Source of the DNA: Pseudomonadota bacterium
Lineage (GTDB): Bacteria > Pseudomonadota > Gammaproteobacteria > Steroidobacterales > Steroidobacteraceae
Length of the DNA: 41,237 bases
Reading direction: 5' to 3'
NCBI GenBank assembly: GCA_021797465.1
Contig: JAJZZR010000501.1
Span: forward strand, 1-41,237
Below the pieces are notes generated by a model. That model did no database searches. It saw only the letters and a list, made by a program, of their open reading frames with translations, and was not told the DNA's origin. Shown in pieces: positions 1 to 41,237 of this stretch (positions are counted from its first letter, which is position 1; each line of letters starts with the position of its first letter). The position numbers were made by a program, and so were the translations under genes.

Positions 1-406
1 CGGCGTCCCGGGCGGCGGCGGCCCCGGCGGCCCCGGCGGCCCAGGCGTCCCCGGCGGCGTCCAGGGCGGCGTCCAGGGCGGCGGCCCCGGCGGCGGCCAA
101 TTCCTCTCGCGTGGCACGCCCTCGCGCGAACCGTTCGGCTACTTCGAGCGCGTCCAGCGACCGCTGATCCGTCAGTAAATGCTCAACCTGCCGCGCGCAC
201 CACACCGCGTACAGTCGCTTCTCGCGGTCATAGCCCTGGACCGCGCGCAGGGCCCATAGTGCATCATCGAGACCGTTGCTATCCAGGATCATGAGCAGCG
301 ATAGCGGCTCATCGTCGGCTTCGGTCTTGCCGAGGTAAGTGAGCAATTTTTTCCATCCCTCTGCGCAGGGGGCGTGTTCGCGGATGGCGTTGAGCGTTGT
401 TTTCAC
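1..406 (-). CDS. Ala-rich helical phage protein, 3' end cut by window edge
   Basis: It begins with GTG at 406..404 and stays open to the window edge, about 135 codons. The N-terminal 95 residues are a mixed globular sequence (VKTTLNAIREHAPCAEGWKK, then LDSNGLDDALWALRAVQGYD and LYAVWCARQVEHL). After about residue 100 it becomes an alanine-rich repeat (AALDAALDAAGDAWAAGAAG) encoded by a GCC/GGC-rich microsatellite-like stretch. From memory the same N-terminal block occurs in many phage and prophage hypothetical proteins; no function is known to me. The start overlaps the stop of the upstream gene by 4 bases (GTGA), so translation is probably coupled. The plus strand here also reads as a collagen-like Gly/Pro peptide, which I take as a shadow. 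Confidence 0.75.
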   Translation of the reverse strand, partial: MKTTLNAIREHAPCAEGWKKLLTYLGKTEADDEPLSLLMILDSNGLDDALWALRAVQGYDREKRLYAVWCARQVEHLLTDQRSLDALEVAERFARGRATREELAAAGAAALDAALDAAGDAWAAGAAGAAAARDA

Positions 407-510
407 AGCATCACCCCAATGGCCGCGATGGCAATGACGGCCACTACCAGCGCCGCGATGGCCAGCAGCGCGTCGAGAAGGGATTCGTCGGATTCGGTGA
501 TGCGGCTCAT
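403..510 (-). CDS. Small single-span membrane protein (35 aa)
   Basis: A 35-residue protein, MSRITESDESLLDALLAIAA followed by a hydrophobic run of Val/Ile/Ala to the C-terminus. The short acidic N-terminus plus one membrane helix is all that can be seen. The start ATG overlaps the stop of the upstream gene (ATGA at 510..507) and its own stop overlaps the GTG of the next gene, so it is the middle member of a three-gene leftward operon. Function unknown. Its size and position between coupled genes support it being real. A holin role is possible but nothing specific shows it. Confidence 0.6.
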   Translation of the reverse strand: MSRITESDESLLDALLAIAALVVAVIAIAAIGVML

Positions 511-704
511 AGGTTCGGCCCTTTCGCCTTCCGCGCACGCTCGCGTTTCATGGCGAGTTCTCGGTTGCACTGCGCGCCATACGTCGGGTTGCGGGGCGCG
601 TAGGTGCCGCGCGTGCCGCTGTTCCAGAACATGCGCACAGGCAGACGCTTCGGCGTGGCTCGGCGTGCGAGCCAGTCGCGGCGGTTTTGGTAGTCGGCGC
701 TCAT
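507..704 (-). CDS. Small basic hypothetical protein, first gene of leftward operon
   Basis: 65 residues, strongly basic (KRERARKAK near the C-terminus), beginning MSADYQNRRDWLARRATPKR. I chose the ATG at 704..702 because a GA-rich Shine-Dalgarno-like run (GGGAGAGGAAG) lies directly before it and because it starts about 30 nt after the predicted promoter start. A longer reading to 770 would begin upstream of the promoter -10. No domain recognised; the basic charge would fit a nucleic-acid binder, which is only a guess. Confidence 0.6.
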   Translation of the reverse strand: MSADYQNRRDWLARRATPKRLPVRMFWNSGTRGTYAPRNPTYGAQCNRELAMKRERARKAKGPNL

Positions 705-741
705 CTTCCTCTCCCGTCGGCCCCATGCCGACCATGGGTGC

Positions 742-770
742 ACTTTATCTGCTGTAAGCGTACATGTCAA
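742..770 (-). promoter_or_regulatory. Leftward sigma70-like promoter
   Basis: On the minus strand TTGACA (770..765) is followed by a 17-nt spacer and TAAAGT (747..742). The -35 is a perfect consensus match and the -10 matches at 4 of 6. Transcription would start near 735, about 30 nt before the first leftward gene. The -35 is only 3 nt from the -35 of the rightward promoter, so the two face away from each other and could be controlled by one bound protein. Confidence 0.65.
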
Positions 771-773
771 GCA

Positions 774-802
774 TTGTCAGCGGATTTTTTTTGTGCTAGC
801 GT
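774..802 (+). promoter_or_regulatory. Rightward early promoter, probably giving a leaderless mRNA
   Basis: TTGTCA (774-779), 17-nt spacer, TAGCGT (797-802) preceded by TGC (extended -10 type). The spacer holds a run of eight T. The start codon of the first rightward gene is at 810, only 7 nt after the hexamer, so the transcript would start at or within a base or two of the ATG. TGTCA occurs twice in direct order (765-769 and 775-779) between the two promoters, a possible operator. Confidence 0.5.
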
Positions 803-809
803 CCGAGGC

Positions 810-1013
810 ATGGCAGACCCAATCAAAATGCTCAAGGCCCGCATGACCGGCCGCTCGCTGCGGTCGGTGGCACGGGAAATACCCTGCTCCGCGGCGTACC
901 TCTCCGACATCATGCTCGGCAAGCGTACGCCAGGCCCCCGCGTGCTCGATTATCTCGGGCTCAAGCGGGAGGTGGACAAGTCGGTCACGTACCGATATCG
1001 GAGGCGCGGATAA
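810..1013 (+). CDS. Small HTH (XRE/Cro-like) regulator
   Basis: 67 residues. MADPIKMLKARMTGRSLRSV resembles the first helices of a Cro/C1-type helix-turn-helix, followed by AAYLSDIMLGKRTPGPRVLD where a recognition helix and the typical 'G-[KR]-R-x-P-[GS]' turn are seen. It is the first gene of the long rightward operon and sits next to the divergent promoters, so it most likely regulates them. No Shine-Dalgarno is evident; see the leaderless promoter. Its stop overlaps the next ATG (TAATG). Confidence 0.75.
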   Translation: MADPIKMLKARMTGRSLRSVAREIPCSAAYLSDIMLGKRTPGPRVLDYLGLKREVDKSVTYRYRRRG

Positions 1014-1789
1014 TGGGCGCCGATAGCAAGATCGAGTGGACCGACCACACGTTCAACCCGTGGGTGGGGTGCACCAAGATCAGCCCAGGCTGCGATCACT
1101 GCTACGCCGAGGGATGGGCGAAGCGTTCCGGGCTCGTCAAATGGGGCGGAGAGCGGCGGCGGACGTCTGCACAAAACTGGAAGCAGCCTCTCAAATGGCA
1201 CGCATCGATCCCTGACGGTCAGCGGCGCCGCGTGTTTTGCGCATCGCTCGCGGATGTCTTCGACAATCAGGTGCCGGATGATTGGCGGTTCGACCTCTTC
1301 GAGCTGATCCGGAAGACGCCACGGCTAGACTGGTTGCTGCTCACGAAGCGCGTCGGCAACGCGAAACTGATGCTGCTGCAATCAGGCATGGACGGAGCTT
1401 ACAACATTTGGATCGGGGCCACAGTCGTGACACAGGAGGAAGCGGACCGCGACATCCCCAAGCTGCTGAGAGTGCCGGCGAGAATTCGCTTCCTCTCATG
1501 CGAGCCGCTGCTCGGGCCAATCAATCTGGATTCGCGGTTGTTGCAGTTTCTGGATTGGGTAATCGTCGGCGGCGAGAGCGGCCCCGGCGCGCGGCCGTTC
1601 GTGCTCGGGTGGGGCAAAGACATCGTGCGCCAGTGCAACGCTGCTGGCGTAGCAGTGTTCGTCAAGCAGGTCGGCGCCAATCCGGTGAACCGCGAAGGCG
1701 AGCGGTGCCCGCATATCCATGACCGCAAAGGGAAGGTAATGGAGGAATGGCCGGAGGTGCTGCGTGTTCGAGAATTTCCGACAATTTAG
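1013..1789 (+). CDS. Phage Gp37/Gp68 family protein (DUF5131)
   Basis: 258 residues. The N-terminus carries IEWTDHTFNPWVGCTKISPG and a CX6CX2C cluster (Cys20, Cys27, Cys30, the last followed by Tyr31), the signature of the Gp37/Gp68 or DUF5131 family. Family members also show LLTKR and a conserved VGGESG segment, both present here (LLLTKR near residue 110, VIVGGESGPGARP near 185), and a late FVKQ motif near 215. The three-cysteine cluster resembles an iron-sulfur cluster site of radical-SAM-like enzymes, but the reaction of this family is not known to me. It is common in phages and mobile DNA. It is second in the early operon, so it acts before or during replication. Full length for the family. 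Confidence 0.9.
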   Translation: MGADSKIEWTDHTFNPWVGCTKISPGCDHCYAEGWAKRSGLVKWGGERRRTSAQNWKQPLKWHASIPDGQRRRVFCASLADVFDNQVPDDWRFDLFELIRKTPRLDWLLLTKRVGNAKLMLLQSGMDGAYNIWIGATVVTQEEADRDIPKLLRVPARIRFLSCEPLLGPINLDSRLLQFLDWVIVGGESGPGARPFVLGWGKDIVRQCNAAGVAVFVKQVGANPVNREGERCPHIHDRKGKVMEEWPEVLRVREFPTI

Positions 1790-1798
1790 GAGCTACGC

Positions 1799-1918
1799 AT
1801 GCCCCTCCAGCGCTCCACGCTGCCCCACCATCGGCACATCACCGCGACCGGCTGGCTCACCCTCGGCCTGCTCGCGTTCTGGGTGGCCGTCGTGCTGCTG
1901 CTCGCGAGGTGCGCGTGA
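1799..1918 (+). CDS. Tiny membrane protein (39 aa)
   Basis: 39 residues; ATG at 1799 is preceded by TAGGAG at 1786-1791, a good ribosome site. After a short His/Arg-rich N-terminus (MPLQRSTLPHHRHITATGWL) there is one hydrophobic helix ending in LLLARCA. Its stop (TGA) overlaps the next ATG (TGATG), which supports it being translated. Function unknown. Confidence 0.6.
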   Translation: MPLQRSTLPHHRHITATGWLTLGLLAFWVAVVLLLARCA

Positions 1919-2103
1919 TGCCTGCGAAGAAATATGAGTTCCCGCGCGAGGTCGGCGAGACGGTCGTGATTGCGGCCGACTCGCGCCAGGCGCTGCGCAA
2001 GGCGGCGCAGGCGGCTTACCACGCCGGCTACCTCAGAGGACACGTCCTGCGCTGCAAGCGGCTGAGGGAGAGGATGGCGGTGGAAGTGAAGAGGGTGGTG
2101 TGA
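1918..2103 (+). CDS. Small basic hypothetical protein (61 aa)
   Basis: 61 residues, Lys/Arg/Ala-rich (MPAKKYEFPREVGETVVIAA, then QALRKAAQAAYHAGYLRGHV, then CKRLRERMAVEVKRVV), predicted mainly helical. No domain recognised. Start overlaps the preceding stop and its own stop overlaps the GTG of the helicase gene, so it sits in a translationally coupled chain. Confidence 0.6.
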   Translation: MPAKKYEFPREVGETVVIAADSRQALRKAAQAAYHAGYLRGHVLRCKRLRERMAVEVKRVV

Positions 2104-3488
2104 TTCAGCTCCGCCCCTACCAGTGCGCCGGCATAGCCAGCATCCGCGAGGCGTTCGGGCCGCTGCACAAGCGCGCGCCGCTGTATGTGTTGCCGACGGG
2201 TGCCGGCAAGAGCCTAACTTTCTCCTTTATCGCCCACGGCGCGGCCGACAAGGGCAACCGCGTCTATATCCTCTCGCATCGGCAAGAGCTGATCGACCAG
2301 ATATCGGGGGCGCTCGACCTCACCGGCACGCCGCACGGGTTCATCGCCGCAGGTTACCCCACCCTCGACGCGCACGTCCAGATCGCGAGCGTGCAGACGC
2401 TGGTGCGGCGGCTCGACCGCACGCCGCAGCCTGACCTCATCGTGATAGACGAGGCGCACCACGCCAGGGCCCAGACGTTCGAGCGCATCATCCGCGAGTG
2501 GCCGCGGGCGAAGCTGCTCGGCGTGACTGCGACGCCGATCCGGCTCTCGGGCGAAGGGCTCGGGACCATCTTTGACCACCTCATCACCGGACCCTCCATG
2601 CGCGAGCTGATCGAGGGCGGGTACCTCGCGCCGTACCGGCTATTCTCGCCGCCGACCGTGGACGCATCGGGGCTGCACAAGCGCGGCGGAGAGTTCGTGA
2701 CTGCCGAGGCCGAGGCACTTCTCGACCGTCCCGCCATCACCGGCTCTGCGCTCGAACACTACCGCCAGCACGCCGATGGACTGCCGGCGCTGGTGTTCTG
2801 CGTGTCGATCCAACACGCGAAATCAGTGGCGGACCAGTTCCGTGAGGCCGGGTATGCGGCGTTTTCCATCGACGGCACGATGGAGCGGACGGTGCGCCGC
2901 GGAGTGGTCGAGGACTTCCGGGCGGGAAGGATTAAGGTCGTCACATCCGTGGCGCTCCTGGAGGAGGGCTTCGATATGCCCGGCGCGCACGTTGGGATCT
3001 TCCTGCGCCCGACGCAATCGCTTGGCCTGTACCTTCAGCAGATCGGCCGAATCCTGCGGCCGTGCGAGGGCAAGACCCACGCGCTGTTGCTCGACCATGT
3101 CGGCAACTGCTATCGCCATGGGCTGCCGGACGAGCTGCGGCAGTGGGCCCTCGCGGCCGACGACGGCGAGGCCCGGCGCAAGCCGGGCGCCAGTGTACGC
3201 ATCTGCGCGTCTTGCTTCTGCGCGCTGCCCTCTCAGGCCAAGGCGTGCTCGGAGTGTGGCTACGAGTTTCCACCGAAGCCCCGCGAGATCGAGCAGCGCG
3301 ACGGCGAGCTCGCGGAGGTGACGCCGGAGATGCTGGCCGCTCAAGCGGCGCGACGCGCTGAGCGGCGCGAGCAGGGGCGCGCGCAGAGTTTGGAGGCGCT
3401 GCGGGAGATTGAGCGGCGGAAAGGCTTTCGGCGCGGGTGGGCAGAGCATGTCTATCACGGCAGGCTCGCTAAGAGGGCGCGGGCGTGA
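2100..3488 (+). CDS. Superfamily 2 DEAD/DEAH-box helicase
   Basis: 462 residues with an ordered set of SF2 motifs: Q-like LRPYQ at residues 4-8, motif I LPTGAGKSLT (about 31-40), motif II VIDEAHH (about 115-121), motif III VTATP (about 141-145), motif V TSVALLEEGFD (about 282-292) and motif VI QQIGRILRP (about 313-321). Residues 370-395 hold a small Cys cluster (CASCFC...CSECGYEF) that looks like a zinc finger. The C-terminus is Arg/Glu-rich coiled helix. It probably unwinds or remodels DNA for phage replication or recombination. GTG start overlaps the previous stop (GTGA), as does the start of the following MTase-like gene. Confidence 0.92.
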   Translation: MIQLRPYQCAGIASIREAFGPLHKRAPLYVLPTGAGKSLTFSFIAHGAADKGNRVYILSHRQELIDQISGALDLTGTPHGFIAAGYPTLDAHVQIASVQTLVRRLDRTPQPDLIVIDEAHHARAQTFERIIREWPRAKLLGVTATPIRLSGEGLGTIFDHLITGPSMRELIEGGYLAPYRLFSPPTVDASGLHKRGGEFVTAEAEALLDRPAITGSALEHYRQHADGLPALVFCVSIQHAKSVADQFREAGYAAFSIDGTMERTVRRGVVEDFRAGRIKVVTSVALLEEGFDMPGAHVGIFLRPTQSLGLYLQQIGRILRPCEGKTHALLLDHVGNCYRHGLPDELRQWALAADDGEARRKPGASVRICASCFCALPSQAKACSECGYEFPPKPREIEQRDGELAEVTPEMLAAQAARRAERREQGRAQSLEALREIERRKGFRRGWAEHVYHGRLAKRARA

Positions 3489-4156
3489 AGCCGCTCGCCA
3501 TCGACCTTTACTGCGGGCTCGGCGGCTGGTCCTCGGCGTTGCTCGCGGAGGGTTGGGACGTTGTGGGCTTTGACATCGAGCGGCACGTCTACGGCGAGCA
3601 CCGCTATCCCGCGCAGCTCGTGTTGCAGGACGTGCGCACCCTTCACGGGCGGCAGTTCAAGGATGCGGCGCTGATCGTGGCGAGCCCGACATGCACGGAA
3701 TTTTCTTACATGGCAATGCCATGGTCCCGCGCGAAGCAAATCCGGCGCGCGCTGCGAGGCGAGGGTGACTTTCCCGAAGGCTACACCGGCTCGCGGACCG
3801 TTGCGGACCTGACAGCGCTGTTCGATGCTTGCTTTCGCATCCAAGCCGAGGCGTCTGAGGCTGCCGGCCACCATATCCCGCTCGTCGTCGAGAACGTCCG
3901 TGGGGCGCAGGAGTGGGTCGGGCGAGCGCGGTGGCGCTGGGGTTCGTTCTACCTGTGGGGCGACGTGCCGGCGCTGATGCCTTGCGCCGTTAAGGCCCGC
4001 AAAGGTATGGGCAGCGGCAAAACATGGTTCTATCAAAACGGTGGCAACGGGCGCTCCGCAAGCTCCCGTTCTTTGGAGAGGCGGCAGTGGAGCGCCATGA
4101 TCGCCAAAATCCCCGACCCGCTGGCGCGGCATATCGCGCAGGTTTACCGACCGTGA
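3485..4156 (+). CDS. Short DNA cytosine-methyltransferase-like protein
   Basis: 223 residues. Motif I is AIDLYCGLGGWS (residues 5-16), the acidic SAM-ribose motif is VVGFDIE, motif IV reads SPTCTEFSYM where C5-cytosine MTases have PPCQ.FS, and motif VI is VVENVRG. A late RRQWSAMIAKIPDPLARHIA segment resembles the terminal motif. It is shorter than usual Dcm-type enzymes (over 300 aa) with little room for a target-recognition domain. The catalytic Cys is present but the first Pro-Pro pair is Pro-Thr. Likely role is modification of phage DNA against host restriction; activity is inferred. Confidence 0.8.
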   Translation: MKPLAIDLYCGLGGWSSALLAEGWDVVGFDIERHVYGEHRYPAQLVLQDVRTLHGRQFKDAALIVASPTCTEFSYMAMPWSRAKQIRRALRGEGDFPEGYTGSRTVADLTALFDACFRIQAEASEAAGHHIPLVVENVRGAQEWVGRARWRWGSFYLWGDVPALMPCAVKARKGMGSGKTWFYQNGGNGRSASSRSLERRQWSAMIAKIPDPLARHIAQVYRP

Positions 4157-4506
4157 CCTCCGAGCGCGACATACAGGCGCAGATTTTGCTCGCGCTCTCC
4201 CACGGCCCGACGCGGCTGCTGCGCGTCAATGCCGGGGTGGCGTGGCAGGGGACGGTCATCGAGCGCACGCAGCAGCGGCTGGTGCTCGCGCGACCGTACG
4301 CTATCCGCCTCGCCGCGCCAGGCGTGTCGGACCTCATCGGCTGGACGCATGGCCGCTTCGTCGCCCTCGAGGTCAAGGGTCCACGCGGGCGCATCACAGA
4401 CGAGCAGGCCGCCTTCATCGAGCTGGTGCGTCGCAGCGGAGGGCTGGCGGGGGTGGCGCGGTCTGTCGAAGAAGCTAAAGCCATCATTGAAGGGCGCGCG
4501 CCATGA
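4153..4506 (+). CDS. VRR-NUC domain nuclease
   Basis: 117 residues from the GTG at 4153, which overlaps the previous stop (GTGA). The centre shows the VRR-NUC core: GVSDLIGW (Asp of the active site), then FVALEVKGPRGR with the E-x-K pair, then DEQAAFIELVRRSGGLAGVA, the conserved ending of this PD-(D/E)XK nuclease family. Stand-alone phage VRR-NUC proteins act on branched or flapped DNA, so a role in replication or resolving intermediates with the neighbouring helicase is likely. A longer in-frame reading to 4024 would overlap the MTase gene by 130 nt and is unlikely. Confidence 0.9.
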   Translation: MTSERDIQAQILLALSHGPTRLLRVNAGVAWQGTVIERTQQRLVLARPYAIRLAAPGVSDLIGWTHGRFVALEVKGPRGRITDEQAAFIELVRRSGGLAGVARSVEEAKAIIEGRAP

Positions 4507-4733
4507 CCGACCCCCTCCGCTTCAACCCCACCGCGCGCCGCCAGCGGCTCAACGACCTCGCCGCGCAGTTCGGCCTCGACAACCACAGCCTCGGGCGCAT
4601 CATGGGGCGCACGTCCGAGGCCGTCCGCACGTGGCGCACCGGGGAGCGGCAGGTGCCGGAGCCGAGCCTGCGGCTGCTCGAGCTGGAGTTGGGGACGAGA
4701 GGGCCGAGGGGTATTGCCGCCGCCGAACCTTGA
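4503..4733 (+). CDS. Small HTH DNA-binding protein
   Basis: 76 residues. LNDLAAQFGLDNHSLGRIMG followed by RTSEAVRTWRTGERQVPEPS reads as a Cro/C1-type helix-turn-helix with the recognition helix around EAVRTW. The start overlaps the nuclease stop (ATGA). It is the second small HTH protein in the early operon; no partner or target can be read. It could control the replication genes that follow after the short 4734-4856 gap. Confidence 0.7.
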   Translation: MTDPLRFNPTARRQRLNDLAAQFGLDNHSLGRIMGRTSEAVRTWRTGERQVPEPSLRLLELELGTRGPRGIAAAEP

Positions 4734-4762
4734 GCGTACGCTAGCCCAGCGTCTACCTGCCC

Positions 4763-4885
4763 ATGGCCCGGACTGATCCCCGGAACAAGCCGCGCAGGGA
4801 AAAGCTCCCCCGTCTCCGGCCGGACGCATTTAACCCAGGGGACGAGAGAGACGGTCATGACATCGCGTCCCATCCGCAGCCGTAA
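4763..4885 (+). CDS. Possible tiny basic ORF (40 aa), doubtful
   Basis: An open frame ATG 4763 to TAA 4885 encodes MARTDPRNKPRREKLPRLRP plus 20 further residues. It fills most of the only gap in this operon (4734-4856) but lacks a clear Shine-Dalgarno and overlaps the next gene by 29 nt in another frame. The gap also holds GCTAGC and AGCGT sequence (4739-4752) resembling promoter elements seen elsewhere in the window. Listed as uncertain. Confidence 0.25.
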   Translation: MARTDPRNKPRREKLPRLRPDAFNPGDERDGHDIASHPQP

Positions 4886-4988
4886 CGCTTTTCGGCGCTG
4901 GCTGCTCTACATCCTCGACCTCCCCACCACGGCCACCTACGCCGAGATTCGAGCGGCGCTTGAGCGGCGCCTGGGGATATCGAAATGA
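4857..4988 (+). CDS. Small hypothetical protein (43 aa)
   Basis: 43 residues with a helix-rich sequence: RNAFRRWLLYILDLPTTATY followed by AEIRAALERRLGISK. A purine-rich stretch (GACGAGAGAGACGG) lies before the ATG. The pattern 'T-Y-A-E-I-R-x-A-L-E-x-R' looks like a short DNA-binding or winged-helix fragment but is too short to assign. Stop overlaps the next ATG (ATGA). Confidence 0.5.
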   Translation: MTSRPIRSRNAFRRWLLYILDLPTTATYAEIRAALERRLGISK

Positions 4989-5113
4989 AGCGCTGGACCA
5001 CAGACGCCAGCGCCGAGGCGGACTCTCGGCCAGGACCGCTCGCTCGCGCCGCGCTGCGCTCGAGGCTATGCCCGTGGTGGCTCGCCAATCTCCTGCTCGG
5101 GTGGCGGCTGTGA
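4985..5113 (+). CDS. Small hypothetical protein (42 aa)
   Basis: 42 residues: MKRWTTDASAEADSRPGPLA then a C-terminus rich in Trp/Leu (CPWWLANLLLGWRL). Evidence for expression is the ATGA overlap with the previous gene and the GTGA overlap with the replication gene. No family recognised. The short hydrophobic end could touch membrane, which is only suggestive. Confidence 0.4.
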   Translation: MKRWTTDASAEADSRPGPLARAALRSRLCPWWLANLLLGWRL

Positions 5114-7356
5114 GCCTCGCGATTACCCCCGCCTCGATAGAGGCGGTCGAGGCCCTCGCGCGCAGGTTTCCGGTATTCCCATGCCGGGCCACTGAGGAAA
5201 CAGTCACTATCAACGGCCGGCCGCGCACGCTCAAACCCAAGACCCCGCTAGTCCCGCGCGGATTCCATGCCGCCAGCCAAGACCCGGAGCAGATCCGAAG
5301 CTGGTGGCGGCGCTGGCCGGACGCGCTCGTGGGCGTGCCCACCGGCAGCCTCACCGCGCTCATCGTCGTCGACTATGACAGTCCAAAGGCCGACCGCGCG
5401 GGCCGGGAATGGCTCGAGGCGCACGCCGATGCGCTGATGAGCACGCGCAGCCACACGACACTTTCAGGCGGCCGCCACTACCTGTTCCGCGCCAACGGCA
5501 CACAATACCGCAGCGGGGCTTGCGTCGAGCTCGCCGGCAGCCGCCGCGGCGGCGTCGACATCCGGGCCGAGGGTGGCTATATCATCTGGTGGCCACTCCA
5601 CGGCGGCACGGCATCCGGTGATCCGGCCGACCTCCCCCTCGGGCTGCTCGAAGAGCGGGCCATCGTCCCACGCGAAGTGGCCCCGCTGCCCGCGAACTCG
5701 CCCGCCCGCTGGCGCCGCGATGAGCGAGTCCTGCGCGACGTGCTCACTTACTTTGACCCGGCCGACTATGACGGGTGGATCAAGGCCGGCATGGCCATCC
5801 ACCTCGCCTCGAGCGGGTCGGACGAAGGCTTCGCCCTCTGGCACGCTTGGTCGGCAGGCGAACTCACGGCCTCGGCGCCGACGAACTATGCCGGTGTCGA
5901 CGACTGCCGATACCGGTGGGCGAGCTTCACTCCGTCCGGGTCAGGGGGAGCCGTGGTCGGCCTCGGCTCGCTCATCGTCGCAGCCAGGGCCAAGGGCTAC
6001 GTTCCACGTGAAACGACCCCTGCCGACCCGCCGCCGGACGAGTCGCCACCCGTCGACGCCTATGTCGACGACCCGGAAGCGGGCGCGAGGCCGGCTGTAG
6101 CGGCACTAGATGACTTCTACGCCTACCTGCCAGCGCACCAGTATCTCTATGTCCCTACCCGCGAACTCTGGCCAGCGGCCAGCGTGAACGCCTCCGTGCC
6201 GGTCGATACCGGCAAGCCGAGCCAAATCCTCGACCTGAGCCGGCCCGTTCACCAGATGACGTGGGCACCCGCCGAGGGCATGCTCATCGAGGGTCGATTG
6301 GTCTCTGACGGCGGCTGGATCGCGAGGCCAGAGGCGCGGGTATTCAACCTCTACCGGCCGCCGCAGCCCGCCAGCGGCGACGTGCGGCTGGTAACGCCGT
6401 GGCTCGACCATATCGCCAGGGTCTATCCCGACGATGCCGCGCACCTGATCTCATGGCTCGCGCACCGCGTCCAGCACCCCGGCGAGAAGATCAACCACGC
6501 TATCGTGCTCGGCGGCAGCCAAGGCATAGGCAAAGACTCGCTGCTCGAGCCGGTCAAGTACGCCGTCGGGCACTGGAACTTCTCGGAGGTCACTCCGACC
6601 CAGCTCCTGGGCCGCTTTAATGGCTTCCTGAAGTGTGTGATCCTGCGCATGAGTGAGGCCCGCGATCTCGGCGATATCGACCGCTACGGCCTTTACGAGC
6701 ACCTGAAGCCGTTCACTGCGGCGCCCCCTGACGTGCTGCGCGTCGACGAGAAGAACCTGCGCGAGTATTCGGTCTTCAACGTCTGCGGCGTCATCATCAC
6801 CACGAACCACATCGACGGCATCTACCTGCCGCCCGATGACCGCCGCCATTATGTCGCCTGGTCGGAACTCACCAAGGAGGAATTTACCCCCGACTACTGG
6901 CGCGGCCTATACCGATGGTACCGGGACGGCGGCGTCGGGCACGTCGTCGAGTTCCTGCGCACGGCAGACCTGTCCGGCTTCGACCCCAAGGCGCCCCCGC
7001 CGCAGACCGAGGCGTGGCATCGCATGGTCGACGCCGGCCGCGCGCCCGAGGATGGCGAGATTGCCGATGTGGTCGACGCGCTCGGCTCCCCTGGGGCGCT
7101 CACCGTCGAAGACCTCCATCTCTACGCCTCGGACGATTTTCGCGCGTGGCTCAAGGACAGGCGCAACTCGAGGCAGATTCCTCACCGGCTCGAGGCCGTC
7201 GGCTACGTGCCAGTGCGCAACGAATATCAGACAGACGGCCGGTGGAAAGTGTGTGGTAAAAATGTCGTGGTGTACGCCAAGCGCCAGCTTACGCTTAGGG
7301 ACCGCATAGCTCACGCTAAAGCGCTCTGCGAGGGTCGCCGTCCGTCAAGTCCGTGA
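5110..7356 (+). CDS. Prim-Pol primase/polymerase fused to SF3-type helicase
   Basis: 748 residues from GTG 5110, chosen for the GTGA overlap. Residues 10-190 are a bifunctional primase-polymerase (Prim-Pol) domain: metal-binding DYD at 88-90, SGGRHYLF with His123, and GVDIRAEGGYI with Asp150. Residues about 205-295 match PriCT_2 (YFDPADYDGWIKAGMAIH and FALWHAWS). Residues about 425-640 form the phage SF3/DUF5906-type ATPase: Walker A GGSQGIGKDS (468-477), Walker B-like ILRMSEARD (511-519) and the sensor ITTNH (563-567). It is the likely initiator and replicative primase-helicase of the phage. The candidate origin lies immediately downstream. An upstream in-frame ATG-type start at 4960 would overlap two small genes and add low-complexity Arg-rich sequence. 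Confidence 0.92.
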   Translation: MSLAITPASIEAVEALARRFPVFPCRATEETVTINGRPRTLKPKTPLVPRGFHAASQDPEQIRSWWRRWPDALVGVPTGSLTALIVVDYDSPKADRAGREWLEAHADALMSTRSHTTLSGGRHYLFRANGTQYRSGACVELAGSRRGGVDIRAEGGYIIWWPLHGGTASGDPADLPLGLLEERAIVPREVAPLPANSPARWRRDERVLRDVLTYFDPADYDGWIKAGMAIHLASSGSDEGFALWHAWSAGELTASAPTNYAGVDDCRYRWASFTPSGSGGAVVGLGSLIVAARAKGYVPRETTPADPPPDESPPVDAYVDDPEAGARPAVAALDDFYAYLPAHQYLYVPTRELWPAASVNASVPVDTGKPSQILDLSRPVHQMTWAPAEGMLIEGRLVSDGGWIARPEARVFNLYRPPQPASGDVRLVTPWLDHIARVYPDDAAHLISWLAHRVQHPGEKINHAIVLGGSQGIGKDSLLEPVKYAVGHWNFSEVTPTQLLGRFNGFLKCVILRMSEARDLGDIDRYGLYEHLKPFTAAPPDVLRVDEKNLREYSVFNVCGVIITTNHIDGIYLPPDDRRHYVAWSELTKEEFTPDYWRGLYRWYRDGGVGHVVEFLRTADLSGFDPKAPPPQTEAWHRMVDAGRAPEDGEIADVVDALGSPGALTVEDLHLYASDDFRAWLKDRRNSRQIPHRLEAVGYVPVRNEYQTDGRWKVCGKNVVVYAKRQLTLRDRIAHAKALCEGRRPSSP

Positions 7357-7500
7357 AGTCCGTGATTCCCTATCTCTATCCACAAACTGACCAAAAATGA
7401 AGAATTCCTTAAAAATCATGAATCACGGCCGATCACGCGCGCGAGGACTTTAAGTGCGCGCGTAATGCGGGTGGGAGATCACGGACTTCACGGACGTCTC
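7340..7500. other. Candidate phage replication origin
   Basis: Region starting at the end of the primase-helicase gene. It contains three tandem GTCCGT(C/G)A-type repeats (7340-7366), an 18-bp perfect inverted copy at 7478-7495, a DnaA-box-like CTATCCACA at 7376-7384 (one mismatch to TTATCCACA), an AT-rich stretch at about 7381-7423 and two further ATCACG copies near 7425-7438. Repeats plus AT-rich DNA beside a replication initiator gene is the usual plan for small phage origins. Function is inferred. Confidence 0.5.
7349..7495. repeat. 18-bp perfect inverted repeat, arms 111 nt apart
   Basis: GTCCGTGAAGTCCGTGAT at 7349-7366 is the exact reverse complement of ATCACGGACTTCACGGAC at 7478-7495. 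The left arm overlaps the last codon and stop of the replication gene. The arms are too far apart for a terminator hairpin; a protein-binding or origin role is more likely. Confidence 0.85.
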
Positions 7501-7640
7501 GGACCGAGGTCGCGGAGAGATTTCCGGTCCAGACTGTGGTTAATATGCAACTCTGTGGCGAAATTTGATGCGGCGGAGGCAAAGCGCCACGCCCGCACTC
7601 TCCGCTTTAATTCCCCTCCACCCTGTGATACCCTCACCGT

Positions 7641-7808
7641 ATGTCGAACGAAAAACGCATCCACGCCGCGCATCAGCGAGCCTACCGCAAGCGCCAGAAA
7701 GCCAGGGGGCTGGTCGAGATTCAGATCTGGTGCTACCCCGACCAAGTCGCGCGGCTGCGGCAGTACGCCCGCACCCTGCGCTGGACGCCGCGGGATGCTC
7801 AGTCGTGA
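7641..7808 (+). CDS. Small basic hypothetical protein (55 aa)
   Basis: 55 residues: MSNEKRIHAAHQRAYRKRQK then ARGLVEIQIWCYPDQVARLR. The 'A-Y-R-x-R-x-K-A-R-G-x-V-x-I-x-x-W' stretch followed by a helix looks like small phage ribbon-helix-helix proteins (beta strand with basic helix), so DNA binding is plausible. There is no Shine-Dalgarno. Instead GATACC sits 8 nt before the ATG, similar to the terminase promoter. The gap upstream (7357-7640) holds the candidate origin and a weak GC hairpin (7573-7578 with 7600-7605). Confidence 0.6.
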   Translation: MSNEKRIHAAHQRAYRKRQKARGLVEIQIWCYPDQVARLRQYARTLRWTPRDAQS

Positions 7809-7844
7809 CCAGGCGCGCGCTAATCCTCACAAGTGGAGATTTAC

Positions 7845-8309
7845 ATGGGCTGTGACATACACGTCTGCGCAGAGCGGCGAGACGGGGATCGATGGGTCCA
7901 CGTTTCGATAGAGGCCGAGCCGTTTTCTAACCGCAACTATCGCGTTTTCGGATTCTTGGCCAACGTCCGCAATTACTCCGTTGTCCCACCTATCGCTATG
8001 CCGCGCGGATTCCCAGAAGACGCCAGCGAGGATGCGCGCAAGGATTACACCCATTGGGACTGGGACGCGCATACGCCATCTTGGCTCACGGTCGAAGAAC
8101 TGACCAACTACGACTATGACCAGACGATTGAGGATCGGCGGTATATTCGCCAAGAGGGGCCTAATTACTTCAACGGAGCAGCAACATGCGAGCCTGGCGA
8201 TGGAGAGCGGATGCCGCTACGAGAATTTCTCGGGGAGCAGTTTTTTAGTGACCTCACAGCGCTAAAAGAATCCGGTGCTGAGCGCGTAGTATTTTGGTTC
8301 GACAATTAG
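7845..8309 (+). CDS. Conserved phage protein, MGCDIH family
   Basis: 154 residues. The start MGCDIHVCAERRDGDRWVHV is characteristic of a family of phage and bacterial hypotheticals that begin MGCDIH and continue with a Trp-rich beta sequence and an aromatic NRNYRVFGFLANVRN segment. I chose ATG 7845 over the GTG at 7833 because of this conserved start and a GTGGAG ribosome site. The many Trp, His and acidic residues suggest a beta fold; function unknown. Confidence 0.75.
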   Translation: MGCDIHVCAERRDGDRWVHVSIEAEPFSNRNYRVFGFLANVRNYSVVPPIAMPRGFPEDASEDARKDYTHWDWDAHTPSWLTVEELTNYDYDQTIEDRRYIRQEGPNYFNGAATCEPGDGERMPLREFLGEQFFSDLTALKESGAERVVFWFDN

Positions 8310-8316
8310 AGCCGCC

Positions 8317-8559
8317 GTGACCGAAGTCATGTGGTACGACCGCACCATCGCCATGTCCTACGACGGCATGGCCGAGACCGTGACCTTCGAGCTCGCCGGC
8401 CGGCTGGTGACGGCGCAGATGCCGTTCTCGGACGCGCACGCGCTCTGGGAGCTGCTGCAGCTCAGCTACCGCCGCGGCGTGCTCGAGGGGCTCGCGCACA
8501 TGTCGAGGCGCGTGCGGGAGGTCGAGGTCGAGGTGCAGACTATGAGAGGGATGCCGTGA
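8317..8559 (+). CDS. Hypothetical protein (80 aa)
   Basis: 80 residues from GTG 8317 (an ATG at 8329 is an alternative). MWYDRTIAMSYDGMAETVTF and ELAGRLVTAQMPFSDAHALW form the likely folded part, and the C-terminus VREVEVEVQTM is helical. No domain recognised. It overlaps the next gene by 4 nt (GTGA), as part of a chain of small coupled genes. Confidence 0.55.
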   Translation: MTEVMWYDRTIAMSYDGMAETVTFELAGRLVTAQMPFSDAHALWELLQLSYRRGVLEGLAHMSRRVREVEVEVQTMRGMP

Positions 8560-8873
8560 GCCGTCCCGCGCCATACTCCCGCCTCTCCACGCTCCGGGAT
8601 GCCGCGCTCGTATTTGCGCTGCTGTGGCTCGCGTTCGGCTCCATCTTGACCGTCCGCCGCTGGTACGAGCGCCAGCAGCCGGCTGCGCGATGGGTGTCGA
8701 TGCGCCTGCGCTGGTCAGAGCCTGACGGCCGCTGGCTCGGCGTGCGGCTGCATCGAGCCTATCGCACTCAGGAGCAGTGTGTGGCGGCGACGCCGACGAC
8801 GACACTCGAGACGCTCGGTCGGCAGAGTTACCGCATGCAGTGGCAGTGTGTGAAGGTGTGGAGGGTGAGGTGA
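8556..8873 (+). CDS. Membrane-anchored hypothetical protein (105 aa)
   Basis: 105 residues from GTG 8556. A membrane helix runs near residues 12-31 (AALVFALLWLAFGSILTV), followed by a basic, presumably periplasmic or cytoplasmic domain with two Cys in similar settings (RTQEQCVA and MQWQCVKVW). The paired Q-x-C patterns suggest a small disulfide-stabilised domain. Function unknown. Confidence 0.55.
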   Translation: MSRPAPYSRLSTLRDAALVFALLWLAFGSILTVRRWYERQQPAARWVSMRLRWSEPDGRWLGVRLHRAYRTQEQCVAATPTTTLETLGRQSYRMQWQCVKVWRVR

Positions 8874-9055
8874 AAAAGTCCAAGAAAGTCCGCGAGGTCG
8901 AACCGCTGATGGGCACTGCAACTATTTGCACCCGCGCGCGCGATCAACTCGGTAGAACGACCGCGATAACTATGTTTGGCCAGGTGGTGTCCATGGCCGT
9001 CGCGCGAGCGATACGCGACTGGCTGATTAAGGCCATACCGGAGGATGAGGCATGA
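8870..9055 (+). CDS. Small protein, paralogue of the next gene
   Basis: 61 residues from GTG 8870, which overlaps the previous stop. It shares two blocks with the next gene: REVEPL near the N-terminus and a C-terminal IRDWLIKAIPED. The centre differs. The two genes overlap by ATGA. Tandem duplication followed by divergence is the simple reading. No known family; the C-terminal 'A-x-x-[IL]-R-D-W-L' helix is reminiscent of small phage proteins with a helical tail. Confidence 0.6.
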   Translation: MKKSKKVREVEPLMGTATICTRARDQLGRTTAITMFGQVVSMAVARAIRDWLIKAIPEDEA

Positions 9056-9249
9056 GCGATACCAAACCCAAGCCTTTCCGCGAAGTCGATCCGCTGCGCA
9101 TACCCGGAGAGCTGAACGCTGTCCGCTATAGCGACTTGCATCTGCGCCTGAACGCGCCTGTCAGTGACTCTATGACGCTGCTCAACGTCGATGAAGCCAA
9201 GGCGCTCCGCGACTGGCTTAACGCGGCGTTGCCGGAGGACTCCACATGA
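9052..9249 (+). CDS. Small protein, paralogue of the previous gene
   Basis: 65 residues. FREVDPLRIPGEL at the start and EAKALRDWLNAALPED at the end match the preceding gene; the centre (DLHLRLNAPVSDSMTLLNVD) looks like beta strands. Such a layout, a strand pair followed by an 'EA..L.DWL..AL' helix, occurs in short phage hypotheticals. No function can be given. ATGA overlaps on both sides. Confidence 0.6.
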   Translation: MSDTKPKPFREVDPLRIPGELNAVRYSDLHLRLNAPVSDSMTLLNVDEAKALRDWLNAALPEDST

Positions 9250-9419
9250 CCCTCGCCATCATCTTCTGCTTCACGCTCTGGACCGCCACGCTGGTGTTCG
9301 CATTCTGGTGGAGCGAGCGCCGCTACCAGGACGGCTACCACGACGGCTACAGCGACGCCGAGGAGTGGGCGCAGCGCACTACGAGCACGGCGGGAGATTA
9401 CTTTGGAGGCGAGCCATGA
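9246..9419 (+). CDS. Small membrane protein (57 aa)
   Basis: 57 residues. MTLAIIFCFTLWTATLVFAF is a membrane helix, followed by a soluble tail with a duplicated DGY motif (YQDGYHDGYSDAEEWAQ). Such 'membrane helix plus Y-x-x-G-Y-x-x-G' proteins are common among phage early genes. Coupled to both neighbours by ATGA overlaps. Function unknown. Confidence 0.6.
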   Translation: MTLAIIFCFTLWTATLVFAFWWSERRYQDGYHDGYSDAEEWAQRTTSTAGDYFGGEP

Positions 9420-9724
9420 ACTGCAAGCAGGGCGATTTGGCGCTGATAATCGGGCCGGCTGGGCGATCTTGCGTGGGCAAGGTTGTGCGATGCGTTGAAT
9501 TATTGCCGGTCGATACGAGATTTATCATCCCATCAGGACAAGTACGATATACCTCCAAGCCTGGCTGGTTGACCGATACTGTTGTGGTCGAAAATCCGGT
9601 TGACGGTTTGGACCTCCACAATCGCGGCGTCAGTGACCGCTTCTTGATGCCCCTCCGCCCTCCCGCCGCCGACGAAACCGACACCGCCGAGCGGGGCGTG
9701 ACGGAGGGGCTTAGTCTTACCTAA
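9416..9724 (+). CDS. Hypothetical beta-rich protein (102 aa)
   Basis: 102 residues from ATG 9416 with GGAGGCGAGCC before it. MNCKQGDLALIIGPAGRSCV reads like an SH3/KOW-like small beta barrel (G-D-x-x-x-I-x-x-x-x-x-x-G-x-x-x-x-V), a pattern frequent in phage hypotheticals. The C-terminal part is Pro-rich (MPLRPPAADETDTAERG). No role can be assigned. Confidence 0.6.
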   Translation: MNCKQGDLALIIGPAGRSCVGKVVRCVELLPVDTRFIIPSGQVRYTSKPGWLTDTVVVENPVDGLDLHNRGVSDRFLMPLRPPAADETDTAERGVTEGLSLT

Positions 9725-9738
9725 CATTGGAGTTAAAC

Positions 9739-10269
9739 ATGACACAGCTTGAAATCGCATCCCAAGTTATCCCATCGAGACATGCCATGCCAGACAACAC
9801 CGACTCTCCGCGCAAGATCATCGAGGGCATCGTGCGTGCGCATCAGTTCGATTACGACGCCTCAGCCGAGGCCGTGCTCGAGGAAATGGCCGAGAACGCC
9901 GCGCTGCGCGAGTACGTCGAGGCCGAGGGCGCGCGGTATTGCGTGCGCTCGGTTGCCAGCGGCAGCCGAAGAAGCAGCTCCGGGAGCTCAGAGGGCTCTC
10001 CTGCCGCTGCCGGTCAGCCGTTCAGACGACACTACACGGCCATTGCGACGTTCTTGGACGATTTCACCCTTCCCGGCGGCATGTCCATCGGCGATGCGCG
10101 AGCAATCGACATCAAGAAGGCCATCGAGTATTACGGCGCGCAGGAGGCCGGCATGCGCAAGCAGCGCAAGTTCCTCGAGGCTGTGGGCAAGAAGCTGGCG
10201 GCCGGCAAGCGCGTGCGCGCGGTATTCTCAGCCGCGCAGTTGATGCGCATGCAGCGGGAGGCACGATGA
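9739..10269 (+). CDS. Hypothetical protein with a Ser-rich insert
   Basis: 176 residues. ATG 9739 is preceded by TTGGAG, which decides the start over an in-frame TTG at 9727. The N-terminal half (SPRKIIEGIVRAHQFDYDAS, then EMAENAALREYVEAEGARY) and the C-terminal half (KKAIEYYGAQEAGMRKQRKF) are ordinary helical sequence. Between them lies a low-complexity stretch of about 24 residues, SGSRRSSSGSSEGSPAAAG, encoded by a strongly palindromic DNA block at 9957-10009. The insert may be a mobile palindrome that kept the frame. No function recognised. Its stop overlaps the next ATG. Confidence 0.6.
   Translation: MTQLEIASQVIPSRHAMPDNTDSPRKIIEGIVRAHQFDYDASAEAVLEEMAENAALREYVEAEGARYCVRSVASGSRRSSSGSSEGSPAAAGQPFRRHYTAIATFLDDFTLPGGMSIGDARAIDIKKAIEYYGAQEAGMRKQRKFLEAVGKKLAAGKRVRAVFSAAQLMRMQREAR
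9957..10009. repeat. Palindromic insert inside the preceding gene
   Basis: CAGCGGCAG (9957-9965) pairs with CTGCCGCTG (10001-10009). Inside it AGCTCC (9976-9981) faces GGAGCT (9983-9988), and further GAGG/CTCT repeats follow. It has the outer-stem-plus-inner-hairpin plan of the cloverleaf units at 10284 onward but lacks their GGCCA/TGCC frame, so it may be a degenerate or unrelated palindrome. Confidence 0.5.
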
Positions 10270-11495
10270 CAGCGAAGGTCAGCGGAGGGGGGAGGGTCAG
10301 ACCCGGCGTGCCCGCAAGGGCCATCAGCGCCGTGCCCTCTCCCCTCCCCTCAAACTCCGGCGGACGGGGGAAGGCCAATAGGCGCTTGCCTGCGAAGGCC
10401 AGCAGCGCCGTGCCCTCTCCAGTCCGCCGGTCCTCGAAATCCGGGAAGCGGGGGAAGGCCACTGCGGTCGTGCCTTCGAAGGCCAAAAGAGTGGCGCCAT
10501 CCTCCGCTTCTCCGGACCTGAAAGCGCGGAGGGGAGGCCGCGTTGTACGTGCCAGCAATGGCCACACTGAGACTGCCTCCCCTCCCGCCCTCTCGCCCAC
10601 CATCGACCGCGTGTTCTTACTCTACGAGCAGCGGCGAGACCTGCTCAGCACCGCGTCCGGCATGACCAACCGGCTCAAGGCGCTGACGAAGATCAGGCGC
10701 GGGTTGCCAGTGAGCGCGAAGGTGTCGGAGGCGATGATCCTCGAGACCCCCTACCCGCCCATCGATACGCTGCTGTCCGCCCGCGGCGTGCTGCGCGACC
10801 ATCTCGGCAAGATCGAGAAGGAGCTCGAGCAGTTCGCCGAGGACCTGCCGGCCTATGCGTCGTTCTGGAAACCGCAGCGCGGTCTGAGCGGGCTCGGGCT
10901 GGCGCTCATCGCGGGCGAGGCCGGCGACCTGGCCGGCTACTCGACGCACTCTAAGCTGTGGCGGCGGTTCGGCTTGCACGTTGACGGTGACGGCCGGGCC
11001 TATTGGAAGCGGCGTCCTGGGCTCAGCGCTGAGGACTGGGAGACTGCCGGCTACTGTCCGCGTCGCAGGTCGATTATTTTCCAGTTGACCGACTCGCTGC
11101 TCAAGGCGCAGATACGCAAGGACGAAAACGACCCGGAAAAGCGCGTGGCGCTCGGCGAATATGGCGCGCTATACCTGCGGGAGAAGGCGCGCCAGCAGGA
11201 GAAAGCCAAGGCCGAGGGTCTGACGGTCTGCCCCGCCGCGAAGATTCCAGCCAAATCTGCATCCAAGTATCGCAGCGATGGTCATATCCACAACAGAGCC
11301 GCGCGGTATGTCGGCAAGAAGCTGCTGCGCGATTTGTGGAAGGTTTGGAGACGGGAGGCCAGCATCGTGTTGCCAAAAGGCCATACGGCATATGCCTCCC
11401 GCTCTCCATCGAAATCGGCGGGGAGGGTCAGAGTGCCCGTGCCCGAAAGGGCCAGGATTGCGTTGCCCGCCCCGCCGTCCTCTCCTGCAACGTGA
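10266..11495 (+). CDS. IS110-C-terminal-like protein embedded in structured repeats
   Basis: 409 residues from ATG 10266 (ATGA overlap). Residues 1-105 are low-complexity Arg/Lys/Ser/Pro sequence made by four structured DNA repeats. Residues about 106-360 are the core: a helical LYEQRRDLLSTASGMTNRLK stretch, then RGLSGLGLALIAGEAGDLAG and STHSKLWRRFGL, which resemble the helix-hairpin-helix region of the IS116/IS110/IS902 transposase C-terminal domain. The core closes with HNRAARYVGKKLLRDLWKVW. Residues 360-409 are again made by two repeats. No N-terminal DEDD (RuvC-like) catalytic domain of IS110 is seen and the catalytic Ser is not certain, so it is probably not an autonomous transposase. 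An internal start near 10661 is possible. Family similarity is from memory. Confidence 0.65.
   Translation: MTAKVSGGGRVRPGVPARAISAVPSPLPSNSGGRGKANRRLPAKASSAVPSPVRRSSKSGKRGKATAVVPSKAKRVAPSSASPDLKARRGGRVVRASNGHTETASPPALSPTIDRVFLLYEQRRDLLSTASGMTNRLKALTKIRRGLPVSAKVSEAMILETPYPPIDTLLSARGVLRDHLGKIEKELEQFAEDLPAYASFWKPQRGLSGLGLALIAGEAGDLAGYSTHSKLWRRFGLHVDGDGRAYWKRRPGLSAEDWETAGYCPRRRSIIFQLTDSLLKAQIRKDENDPEKRVALGEYGALYLREKARQQEKAKAEGLTVCPAAKIPAKSASKYRSDGHIHNRAARYVGKKLLRDLWKVWRREASIVLPKGHTAYASRSPSKSAGRVRVPVPERARIALPAPPSSPAT
10284..10347. repeat. Cloverleaf repeat unit A
   Basis: Outer stem GGAGGGGGGAG (10284-10294) with CTCTCCCCTCC (10337-10347), 11 pairs including one G-T. Inside are two hairpin modules 24 nt apart: GGTCA-GACCCGGC-GTGCC and GGCCA-TCAGCGCC-GTGCC, with stems GGGT/GCCC and AGGGC/GCCCT. 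Confidence 0.8.
10357..10430. repeat. Cloverleaf repeat unit B
   Basis: Outer stem CCGGCGGAC (10357-10365) with GTCCGCCGG (10422-10430), 9 perfect pairs, extended inward by GGGGA with TCTCC. Inner modules 24 nt apart: GGCCA-ATAGGCGC-TTGCC (stem AGGC/GCCT) and GGCCA-GCAGCGCC-GTGCC. Confidence 0.85.
10440..10516. repeat. Cloverleaf repeat unit C
   Basis: Outer stem TCCGG (10440-10444) with CCGGA (10512-10516) and GAAGCGG (10445-10451) with CCGCTTC (10504-10510), 12 pairs with one bulged T. Inner modules 24 nt apart: GGCCA-CTGCGGTC-GTGCC with the 6-bp stem GAAGGC/GCCTTC, and GGCCA-AAAGAGTG-GCGCC. Confidence 0.85.
10526..10588. repeat. Cloverleaf repeat unit D
   Basis: Outer stem AGGGGAGGC (10530-10538) with GCCTCCCCT (10575-10583), extended by GCGG (10526-10529) with CCCGC (one bulge). 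Inner modules 24 nt apart: GGCCG-CGTTGTAC-GTGCC and GGCCA-CACTGAGA-CTGCC. The unit is read in a different codon phase from units B and C. Confidence 0.75.
11347..11407. repeat. Cloverleaf repeat unit E
   Basis: Outer stem GGAGA (11347-11351) with TCTCC (11403-11407), C52-G401 pair, and GGGAGGC (11353-11359) with GCCTCCC (11394-11400), one bulge. Inner modules 22 nt apart: GGCCA-GCATCGTG-TTGCC and GGCCA-TACGGCAT-ATGCC (stem AGGC/GCCT). It lies downstream of the transposase-like core. Confidence 0.8.
11416..11477. repeat. Cloverleaf repeat unit F
   Basis: Outer stem CGGCGGGG (11416-11423) with CCCCGCCG (11470-11477), 8 perfect pairs. Inner modules 24 nt apart: GGTCA-GAGTGCCC-GTGCC (stem GGGT/GCCC) and GGCCA-GGATTGCG-TTGCC (stem GGGC/GCCC). 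Last unit before the stop codon of the gene. Confidence 0.85.
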
Positions 11496-11505
11496 CGAGG
11501 TTCAC

Positions 11506-11667
11506 ATGTACACAACCATCCGCAAATCCCTGCCCGCCGTGCTCTTGCTATCCTGCGCCGCCGCACTAATCGGCGTGGTCGCGGCCGTACGCTACGCATC
11601 GGTACCGCTGCACATCCCGGCGCGCGAGTGGGTGATAATTTTCTGTCTCGCGGCGTTAAATACATGA
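11506..11667 (+). CDS. Small two-span membrane protein (53 aa)
   Basis: 53 residues. Two hydrophobic segments are seen: SLPAVLLLSCAAALIGVVAA and a second ending VIIFCLAALNT, with SVPLHIPARE between. GACGAGG lies before the ATG. It is the last gene before the late promoter. The size and two spans fit a small holin-like or inner-membrane protein, but its place away from the lysis genes argues against a firm call. Confidence 0.55.
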   Translation: MYTTIRKSLPAVLLLSCAAALIGVVAAVRYASVPLHIPAREWVIIFCLAALNT

Positions 11668-11698
11668 CTTGACCGCCTACTCTGCCGCGAGGCACCAT

Positions 11699-11726
11699 TT
11701 GAAACGCTAACGGCTGCGGCGATATT
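11699..11726 (+). promoter_or_regulatory. Candidate late promoter for packaging genes
   Basis: TTGAAA (11699-11704), 16-nt spacer, GATATT (11721-11726). The ATG of the small terminase gene follows 8 nt later without a Shine-Dalgarno, so the mRNA may be leaderless. CGCTAACG sits in the spacer (11704-11711) and also occurs before the prohead gene at 16551-16564. Confidence 0.5.
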
Positions 11727-11734
11727 CTCGGCGC

Positions 11735-12166
11735 ATGTCAGAGTACGTCCCGTACAGCCCCGAATTAGGTCGGAAAATCTGCGAACGCATCGCGAACGGC
11801 GAAAGCCTGCGCAAGATATGCTCAGAGCCGGGGATGCCGGCGCGCATGAGCGTGTTTCGGTGGATACGCGCAAACGGTGATTTTGCCGAAGAATATGCCG
11901 TCGCCCGGCAGATGCAAGGCGACTACATGGACGACCTGATCCTCGAGACCGCGTACGAGTGCACCCAGTCTAACGCCAAAGCCTCGAGCGTAAAGATTTC
12001 CGCATTCCAGTGGCGCGCCATGAAGCTCCGGCCCAGGGAGTACGGCGAGCGCAAGTCGGTCGAGCTCTCAGGCCCTGACCGCGCGCCCCTCACCAGCGTC
12101 AACCTAAACACGACAAATCCGGTGGAAGCGTCCCGCGTCTACCAAGAACTCATCGCTGGAAAATAA
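11735..12166 (+). CDS. terS: Terminase small subunit
   Basis: 143 residues. Residues 8-65 have the helix-turn-helix of small terminase subunits: ICERIANGESLRKICSE then SVFRWIRANGDFAEEYAVAR, where 'F-x-x-x-Y-x-x-A-R' is the usual ending. The following DDLILETAYEC and WRAMKLRPREYGER segment is the conserved oligomerisation core ('K-W-x-x-x-[KR]-x-x-P-x-x-Y-G'). The C-terminus (ASRVYQELIAGK) probably contacts the large subunit. It recognises phage DNA for packaging. Its stop overlaps the large-subunit start (TAATG). Confidence 0.92.
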   Translation: MSEYVPYSPELGRKICERIANGESLRKICSEPGMPARMSVFRWIRANGDFAEEYAVARQMQGDYMDDLILETAYECTQSNAKASSVKISAFQWRAMKLRPREYGERKSVELSGPDRAPLTSVNLNTTNPVEASRVYQELIAGK

Positions 12167-13791
12167 TGGCCGCGTCCAGCGCCTGCCGCGTTGAGGACGC
12201 CTTCGACTGGGGGGCGCCGGATTACGTCAGCATTCTCCAGGCGCGCGTCGATCGGCTGAACCGTATCCGCAAAAACCCGTCCTGCATGCCGGCGCTGTGG
12301 GCGTACTACCGCGACAACCCGGCGGACTTCATCTCCGACTGGGGGTGCACGGTCGATCCGCGTAACGTCGCGCGCGGCCTGCCGTCGTTCCTGCCGTTCG
12401 TCCTGATGCCCAAACAGCGCGAACTCATCAACTGGATCATCGAGCACTGGCGCGGCAATCGCTCCGGCCTCGTTGAGAAAAGCCGCGACTGCGGGGCGAG
12501 CTGGATTGCGATGGCGCTCTCCTGCACGCTCTGCATATTCCACGACAGCATGATGATAGGCGTGGGGAGCGCGACCGAGGACAAGCTAGACAGGTCCGGC
12601 GACCCCGATACGCTGTTCTACAAGGCGCGCATGTTCATGACGCATTTGCCGTCTGAGTTTCGCGGCAAGTTTGACCCAGACAGGCACTCGCCGTACATGC
12701 GTCTCTTTGTGCACGACACCTCATCGAGCATCACCGGCGAGGCTGGAGACAACCTCGGTCGAGGTGGCCGCAAGGCAATCTACTTCGTGGATGAGGCGGC
12801 GCACCTATCGCATCCCATGCTCGTGGATGGCTCACTCATCGCCACCACAGACTGCCGCATCGACATGTCGAGCGTCAGCATCGAGGGGATGGCGAATCAC
12901 TTCGCGCAGAAGCGGCACAGCGGCCAGGTCGATGTGTTCACGATGCACTGGCGCGACGACCTGCGCAAAAACGAAGCGTGGGCCGAGAAGAAGCGCGAGA
13001 CGACAGACCCGGCCATCTGGAACTCTGAATACGAACTCAACTACATGGCGGCCGCCGAAGGCACCATCATCCCGTTCCAGTGGATTCAGGACTCCATCGG
13101 AGCTGCGCAAAAACTCAACATCAAGCCGAGCGGCGTCAAGCGTGGCGCGCTCGACGTGGCTGACCAGGGCCGCGATGTCAACGCATTCGCCGCTCGCTAT
13201 GGGATAGAGGTGACGCACTGCTCAACGTGGTCTGGAGCAGGGTCTGACCTATTCGCCACCGCTGAGCAGGCATTTATGCTCTGCGACAACCTACAGCTCG
13301 AAGGCTACGACTACGACGCCGACGGCTTAGGCGCGGGCATTCGCGGTGATGCCACGCGCATACAGGCGCGGCGCAAGGACCAGCGGTTGAAGCCGCTCTC
13401 CGTAGTGGCGTTTCGCGGGTCCGCCGGCGTGCTCGACCCAGAGCGCAAGGTCGAAGGCACAGACCGCACCAATCTCGACATGTTCCAGAATCTAAAGGCG
13501 CAGAGCTGGTGGGCGCTCAGGCGCAGATTCGCCGAGACGCACAACGCCGTCACCGGCAAGAAGTACGACCCGGACGCCATCATCAGCCTGAGCCCAGGGA
13601 TTGCGAACCTGACCGCACTTGTGAACGAGCTGGCGCAGCCGCAATGGAAATACTCGACGACCGGCAAGTTGCAGGTGGACAAGGTGCCGGACGGCGCGGC
13701 GTCCCCGAACAGAGCGGATGCGATCATGATGCTCTTCGGTGCGCGCCGGCTGCCGATGAAGATAAACCCAGCGCTGTTCGAAATGGCGTGA
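12166..13791 (+). CDS. terL: Terminase large subunit
   Basis: 541 residues. ATPase: MPKQRELINW (adenine-binding Q motif, about 81-90), deviant Walker A SRDCGASW (106-113), Walker B IYFVDE followed by AAH (205-213). The C-terminal nuclease begins GALDVADQGRDVNAFAARYG (first acidic Asp, about 325-345), continues with DADGLGAGIRGD (about 385-395) and ends with NRADAIMMLF. These are the parts of a packaging motor-nuclease. It cuts and pumps DNA into the prohead with the small subunit and portal. Length is usual for the family. Confidence 0.95.
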   Translation: MAASSACRVEDAFDWGAPDYVSILQARVDRLNRIRKNPSCMPALWAYYRDNPADFISDWGCTVDPRNVARGLPSFLPFVLMPKQRELINWIIEHWRGNRSGLVEKSRDCGASWIAMALSCTLCIFHDSMMIGVGSATEDKLDRSGDPDTLFYKARMFMTHLPSEFRGKFDPDRHSPYMRLFVHDTSSSITGEAGDNLGRGGRKAIYFVDEAAHLSHPMLVDGSLIATTDCRIDMSSVSIEGMANHFAQKRHSGQVDVFTMHWRDDLRKNEAWAEKKRETTDPAIWNSEYELNYMAAAEGTIIPFQWIQDSIGAAQKLNIKPSGVKRGALDVADQGRDVNAFAARYGIEVTHCSTWSGAGSDLFATAEQAFMLCDNLQLEGYDYDADGLGAGIRGDATRIQARRKDQRLKPLSVVAFRGSAGVLDPERKVEGTDRTNLDMFQNLKAQSWWALRRRFAETHNAVTGKKYDPDAIISLSPGIANLTALVNELAQPQWKYSTTGKLQVDKVPDGAASPNRADAIMMLFGARRLPMKINPALFEMA

Positions 13792-13795
13792 CCCC

Positions 13796-14014
13796 ATGGC
13801 AACCCGAGGCGCAATTGTGAGCACGAACACATCGACACCGAACCGCGTGATCCCGCGCAAGTGGGCGCCAGACAAGAGCGGTCAAGACATCCTGCGCAGA
13901 GCGATCATCTCCGGCCAGCACGAAGCCGAATCGCAGCAGCAGGCGATGCGATTGCTGCGGGGCGAGAGCGTGCCGGGTCGCGACCGCAAAAAGCTGACCT
14001 CGAGAGCGCGATGA
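13796..14014 (+). CDS. Small basic protein between terminase and portal (72 aa)
   Basis: 72 residues: MATRGAIVSTNTSTPNRVIP then a helical, Gln/Arg-rich part (QHEAESQQQAMRLLRGESVP). ATG 13796 has no clear ribosome site; a GTG at 13817 is an alternative. Its stop overlaps the portal start (ATGA). No family recognised. Position suggests a packaging or head accessory. Confidence 0.55.
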   Translation: MATRGAIVSTNTSTPNRVIPRKWAPDKSGQDILRRAIISGQHEAESQQQAMRLLRGESVPGRDRKKLTSRAR

Positions 14015-15537
14015 GCAAGCATCAGCGGCCAGCTACCGTTACCCCAAAGCGCAACGGCGCGCCTCCTGAGACGATGGCGGCACTGCGCGCGATGATGGAC
14101 CAGCTCCCGCGCGAGCGCGACACGTTCCGCCACGAGCTGCGCCTGCCAAGCACGCCGTTCGGCTCGAAGCGCAGCACGCAGGTCATGGCGCAGGACGGCA
14201 GCGTCAAAGACATCGCCATGGACGATGCTGGGCCGTACCCCTATGGCGGCTACCTCAATACCCAGACCGTCGCGGGGCAGTTGCAGTTCGGCCTCTACTT
14301 CCCTGGCTACCCCTACCTCGCCGAACTCGCGCAGCGCACCGAGTATCGCCAGCCGGTCGAGACGCTGGCCAAAGAGATGACGCGCCGCTGGGTCAAGTTC
14401 AAGAGCAAAGGCAAGGACGACCTCAAGGACAAAATCTCTCAGCTCGAGGAAGAGTTCGAGAGATTCAATATCCAACTCCTGTTTCGTAAGGTCACCGAGC
14501 ACGACGGCTACTATGGCCTCGGGATGATCTACATCAAGGTCAAGGGAGACTCGACGCATCGCAACGAGCCGCTGGTGGTGGACGAACGCTCCATCCAGAA
14601 AGGCGACCTGATCGGATTCAACACCGTCGAGCCGATGTGGATAACCCCGCTGGTGTGGAACTCAATCGACCCGACAGAGCCGACGTTCTACAACCCGGAG
14701 AAGTGGGTCGTGCTCGGCATGGAAGTCCACCACACGCGGCTGCTAAAGTTCCTCTCGCGCGAGGTGCCGGACATCATCAAGCCGGCATACAACTTTGGCG
14801 GCATCTCGCTGACGCAGCTCATCGACCCGTACGTGCAGCGGTGGCTCAAGACGGTCGGTTCAGTCAACACGCTCATCAACAATTTCTCCATCATCACGCT
14901 GGCGACAGACATGGCCACGGTGCTGTCCGGCGGTGACGCTGCGGCAGCGCAGAGTTTCCTCGACCGCATGAAGCTGTTCCTCCAGCATCGCGACAACCAG
15001 GGCCTGTTCCTGCTCGACAAAAACAGCGAGGAATTGAGCAATATCCAAGTCGCCATATCCGGCCTCGCCGAACTGCAACAGCAAGCGCTCGAGCACATGG
15101 CCTACCCGACGCACGAGCCGCTGGTGATACTGACCGGCACCGAGCCGTCCGGGCTCAACACCTCGAGCGAGGGGCAGATTCAGATTTGGCACAACTGGGT
15201 GCACTCGCTACAGGAGCAGATTTACCGACCGAACCTCGAACGGGTACTCAAGCTCATCGAGCTAAACCTCTGGGGCAAAGTAGAGCCGGATATCACATTC
15301 GACTTCGAGCCGCTGGCCGAGGTTACCGGCAAGGGCATCTGGGACGTGCAGAACGGCAAGGTGCAGAACCTCGTAGCGCTACACGCCGAGGGTGTCGTGG
15401 ACGAGCAGGAGTGCCGCCAGTTCCTGGCCTCAGACAAAGACAGTGGCTGGGACAATCTCGACGTGAACAAGAAGATCGACGCGCCAGATCTCCTCAGCCA
15501 AGGGAACATGCGCGGAGAGATGATGATCCGGGGTTAA
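14011..15537 (+). CDS. Portal protein (DUF1073 type)
   Basis: 508 residues from ATG 14011. The order GYPYLAELAQRTEYRQPVET, then LAKEMTRRWVKF, then RKVTEHDGYYGLGMIYIKVK fits the DUF1073 portal family. GLNTSSEGQIQIWHNWVHSL (about 380-400) matches the conserved 'P-x-G-L-N-[AS]-[ST]-G-E/G-x' region of portals. The family N-terminal domain is also found with the anti-CBASS Acb1 domain in some phages; no Acb1-type H-x-T pair is seen here. It forms the dodecameric DNA channel at the capsid vertex. A longer reading to 13861 overlaps the small gene before it. Confidence 0.9.
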   Translation: MSKHQRPATVTPKRNGAPPETMAALRAMMDQLPRERDTFRHELRLPSTPFGSKRSTQVMAQDGSVKDIAMDDAGPYPYGGYLNTQTVAGQLQFGLYFPGYPYLAELAQRTEYRQPVETLAKEMTRRWVKFKSKGKDDLKDKISQLEEEFERFNIQLLFRKVTEHDGYYGLGMIYIKVKGDSTHRNEPLVVDERSIQKGDLIGFNTVEPMWITPLVWNSIDPTEPTFYNPEKWVVLGMEVHHTRLLKFLSREVPDIIKPAYNFGGISLTQLIDPYVQRWLKTVGSVNTLINNFSIITLATDMATVLSGGDAAAAQSFLDRMKLFLQHRDNQGLFLLDKNSEELSNIQVAISGLAELQQQALEHMAYPTHEPLVILTGTEPSGLNTSSEGQIQIWHNWVHSLQEQIYRPNLERVLKLIELNLWGKVEPDITFDFEPLAEVTGKGIWDVQNGKVQNLVALHAEGVVDEQECRQFLASDKDSGWDNLDVNKKIDAPDLLSQGNMRGEMMIRG

Positions 15538-15568
15538 CGTTCGGGATAGGGCGAGGAGAACTGCGGAC

Positions 15569-16354
15569 GTGCCTGAACTCATACTCAAGCCGCTGCGCCC
15601 GAACGCGGGGTTGCAGGAATGGTATCGGCGAGAGCTGCAAACGATGATCGAAGCAATGGCGCGCTCGATGCTCTACCACGTGCGTGCGGCGTTCAACCGA
15701 GACGATCCGGCGATAGGGTTCGCGTCTGACGAAAGCGCTGTTCTCGACCTCAAGCGTGCGATGCGCAAGTGGGGCGACGTGTGGATTGACAAGTTCGACG
15801 CGATGGCCAAGCAGATCAGCGAGGAGTTCGCCGCACGCAGCGGCAAGGACTTTGACGCGCGCTTTCGCAAGATACTGAGAGACGCTGGATTTACGGTGAA
15901 ATTCAAACCCACCGAACGCATGCGCGAGGCGTACAAGTCAGTCGTCGCAGAGAACGTCAACCTGATCCGCTCGATCCCGCAGAAGTTTCTCACAGACGTT
16001 GAAAGCTCGGTCTGGGTGCATGTCATGAAAGGCCACGACATGAACGGCTTGGCGCGCGCCATCCACAAGAACTACGGCGTGACGTGGCGGCGCGCATCGC
16101 TCATCGCTCGCGACCAGACGCACAAGGCGCACGCCATCATGGAGGAGGCTAGGCGGTCAGAGGTCGGTATCACTGAGGCCATCTGGGTGCACAGCCACGC
16201 CGGTGAGGTTCCAAGACCCGAGCACTTGGCGTGGGGCCGCGAGAAAAAACGCTACGACATCAAGAAGGGCATGTGGAGCGAAGTCGATCAAGAGTGGGTG
16301 TGGCCTGGAACGGCCATAAATTGCAGGTGCAGCAGCATGGCCATCATCCCGTGA
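15569..16354 (+). CDS. Phage head morphogenesis protein (Mu F-like minor head)
   Basis: 261 residues from GTG 15569, with AGGAG in GGCGAGGAGAAC upstream. The last 120 residues hold the Mu F / SPP1 gp7 family pattern: RASLIARDQTHKAHAIMEEA, then a His-rich EHLAWGREK, and the closing PGTAINCRCSSM (P-x(5)-N-C-R-C). The N-terminal half is helical. It is a minor head component likely delivered with DNA or needed for capsid assembly. Position right after the portal is typical. Confidence 0.92.
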   Translation: MPELILKPLRPNAGLQEWYRRELQTMIEAMARSMLYHVRAAFNRDDPAIGFASDESAVLDLKRAMRKWGDVWIDKFDAMAKQISEEFAARSGKDFDARFRKILRDAGFTVKFKPTERMREAYKSVVAENVNLIRSIPQKFLTDVESSVWVHVMKGHDMNGLARAIHKNYGVTWRRASLIARDQTHKAHAIMEEARRSEVGITEAIWVHSHAGEVPRPEHLAWGREKKRYDIKKGMWSEVDQEWVWPGTAINCRCSSMAIIP

Positions 16355-16548
16355 AACAGAACACACTGAGCAGATTCGAGAAAATCCTACAGCTCAAAGC
16401 CAAGGGACTGACGTCACCGCAGATCGGAGAACGCCTCGGCGTTAGCGCCGAACTCGTGCGATGGACGGCGTGGAAGGCTAGGCACGCCATAGCGCAGGAT
16501 GCGGCTCTCAAGCCGGCGACAGCGGAGTGCCGCACCGAAAAGATTTGA
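16351..16548 (+). CDS. Small HTH protein inside the head operon
   Basis: 65 residues from GTG 16351, overlapping the head gene stop (GTGA). KILQLKAKGLTSPQIGERLG then VSAELVRWTAWKARHA is a classic LuxR/FIS-like helix-turn-helix ('G-x-[ST]-x-x-[QE]-I-[GA]-x-x-L-x-[VI]-S'). A regulator or structural DNA-binding protein within the head block is unusual; it may time late genes. Below it lies the motif-rich gap at 16549-16581. Confidence 0.65.
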   Translation: MKQNTLSRFEKILQLKAKGLTSPQIGERLGVSAELVRWTAWKARHAIAQDAALKPATAECRTEKI

Positions 16549-16574
16549 TTCGCTAACGCTAACGTCAATAGCGT
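16545..16574 (+). promoter_or_regulatory. Candidate promoter before the prohead protease gene
   Basis: TTGATT (16545-16550), 18-nt spacer holding a doubled CTAACG (CGCTAACGCTAACG, 16551-16564), then TAGCGT (16569-16574). TAGCGT is the same hexamer as in the rightward early promoter and is again exactly 7 nt before the start codon (GTG 16582). No Shine-Dalgarno. Confidence 0.4.
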
Positions 16575-16581
16575 ATCCCAT

Positions 16582-18141
16582 GTGCCCCAGAAAACGCGCA
16601 TGGGAACTTGGAAAAACCGACAGCAATTGGCTCAGGATTCGCTCCGCAGTGTAGATGCGGACGGACACATGCGCGTCGAGGAATCGCGCATCTCGAAGGC
16701 CAACGTCTGCCCGTACAAGGGCTCCGAGATACCGCGCTCAGAGGAATTAGGTCTTGACCCCAACAAGATCTATTACCTCTACCGCGACCCCGACGAGCTG
16801 CAGAAGGCAGCGCGCACATTCGAGGGCAAGCCGCTGCTCATCCGGCATTGCCCTATCGACGCCGTGGACGCCCACAAAGAGTTGTGGGTCGGAACCATCG
16901 GCAAAGTCACGTACGAGCACCCATACCTCATCGCGCGACCCCTCGTGGTTCTCACGAAAGAGGCCATCGACCTCATCGAGTCCGAGGAGCAGCGCGAGCT
17001 GTCGAGCGCCTACCGCTACGACGCGCTCATGGTGCCGGGCGTTTTCGACGGTCAGAAATATGACGGCCGGATGGTCAACATCCGAGGAAATCATGTCGCC
17101 ATCGTTCCAGAAGGTCGTGCAGGTCCAGACGTGCACGTTGCTGACGAACTTCCCAAGGTAATCAAACAGATGCGTAACGCAACCCTGCTCGAAAAACTGC
17201 GTGGCTTCATCAAGCCTGGAGCCGACCTGTTCGCCATGGACGAGATCCTGGGCCAGGTGCCGGCGAAGTCCGTCATGACGCTCTCGAAGGACGAGAAGAA
17301 GGCCGCAGAGGATGAGGCCGTCGCGGAGAAACGCGAGCGCGAAGGCGAGGACGCCGAGCTCACCGACGAGGAGCGCGAGGAAGCCTATCAGCGCGCCCGC
17401 GACAAGAAAGCCAAGGCCAAAGACGCCGCCATGGACGCGAAGAAAGCTCGCGACAAGGCCGACGAGGACGATGACGACGAGGAAGAGCGCGACGAGGAAG
17501 AAGCCGCGCAGGACGCGAAGGAAGAGGACGACGACGAGCGCGACGAGGGCGAGGACGCAGAGCGCGACGAGAAGTCCGCCGATGCAGCGCGCCGCGCTCG
17601 GGACTCTCGGCGCCGGGCTCGCGACCGCCGTGCAGGCGCTCGGGATGCGCGCAAGGCTGCTCGCGATGCTCGCCGTGGCGCGCGCGACGAGGAGCGCAAG
17701 AAAGCGGGCGAGGATCGTCGACCGGCGAAGGACGCGACGCACCGCATGATCGGCAAGGTCAAAGGCAAAGACGCGCGCGGCAAGTTCGGCGGCCAGGACG
17801 ATCACCGCAAAGATTTCGACCCCAAGGCGGTGGACGCGATGCGAGACGACATCAAGCGCGAGTTGACGAAGCAGTTTCACGAACTCGACGTTGCGCGGCA
17901 GGCCGTACGTCCGGTCGTGGGGCAGGTGTCGATGGCGCTCGACTCGGCCGAGGACGTGTACAAGTTCGCCCTCGACCATCTCGGCATAAACGTCCAGGGT
18001 GTCACGCCGTCGGCCTATGCGGCGCTGTTCGAAGTGCACCAGAACGCATCGCGGCGCTCAAGCGCGCCGGCGCACGCGATGGACAGCTCGAACGTCGTCG
18101 ATTTTGACACTGAGTTTTTCGGCTCGAAGCGTCGGGCCTGA
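16582..18141 (+). CDS. Prohead protease (DUF2213) fused to charged scaffold
   Basis: 519 residues, GTG 16582 (ATG 16600 is an in-frame alternative). Residues 20-205 match the DUF2213 family: YYLYRDPDELQKAARTFEGK then PLLIRH, LSSAYRYD, and the conserved NHVAIVPEGRAGPDV. Residues about 235-400 are a polyampholyte: long Glu/Asp blocks alternate with Arg/Lys/Ala blocks (DEDDDDEEERDEEEA, RRARDSRRRARDRRAGARDA). Residues 400-519 are helical and end EFFGSKRRA. Protease plus scaffold in one chain is usual in this group; the middle part probably acts as internal scaffold and is removed during maturation. Confidence 0.85.
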   Translation: MPQKTRMGTWKNRQQLAQDSLRSVDADGHMRVEESRISKANVCPYKGSEIPRSEELGLDPNKIYYLYRDPDELQKAARTFEGKPLLIRHCPIDAVDAHKELWVGTIGKVTYEHPYLIARPLVVLTKEAIDLIESEEQRELSSAYRYDALMVPGVFDGQKYDGRMVNIRGNHVAIVPEGRAGPDVHVADELPKVIKQMRNATLLEKLRGFIKPGADLFAMDEILGQVPAKSVMTLSKDEKKAAEDEAVAEKREREGEDAELTDEEREEAYQRARDKKAKAKDAAMDAKKARDKADEDDDDEEERDEEEAAQDAKEEDDDERDEGEDAERDEKSADAARRARDSRRRARDRRAGARDARKAARDARRGARDEERKKAGEDRRPAKDATHRMIGKVKGKDARGKFGGQDDHRKDFDPKAVDAMRDDIKRELTKQFHELDVARQAVRPVVGQVSMALDSAEDVYKFALDHLGINVQGVTPSAYAALFEVHQNASRRSSAPAHAMDSSNVVDFDTEFFGSKRRA

Positions 18142-18152
18142 GGTAATACAAC

Positions 18153-19142
18153 ATGTCAGCAGTCACTTCGCCGGATGGATTCCAGACCACCGTCGTCCGC
18201 ATGCCGGCACCTGGCGTGCCGGGGGATTTCGCCGGCGCGAACATCAAGGCCAACGTCATCGGCGGTCCTGGGGCGTGGGTTGCTCCCCCCTCTGGCACGC
18301 TGATCGGTGTCATGGCGTACGCGAACCCGGCGACGGGCTACGCGACCAACTACTTCCAGCCGTCGTCATTCCAGGGATTCGTGCACCGGGAAGGGCAGGC
18401 CATCATCACGCCGTTCCTGGCCTTCTACGGCCAGCAGATTCCGTCCGGCGACATGGTCACCGTCATGAACTTCGGGGAGTTCTGGGGCCTGTTCGAGGGT
18501 GGTGCGAGCATCGGGAACGTGGTCTACGCGAATCCGGTGTCCGGCGCGCTCTCAGGGGGTGCCAGCGGCCAGTCGGTCACGGTCAGCGGCGGCGCCGGCA
18601 CGGTGGCTGGTGGCGTCTTGACGCTCACCACGGCGCCGACCAGTGGGGCGTACGCGGTCGGCCAGATCGTGTCGATGGCGGGTCTGCCGCCTGGGACGTA
18701 CTCGACAGCCGTAACCGGCAGCGCGATTGGCGACACGATCACGCTCGCCAATGCGGACTCTGCGACCATCCCCGCAGTTTCGACCGCGACGAGCTTCACG
18801 GCCTACGGCGCGCAGGCCACGCCGTTCACGGTCCTGCAGAACGTCCCGAGCCCGGCGACGTTCACCGCGTCTCTGGCTCAGCCGGCGAGCGGCGCTGCGT
18901 TCGGCGTGCTCACCGTCAGTGCGGTGGCGACCGGCACCATCGTGCCGGGACAGTGGATCAGCGCGACCGGACTCCCGGCGCACTCCAACACGGAGATCCT
19001 CGAGCAGACGAGCGGCACCCCGGGCGGGGCCGGCGACTACCTGACGACGAACACCTACTACACGATTGCCTCGACCTCGAGCTTCCAGGCCGTCACGGGC
19101 GCTGTCGGCAAGATCTCGAGCATCGTCACTGCGGCTAACTGA
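18153..19142 (+). CDS. Capsid decoration/cement-like protein with repeated beta domains
   Basis: 329 residues with a good GAGGTAAT site. Residues 1-115 resemble the structural-cement type proteins that sit before the DUF2184 capsid gene (QGFVHREGQAIITPFLAFYG and GDMVTVMNFGEFWGLFE). Residues about 140-329 hold two beta repeats of the kind LTLTTAPTSGAYAVGQIVSM and LTVSAVATGTIVPGQWISAT, each followed by 'G-L-P-x-x-[TS]'. Such repeats occur in surface-exposed decoration domains. The role on the capsid shell is inferred from order and fold pattern. Confidence 0.7.
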   Translation: MSAVTSPDGFQTTVVRMPAPGVPGDFAGANIKANVIGGPGAWVAPPSGTLIGVMAYANPATGYATNYFQPSSFQGFVHREGQAIITPFLAFYGQQIPSGDMVTVMNFGEFWGLFEGGASIGNVVYANPVSGALSGGASGQSVTVSGGAGTVAGGVLTLTTAPTSGAYAVGQIVSMAGLPPGTYSTAVTGSAIGDTITLANADSATIPAVSTATSFTAYGAQATPFTVLQNVPSPATFTASLAQPASGAAFGVLTVSAVATGTIVPGQWISATGLPAHSNTEILEQTSGTPGGAGDYLTTNTYYTIASTSSFQAVTGAVGKISSIVTAAN

Positions 19143-19153
19143 GTGGGATAACC

Positions 19154-20245
19154 ATGGCATCAGCATCACTTGCATACGACTCTCGAGCGGTCCTCTCCAA
19201 GGTCGAGAAGTCGATTCGCGCCGGTCGGTCCGCCGAGATTCTGACGTGGCTGAAGTCCAAGGGCGTCGCGTTCGACTCGTCGCTCGGACCCGTCAAGCTC
19301 GTCACCAAAGACCAGGCGATGGCCATGGACGACGTGCAGTCGCCCACCATCACCACGGCGAGCGGAGGCATTCCGTGGTTCCTCGCGAACTGGTTCGACC
19401 CGAACCTCATCCCGATCATCTTCGCGCCGATGATGGCCGCGGTGATCGCGGGCGAGTCGATGAAGGGCGACTGGCTTACCAATACGGCGATGTTCGCCAC
19501 CATCGAGCCGGTCGGCGAGGTCGCGAGTTACGGCGACTACAGCCAGTCCGGTTCGACGCAGGTCAACGCGAACTTCCCGCAGCGGCAGAACTACCTGTTC
19601 CAGTCCATCCTGCAGTACGGCCAGATGGAAGTCGGACGCATGGGCTTGGCGAAGATCGACTGGGCCGCGAAGCAGCAGGAGTCGAACGCCTTCACCCTGA
19701 ACAAGGCGCTGAACAACGTCTATTTCTACGGCGTCGTGGGCCTGCAGAACTACGGGCTCATCAACGACCCGTACCTGCCACCGGCGCTGACCGCAACGAA
19801 CACGTGGCTCGGGGCGAGCGCCACCGCGGCCAGCATCTACCAGGACATCGTGCGGATGTTCATCCAGCTGCAGGCGCAGTCCGATGGCGTGATCCGCATG
19901 GACTCGCCGATGGTGCTCGCTATGAGCCCGAAGCAGTCCGCCGCCCTGATGGCCATCACTCCGTACAACACCATGACGGTGAAGGCGCTGCTCGAGCAGT
20001 ACTTCCCGAACATCCGGTTCGAGACCGCGCCGGAGTACGGCACCCCGTACAACTCCACCGGCGAGCTCGTGCAGCTGATTTGCGAGGAGATCGACGGGCA
20101 GCGCAGCGTCGAGTGCGCCTTCTCCACCAAACTCATGGCCGGCAACATGATCGTAGACCTGACCAGCTGGCGCCAGAAGCGATGGAGCGGCGGCTACGGG
20201 GCGATCTGGTACCGCCGCTTCGCTTGCGTGCAGATGATCGCGTGA
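19154..20245 (+). CDS. Major capsid protein (DUF2184 type)
   Basis: 363 residues, no long scaffold region. Segments typical of DUF2184 capsids are present: MDDVQSPTITTASGGIPWFL (about 60-80), KIDWAAKQQESNAF (about 175), YFYGVVGLQNYGLINDPYLP (about 195-215), then the YNTMTVKALLEQYFPNIRFE segment near residue 280 and a terminal KRWSGGYGAIWYRR. This is the HK97-fold shell protein of this phage group. It follows its scaffold/protease and cement genes in the usual order. Confidence 0.9.
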   Translation: MASASLAYDSRAVLSKVEKSIRAGRSAEILTWLKSKGVAFDSSLGPVKLVTKDQAMAMDDVQSPTITTASGGIPWFLANWFDPNLIPIIFAPMMAAVIAGESMKGDWLTNTAMFATIEPVGEVASYGDYSQSGSTQVNANFPQRQNYLFQSILQYGQMEVGRMGLAKIDWAAKQQESNAFTLNKALNNVYFYGVVGLQNYGLINDPYLPPALTATNTWLGASATAASIYQDIVRMFIQLQAQSDGVIRMDSPMVLAMSPKQSAALMAITPYNTMTVKALLEQYFPNIRFETAPEYGTPYNSTGELVQLICEEIDGQRSVECAFSTKLMAGNMIVDLTSWRQKRWSGGYGAIWYRRFACVQMIA

Positions 20246-20251
20246 GGTGCT

Positions 20252-20827
20252 ATGAATGGCGTCGGGCTGCAAGCGAGGCGATTTGGAGCCGGCTCGCCGT
20301 TTGATTGGCCCGTCGCCATCGGCTACGAGCGTCCCCCGCTCGCGTGCCTAGCAATTGGCGGCTTTGCTGCGACCGCGGGTCAGCCCGGCGTAGCACACGG
20401 CATCTTTGGCTGGGTAGCGCCTGATGGCACGACGACGAACACGTACGTTGCGAGCGGCATCCTGGCGTTCATCCTGCCGGTGCTGAACTCATACAACTGG
20501 CAGCGCGTGTATCCGTCCTTCCCCGTCGCGAGCGGCGAGAACATCTCAGGATTTCCCACCGACCCGTACACGAACAACGCGCCGTTCCCGCTGCACGTCA
20601 TCCGGCCAGGAAACCCCGTCATCCCGGCAGTGCTCGGCACGTTCAACAGCAAGTTCCCAAACGGCGCGATGGTCGGCCAACCGGTCTGGGTTGATCCTGA
20701 TACCGGATTGCCGTACGGCTCTCAAGAATCTCCGACTTATCTCCAAACGGGCTGGACCGTCATGCGTTCAGGCGGCGCGTGTTCGATCCTGAGAATAGCC
20801 AGTCTAATGCCGCCACTGACAAATTGA
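20252..20827 (+). CDS. Cement/decoration-like head protein
   Basis: 191 residues after a GAGGTG site. The centre, GVAHGIFGWVAPDGTTTNTY followed by SGILAFILPVLNSYNWQRVY, is reminiscent of the N-terminal part of the decoration protein at 18153 (external loop plus a G-F-V/ F-G-W strand). The C-terminus SPTYLQTGWTVMRSGGACSI is a beta ending. Position directly after the capsid gene suggests a head surface or vertex protein. No firm family. Confidence 0.55.
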   Translation: MNGVGLQARRFGAGSPFDWPVAIGYERPPLACLAIGGFAATAGQPGVAHGIFGWVAPDGTTTNTYVASGILAFILPVLNSYNWQRVYPSFPVASGENISGFPTDPYTNNAPFPLHVIRPGNPVIPAVLGTFNSKFPNGAMVGQPVWVDPDTGLPYGSQESPTYLQTGWTVMRSGGACSILRIASLMPPLTN

Positions 20828-20834
20828 GGTAGTT

Positions 20835-21269
20835 ATGCCAGAGATGCTGTTGATCGGATGCAAGCTCCCGCACGGGATCGTGATGGAACTTCCGCCCAAT
20901 CCGAACAAAGACGACTTCATGAAGCCGCGCGCTCACGGTCATCGCGTGACGCTGAACGGCGCGGCCTCGCTCTACAACCAGCGGCAGAAAAAGGCCGTGA
21001 GTACATTCGAGTACGCGCTGACTCCCGTGGAGAAATCGTTCGCCGAGGAATGGTTCAAGCGCAACTCGGACCGCGACTTCATCAAGAACGGCTTCGTGTT
21101 CATTGCCGACAAGCAGGACCGCGCCGAAGGCATCGCCAAAGAGCGGCGCGACCTAGCAACCGGGCTTGAGCCGCTTAACGGCGATACCAGCTCGACAGGC
21201 GTGCCGGTCGATCCGCGATTTACGCGCCGCAATCCTGATCCGAAGCTCATTGAGCCGACGGGGATCTGA
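20835..21269 (+). CDS. Conserved head-region hypothetical protein (144 aa)
   Basis: 144 residues, GAGGTAG ribosome site. HGIVMELPPNPNKDDFMKPR and HRVTLNGAASLYNQRQKKAV are followed by EKSFAEEWFKRNSDRDFIKN, a charged helical segment, and a disordered C-terminus. Proteins of this form sit between capsid and connector genes in related phages from memory. The GxxLPxG-type N-terminus and the 'A-L-T-x-V-x-x-x-F-x-x-x-W' helix suggest a binding partner of the capsid; unproven. Confidence 0.6.
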   Translation: MPEMLLIGCKLPHGIVMELPPNPNKDDFMKPRAHGHRVTLNGAASLYNQRQKKAVSTFEYALTPVEKSFAEEWFKRNSDRDFIKNGFVFIADKQDRAEGIAKERRDLATGLEPLNGDTSSTGVPVDPRFTRRNPDPKLIEPTGI

Positions 21270-21745
21270 TGGCACTCGGACCCGCCACTTATCCGACCGT
21301 AACTCCGGGGGACGTTGTATTCAGCGCCTCGGAGTTTCTGGCGCAGTACCCGAGCTTTTCGACTGTGCCAACGCCTGCGCTGCAAGGCAATTTCAATCTC
21401 GCGTGCTTGCAGTTGCAGAACTCTGCCGCGTCGGTGGTACAAGATGCCCCGACGCGGCAGTATTTTCTTTACCTGCTGACCGCTCACATCACGGCGCTTC
21501 TGAATGGCGTCAACGGCGAGGCACCATCTGGCGTCGTCGGTCGCATCTCGAACGCTACTCAGGGGTCGATCAGCGTGACCGCTGAGTGGGCGGCGTCAGT
21601 GTCGAACTCTGCCGCTTACTACAACCAGACGCAGTGGGGCGCCACTTACTGGCAGTCCACGGTCAGCTATCGCACCGCACGATATGTCCCGCCGCAGCGC
21701 AGTACCGGCTACGGCGTTGGCGCGTGGAACGACTGGCCGCAGTGA
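21269..21745 (+). CDS. Head-tail connector protein (DUF4054)
   Basis: 158 residues; ATG overlaps the previous stop (TGATG). FSASEFLAQYPSFSTVPTPA, then YLLTAHITALLNG, then GRISNATQGSISVTAEWAAS and TQWGATYWQSTVSYRTARYV match DUF4054, whose members form the first connector ring below the portal (gp6/gp15-like helical fold). The conserved 'G-R-I-x-x-A-x-x-G-S-V' and 'W-x-x-x-T-x-x-G' patterns are both present. Confidence 0.88.
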   Translation: MALGPATYPTVTPGDVVFSASEFLAQYPSFSTVPTPALQGNFNLACLQLQNSAASVVQDAPTRQYFLYLLTAHITALLNGVNGEAPSGVVGRISNATQGSISVTAEWAASVSNSAAYYNQTQWGATYWQSTVSYRTARYVPPQRSTGYGVGAWNDWPQ

Positions 21746-21752
21746 GGCAATC

Positions 21753-22022
21753 ATGGCCGACTTGACCGAAACAAAACGCAACGACTTGTCGAAGAAAACC
21801 TTCGGCTTGCCGTCTGAGCGCAAGTATCCGATGCCGGACAAGTCGCACGCGCGGAACGCCAAGGCACGCGCAAGCGAGGAACTGCGCAAAGGAAACCTGA
21901 CGGCTGCGCAGAAATCTGAGATCGACCGCAAGGCGAACAAAGTCCTGAGTGGCGATGCAATCCGCTCGAAGCAAGCGCGGGGCGAATACGTCTCGGGCCG
22001 CGACCTCAAGAGGCTGCGTTGA
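21753..22022 (+). CDS. Small basic protein, DUF6582-like
   Basis: 89 residues from ATG 21753. KYPMPDKSHARNAKARASEE followed by LRKGNLTAAQKSEIDRKANK is the common 'Y-P-[LM]-[PE]-D-x-x-H-x-R-N-A' element also found in phage scaffold or capsid-associated polypeptides and stand-alone small proteins. It is unusual to find it between the connector and tail-completion genes. Highly charged, probably helical. Function unknown. Confidence 0.65.
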   Translation: MADLTETKRNDLSKKTFGLPSERKYPMPDKSHARNAKARASEELRKGNLTAAQKSEIDRKANKVLSGDAIRSKQARGEYVSGRDLKRLR

Positions 22023-22576
22023 GCGTATCGGTCACAATGTCAGGCGGCGACAAGCTCCAGGAAAAACTCCGGGAGCTTTCGGCCAAGCTATCGTCCGCGA
22101 AAACGGTGCGGGTCGGATTTCTCGAAGGTGCGACCTACCCGCCTGGCGATGGCGGTAAGCGGCTCACCGCGCGGTCAAAGACGGCCGCCAAAGACGGTCA
22201 TCCGGAATGGGAGGGCCTGCTCGGCCGATGGGGAGCATGGGAGGCGACGCATCCGCGCGACCTCTCTGTTGCTCAGGTGGCATTCTGGAACGAGTACGGC
22301 ACCATCCATATGCGCGCACGTCCGTTCATGCGCACGACGATCCGCGTTCACTCAGGCGAGTGGGGCGACGATCTCAAGAAGTACCTCAAGGAAAGCGATT
22401 ACGACGCGCAGGTATCGCTGACGAAAATTGGCATCCGCATCAAGGACCAGATCGTCAACACGATTCAGGAGTGGCCGGCCGATAACCGACCGCTCACCGT
22501 GTACATCAAGAAGTTCGACCACGGCCTGATCGATCGCGGGACGATGAAGAACTCCGTCGGGATGGATGTGACATGA
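22019..22576 (+). CDS. Tail completion / gp10-like minor tail protein
   Basis: 185 residues from TTG 22019, overlapping the previous stop (TTGA). VSVTMSGGDKLQEKLRELSA, then VRVGFLEGATYPPG, then VAFWNEYGTIHMRARPFMRT are signature parts of HK97 gp10-like / tail completion proteins ('V-x-V-G-[FI]' strand and 'A-x-x-N-E-[YF]-G-T-x-x-x-P-x-R-P-F-[LM]-R'). The family sits at the head-tail junction. Full length. Confidence 0.85.
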   Translation: MSVSVTMSGGDKLQEKLRELSAKLSSAKTVRVGFLEGATYPPGDGGKRLTARSKTAAKDGHPEWEGLLGRWGAWEATHPRDLSVAQVAFWNEYGTIHMRARPFMRTTIRVHSGEWGDDLKKYLKESDYDAQVSLTKIGIRIKDQIVNTIQEWPADNRPLTVYIKKFDHGLIDRGTMKNSVGMDVT

Positions 22577-22701
22577 GCATATCCGTCGGATTCTCGCCGT
22601 GGTGGGTCGCGTGCGTGAGGCATGCCGCGAAGATGGAAATGCACGAGTGGTCGCGCTGGCTGCTCGAGCATCCGTCCATTGAGGTGTGCTATGTCGCTTA
22701 A
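22573..22701 (+). CDS. Tiny Trp-rich protein (42 aa)
   Basis: 42 residues, MSISVGFSPWWVACVRHAAK then MEMHEWSRWLLEHPSIEVCY. ATGA overlap with the gene before and an 11-nt overlap with the next start (22691). No family known to me, but the coupled position suggests translation. It could also only serve to bring ribosomes to the next gene. Confidence 0.4.
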   Translation: MSISVGFSPWWVACVRHAAKMEMHEWSRWLLEHPSIEVCYVA

Positions 22702-23107
22702 CCTGCACACCGTCGTCCGGCAAGCGGCTCAGGCCATCAACCAGGACATCACGGCGACTTACCTGCAATCGACGGGGTTCTCGGTGAACTCAGCCGGACA
22801 GCAGGTGCCGAGTTATGCGACGGCTGTCGATGTCCAGATTCAAGCGCAACCGCCTAGCGGACGCGACCTACGGCAGATTGAATACTTGAACATGCAGGGC
22901 GTCATCCGCACGGTGTTCCTGTACTCGAACCCGCAGGGCATCAATCGCGTGAATGCTCAGGGTGGCGACTTGCTGCAATTCCCGCAGTTCCCCGGCGCGC
23001 CCATCGATAACTGGCTAGTTACCTACGTCGCCGAGACGTGGGCGGTCGGCCAGACCGGATGGTCCAAGCTGTACGTCACCTTACAAACCGATAGGCCGCC
23101 GCAGTGA
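22691..23107 (+). CDS. Head-tail/neck hypothetical protein (138 aa)
   Basis: 138 residues from ATG 22691, with GAGGTG just upstream. LHTVVRQAAQAINQDITATY and GQQVPSYATAVDVQIQAQPP are followed by REIEYL-like DLRQIEYLNMQGVIRTVFLY and GGDLLQFPQFPGAPIDNWLV. The 'G-D-x-L-x-F-x' pattern and the position between gp10-like and terminator proteins fit a neck or stopper component. Beta-rich ending. Confidence 0.65.
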   Translation: MSLNLHTVVRQAAQAINQDITATYLQSTGFSVNSAGQQVPSYATAVDVQIQAQPPSGRDLRQIEYLNMQGVIRTVFLYSNPQGINRVNAQGGDLLQFPQFPGAPIDNWLVTYVAETWAVGQTGWSKLYVTLQTDRPPQ

Positions 23108-23625
23108 GCGCAACCATCACGCCGACGCCGACGGATGTCTACACCGCGCTGGTGACGTTTATCCAGACCGTGCTCGGCTCGACTGTGCCTGTCGTGCAGG
23201 GCATCAATAACCGCACGCCGATGCCGGTGGGCGGATTTGTGCTACTCACAGCAATCTCGCAGAGCCGGCTCGCGTGGAATTATGACAGCTGGGGGTCTGT
23301 AAATCCCACCGTGCTGTCATCCGAGATGGACACGATGATAGACGTACAGATCGACTGTTACGGGCCGTCATCGGCTGCATGGGCCGCAACTCTTGTGACG
23401 CTGCTGCGCGACTCGTACGCCTGCGAGCAGCTGCAACCTAACGTCCAGCCGCTCTATGCGGACGATGCGCGCATGCTCCCGCTGATCGACGCAGAGCAGC
23501 AGTACGAGCAGCGGTGGATGATCCACGGCATATTCCAGTACAACCCGGTCGTTACGGTTCCGCAGCAGTTTGCGGAAGCTCTCGATGCGACCCTCTACAA
23601 TGTCGATGAGGAGTTTCCAGCGTGA
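23104..23625 (+). CDS. Neck/tail terminator protein (gp12-like, LIC_12616 type)
   Basis: 173 residues from GTG 23104 (GTGA overlap). MSATITPTPTDVYTALVTFI, then VVQGINNRTPMPVGGFVLLT, then MIDVQIDCYGPSSAAWAATL, then ALYADD-like PLYADDARMLPLIDAEQQYE and YEQRWMIHGIFQYNPVVTVP match the phage neck terminator gp12-like family. It closes the tail tube and joins it to the connector. Its stop overlaps the sheath start. Confidence 0.85.
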   Translation: MSATITPTPTDVYTALVTFIQTVLGSTVPVVQGINNRTPMPVGGFVLLTAISQSRLAWNYDSWGSVNPTVLSSEMDTMIDVQIDCYGPSSAAWAATLVTLLRDSYACEQLQPNVQPLYADDARMLPLIDAEQQYEQRWMIHGIFQYNPVVTVPQQFAEALDATLYNVDEEFPA

Positions 23626-25115
23626 CCAGCAGCATACCCGCCTCGGAACTTGTCAATTCCATCCCGAGCGTGCTTGGCGTCGGTGGTACGCCGCAATCGA
23701 CCAACGGCCTGTTCGTGACGAACAACACCACGATCCCCATCGGGACGGTGCAGGAGTTCCCGGACGCGGCAGCCGTGCAGGCATGGTTCGGCGCAACGTC
23801 CAATCAGGCTGCGCTCGCGAATGTCTACTTCGGCGGCTACATCGGCGGCACTGCCGTCCCTGGGCTGCTCTACTTCACGCAGTACAACACGACCGCAGTC
23901 GCAGGCTACATGCGCGGCGGAAGCCTTTCGACGCTGACGCTGGCGCAATTGCAGCTGCTCTCCGGCACGATCACCATTGCGCTCAACGGCACGTCCACCA
24001 CATCGGCAGCAATCAATCTATCGAGCGCCACCAGCTTCTCGGATGCCGCGACGCTGATCCAGGCTGGATTGCAGGCCGGCACGCCGACGAATACCGCGAC
24101 CGTCACGTACGACGCGCTCCAGAATGCGTTCGTTATCACCTCGTCCACAACCGGGTCCGGGAGTTCCGTCGGGTACGGCACGGATACGTCGCTCTCGCCG
24201 AGCCTGTTCTTCACGCAGGCGACCGGAGCTGTGCTCTCGCCCGGCGCGGCGGCATCCACGCCTGCTGCGACGATGGCAGCGGCCGTTCAGGCCAACTCGA
24301 ACTGGACGACGTTCACGACGGACTACAACGCAACGCCGACCGACATGCTGGCGTTCGCGGCGTGGGCCAATACGACCACTAACAAGGTCTACATCGGCTA
24401 CGACAATAGCACTGCTCCGACAGAAAGCGTGGATTCTACCTCATTCGGCGCTCAGGTCGCGACGTACAACGGCGTCATCGCGCTCTACAATCCGAGCGGC
24501 CTCGTGGCGGCGTTAATCGCCGGCATCACGGCGTCATTGAACTTCAACGCCAAGAATGGCCGCATCACGTACGCATTCAAGGGTCAAGCAGGACTCGTTC
24601 CCGATGTGACCACGGCTACGGCAGCGCAGAATCTGATCGCGAACGGTTACAATTTCTACGGACAATATGCCACGTCGGCGCAGCAGTTCCAGTTCCTGCA
24701 ACCCGGCAGCATCAGTGGCAACTGGAAGTGGATCGACTCGTATGTCGATCAGATTTACTTCAACTCGCTGTTTACTGCGGACCTGCTTACGTTCCTGTCG
24801 CAGATTGGAGCGGTGCCGTACAACTCGGCCGGCTACGCACTGGTGGCCGAATCGCTATCGTCGGCCATCAAGCAGATGGGCGACTTCGGCGCCTACGTGA
24901 CCGGCGTCAGTCTGTCTGGCACTCAGATCGCGGCGATCAATGCGCAGGTGCGGACGAACGTCGCGCCGCAGCTCACTGCGAACGGCTACTACTTGCAGGT
25001 GAGCGACCCGGGGGCGACCGCTCGGGCCAATCGCCAGAGTCCCATCGTGAACTTCTACTACACAGATGGCGGCAGCATTCAGCAGATCACCATCAACAGC
25101 GTTGACGTTCAATAA
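23622..25115 (+). CDS. Contractile tail sheath protein (DUF3383)
   Basis: 497 residues from GTG 23622. The N-terminus ASELVNSIPSVLGVGGTPQS is the sheath DUF3383 start, with FPDAAAVQAWFGATSNQAAL, AVPGLLYFTQYNT, TTNKVYIGYDN, FNAKNGRITYAFKGQAGLVP and the terminal APQLTANGYYLQVSDPGATA segment all in order. These build the contractile outer tube around the tail tube, which makes this phage a myovirus. Length fits the family. Confidence 0.93.
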   Translation: MTSSIPASELVNSIPSVLGVGGTPQSTNGLFVTNNTTIPIGTVQEFPDAAAVQAWFGATSNQAALANVYFGGYIGGTAVPGLLYFTQYNTTAVAGYMRGGSLSTLTLAQLQLLSGTITIALNGTSTTSAAINLSSATSFSDAATLIQAGLQAGTPTNTATVTYDALQNAFVITSSTTGSGSSVGYGTDTSLSPSLFFTQATGAVLSPGAAASTPAATMAAAVQANSNWTTFTTDYNATPTDMLAFAAWANTTTNKVYIGYDNSTAPTESVDSTSFGAQVATYNGVIALYNPSGLVAALIAGITASLNFNAKNGRITYAFKGQAGLVPDVTTATAAQNLIANGYNFYGQYATSAQQFQFLQPGSISGNWKWIDSYVDQIYFNSLFTADLLTFLSQIGAVPYNSAGYALVAESLSSAIKQMGDFGAYVTGVSLSGTQIAAINAQVRTNVAPQLTANGYYLQVSDPGATARANRQSPIVNFYYTDGGSIQQITINSVDVQ

Positions 25116-25132
25116 GTAACAGGTAAGACGCC

Positions 25133-25570
25133 ATGTCAGACATCACTAGTGCCAACTCGATATTTACGCTTACCGTTCCAGACGTGTTCGCTGTTCCTCA
25201 GCTGCTCCAGCAGTACGCAACGGACGACGCCTTCGCGACGCCTGAAGTCGTGGTTGCGGAGACGGTCAAAGGCGTGGACGGCAAGCTCTCGGGTGCGTTC
25301 GTGCCGTTCATCACCAGCCAGACCGTGACGTTTCAAGCGGACTCGGTGTCCATCGGCAACACGATGGAGCCGTGGATTTTGGCCATGCAGTCTGCGCAGA
25401 CGCCGTACTTCGCCAGCGCCACCATCATGCTGCCGAGCGTCAAGCGTCTGTACCGTCTCACCAAAGGGCTGCTGACGCGCATCACGCCAATTGCGGCCGC
25501 CAAGAAATACTTACAGCCGGTCAGCTATGAAATCTCCTGGGAGACCTGGGAAGGAATGCCGATCCCATGA
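25133..25570 (+). CDS. Tail tube protein
   Basis: 145 residues with AGGTAAG upstream. The gene directly after the sheath is nearly always the tube in this group. ITSANSIFTLTVPDVFAVPQ, then EVVVAETVKGVDGKLSGAFV and AVPQ-like beta strands, then QTPYFASATIMLPSVKRLYR and YEISWETWEGMPIP are a short beta-barrel ring protein. It forms the inner channel on the tape measure. The call rests on order and length as well as pattern. Confidence 0.85.
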   Translation: MSDITSANSIFTLTVPDVFAVPQLLQQYATDDAFATPEVVVAETVKGVDGKLSGAFVPFITSQTVTFQADSVSIGNTMEPWILAMQSAQTPYFASATIMLPSVKRLYRLTKGLLTRITPIAAAKKYLQPVSYEISWETWEGMPIP

Positions 25571-26001
25571 GACGCACCAAAGAAATCAAGATAGACGACC
25601 CGGGCTCGCGCGACCACGGCAAGGTTTTCCTCATCACGGAGATGAGTGCAGACGCTGCCGAGCGGTGGGCGACGCAGGCGCTTTACCTCATGACGCAGGC
25701 CAATGGAGACGCTGCGACCGGCGACGGCATGGCGGCGCTTGCGGCCTCGGGCGTGAACTTCAGTGACGTTGCGCAGCTTCGAGCGCTGCAGGACCCGTCG
25801 CTCGATAGCCTCTGGGACTGCATAAAGTACGTACACAACCCGAGGCATCCGCCTCAGACGATACTGGCAGGGGACGCTTGCCAGATCGAGGAAATCAAGA
25901 CGCGCTCGCAATTGCGCATCGAGGTGCTGAAACTTCACTTGGGTTTTTCGCCGGCCGACGCGACCTCAACATCGGCGCCTTCGCAAGCCCCGTCGGCCTA
26001 G
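25567..26001 (+). CDS. Tail assembly chaperone (short, G-like product)
   Basis: 144 residues, overlapping the tube stop (ATGA). RDHGKVFLITEMSADAAERW, then ATQALYLMTQANGD and DSLWDCIKYVHNP belong to the chaperone family that sits before tape measure genes. The C-terminus after the slip site (SPADATSTSAPSQAPSA) is low complexity, as usual for the unshifted product. It binds the tape measure during tail assembly. A -1 frameshift at 25941-25947 gives the long product. Confidence 0.85.
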   Translation: MRRTKEIKIDDPGSRDHGKVFLITEMSADAAERWATQALYLMTQANGDAATGDGMAALAASGVNFSDVAQLRALQDPSLDSLWDCIKYVHNPRHPPQTILAGDACQIEEIKTRSQLRIEVLKLHLGFSPADATSTSAPSQAPSA

Positions 26002-26165
26002 TCGAGTTTGCAAACGTCCCGAAGCTCATAGGGACGCTGGTCATGCACGAGATGGCTACGCTGTACGAGCTGCAAACAGTCTACGGCGTGCAGGACGCCT
26101 GGGACCTACTGGAGATTTTGGCGGTGAACAAAGAAAACGAGCGCCGACTCACGCGAAAGCAGTAG
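25567..26165 (+). CDS. Tail assembly chaperone, -1 frameshift product (GT-like)
   Basis: Predicted fusion of 199 residues: codons 1-127 of the short chaperone, then at 25947 the ribosome moves to the -1 frame and continues FAGRRDLNIGAFASPVGLVE, then FANVPKLIGTLVMHEMATLY and NKENERRLTRKQ. The second frame has no good start or ribosome site of its own. It is fully open from about 25878 to 26165. The layout copies the G/GT pair of lambda and many other long-tailed phages. Its product would join chaperone and tape-measure-binding parts. Confidence 0.75.
25941..25947 (+). other. -1 ribosomal frameshift slippery site
   Basis: G GGT TTT in the zero frame, an exact X_XXY_YYZ heptamer. A stem GCCGA (25954-25958) with TCGGC (25972-25976) starts 6 nt downstream, at the usual distance for a stimulatory hairpin. 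After a slip the next codon is TTC in the frame of the T extension. Confidence 0.75.
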
Positions 26166-26168
26166 CCC

Positions 26169-27449
26169 ATGGCAGATACCGTCGTCGATAGCCTTGTCGT
26201 CACCCTTGGCCTGAAATCGGAAGGATTCACCGAAGGCCAAGAAAAAGCGCGCGAGGAGATCAACCGCACCAAGGATGCGCTCGGCCGCGCAGCCGACTCC
26301 ATGGGCGACTCGTTCGGGATGCTCGCGGGCAAGATCAGCATGCTGTTCCTCGGGTTCGCCGGACTCGCTGGCGTCGTGGACCTGCTCGCGAGCACTGCCG
26401 AGGGTCTCAAAGAGGTCGCCATCCAATCGCGCGTGCTCGGCGTGTCGGCTCACGAACTGCGCTCATGGCAGGAAGCCAGCCAGCTCGCCGGCGGCGGTCC
26501 GAACGACATGGCGAACTACATCGGGAACCTGAACAAGTCGCTGTTCGCGTTGCGGTACAACGGCCAATGGTCGTCTCTGTTCACGGGGTTCGAGCGCGCC
26601 GGCATAGACTTCCAGTCCTCGAACGGACTCGCCAAAGACCCGCATGCGCTGATGCTCGAGGTGGCGCAGTATCTTGCGCGTGTATACCCGGGCAATACGC
26701 CGCAAGCACGCGAGATGCGCGCGACCGCCGCCGAGGTGCAATTCGGCCTGCCGCAGAGCATGGCGTACATGGTCTCGAATCTCGCGACGTTCGACCGCGA
26801 GTGGAACAAGTCCGCCGCGACGAACCAAGGCGTGACGATGACGCGGGCGGAAGCGGCCAAGCACCTCGTCAACGAGATGATCGACCTTAAATTCAAGGTG
26901 CAGGATATCGCGTCGAAGGCATTTCCGACGCTGGACAAATGGACCGTAGAGCTGTTCAAGGCGTTCAAGGAACTTGCCAAGGTCTACGTGCCGATGGTGG
27001 AGGAAGCGTTCAAGACCGTGGCTGAAGATATCGACGCGGTATCCAACTGGTTCAAGAAGGAGACTGGTCACGGGCCATTGACGACGGCACGGCACATGCT
27101 CGAGAACCCGCTGAAACCCGCAGCGGCCGAATTCAAAAAGAACAAGCTCGAGGGCCTTGCGCTCGGTGCCATGGCTATTGCGCAGGGTCCGCTGAGTCCA
27201 GTGACCTACATACTCAGCAAAATATTCGATGACGGCCACTCGGCAATCTCACCGACCAAAGCCGCCGGCGACGCGGTGGCTACCGTTGCGGCCGCCGGCG
27301 CCATAGGCAAGGGCTCGTCCACGGTCGTGATCGGGTCGATGACGATTAACACCAAAGCTACTGACGCAAGCGGCATCGCGCGCGACATGCACGCCGCGCT
27401 CAAGCGAAAGTTTCTGGCTGGCCAAGCTGATAATGGTGTGACGCCGTGA
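26169..27449 (+). CDS. Tail tape measure protein
   Basis: 426 residues. The first 45 residues (VVDSLVVTLGLKSEGFTEGQ then EKAREEINRTKDALGRAADS) are a typical tape-measure start. A hydrophobic segment (SMLFLGFAGLAGVVDLLAST, about 60-80) and long helices follow. LGVSAHELRSWQEAS (near 95) and VIGSMTINTKATDASGIARD near the C-terminus recur in tape measures. The length would set a fairly short tail if about 1.5 angstrom per residue holds (near 64 nm). Short for contractile-tail phages, but it can be right. Confidence 0.88.
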   Translation: MADTVVDSLVVTLGLKSEGFTEGQEKAREEINRTKDALGRAADSMGDSFGMLAGKISMLFLGFAGLAGVVDLLASTAEGLKEVAIQSRVLGVSAHELRSWQEASQLAGGGPNDMANYIGNLNKSLFALRYNGQWSSLFTGFERAGIDFQSSNGLAKDPHALMLEVAQYLARVYPGNTPQAREMRATAAEVQFGLPQSMAYMVSNLATFDREWNKSAATNQGVTMTRAEAAKHLVNEMIDLKFKVQDIASKAFPTLDKWTVELFKAFKELAKVYVPMVEEAFKTVAEDIDAVSNWFKKETGHGPLTTARHMLENPLKPAAAEFKKNKLEGLALGAMAIAQGPLSPVTYILSKIFDDGHSAISPTKAAGDAVATVAAAGAIGKGSSTVVIGSMTINTKATDASGIARDMHAALKRKFLAGQADNGVTP

Positions 27450-28099
27450 ACTTCCCGAACGTACCGGACCTGCCTGGCGTCCCGCCGATACCGCGCCTGC
27501 CGGGAGCGGTCTACAACACGATCACACTCGGCAGCGAGGCTATCTCTGGCGTGCTATGGGGCGCGGCGCAGAACAACGCCGTGTGGGGAGTCTACGACAG
27601 AAACTCAAATCTAGTCATTCAGCCGGACTCCATCCTGAACCTCGCGAACGAGAACGAGTGGAGCGTGTGCGACTTCCCCGTGCAGGACGGCTCGTTCGCC
27701 TCGTACAACATCGTCATCCATCCGTTCGAGGTGTCGCTGCGCATGACCAAGGGCGGCACTACCGCAGAGCGCGCGGCATTCCTGGCGCAGATCGCGGCGA
27801 TTGCTGGCACGACGAATCTCTACACCATAATCTCGCCCGAGTGGTCCTATCAGAATTGCGTGCTGCGCAGCTACTCGAACGTGCGGCGCGGTCCCGCAGG
27901 CGCCTACTTCCTGGCCGAGGTGGACGTTCACTTCCGGCAGGTAATCCAAGTCTCTGAGGTGTACACCAATACCGTAACGAATACCACGAACGCGACAGAC
28001 CCGACGGCGCAGCCGATTGTCAACTTAGGCAGCGTCAATCCGCAGCCGATCTCCGCTCAGCAGATCAATCAGAGCATGCAGGCGATATCGTTCGAGTAG
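27446..28099 (+). CDS. Baseplate/Dit-like protein
   Basis: 217 residues from GTG 27446 (GTGA overlap). LPGVPPIPRLPGAVYNTITL at the N-terminus, then SVCDFPVQDGSFASYNIVIH and PFEVSLRMTKGGTTAERAAF, then a QVIQVSEVYTNTV strand and a Thr/Asn-rich end. The hallmark 'V-x-x-F-P-V-E-x-G-x' and 'P-x-x-x-x-x-x-M-x-x-G' of the tail protein that follows the tape measure in this group is present. It probably forms the hub collar that starts tube and sheath. Confidence 0.75.
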   Translation: MNFPNVPDLPGVPPIPRLPGAVYNTITLGSEAISGVLWGAAQNNAVWGVYDRNSNLVIQPDSILNLANENEWSVCDFPVQDGSFASYNIVIHPFEVSLRMTKGGTTAERAAFLAQIAAIAGTTNLYTIISPEWSYQNCVLRSYSNVRRGPAGAYFLAEVDVHFRQVIQVSEVYTNTVTNTTNATDPTAQPIVNLGSVNPQPISAQQINQSMQAISFE

Positions 28100-28102
28100 A
28101 GC

Positions 28103-28984
28103 ATGCCGTCATTCTCATCTGAAAAGCTGCTGCGCGCGACGATAGTGCTCGAAGGCGGCAATAACACGTTTCCAGGTAGCGGGAGCAATACGCTTGTCCT
28201 GACGAACCTGCGCATGGTCGCGAATATAGACTGCAACGTCGGATTTGCTAACGAGCTGTCAATCGACATCTACGGCATGAAGCAGGCGGACATGAACGCG
28301 CTGTCCGTGCTGCTGTTCCGTGTTCAGCCGACGGCTGTGCAAATCAACACCATCACGCTCGAGGCGTGGAGCGGTAAAGGCTGGGCACAGGTTTTCGCAG
28401 GGACAATCATCGAAGGCTCACCGCAGTATACCGAGATGCCTGAGGTATATATGCGGCTCCAAGCGCGCATAGGCTATGCGTTCGGCGTGCAGCCGACGAC
28501 GCCGCTCTCGTATCCGAACGGCGGAACAGTGGCGTCGGCGATGCAGACTGTTGCCGGTGTCATGGGACTCGGGTTCGAGAACAACGGCGTGTCGGCAATG
28601 CTACCCAAAGGCGCATACTTTCCAGGTTCTCCGTACACGCAGCTTAGAGCGATTGCGCGAAACTCTAACATCGACTATTACATAGACCAAAAGAACACGC
28701 TGGCGATATGTCCGCGATTTCGGCCGCGCACCGGACTCCAACAGGTCTTGCTCGCGCCTACAACCGGACTCATCGCAGACCCATGCATCGAAGTTTTCGG
28801 AGTCTCCGCTAGTGCTCTGTTCAACCCGCAATTCACGCTTGGAGGGCCTATTCAGATAACCGATACGATCATCCCGGCTGCCAACGGCCAATGGTACATG
28901 TTCAAGGCATATCATACGCTGGAGTCCTTGAAGTTCGACGGCGCATGGTTCACGCACATGAATTGTAGCCCGATACAGACGTGA
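28103..28984 (+). CDS. Baseplate hub protein
   Basis: 293 residues. KLLRATIVLEGGNNTFPGSG, LTNLRMVANIDCNVGFANEL and IYGMKQADMNALSVLLFRVQ, then AGTIIEGSPQYTEMPEVYMR, and the late ARNSNIDYYIDQKNTLAICP and WYMFKAYHTLESLKFDGAWF segments match hub proteins of contractile baseplates (gp27-like). It would bind the spike on its lower face and the tube above. Beta-rich throughout. Confidence 0.8.
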   Translation: MPSFSSEKLLRATIVLEGGNNTFPGSGSNTLVLTNLRMVANIDCNVGFANELSIDIYGMKQADMNALSVLLFRVQPTAVQINTITLEAWSGKGWAQVFAGTIIEGSPQYTEMPEVYMRLQARIGYAFGVQPTTPLSYPNGGTVASAMQTVAGVMGLGFENNGVSAMLPKGAYFPGSPYTQLRAIARNSNIDYYIDQKNTLAICPRFRPRTGLQQVLLAPTTGLIADPCIEVFGVSASALFNPQFTLGGPIQITDTIIPAANGQWYMFKAYHTLESLKFDGAWFTHMNCSPIQT

Positions 28985-28994
28985 TGGCACATAC

Positions 28995-29702
28995 ATGACC
29001 GAGACTCTGTATCCACTGCGGACTTTTGCGAGCGTGTCGAGCGAGTACCAGTCGCTCGCGTTCGTGTTCCAGCAGCTTTTGGCTAACGTCATGACGGCCG
29101 CTGTCGTGCAGGTGAAGTCCGTCACGAACGACGGCGGATTATCTGCTGTCGGATACGTCTCTGTTCAGCCGATGCTGAACCAGCTAAACGGCGCGCAGCA
29201 GCCGACGCCGCACGGAATCATCGGCAACATTCCGTATTTTAGGATTCAGGGTGGAACGAACGCTGTAATCATTGACCCGAACGTCGGAGATATCGGCATT
29301 CTAGTGTTTTCGTACCGGGACATTTCGTCTTTGGTTGCGGCAAACCAGCAGTCACCGGGATCGCTGAACGGCGCGCAGCCGCTCAATCCCGCGACGCTGG
29401 CACAGTACGACTGGGGATCAGGGCTCTACATCGGCGGTTTCCTAAACGGTATTCCGGTGCAGTATGTGCAGTTCAACTCGAACGGCATAGCCGTTGTCTC
29501 GCCTACTGAGATCACGCTGCAAGCGCCAACCGTCAAAATATCCGCCTCGACCGCCGTCGATATCACTGGGCCAGTGAACGCAAACGGCGCGCAGATCAGC
29601 ACGCAAGGCGAGATCACGGACGCGCTCGGCGTCGTCGTCGGCACACATGTCCATTCTGGCGTGTCAAGCGGCACGTCCGATACCGGCAAGCCGGTGACGT
29701 AG
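28995..29702 (+). CDS. Baseplate spike (Gp138-like, GpV-type)
   Basis: 235 residues. Residues 35-120 match the Gp138 N-terminal OB fold: MLNQLNGAQQ-P-x-x-H-G-I, then the YFRIQGGTNAVIIDPNVGDI strand and the GILVFSYRDIS loop ('D-P-x-x-G-D-x-G-[LI]'). Residues 155-215 are a beta-helix (ITLQAPTVKISASTAVDITG). The tip GTHVHSGVSSGTSDTGKPV holds a H-x-H pair as in iron-bound spike tips. It punctures the outer membrane. Full length. Confidence 0.88.
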   Translation: MTETLYPLRTFASVSSEYQSLAFVFQQLLANVMTAAVVQVKSVTNDGGLSAVGYVSVQPMLNQLNGAQQPTPHGIIGNIPYFRIQGGTNAVIIDPNVGDIGILVFSYRDISSLVAANQQSPGSLNGAQPLNPATLAQYDWGSGLYIGGFLNGIPVQYVQFNSNGIAVVSPTEITLQAPTVKISASTAVDITGPVNANGAQISTQGEITDALGVVVGTHVHSGVSSGTSDTGKPVT

Positions 29703-29704
29703 CC

Positions 29705-30136
29705 ATGCTCATCATCCCAGTCACCGCCGTGCCGGCGCAGTCGCTCTCGATACAGCTCGCGGGTCAGTCCTGCGGGATCAATCTCTACAGCCTGCAGACG
29801 CCGGGGAACATTCTGGCGCCGCAGACTCAATACGTCCGCGACAGCTACGGGTACATCATTTACGACTCGTTCGGCAATCCGATGACGACGCAGTATTTTT
29901 CGACTACCGAAGTGCAGGGATATCCAGCGCTGTACATGGACCTCACGGTCAACGGAACGTCGATCATCAATTGCCGCATCGTGCGCAACACGGTGCCGAT
30001 GCTGCTCGATGCGAAATATTACGGCGTGATCGGAGACTTCGTGGTTGTGGACATGTTCGAGGACACAGGCCCGGTATACACCGGCCTCGGCACGCAGTAT
30101 CAGCTCATCTACCTTGAGGCGAGCGATTTGCCATGA
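29705..30136 (+). CDS. Baseplate plug-type protein
   Basis: 143 residues. LIIPVTAVPAQSLSIQLAGQ then SCGINLYSLQTPGNILAPQT is the N-terminal pattern of the phage baseplate plug family ('P-L-x-x-x-P-N-Q-x-[FL]-x-x-x-L-[AG]-[GN]-Q-x-[CY]-x-[IL]-x-[LI]'). The middle YPALYMDLTVNGTSI-NCRIV and GVIGDFVVVDMFED complete it. Position between spike and gp25 matches. Confidence 0.85.
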   Translation: MLIIPVTAVPAQSLSIQLAGQSCGINLYSLQTPGNILAPQTQYVRDSYGYIIYDSFGNPMTTQYFSTTEVQGYPALYMDLTVNGTSIINCRIVRNTVPMLLDAKYYGVIGDFVVVDMFEDTGPVYTGLGTQYQLIYLEASDLP

Positions 30137-30498
30137 GTTCCGCGACGCAAAACACGCTGCTGCTCGACCAGTCGTCATGGGATCTCGTTGTCGATTCCAA
30201 TGGAAATATCGCCATGGCCACGCCGCCGTACTCCGTGGCGCAGGACGTGTCGAGCGCCATCAAGACGTTTCTCGGGGACGCATACTACGACGCCACGGCC
30301 GGCATCGACTATTTCGGACAAGTGCTCGGCCAGCAGCCGCCGCTCCCGGTGCTGCAGACGCTCATGGAAAATGCGGCGCTAACGGTGCCAGGGGTAGTAT
30401 CTGCGACGTGTATCATCGAAGGATTCACGGGCCGAAAAGTGAACGGGCAGGTTCAATTCACTGATTCTGACGGCAATACCGGCAGCGTGGCGCTGTGA
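30133..30498 (+). CDS. Baseplate wedge protein (GPW/gp25 family)
   Basis: 121 residues, ATGA overlap. DLVVDSNGNIAMATPPYSVA, then QDVSSAIKTFLGDAYYDATA, then GIDYFGQVLGQQPP and VPGVVSATCIIEGFTGRKVN match gp25/GpW wedge proteins, which have 'G-x-P-x-x-x-x-x-Q-x-[VI]-x-x-x-[IL]-x-x-x-[LM]-[GK]-E'. It joins the hub to the J protein and starts sheath polymerisation. Length fits. Confidence 0.9.
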   Translation: MSSATQNTLLLDQSSWDLVVDSNGNIAMATPPYSVAQDVSSAIKTFLGDAYYDATAGIDYFGQVLGQQPPLPVLQTLMENAALTVPGVVSATCIIEGFTGRKVNGQVQFTDSDGNTGSVAL

Positions 30499-31712
30499 GT
30501 GCAGTTCCTCAAATCCAGTGGACTTCGACCGGACTGGTCGTGCCGAGCGCGTCGGCCGTGCTCGCAGGAGTACAGTCCGACATCAATACCGCGTTCGGCG
30601 GCAACCTCAATTTCACTAACCAGCAGACCCCGCAGTCTCAGCTGGCTACCTCATGGGCGGCGAACATCAACGCCGCAAACGCCGCACTCGCATACTTTGT
30701 CAATAATATTGACCCAGACGTTGCCAGCGGATTCATGCAGGACGCCGTAGGGCAGATTTACTTCCTAGATCGAAACCCTGGGCTGCCGACGGTGGTGCAG
30801 TGCTTGTGCACTGGACTCGTCGGCACCGTAATCCCTACCGGAGCGACTGCGCAAGACACTAGCGGGAACAGGTACGTGTGCACTGCCGGGGGCACCATCC
30901 CTACCAGCGGCTCGATCACGCTGCCATTCGCTAATGTCGTCCTCGGGCCGATTGCGTGCCCGGCTGGCACGCTAACTCAGATATACCAGCAGATCACAGG
31001 CTGGGACAGCATCACCAATCTCACAGACGGCGTGATCGGTGCCAACGTCGAGAGCCAAGCGGCCTATGCGCTGCGCCGAGCGGCATCTGTAGCGTCCAAT
31101 TCTCAAGGGGCCTTGGCGTCGATCTATGGCGCTGTGTTCGGCGTCCCCGGCGTGATCGACGTGTATTGCTACGAAAACGACTCGAACGTAGCGATCACGG
31201 TCGGCGCTACGAATTACTCGATGCTGCCGAACTCGATCTACGTCGGCGTGGCCGGTGGCGCATCTGCGGCGATTGCTCAGGCGATCTACACGAAGAAATC
31301 GCCCGGCTGCAACATGAACGGCAACACGACCGTCGTGGTGACTGATACCAGCGGTTACAATGCGCCAGCGCCGACCTACAACATTACGTACAACGAGCTG
31401 ACAGACACCCAGGTATATTTTACCGTCAACATCCAGAACACAAGCACCGTACCGGCTAATGTCGTGACGCTCGTGCAGAACGCAATCGTTGCGCAGTTCA
31501 GCGGCCAGAACGGCGCACCTCGAGCGCGCAGCGGATCGCTCATCCTTGCGTCGCAATACTACGCGCCGATCATCGCAGCCGGCCCTAGCACGATACAGCT
31601 CATGTCAGTCTACGTGGGACTGTCCGCGCCTGCTCAGCTCGCAAGCGTGACTATGGGCATCGACCAGGAGCCGGTAATCGCAGCGGCCAATGTCACTGTG
31701 AATTTAATCTAA
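30495..31712 (+). CDS. Baseplate J protein (gp6/J-like)
   Basis: 405 residues from GTG 30495. FGGNLNFTNQQTPQSQLATS, then DVASGFMQDAVGQIYFLDRN (the J 'D-x-x-x-[AG]-x-x-[LM]-[DL]-x-x-[AG]-x-x-x-G-[IL]-x-R' region), GWDSITNLTDGVIGANVESQ and AAYALRRAASVASNSQGALA follow the Baseplate_J order. The C-terminus is a beta domain ending AQLASVTMGIDQEPVIAAAN. It joins wedge to tail fibres. Full length. Confidence 0.93.
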   Translation: MSAVPQIQWTSTGLVVPSASAVLAGVQSDINTAFGGNLNFTNQQTPQSQLATSWAANINAANAALAYFVNNIDPDVASGFMQDAVGQIYFLDRNPGLPTVVQCLCTGLVGTVIPTGATAQDTSGNRYVCTAGGTIPTSGSITLPFANVVLGPIACPAGTLTQIYQQITGWDSITNLTDGVIGANVESQAAYALRRAASVASNSQGALASIYGAVFGVPGVIDVYCYENDSNVAITVGATNYSMLPNSIYVGVAGGASAAIAQAIYTKKSPGCNMNGNTTVVVTDTSGYNAPAPTYNITYNELTDTQVYFTVNIQNTSTVPANVVTLVQNAIVAQFSGQNGAPRARSGSLILASQYYAPIIAAGPSTIQLMSVYVGLSAPAQLASVTMGIDQEPVIAAANVTVNLI

Positions 31713-31722
31713 GGCACACACT

Positions 31723-32841
31723 ATGGCAGGCTCACCCGCTCCTCCGCTGATCCAAGAAGCCTTCGGCACTGGCGCCGGCAGCACGTACATCACGAACCCC
31801 ATACCGGTCGCATCGCAGATTGGCATCAAGGCCGGCGCTGCGTCCTACACGGACGGCTTCCCACCGCTCACGATGACGCCGGCAAGCTCTGGCGGCGTCA
31901 ACCCGTATGGGCAGGATATGAACGGAATCCTGTACGCCGCGACCGCAAATATTGCCGCTCTCACCGGCGGCCAGCAGTACCAGTTCAGTTCCACGTATGC
32001 CTCAGCGAACGGCGGCTATGCGCTCGGCGCTATCCTGGCCATGGCGAGCGGAGCCGGGTACTGGATTAATCAGGTGGCCGGTAACAGCAATAATCCGGAT
32101 ACCACGGCGCCGGCGAGCTCAGGGTGGGCGCCGCTGTCGGTCTACGGCGCTACAACACTGAGCGGCCTGGCATCGTCCAATGTCACGCTCACCGGCCCGC
32201 AGGCAGCCGCGCCGCAGATATTCCTGTCCGGCACGCTGACGGCCAACATTCAGATTATATTCCCCGCTTGGGTGCGCGGCTGGACGGTAACGAACTCGAC
32301 GACCGGGGCGTATACCGTCACATGCACGACAGCGAGCGGTACTGGCGTCGCGATCACGCAAGGCGCTACGGTGCAGATTTTCGGAAACGGCACGAACATC
32401 GTCGCTGGCGCAACGCTGATCCCGAACGGCTACATCCAGTCACAGATGATAGCCCCGGGGGCGGTGTCATCGGCTACGCAGTACACCGCAGCCTCGACCT
32501 CGCTGCCTGACACTGGCATCAATCAAACGATGATCAGCGTGTCGCTGTCCGGAACCGTGACCATGCTACTTCTCGGGAGGGTTCATTTCGCATGCACGGA
32601 AGCGCAGCTAATAACGACGGCCTCTTTGTACAATAACTCCGGCTCTACGCTTTTGGACACCTCCAGCTTGGATTTGGTGAGTCCGAGCACTTCTGAATTC
32701 ATCGCTGACATAAATTTGCAGGGCATCATTTCCGCCAGTGGAGGCGCGAATCAGTCCATCACGCTGGCAGCATCCTCTAGCGGAACAGTAGGAAGCGTGA
32801 CGGCGAGTGCGCAACTGACGGTGATTAGACTCAGCGCGTAG
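31723..32841 (+). CDS. Tail fibre protein
   Basis: 372 residues. The N-terminal 115 residues are a typical fibre anchor: FPPLTMTPASSGGVNPYGQD then MNGILYAATANIAALTGGQQ, then NGGYALGAILAMASGAGYWI ('P-x-G-Q-D-M-N-G-I-L' and 'I-G-G-Y-P-x-G-A'). The rest is Ser/Thr/Gly-rich beta sequence (TGAYTVTCTTASGTGVAITQ), with a smooth end TVIRLSA. It probably forms the shaft or adaptor on which the DUF2612 and tailspike genes follow. Confidence 0.85.
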   Translation: MAGSPAPPLIQEAFGTGAGSTYITNPIPVASQIGIKAGAASYTDGFPPLTMTPASSGGVNPYGQDMNGILYAATANIAALTGGQQYQFSSTYASANGGYALGAILAMASGAGYWINQVAGNSNNPDTTAPASSGWAPLSVYGATTLSGLASSNVTLTGPQAAAPQIFLSGTLTANIQIIFPAWVRGWTVTNSTTGAYTVTCTTASGTGVAITQGATVQIFGNGTNIVAGATLIPNGYIQSQMIAPGAVSSATQYTAASTSLPDTGINQTMISVSLSGTVTMLLLGRVHFACTEAQLITTASLYNNSGSTLLDTSSLDLVSPSTSEFIADINLQGIISASGGANQSITLAASSSGTVGSVTASAQLTVIRLSA

Positions 32842-32842
32842 T

Positions 32843-33478
32843 ATGTACAACGTCGAATCCACAATTGGCTCCCAGTACGCGAACAGTCCGACGATTGATG
32901 CGCTGATCGCGTCCATGAATACGTGGATGGACCCGACGCCAAACTTGCAGCAGTTCTACTCGTTCGTGTGGAACATCCTCACCGCGCAGGGGTTCGGCCT
33001 CGACATCTGGGGTTCAATCCTTGGCGTCGGCAGAACGCTTCAGATCCCAGCGACCACGACTTACTTCGGATTCAGCGGTGGTGCCGGAGTGCCGTTTAAC
33101 AACGGCTCGCCGTTCTACGCTGGGGAATCTCCTACTCAAGCGTACCAGCTTCCGGACTCACAATATATCTCGCTGCTACTCGCCAAAGCATTCGCCAACA
33201 TTTCGGCGACGACCATACCGGCGATGAATCAGATGTTGCAGCTTCTGTTTGGCGATAGCGGAGTGGCGTACGTTATCGATGTCGGGAACATGATCCTGAC
33301 GCTGTACTTTGAGTTTAACCCGACTCCGGTGCAGTACGCCATTGTGGCTAACACCGACGTGCTGCCGCATCCTACGGGCGTGTACGTGAACATACAGACG
33401 CCCTCAGATGTACCGATACTCGACGAAAACGGCAATGACATACTCGACCAATTCGGGCTGCCAGTTCTGCAAGGATAA
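32843..33478 (+). CDS. Tail protein, DUF2612 family
   Basis: 211 residues. YANSPTIDALIASMNTWMDP, then FYSFVWNILTAQGFGLDIWG and GVGRTLQIP, then DSQYISLLLAKAFANISATT and DVGNMILTLYFEFNPTPVQY match the DUF2612 family (related to gpI of P2), ending PVLDENGNDILDQFGLPVLQ-like text. It lies between baseplate J and tail spikes and connects receptor-binding parts to the baseplate. Confidence 0.88.
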   Translation: MYNVESTIGSQYANSPTIDALIASMNTWMDPTPNLQQFYSFVWNILTAQGFGLDIWGSILGVGRTLQIPATTTYFGFSGGAGVPFNNGSPFYAGESPTQAYQLPDSQYISLLLAKAFANISATTIPAMNQMLQLLFGDSGVAYVIDVGNMILTLYFEFNPTPVQYAIVANTDVLPHPTGVYVNIQTPSDVPILDENGNDILDQFGLPVLQG

Positions 33479-33480
33479 CC

Positions 33481-35178
33481 ATGGGTAAAATATCCTCATA
33501 CCCCGCGATGACAGCTCTGCAAGGGCCTGAGCTTATTCTTGGGGACCAATCAGGTTCTACCGCAACGACTACGCCGACGGCGGTGGCTGCGTACATGGCC
33601 GGATTAACCACGACGCCGGTGATAGCGTCGTATGCGCGCACCGCGGCCGAGATCGCAGTCGGCGTGACGCCGACGAATTATGCGTATGAGCCAGGAAACG
33701 CTATGCGATACGGCTTTGTTGGAGATAATGTCACCGATGATACGGCAGCGCTACAAACGACATTCAATGTATGTCAGCAGGGTTTAGTCGCCAGAATTCC
33801 GTTTACTGGGACAGGAGAGTACAAAATATCCGGTCCACTTTACTTTGACGGCGCTGGTGGAATTGTTATGGAGGGGGCGCCGACTGCGCGTCTCATGTTA
33901 AATGGTTCCGGGTATACTGGATTAAACATCGCCACTAAAGCATCTACTGTCATCACAAAATTAATTGTTGCTGTTGATGGAACCCCGGCTACTGGAGCCA
34001 TCAACGGTATTGCTGTTGGTAGTCCGAGCACAGTTGGGATAAACCTTCAGGTGAGCAATGTAGAATACCTGTTTGCGCAGTATTGTGCCGGTTTTGGCAT
34101 TCAGATCAATAAGTGCTGGGACTGCCATTTCGACTCATGCCATGCAAACTATTGCGGAAGTTCTACCGAATATGCATTTCAAATAAATAACGGCGATGAC
34201 ACCACTAATCAGTCCACATGGTCAAAAGTTCAGGTCGAAGCAGCAACCGAGAAAGCCGTATTCATCGACCAAATCCTGGAGTGTGCTATCGCGCAACTGC
34301 ATGCCGAAAGAGTGAATGGGACCGCTGGGACTCCGACGCATGTACTCGGAGGAGCCGGAGTTTCATACGGACCGATTTACGTTCTGGGGGGAACAAACAC
34401 GCTACTTCAACTCACCGGAACCACATGTCTGTTTTCTGGAGGCATAAACGCTGGCGACTCAAGCGTAGAATTCGGAACCGGCAATCATGAGCCATTCGGA
34501 TATCAAACCAATTACTGTTTTGGCGTAGCAGCAGATACGTTGACCGAACTGTCAAGCGATGTAGGTTCGTGGGTGTTCGACGGTTTGACATGCTCTGGGG
34601 CATTCACTTTTCAGTCCGGAGCATTTACCGTTTACGTAAAAAACTCCACTCTTGGGCCAATAGTAGCGAGTCAGAACAATTCAGAATGCCATTTTGAGAA
34701 TTGCGGCATAACAGGACCTTGGACTATTTCTGGTACACCCGTCGCAAGGATCAGAGGCGGATCAATAACGCAATTTCCAGGATCGCAAATAACCCTTGAA
34801 CTAGATCAAGTTACGGTAAGCCAAGCGTTCACCACCGGAGGCTTTCAGATTATCAGAGCACGAAATTGCACGTTCGCTGGTGAAGTAACTTTCAGCGGAA
34901 ATAGCCTAGATTGGCGAAGCGATGGATGCAATTTTTCAGCAGGCGCAGTGTACGGCGCCGGTAGTCCTGGAATTTTGTTCGGGCCATCCGACACCTTCGG
35001 CGTAGCAATCGCAGCCGGCTACCTCACAGAAAATCCCCAAACGGCTGCGTCCGATGTGTCCTACTCAATCGGAGATGTGTGGTGGAACAAAGGCGTTGCC
35101 GCTGGTGGCGTACCTGGAGCAATCTGTACGACCGCAGGGGCTCCTGGTACGTGGACTAATATGGCATCGTTAGCGTAA
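33481..35178 (+). CDS. Tailspike with beta-helix, possible depolymerase
   Basis: 565 residues. Residues 1-60 (KISSYPAMTALQGPELILGD then QSGSTATTTPTAVAAYMA) form the usual particle anchor. Residues 75-100 read YGFVGDNVTDDTAALQTTFN, the 'G-V-x-x-D-G-x-T-D-D-T-A-A-[FL]-Q' start of right-handed beta-helix (pectate-lyase fold) spikes. Repeated Asn/Gly/Ser strands run to about 510. The tail ends WNKGVAAGGVPGAICTTAGA, a chaperone-like or C-terminal tip pattern. From about 33720 to 34980 the DNA is clearly richer in A/T than its neighbours, a sign of exchange. Host polysaccharide degrading is inferred from fold. Confidence 0.85.
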   Translation: MGKISSYPAMTALQGPELILGDQSGSTATTTPTAVAAYMAGLTTTPVIASYARTAAEIAVGVTPTNYAYEPGNAMRYGFVGDNVTDDTAALQTTFNVCQQGLVARIPFTGTGEYKISGPLYFDGAGGIVMEGAPTARLMLNGSGYTGLNIATKASTVITKLIVAVDGTPATGAINGIAVGSPSTVGINLQVSNVEYLFAQYCAGFGIQINKCWDCHFDSCHANYCGSSTEYAFQINNGDDTTNQSTWSKVQVEAATEKAVFIDQILECAIAQLHAERVNGTAGTPTHVLGGAGVSYGPIYVLGGTNTLLQLTGTTCLFSGGINAGDSSVEFGTGNHEPFGYQTNYCFGVAADTLTELSSDVGSWVFDGLTCSGAFTFQSGAFTVYVKNSTLGPIVASQNNSECHFENCGITGPWTISGTPVARIRGGSITQFPGSQITLELDQVTVSQAFTTGGFQIIRARNCTFAGEVTFSGNSLDWRSDGCNFSAGAVYGAGSPGILFGPSDTFGVAIAAGYLTENPQTAASDVSYSIGDVWWNKGVAAGGVPGAICTTAGAPGTWTNMASLA

Positions 35179-35200
35179 CCACTACTACACGGCATAACCT

Positions 35201-35620
35201 ATGAACGCTTGGATAGTAATGCTGATGAACAAGATACTGGAACTGAGAGCGTCGATCATCTCTTCGGTAGCGCTGGCCGGCGTAGTGCTTGGAGCTATCC
35301 TAGCCTTCGGTGGGTTTTCGCCCTTGTTCAGCGGCTTCGCCAGGCAGAGCTACGTGCTGAACCTGAATCGTAAATTAACTACACGCATCGAGCGTCTGTC
35401 CACGCAGGCCACTACTAACTACGCCGAGATTCGCAGAGAGCAGAGAGCGCATTGGGCGCAGGACATAGCTGGCATGCTGCTACGGCAGGATATCGCGCGG
35501 TGCAATCTTCGCGGCGGCCCTCTTAAGAGCAGGTACGACAAGCAAATCGGCCAGGAAATGCAGTCGTACTACGCTTACACCGGCAAGTATTACCCGCTCC
35601 CTTCATGCAGGAACCTGTGA
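35201..35620 (+). CDS. Membrane-anchored protein in the lysis cassette (139 aa)
   Basis: 139 residues. One hydrophobic helix runs at about 18-45 (IISSVALAGVVLGAILAFGG), after which a mostly basic, helical domain follows with Cys near positions 107 and 136 (ARCNLRGG and LPSCRNL). Overlap with the endolysin start (TGATG). The layout of N-terminal anchor plus basic helix resembles an inner-membrane spanin or holin-adjacent protein. No lipobox and no separate outer spanin is visible. Function inferred only by place. Confidence 0.55.
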   Translation: MNAWIVMLMNKILELRASIISSVALAGVVLGAILAFGGFSPLFSGFARQSYVLNLNRKLTTRIERLSTQATTNYAEIRREQRAHWAQDIAGMLLRQDIARCNLRGGPLKSRYDKQIGQEMQSYYAYTGKYYPLPSCRNL

Positions 35621-36135
35621 TGCAAATAGACTTCGACGCTGCCGTAAGTTTCGTCCTGCGCCGTGAGGGTGGCCTGGTGGATAACCCAGCCGACCCTGGC
35701 GGCCTCACGAATATGGGCATCGCGCTCGCCGAGCATCCGAGCATGACGGCTGCGCAGATCCGCTCACTGACGCGCACAGAGGCGATTGCGATCTATGAGC
35801 GCGAATACTGGACGCCGATCAGCGGCAACGAGCTACCGCGCGGGATAGATTTCGTCGCGTTCGACTGCGCGGTCAACCAGGGCGTCGGCACGGCCATCCG
35901 CCTGATGCAGCAGGCAGCCGGCGTGACCGCCGATGGCGTAATCGGCCCGGTCACGCTCAACTCGCTGCGCACGTACGACATGACGCACCTGATCGCGGAT
36001 TTTACCGTGGCGCGGCTTCAGGCGTACCGGGAGGACGCCGGCTGGCCGACGTTCGGCGCCGGTTGGACCAAGCGCGCCATCCTCGCCGCTCTGGAAGCTC
36101 CGCAGCAATTGTCCTATACTGACCAGAGACTTTGA
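35620..36135 (+). CDS. Endolysin, glycoside hydrolase family 108
   Basis: 171 residues from ATG 35620. AGGAACC precedes it and it overlaps the stop before, which decides against the earlier ATG 35605. SFVLRREGGLVDNPADPGGL holds the catalytic Glu16 in REGG and the 'D-P-G-G-x-T-x-x-G-[IV]' motif (TNMGIA follows). DFVAFDCAVNQGVGTAIRLM and VTADGVIGPVTLNSL are the rest of the GH108 domain. It cuts peptidoglycan glycan strands; no signal peptide is seen, so a holin should export it. Confidence 0.92.
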   Translation: MQIDFDAAVSFVLRREGGLVDNPADPGGLTNMGIALAEHPSMTAAQIRSLTRTEAIAIYEREYWTPISGNELPRGIDFVAFDCAVNQGVGTAIRLMQQAAGVTADGVIGPVTLNSLRTYDMTHLIADFTVARLQAYREDAGWPTFGAGWTKRAILAALEAPQQLSYTDQRL

Positions 36136-36137
36136 CT

Positions 36138-36326
36138 ATGCGACTCAACGCTCAAAAAACTGCCGGCACGCTCGCGGCGATGTACATCACTCAGATCGTG
36201 TGCTGGGCAGCAGGTTATTTTTGGCACATCACGGTACCAGACACGGTAGCAACGTCGCTCACCGGCCTCTGCGCACTGATCCTGATACACGTTCCGTTTC
36301 TAGAAACCCCTACGAACGCCGGCTGA
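36138..36326 (+). CDS. Putative holin, small two-span membrane protein
   Basis: 62 residues from ATG 36138, straight after the endolysin. Two hydrophobic segments are separated by a short polar loop: AMYITQIVCWAAGYFWHITV and VATSLTGLCALILIHVPFLE. The N-terminus is basic (MRLNAQKTAG) and the end short. Size, span number and position suggest a holin that opens the membrane for the endolysin. The family cannot be named from sequence alone. Confidence 0.65.
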   Translation: MRLNAQKTAGTLAAMYITQIVCWAAGYFWHITVPDTVATSLTGLCALILIHVPFLETPTNAG

Positions 36327-36343
36327 ACCGGCAAGGTGATGAC

Positions 36344-36622
36344 ATGAGCACTCCGAATCCATTGACTCCCATTGAGCAGGCCGCGCTCCCGTCGGCTGTA
36401 GCCGTACTGCAAGCGGTGCAGGCGTTCATTACCAACATGGGCACCGACCCGGCGCAGTGGGCGCTGAAGTTCCCCGGCGCACTTGTGACGCTTCAGGGCG
36501 CAGTCATGTTGCAGGCTCCGCTGCTTGCGAATGCCGAAGGCGCGGCTGTCAGCGCGGCAGCCAGCAGCACGGTGTCCGGCTGGATCACGAAGCTCCAGGC
36601 CGCCGAAAAGCCGGCGGCGTAA
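36344..36622 (+). CDS. Small Ala-rich phage protein (92 aa)
   Basis: 92 residues, AAGGTGAT before the ATG. IEQAALPSAVAVLQAVQAFI then TNMGTDPAQWALKFPGALVT, then SAAASSTVSGWITKLQAAEK. This matches a recurring phage protein found near lysis genes from memory, with a helical 'G-x-x-P-x-x-W-x-x-[KR]-[FV]-x-[GA]-A' region. Not obviously membrane-spanning. Function unknown. Confidence 0.6.
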   Translation: MSTPNPLTPIEQAALPSAVAVLQAVQAFITNMGTDPAQWALKFPGALVTLQGAVMLQAPLLANAEGAAVSAAASSTVSGWITKLQAAEKPAA

Positions 36623-36629
36623 CCACTGG

Positions 36630-36704
36630 TGCGCGTTGGAGCAGCGGCAGCTCGTCGGCCTCATAAGCCGAAGGTCCCAGGTTCGAGTCCTGGACGCGCT
36701 ACCA
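36630..36704 (+). tRNA. Initiator-like tRNA, anticodon CAT
   Basis: Complete cloverleaf of 75 nt including CCA: D-stem GAGC/GCTC with 7-nt loop, anticodon stem TCGGC/GCCGA with loop CTCATAA (anticodon 36662-36664), variable AGGTC, T-stem CCAGG/CCTGG with loop TTCGAGT, and A73-CCA encoded. The acceptor strands TGCGCGT and ACGCGCT leave position 1-72 as T-T, unpaired. A11-T24 is present, and the anticodon stem ends in three G-C pairs. These match initiator tRNA features, as does the near identity of GTTGGAGCAG-type sequence to bacterial fMet tRNA. Lysidine-modified Ile2 is the alternative for CAT. Confidence 0.9.
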
Positions 36705-36734
36705 TTTCGCTGCGCGACCACCGAGGAAGTAAAC

Positions 36735-37370
36735 ATGGGTGTCAAGTGTTTTATGGTCCATGAGACCGGTCGGTTTCGCGCACGGCTGCGCCGGTTCACA
36801 TTCAGCTCTAGGTCAGATTGCGCTGGCAACAAAAACTGGGGACACGATGCGTCCAGTGAATTTATCGGAGTCTTTGAGGGGATTAAGACCAAAGACGGCT
36901 ATTGGGACTCTGATGCTTTAGAGAAGACTAACCTGCCGCCGAAAGACGATCCGCGCTGGCCTACCAAGTGCGAAGCGTGCGATTACATCTTTCAACCTGG
37001 AGACGAGTGGCAGCTTTTCGCGGACCAGATAATGGTAGGCGATGACGGCAAAGAATATAGCTGGCGCGATCCTGTTCCCGGAATGATGCGGTATGCAGAC
37101 TGGTATGGTGATTATTGGAAAGGACCTGACGGTCACTGTTTGATCGTGGTTTGCCCAGACGGTCATCCGTGGATCATTGACGGTCAAGCACGCAATTGCA
37201 CCATGAAGAACGATGTCGGTCCGTTCGACAAGCATCATCGTTGTTGGGTCCGGCATGGCGTGCCGCCGAACATTACCGTAGACAAGAACGGCAGAACTTG
37301 CCAAGCAGGAGCAGGGTCTATCGACACTGGCAAATGGCACGGCTTCCTTCGCAACGGAGAATTTGTATGA
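36735..37370 (+). CDS. Conserved phage hypothetical protein with Cys pair (211 aa)
   Basis: 211 residues from ATG 36735, GAGGAAG upstream. CEACDYIFQPGDEWQLFADQ is a likely metal site with further Cys/His (CPDGHPWIIDGQARNC, FDKHHRCWVRHG). The middle YSWRDPVPGMMRYADWYGDY and GKWHGFLRNGEF recur in phage hypotheticals from memory. Probably a small zinc-binding beta protein. Codon use is less GC-biased than its neighbours. An in-frame extension upstream would run through the tRNA and is rejected. Confidence 0.65.
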   Translation: MGVKCFMVHETGRFRARLRRFTFSSRSDCAGNKNWGHDASSEFIGVFEGIKTKDGYWDSDALEKTNLPPKDDPRWPTKCEACDYIFQPGDEWQLFADQIMVGDDGKEYSWRDPVPGMMRYADWYGDYWKGPDGHCLIVVCPDGHPWIIDGQARNCTMKNDVGPFDKHHRCWVRHGVPPNITVDKNGRTCQAGAGSIDTGKWHGFLRNGEFV

Positions 37371-37756
37371 CCACCGACGAACGCATCGCGGCCCTCGAAG
37401 CGCGGCTGGCTGCTGCTACCGCCGTGGTTGCTTTACTTGTCGCCGTGCCATTGCAGGTGGCAGCGGCTCACACGCCGCTGGCGCAGCAGTTGAAACAGGA
37501 GGCTATGCTGGATGTCGCCTATAACGATTGTGTATCGGCTGCGGCAAACTTTGGGAGGGGCATTTTAAGCGTGCACCGCGCTGATTGGCCGAATGGCTAC
37601 CGAGACTGCGCAATCATCATGCGCCGGGAATACCGAATCGGGCATGAGAAAGACATCAAATCGTGGGAGCACTGGTACGCAAAGCACGCCGCACAGCGCG
37701 TGCAGATTAGGCAGGCGGCGGCAATGCTGCGCGGCTTGCATGGAGTGAAGCAATGA
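37367..37756 (+). CDS. Membrane-anchored protein (129 aa)
   Basis: 129 residues. DERIAALEARLAAATAVVAL then LVAVPLQVAAAH is a short coiled helix running into one hydrophobic span, followed by a probable exported domain with two Cys (YNDCVSAAANF and YRDCAIIMRREY) and helical tail. The start overlaps the previous stop (ATGA). It may be exported or inner-membrane with a periplasmic domain, possibly the spanin of this lysis region. Unproven. Confidence 0.55.
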   Translation: MTTDERIAALEARLAAATAVVALLVAVPLQVAAAHTPLAQQLKQEAMLDVAYNDCVSAAANFGRGILSVHRADWPNGYRDCAIIMRREYRIGHEKDIKSWEHWYAKHAAQRVQIRQAAAMLRGLHGVKQ

Positions 37757-38253
37757 CCACTACCCTACCCGTCGGCCTCACCGTCGGCTACGTCTACGCC
37801 ACGGCCTGGACCTCGCGCCTGATCGAGTATTACGAGGCCGGCCAGGGTCCGTCGCACGCGACGACGCTGGTTGCGCCAGGGTATGTGATCGATGCTCGGC
37901 TCTCCGGCGGAGTGGCCCGCAGGCCCGTCTCATACCTCGCAGGGAGCCGCGTAGACTGGTACCGGCTACCAGCGCCCGAGGCTGCCGTGCGCGGCACCAT
38001 CGACTTCCTGCGAGCTCAGAGAGGCCAGCGCTACGCCACCATGGATATCTTAGCGTTCGCGGTTCCGCCGGCGTTCCGCAAGAGCGTCCCCGCGCCGCAT
38101 CCCTGGATGTGCTCGTGGCTCCAGCTCGCAGCCGAGGTCGCAGGCGGCGCAATGCCGAAGCTACCCATACAGCTCCGGCGGGCCACCCCGCTCGATGCGC
38201 TGCTGTGCAACTGCGCGGCGGGCGCAATCAAGATTTCAGGCCCTGAATTTTAG
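37753..38253 (+). CDS. Permuted papain-fold hydrolase (NlpC/P60, YiiX-like)
   Basis: 166 residues, ATGA overlap. GPSHATTLVAPGYVIDARLS places His35 in an early strand and WMCSWLQLAAEVAG places Cys120 at the start of a later helix, the order of circularly permuted papain-like folds (YiiX/LRAT type). Residues between (VDWYRLPAP, GTIDFLRAQRGQRYATMDIL) fit the family 'G-x-x-Y-D' region. In phages these may hydrolyse peptide or amide bonds; a cell-wall or tail role is possible. Catalysis is inferred. Confidence 0.7.
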   Translation: MTTTLPVGLTVGYVYATAWTSRLIEYYEAGQGPSHATTLVAPGYVIDARLSGGVARRPVSYLAGSRVDWYRLPAPEAAVRGTIDFLRAQRGQRYATMDILAFAVPPAFRKSVPAPHPWMCSWLQLAAEVAGGAMPKLPIQLRRATPLDALLCNCAAGAIKISGPEF

Positions 38254-38273
38254 CCTTCACATCGGAGACTCAA

Positions 38274-38765
38274 ATGCTCTCAGCAATCAAGCAGCCCGTC
38301 CCGCGAATCCACTACGGCGTGCTGTGCTTCGACGAAAACGGCGATCTCGTGTGGTCGCGCGAGTTTACTAACTTGGTCGTCAATCAGGGACTCGACTACA
38401 TTCTCAATACCGGCGCGGTCACTGGCATCGCCGTCTATATGGGTCTCGTGAGCGGGGCCACGACGCCAACCTTCGCGGCTGCGGATACGCTCGCGTCCCA
38501 CTCTGGCTGGACGGAGTTCACGGACTACACGCAGACCGCATATCCAACAATCACGTGGGGTACGCCGTCGGCCGGCAGTATGTCCGGCTCTGCTGTATCA
38601 TTCAGCATCAACGCTTCCGGCACCGTTGCTGGCGCGTTCACCCTCTCTGATGCGACGCTCCAGAACACCACCGGCAACCTCTACAGCGAAGGCGCGTTCA
38701 GCGGCGGCAACGCAGCCGTGCAGAGCGGCTACACGCTGCAAGTCACGCCAACTCTCTCGGTTTAA
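38274..38765 (+). CDS. Tail-associated beta-rich structural protein (163 aa)
   Basis: 163 residues, CGGAGA ribosome site. YGVLCFDENGDLVWSREFTN then LVVNQGLDYILNTGAVTGIA is the start of a common phage structural protein, followed by YMGLVSGATTPTFAAADTLA and W-x-E-x-T-x-Y like WTEFTDYTQTAYPTITWGTP, and the Gly/Ser-rich AGAFTLSDATLQNTTGNLYS. Such proteins are often near tail fibre genes. Not assigned further. Confidence 0.7.
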   Translation: MLSAIKQPVPRIHYGVLCFDENGDLVWSREFTNLVVNQGLDYILNTGAVTGIAVYMGLVSGATTPTFAAADTLASHSGWTEFTDYTQTAYPTITWGTPSAGSMSGSAVSFSINASGTVAGAFTLSDATLQNTTGNLYSEGAFSGGNAAVQSGYTLQVTPTLSV

Positions 38766-38782
38766 TCACCCAAGGTGCATCA

Positions 38783-39187
38783 ATGAAACAGTTACTGTAT
38801 ATAGCGGCCTTCGTAGGCTGCTTGTTTCTCAGTGGCGTCGCATTCGCTACCACGACAACGCCGACATGCTACGTAGCAAAGTCTGGCGTCGCGCCAGTGG
38901 CGACGATCACTTTTACGCCGCCCACGAAGAACACCGATGGCACAGCTATCACCGGGACTCTGACGTACGAGCTGTTCAGCGGGACATCCTACGACTCGCT
39001 GGCGTTGCTGAAATCGAGTCTCACCGGCTCACCAATCGATATCAACGCCGGACTTGAGGCCGGCACGACGTACTACTTCGACGTGGTAGCAGTGAGTTCG
39101 GCGGGGACGGCCTCAGCGCCGTCGAACGAAGCGTGCATCACGTTCCCGGCTGGAATACCCGACAGCGTCGTCATCACTGTGACCTGA
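38783..39187 (+). CDS. Secreted fibronectin type III-like protein
   Basis: 134 residues, AAGGTG site. The N-terminus MKQLLYIAAFVGCLFLSGVA then FATTTTPTCY is a clear signal peptide with a cleavage site near AFA. The mature part has a Fn3-like pattern: ATITFTPPTKNTDGTAITGT, YELFSGTSYD, then GLEAGTTYYFDVVAVSSAGT and SAPSNEACITFP. The 'L-x-[PA]-G-T-x-Y-Y-F-x-V-x-A-V' run is strongly Fn3. A secreted soluble Fn3 domain is unusual for a phage gene; it may act at the cell surface or during lysis. Confidence 0.8.
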   Translation: MKQLLYIAAFVGCLFLSGVAFATTTTPTCYVAKSGVAPVATITFTPPTKNTDGTAITGTLTYELFSGTSYDSLALLKSSLTGSPIDINAGLEAGTTYYFDVVAVSSAGTASAPSNEACITFPAGIPDSVVITVT

Positions 39188-39194
39188 GTGTGTC

Positions 39195-39461
39195 GTGAGG
39201 CCACTTGTCGAGCGTCGAATCGCGCAAAGGACGTGCGCACACAAAGGCTGCCGTCAGCCTGTGCGCAACGTCCGACGTGCACTCTACTGCGTCAAGCACT
39301 CACCGCGCGCAGTCGAGCATAAGCAGCGTCTAGAGTACCGGCAGCCGCGCAGGCGTCGAAGTGAGATGGCGATCCGCGCGGACCTCGCTGCGCAGTTTCG
39401 CGCCATCGTGGCCAAATGGGACAGAATATTCCGCGCCGACCGGCAGGCGTGCAAAGGCTAA
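39195..39461 (+). CDS. Small Cys/His-rich basic protein (88 aa)
   Basis: 88 residues from GTG 39195. A zinc-binding pattern is visible: CAHKGC near residue 14 and YCVKHS about 15 residues later, embedded in Arg-rich sequence (RAVEHKQRLEYRQPRRRRSE). The C-terminus is helical. It may be a DNA- or RNA-binding accessory. No family known to me. It reads in the same block as the fibre-like genes but lies apart from them in type. Confidence 0.5.
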   Translation: MRPLVERRIAQRTCAHKGCRQPVRNVRRALYCVKHSPRAVEHKQRLEYRQPRRRRSEMAIRADLAAQFRAIVAKWDRIFRADRQACKG

Positions 39462-39464
39462 ACT

Positions 39465-39953
39465 ATGACATCACCCAATTACGCGGCGCTCAAGGCGGCT
39501 ATGGCGACAGGCGGACAGTACGCCGGCATGACCGATGCCGCCGTGCTGAGCGCCGTCAACGCCGCGACGGTGACGCAGGCAGTGGATATCCCCATCTCGG
39601 CCGTCACGCAGGCGCTCGCGCTCGGAGGACTGCTCCCGACAGTGAAGGGATGGGCGAACGCGCCGCCAGCGGTCGCAGGCTCGGTCACGCAGGAGGCGTC
39701 CACTGCTGCGGCGACGTTCGGCTTCATCGTCGGACCGCCGCCGCTGTTCAATTCGCTGCAAATGTCCGTGCCAGCGACGGCCACGGCGATCAGCGGCATG
39801 GTCAGCGCGCTGGTTAGCGCTGGACTTCTGGCGTCTACCATCGCCGATGCACTGCTCGGGCTCGGGGCCGCGACCGTCTCGCAGGCTTCACTGTGGGGAT
39901 TCTCGAACGGCGTCTACGAAAATGACCTGATTGCAGCGAGGGCTCTGTCATGA
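39465..39953 (+). CDS. Ala-rich phage hypothetical protein (162 aa)
   Basis: 162 residues. YAALKAAMATGGQYAGMTDA followed by AVLSAVNAATVTQAVDIPIS then GLLPTVKGWANAPPA match a known phage pattern ('L-x-x-W-x-[NA]-x-x-x-x-P-V-x-x'), and NLSDPRYQ-like helices. The second half has STIADALLGLGAATVSQASL. Helical and possibly a tail or fibre-associated protein. Overlaps the next start (ATGA). Confidence 0.6.
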   Translation: MTSPNYAALKAAMATGGQYAGMTDAAVLSAVNAATVTQAVDIPISAVTQALALGGLLPTVKGWANAPPAVAGSVTQEASTAAATFGFIVGPPPLFNSLQMSVPATATAISGMVSALVSAGLLASTIADALLGLGAATVSQASLWGFSNGVYENDLIAARALS

Positions 39954-40426
39954 GCAATACTCTGATTTGGGACGTTGCACTTGGCACGACCCCTGCGACG
40001 TGGCAAGCCGCGTTCGGGACGGAGATTGACTCGCTCGCGTCCGGCAGCTATGCGCTGAGTTCAATCATCATCGACAACACCACAGGACTGCTGACGGACG
40101 GCTGGATTTCGATGGCGCTGGGGTCTGTGGCGCCGTCGGCTGCTACCGCCAATCTGGAGTTCTTCTTGCAGCAGCTCAATCAGGATGGGTCAACCTACGG
40201 CGATGGCATTGCGAGCGGTACTGTGCTGCCGGTAAGCGGCTACATCGGCTCGATATCGTGGCCGACGAGTTCCACTGCCGCTGCGCAGACTGGTACCTTT
40301 AAGATTGGTATTGAGATCCCGCCAAACAATTTTAAACTAGGCGTTGTGAACAACCTAGGTAGTGCACTCGCCGCCAGCGGCAACACGATTGCGATTGCGC
40401 TCAATAAGCTCAACCTCAACGGGTAA
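39950..40426 (+). CDS. Beta-rich fibre-associated hypothetical protein (158 aa)
   Basis: 158 residues, ATGA overlap. TLIWDVALGTTPATWQAAFG, then YALSSIIIDNTTGLLTDGWI, then a VLPVSGYIGSISWPTSSTAA loop and PPNNFKLGVVNNLGSALAAS near the end. The Ser/Thr/Gly-rich strands suggest a tail or decoration protein. The end of this pattern ('P-x-x-F-K-[LV]-x-[VL]-x-N-x-x-G') occurs in phage tail proteins from memory. Function not assigned. Confidence 0.6.
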   Translation: MSNTLIWDVALGTTPATWQAAFGTEIDSLASGSYALSSIIIDNTTGLLTDGWISMALGSVAPSAATANLEFFLQQLNQDGSTYGDGIASGTVLPVSGYIGSISWPTSSTAAAQTGTFKIGIEIPPNNFKLGVVNNLGSALAASGNTIAIALNKLNLNG

Positions 40427-40429
40427 CCC

Positions 40430-41237
40430 ATGCGCGGGTTTAGACCTTGGACAGTACTGCCGCCTATAGGAACGCCTATCGATTGGGACAATCCTCTAAC
40501 TAATGGATTGTGTAGTTTAGCTGTTTTATATCCAGTTCAACCAATCAAGGATGTTGTAAGTAGGTTTTATGTCGCAACTATAAATAGCTTTCGAGTAATT
40601 AACACACCGTACGGTAATTTCCTAGGAACTGGTGCTTATAGTGAGGTAAGCGGATCGATCCCAATTCCAGGTGGAACTCCTGCTGAAGCAGAATTTAATA
40701 TCGTAGCATTCATCAAGAATGAAAATTCTACGTCTAGCGCAATACTCTTGCAAGGACAGAGCGGCGCTGCTTATGGTGCCATTGGTGTAGGAATTTATTC
40801 CACGTCTCCGGGCGTCCAATCACCATATGCGTCTATAAGTGGAGACTCATCTACTGTTTACACAATAACCGGTACAGGTACTTTCCAGCTCTATCAAAAA
40901 GCACTTATTTCATTGACAACATCTAAGACAGATGGAACTGTATTGTATTTCAATGGTGTCAATCAAGGATCTAATTCAAGTGTAAATTGGCAATACAGCT
41001 CTGATTTCTACTGGTACCCTATCGGGTACAATAGCGCGAGTTACGCTCAGTCTGTTGCGATGGCTGAGTTGTTTCACAGAAGAATTTTGAGCCCCGCTGA
41101 GCGCCAGCAGCTGTTAAACAACCCCTGGCAAATCTTCCACCGCCGCCGCCGCGCCTACAGCCTCATCACCGGCTCGACTATCTCAGCGTCGATATCCGAG
41201 TCGGTTACCTCGGCAGATGCTTATGCGCTCGCCGCTA
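40430..41237 (+). CDS. LamG-like (concanavalin) adhesin, 3' end cut by window edge
   Basis: ATG 40430 opens a frame that is still open at the window end (269 codons). After a short N-terminus (MRGFRPWTVLPPIGTPIDWD) comes a domain of about 200 residues: NPLTNGLCSLAVLYP, FLGTGAYSEVSG, then ALISLTTSKTDGTVLYFNGV and DFYWYPIGYNSASYAQSVAM, then LFHRRILSPAERQQLLNNPW. This is the LamG/concanavalin pattern ('A-x-[FY]-x-R-x-L-S-x-[AE]-E-[RI]...N-P-W-Q-[IL]-F'). DNA in 40490-41060 is distinctly A/T-rich; the ends are GC-rich. It is likely a receptor-binding or glycan-binding tail part. Confidence 0.8.
   Translation, partial: MRGFRPWTVLPPIGTPIDWDNPLTNGLCSLAVLYPVQPIKDVVSRFYVATINSFRVINTPYGNFLGTGAYSEVSGSIPIPGGTPAEAEFNIVAFIKNENSTSSAILLQGQSGAAYGAIGVGIYSTSPGVQSPYASISGDSSTVYTITGTGTFQLYQKALISLTTSKTDGTVLYFNGVNQGSNSSVNWQYSSDFYWYPIGYNSASYAQSVAMAELFHRRILSPAERQQLLNNPWQIFHRRRRAYSLITGSTISASISESVTSADAYALAA

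Follow-up and report, generated by a model that had tools for sequence, protein, structure and literature searches.

What are the palindromic units that lie around a transposase-like coding core in this DNA, and what ties them to the protein they enclose? The window, that is, the whole stretch of 41,237 nucleotides that was analyzed, is one contig of a genome bin of 567 contigs, and its gene content reads as that of a tailed phage. We conclude that a phage-borne TIGR-TasA system very probably occupies the locus, its stem-loop guide array being embedded in the coding sequence of the operon itself. The gene for the core protein, tasA, overlaps the gene upstream of it, and both sit directly before the terminase genes. 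The genes and signals of the window that matter here are the following (positions are those of the window):

4960, primase gene
9727 to 10269, forward strand, upstream gene (180 aa), the stop of which overlaps the tasA start (ATGA)
9957 to 10012, forward strand, palindrome within the upstream gene, in its Ser/Gly-rich linker (inverted repeats I4/I14)
10256 to 10261, forward strand, Shine-Dalgarno-like GGGAGG, read from the sequence, 4 nt before the tasA ATG at 10266
10266 to 11495, forward strand, tasA (409 aa), with an N-tail, a Nop-like core (about 10602 to 11345) and a C-tail
11735, small terminase gene
12166, large terminase gene
13861, portal gene

The 409-aa protein matched no Pfam family up to E 1. 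No HNH or RuvC nuclease domain (Pfam, up to E 1) and no Y1 (HUH) transposase domain (Pfam) was found in it, nor was a DEDD/RuvC-type catalytic domain of the IS110 type found before its C-terminal domain (Pfam, up to E 1). A match to a PHROG 'transposase' begins at residue 185 and covers positions 87-250 of the 277 in the profile. When a profile of 20 core relatives was compared with the PDB, two distinct sequences matched up to E 10, those of TasR (9mty, E 1.9e-23) and TasH (21kl and seven more entries, E 9.5e-6). Foldseek, given an AlphaFold model of the core (pLDDT 86), placed 9mty first (E 1.7e-7), TasH next and the IS110 enzymes after, and the VIA Z scores of the model were 16.6 for TasR, 16.0 for TasH and 13.3 for ISCro4; Nop5 and Prp31 were among the VIA matches at Z about 8, not above unrelated coiled coils. 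The fold alignment (A4) left out L007, L063 (which has an X in its translation), L051, L060 (a fragment) and copies. By profile and predicted fold, then, the core protein is a nuclease-less TasA with a putative Nop-like RNA-binding domain. Identity as an IS110 transposase was rejected, because no catalytic domain was found and because both the profile and the predicted fold match TasR and TasH best; the initial annotation, which had called the core IS110-like, was right insofar as the resemblance is real and arises through the shared Nop-like RNA-binding domain. The C-terminal fold of the IS110 recombinases IS621 and ISCro4 is related (VIA Z 12.8 to 13.3), and enzymes of this family use a guide (bridge) RNA with split guides. 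They differ from the present system in their catalytic N-terminal domain, which was not found here, and in having one bridge RNA where there are many units here.

All six guide units fall within tasA, four before the core and two after it, and units A to D encode most of the 112 residues that precede the TasA core:

10281 to 10350, forward strand, guide unit A, spacers GACCCGGCG and TCAGCGCCG; box C1 is TCA
10357 to 10430, forward strand, guide unit B, spacers ATAGGCGCT and GCAGCGCCG
10443 to 10512, forward strand, guide unit C, spacers CTGCGGTCG and AAAGAGTGG; box D2 is CG
10524 to 10588, forward strand, guide unit D, spacers CGTTGTACG and CACTGAGAC; box C1 is CCG; codon phase shifted
11347 to 11406, forward strand, guide unit E, spacers GCATCGTGT and TACGGCATA; linker 2 nt shorter
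11414 to 11479, forward strand, guide unit F, spacers GAGTGCCCG and GGATTGCGT; box C1 is TCA

Each unit runs in the order outer stem, GG-CCA, 9 nt, UG-CC, short linker, GG-CCA, 9 nt, UG-CC, outer stem, where CCA is box C and UG is box D; the sequence of the outer stem varies from unit to unit. In the window, 20 of the 24 boxes are canonical, the exceptions being TCA (A, F), CCG (D) and CG (C). The spacers, the blocks between the boxes, are exactly 9 nt long in 12 of 12 cases in the window, a regularity on which the initial annotation was silent. All spacers differ (180 of 180 across 90 distinct units), and complementarity or likeness between spacer A and spacer B did not go beyond that in shuffles. 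The linker forms a short hairpin, often with a GNRA-like loop cap; the linker of unit E has one base pair fewer and keeps the 4-nt loop. GNRA sequences make up 35 of 53 tetraloops in the unit set and, because of these caps, the sequences point to RNA as the working form of the units.

That the six structured units exist at these places is confirmed, and each of them beats dinucleotide shuffles: folded as single-stranded DNA, units A to F gave z values of -2.7 to -3.9, and 0 to 2 of 200 shuffles folded as well as a given unit. The compensatory change that had been noted in the outer stems, which differ and still pair, was borne out in an ungapped alignment of 43 units (5 from the window and 38 from relatives), where 15 of 15 pairs vary on both sides. 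The covariation score reached 0.548, while shuffles gave 0.172, none of the 500 scored as high and no slid version came near; the figure is inflated by the choice of the 38 relative units with a stem-scoring scan. Because these units had been pre-selected for the stem, we ran an unbiased check on strict box matches with no stem criterion, in which 54 IMG/VR stretches matched the box-only pattern. L032 and L041, which are copies of L025, were kept in this check and dropped from the unit, self-target and partner-gene counts. Box-only matches adjoining a tas gene on the same strand (n = 22, two of them copies of a third) had a mean stem score of 8.4, against 2.4 with shuffled flanks; 21 of the 22 scored at least 6.0 and one 4.6, and the linker ends were paired in 21 of 22. 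Matches elsewhere (n = 38, some of them copies) had a mean stem score of 2.8 against 2.2 shuffled, the highest being 5.6, with linker ends paired in 11 of 38 and outer-stem pairing at chance level. The cloverleaf with two small hairpins, as the units were first drawn, had to be given up: its hairpin pairing added little, with a covariation of 0.123 against 0.098 and 3 of 500 shuffles as high, and the fold that the aligned sequences support is a nested rod.

An element with this plan had been described, contrary to what was first thought: it is the stem-loop TIGR-Tas array of Faure et al. (2025; PMC12045711). According to main-text passages of that paper, stem-loop TIGR arrays lie beside TasA, carry variable palindromes instead of edge repeats and have two spacers of 8-12 nt, each flanked by box C (CCA) and box D (UG); RNA pull-down showed that the arrays are processed into single units, Tas proteins bind box C/D hairpins, and the cut pattern has 8-nt 3' overhangs and a C-5 rule. 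Judged by sequence, the window units have every testable feature that these passages give for stem-loop TIGR arrays, so that the suggestion of a structured RNA tied to the enclosed protein was right. Shared with the stem-loop/TasA systems of these passages (PMC12045711) are a solo Nop-domain protein, several units around the gene and an occurrence mostly in viruses. The arrays described there lie upstream and/or downstream of tas, whereas here they lie inside the frames of tasA and, among relatives, of an upstream gene, with 9-nt spacers, GNRA-type linker hairpins and spacers that differ in place from one close relative to another. The dual-repeat TIGR-Tas systems (TasR/TasH) have in common with the present one a homologous Nop core, CCA/UG boxes and paired 9-nt spacers. 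They alternate edge and loop repeats of 8-12 nt, which are lacking here, where outer stems and linker letters vary, and no nuclease domain was found here.

Using TasA proteins alone (a 7-row alignment), 59 loci were fetched from IMG/VR, and 54 remained once five duplicates (L101, L102, L123, L136, L156) had been dropped. A covariance model built from units and run over the 54 TasA loci detected, at E<=0.02, 146 units distributed over 36 of them, every one on the same strand as tasA. With the threshold relaxed to E<=0.5 and a locus set that overlaps in part, 2 of 195 units were on the opposite strand. Compared by contig name, 9 of these 36 loci had contributed units for building the model and the other 27 had not; unit E, the sole window unit outside the training, was detected at E 1.4e-6. 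Eighteen of the 54 loci had no unit at E<=0.02. In the cultured Rhizobium phage RHph_X2_25, whose host is Sinorhizobium americanum X2_25, right-sized palindromes around tasA were missed by the model, so variant boxes may partly explain the 18 unit-free loci. At E<=1e-8, tasA was found in 0 of 395 other genomes of the same bacterial order, drawn from a larger group; thus, the system seems to travel with phage.

Palindromes in coding regions outside a folded core, next to a protein with an IS110-related fold, could also be REP-like or Rickettsia-palindrome-like mobile elements that settled in permissive protein tails and were moved by that protein, and a REP-like element had indeed been proposed. 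Dispersal in the genome was not what we found: the unit pattern, allowing up to 3 mismatches, has 63 places in the 4.27-Mb bin, and the five with 0-1 mismatch are all at the locus, while the other 58 have 2 or 3 mismatches and are mostly outside it. Weak N-tail matches in contigs C365 and C65 showed no such units by eye. Moreover, loops vary between close relatives and stems do not, the 146 units are all co-oriented with tasA, and no catalytic domain was found in the protein, all of which makes mobile elements an extremely unlikely account of the locus.

Where do the units of the relatives lie? The tasA frame, taken from stop to stop, holds 66 of the 146: 31 ahead of the core, 34 after it and short of the stop codon, and 1 at the core edge. 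Another 55 are in an upstream ORF of at least 120 codons, and the remaining 25 fall in neither the tasA frame nor an upstream ORF of that length; among these 25, 8 are upstream and unspanned, and of those downstream 8 are spanned by such an ORF and 9 are unspanned. Since the tasA start codons of the relatives are unproven, the 34 units on the C-side are more secure than the 31 on the N-side. In this group, to judge from the open frames, the linkers and tails of the operon's own proteins are where the array is written.

Units in open frames might instead be a by-product: hypervariable protein tails under diversifying selection, in which the DNA palindromes merely follow from a peptide repeat. 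Box C has a common codon phase in units A, B, C, E and F, so that five of the six window units encode, in one phase, a KA-x3-VP-like peptide repeat; D alone differs, and the second half of E is also phase-shifted, because its linker is 2 nt shorter. The earlier statement that B, C and D are in different codon phases therefore holds for D and fails for B and C, which share a phase. Across the relatives, box C of the tasA-frame units was in phase 1 in 38 cases, in phase 2 in 28 and in phase 0 in none, and that of the upstream-ORF units in phase 2 in 46 and in phase 1 in 9. Phase 0 would place mostly cysteine codons at each UG; its absence (0 of 66, against 17.7 expected among stop-free phases) has a P of 7e-11 if units are independent, and an earlier set found via units had 38 in frame and 0 in phase 0. 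Two codon phases are thus used, across loci and within one gene. This use of two phases, the covariation of 15 of 15 pairs at the nucleotide level, the GNRA caps and the ending of the variable blocks at the boxes, whichever the phase, all tell against the peptide repeat as the origin of the units, which we consider very improbable; that the units are no simple protein repeat had been argued before, and the phases and the nucleotide covariation agree with this.

In relatives, the gene before tasA is the other carrier of units. In the window this gene is homologous to the gene before tasA in L051 and L096 (phmmer E 1.3e-7 and 2.7e-5). It went unrecovered by the larger partner-family profile and had no Pfam match; position and likeness by eye would place it in the partner family, an assignment that is uncertain. 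No guide units were recognizable in the window upstream gene. Its palindrome at 9957 to 10012 has a DNA fold z of only -0.81 and no recognizable box motifs; relatives have guide units at that place, and the palindrome is possibly, though uncertainly, a decayed guide unit. Of 81 loci, counting copies, 48 have a match to the partner profile upstream of tasA. Within the partner gene so identified lie 41 of 63 upstream units (21 loci; 37 in phase 2 and 4 in phase 1), and the other 22 are outside it, among them the long arrays that L138 and L154 carry in upstream ORFs farther from tasA. No Pfam family was found for the partner, the best being a weak TPR-like match in one relative. The fold model of the partner has a pLDDT of 68 (about 95 in the C-terminal part) and a pTM of 0.38, and against the PDB it gave no match with E<=0.001 (best VIA Z 3.1); in the partner of L018, the units are at or beside a model segment with pLDDT <50 (residues 60-118).

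A comparison of close relatives bears on what the 9-nt blocks do. Four phages, L141, L142, L143 and L144, have the same six units at the same places; by contig name, L141 and L143 seem to belong to the same isolate genome. Mean pairwise identity among the four is 94.4% outside the units (1181 operon columns), 89.7% in unit columns outside the spacers (310 columns) and 29.2% in the spacers (108 columns), with no indel in any spacer. Among the 72 spacer pairs, 5 agree at 6 or 7 of the 9 bases and the others at 0 to 5, and the variable blocks stop at the boxes in either codon phase. In-frame stops number 0 in the 48 spacers, as compared with 5.1 after random reassignment of these spacers among the sites (P 0.001) and with 5.0 expected from random letters (P 0.005); in the window alone, the spacer stop test gave a P of 0.49. 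In this one group of four phages, then, the near-random, stop-free spacers act like sequence that may vary freely as long as it can be translated, a pattern difficult to account for unless they serve as guides and are translated as well. The 59 loci and the phage and plasmid collections contained no further group of close relatives. Nor was a reverse transcriptase (PF00078) found as diversifier in any of the 4 records of the L141-L144 phages, records that are maybe fragments.

Conceivably, the units do not act as guides at all: TasA might bind them as structured sites in the mRNA, solely to regulate the operon that encodes it. The units do sit in the tasA mRNA, and box C/D hairpins are what Tas proteins bind in the passages cited (PMC12045711). 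Such sites, however, would not need paired blocks of exactly 9 nt that are randomized between relatives (29% identity), and we find regulation as the sole role improbable. With guides as the preferred reading, two features look new against print: units inside the open frames of tasA and, among relatives, of an upstream gene, and spacers that diverge in place among close relatives (one group of four). Neither was found in print, main-text passages of PMC12045711 and PMC12385481 included.

Searches for targets established none. In the phages' own DNA outside the arrays, with gaps of 0-2, there were 8 matches with 3 mismatches and none better; mispaired spacers gave an expectation of 0.77 (2 mismatches) and 4.3 (3 mismatches), and the excess is not significant. 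With gaps of 0-14 and 74 units there was 1 match with <=1 mismatch, the background being 0.1 in each round of shuffling the spacer letters and 2 among 292 pairs made by mispairing spacers. The best self-match, of unit A with window positions 36446-36467 (one mismatch, 4-nt gap), lies within an ORF that has no known PHROG family, 163 nt ahead of the phage's tRNA-Met gene; the 4-nt gap is unexpected, and as mispaired or shuffled spacers give such matches too, we do not count it as a target. Cross-targets among the four related phages came to 13 matches with 3 mismatches and none better, and the controls in three geometries to 11-15, a few also with 2 mismatches. The search for exact sites covered units C, D, E and F beyond the contig, and A and B within it. 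No exact site was found for unit D in 217 genomes of the family or in IMG/VR, for units E and F in 58 genomes of the genus or in IMG/VR, or for unit C in its own bin; unit C had two exact sites in IMG/VR, in unlike ORFs.

Might the guides be aimed at RNA, not DNA, as in box C/D snoRNPs? The archaeal and eukaryotic particles (Nop5, Prp31) follow the same box C/D logic, Nop5 and Prp31 share a distant Nop fold, and the box C/D layout of the units and the appearance of both proteins in the fold search, at a Z of about 8 that unrelated coiled coils also reach, would suit such a role. The closest folds, however, are those of the DNA-targeting TasR and TasH, and the upstream gene has no Pfam match above the weak TPR-like one in one relative; guides to RNA are, in our judgment, highly unlikely.

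The preferred reading, a TIGR-TasA system with its array in coding sequence, draws directly on the unit anatomy, the covariation, the homology and fold of TasA and the co-orientation and open-frame position of the units, as well as on the phase bias, the stop-free spacers and the variability of spacers between relatives. For its working we extrapolate from TIGR-Tas biochemistry as regards transcription, processing, tigRNA binding and DNA targeting, while feedback and the biological target are our own guess. The mRNA of the upstream gene and tasA would be translated, and the same transcript would also fold into the hairpin units, the TasA tails (and in relatives the partner linker as well) being flexible peptides that may tolerate the array. 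By analogy, a TasA dimer may bind each unit via its two box C/D pairs (CCA/UG), and the two 9-nt spacers, left unengaged, would each pair with a different strand of the same 18-bp DNA site. Because of the published cut pattern (8-nt 3' overhangs, C-5 rule; main-text passages of PMC12045711), the top strand of the predicted target would read spacer A, 0-2 nt, and then the reverse complement of spacer B. Being nuclease-less, TasA would bind and bend the site without cutting it. We would guess that transcription, replication or integration of a rival element is blocked at the bound site, or that TasA acts there on the host. Guide excision might also break the message and so damp TasA synthesis, a feedback, equally a guess, in which guide supply would oppose TasA supply because freeing a guide cuts the message.

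Tentatively, and with chances of being right that we put a little short of even, we propose in addition that the operon mRNA is both the message for effector and partner and the guide precursor, release of guides consuming the message, and that spacers are replaced in place, with no loss or gain of units, by a targeted diversification that spares stems and boxes, selection purging the stops. Arrays locked in frames would keep their places, so that orthologous units can be compared between phages, and in the single comparison possible (four phages) the spacers turn over in place. Guides within translated sequence would be missed by searches for noncoding arrays, and message and guide would compete for one transcript. 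The conserved upstream gene, which has no Pfam family, may be a second component of the system to study.

Two of the related loci, L138 (1055-2095) and L154 (1005-1621), carry long arrays of many units spaced about 110 nt apart, several of which lie within a long ORF, well upstream of both tasA and the partner gene conserved upstream of it. An apparent classic dual-repeat TIGR array was seen by eye in L005 (IMGVR_UViG_3300022670_001120) at 5924-6450, 3' of another tas-like gene; here, TGAAACCCA-like and CGAGTCA-like repeats appear to alternate, with spacers of about 9 nt. Separately, a hypothetical TasA-like protein is encoded upstream of the terminase gene of Microcystis phage Mvi-JY20 (PP438412.1).

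The loci L141 (IMGVR_UViG_2894228515_000002) and L143 (IMGVR_UViG_2894228515_000005), which we take from their contig names to be two phages of one isolate genome, have one TasA operon each; the units are shared between them, whereas the spacers differ. Comparison among the four related phages gave no cross-target. In a Comamonadaceae MAG (PCUV01000009.1), the covariance model recovered a good unit at 944-1005 of the locus (40.2 bits, E 4.5e-6), and no TasA homologue was found in the 8 kb of sequence covered there. In a Bauldia sp. MAG (JAHCJZ010000002.1), TasA and units are both present on a large bacterial contig of 379 kb, and this locus is probably a prophage.

Further features of the window concern the surroundings of the operon and the phage's own genome:

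9649-9710: palindrome GCCCCTCCG/CGGAGGGGC, arms separated by 44 nt, immediately 5' of the upstream gene
36630-36704: phage-encoded tRNA-Met (CAT)

No boxes were recognised in the palindrome. A near-match to guide unit A (17 of 18 bases, with a 4-nt gap; not significant against shuffles) occurs at 36446-36467, 163 nt upstream of the tRNA-Met gene. A role for TasA in helping phages integrate has been proposed (PMC12045711), which makes this site of interest as a possible place of TasA binding.

Palindromes also accompany tasA in a cultured phage:

L007 (MW960032.1, Rhizobium phage RHph_X2_25), 3341-4990: tasA homologue with flanking palindromes

At least eight palindromes, with arms 24-36 nt apart, flank this homologue. 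The covariance model called none of them, and some can be read by eye as CCA-9-CG units. RHph_X2_25 is the best candidate for native experiments.
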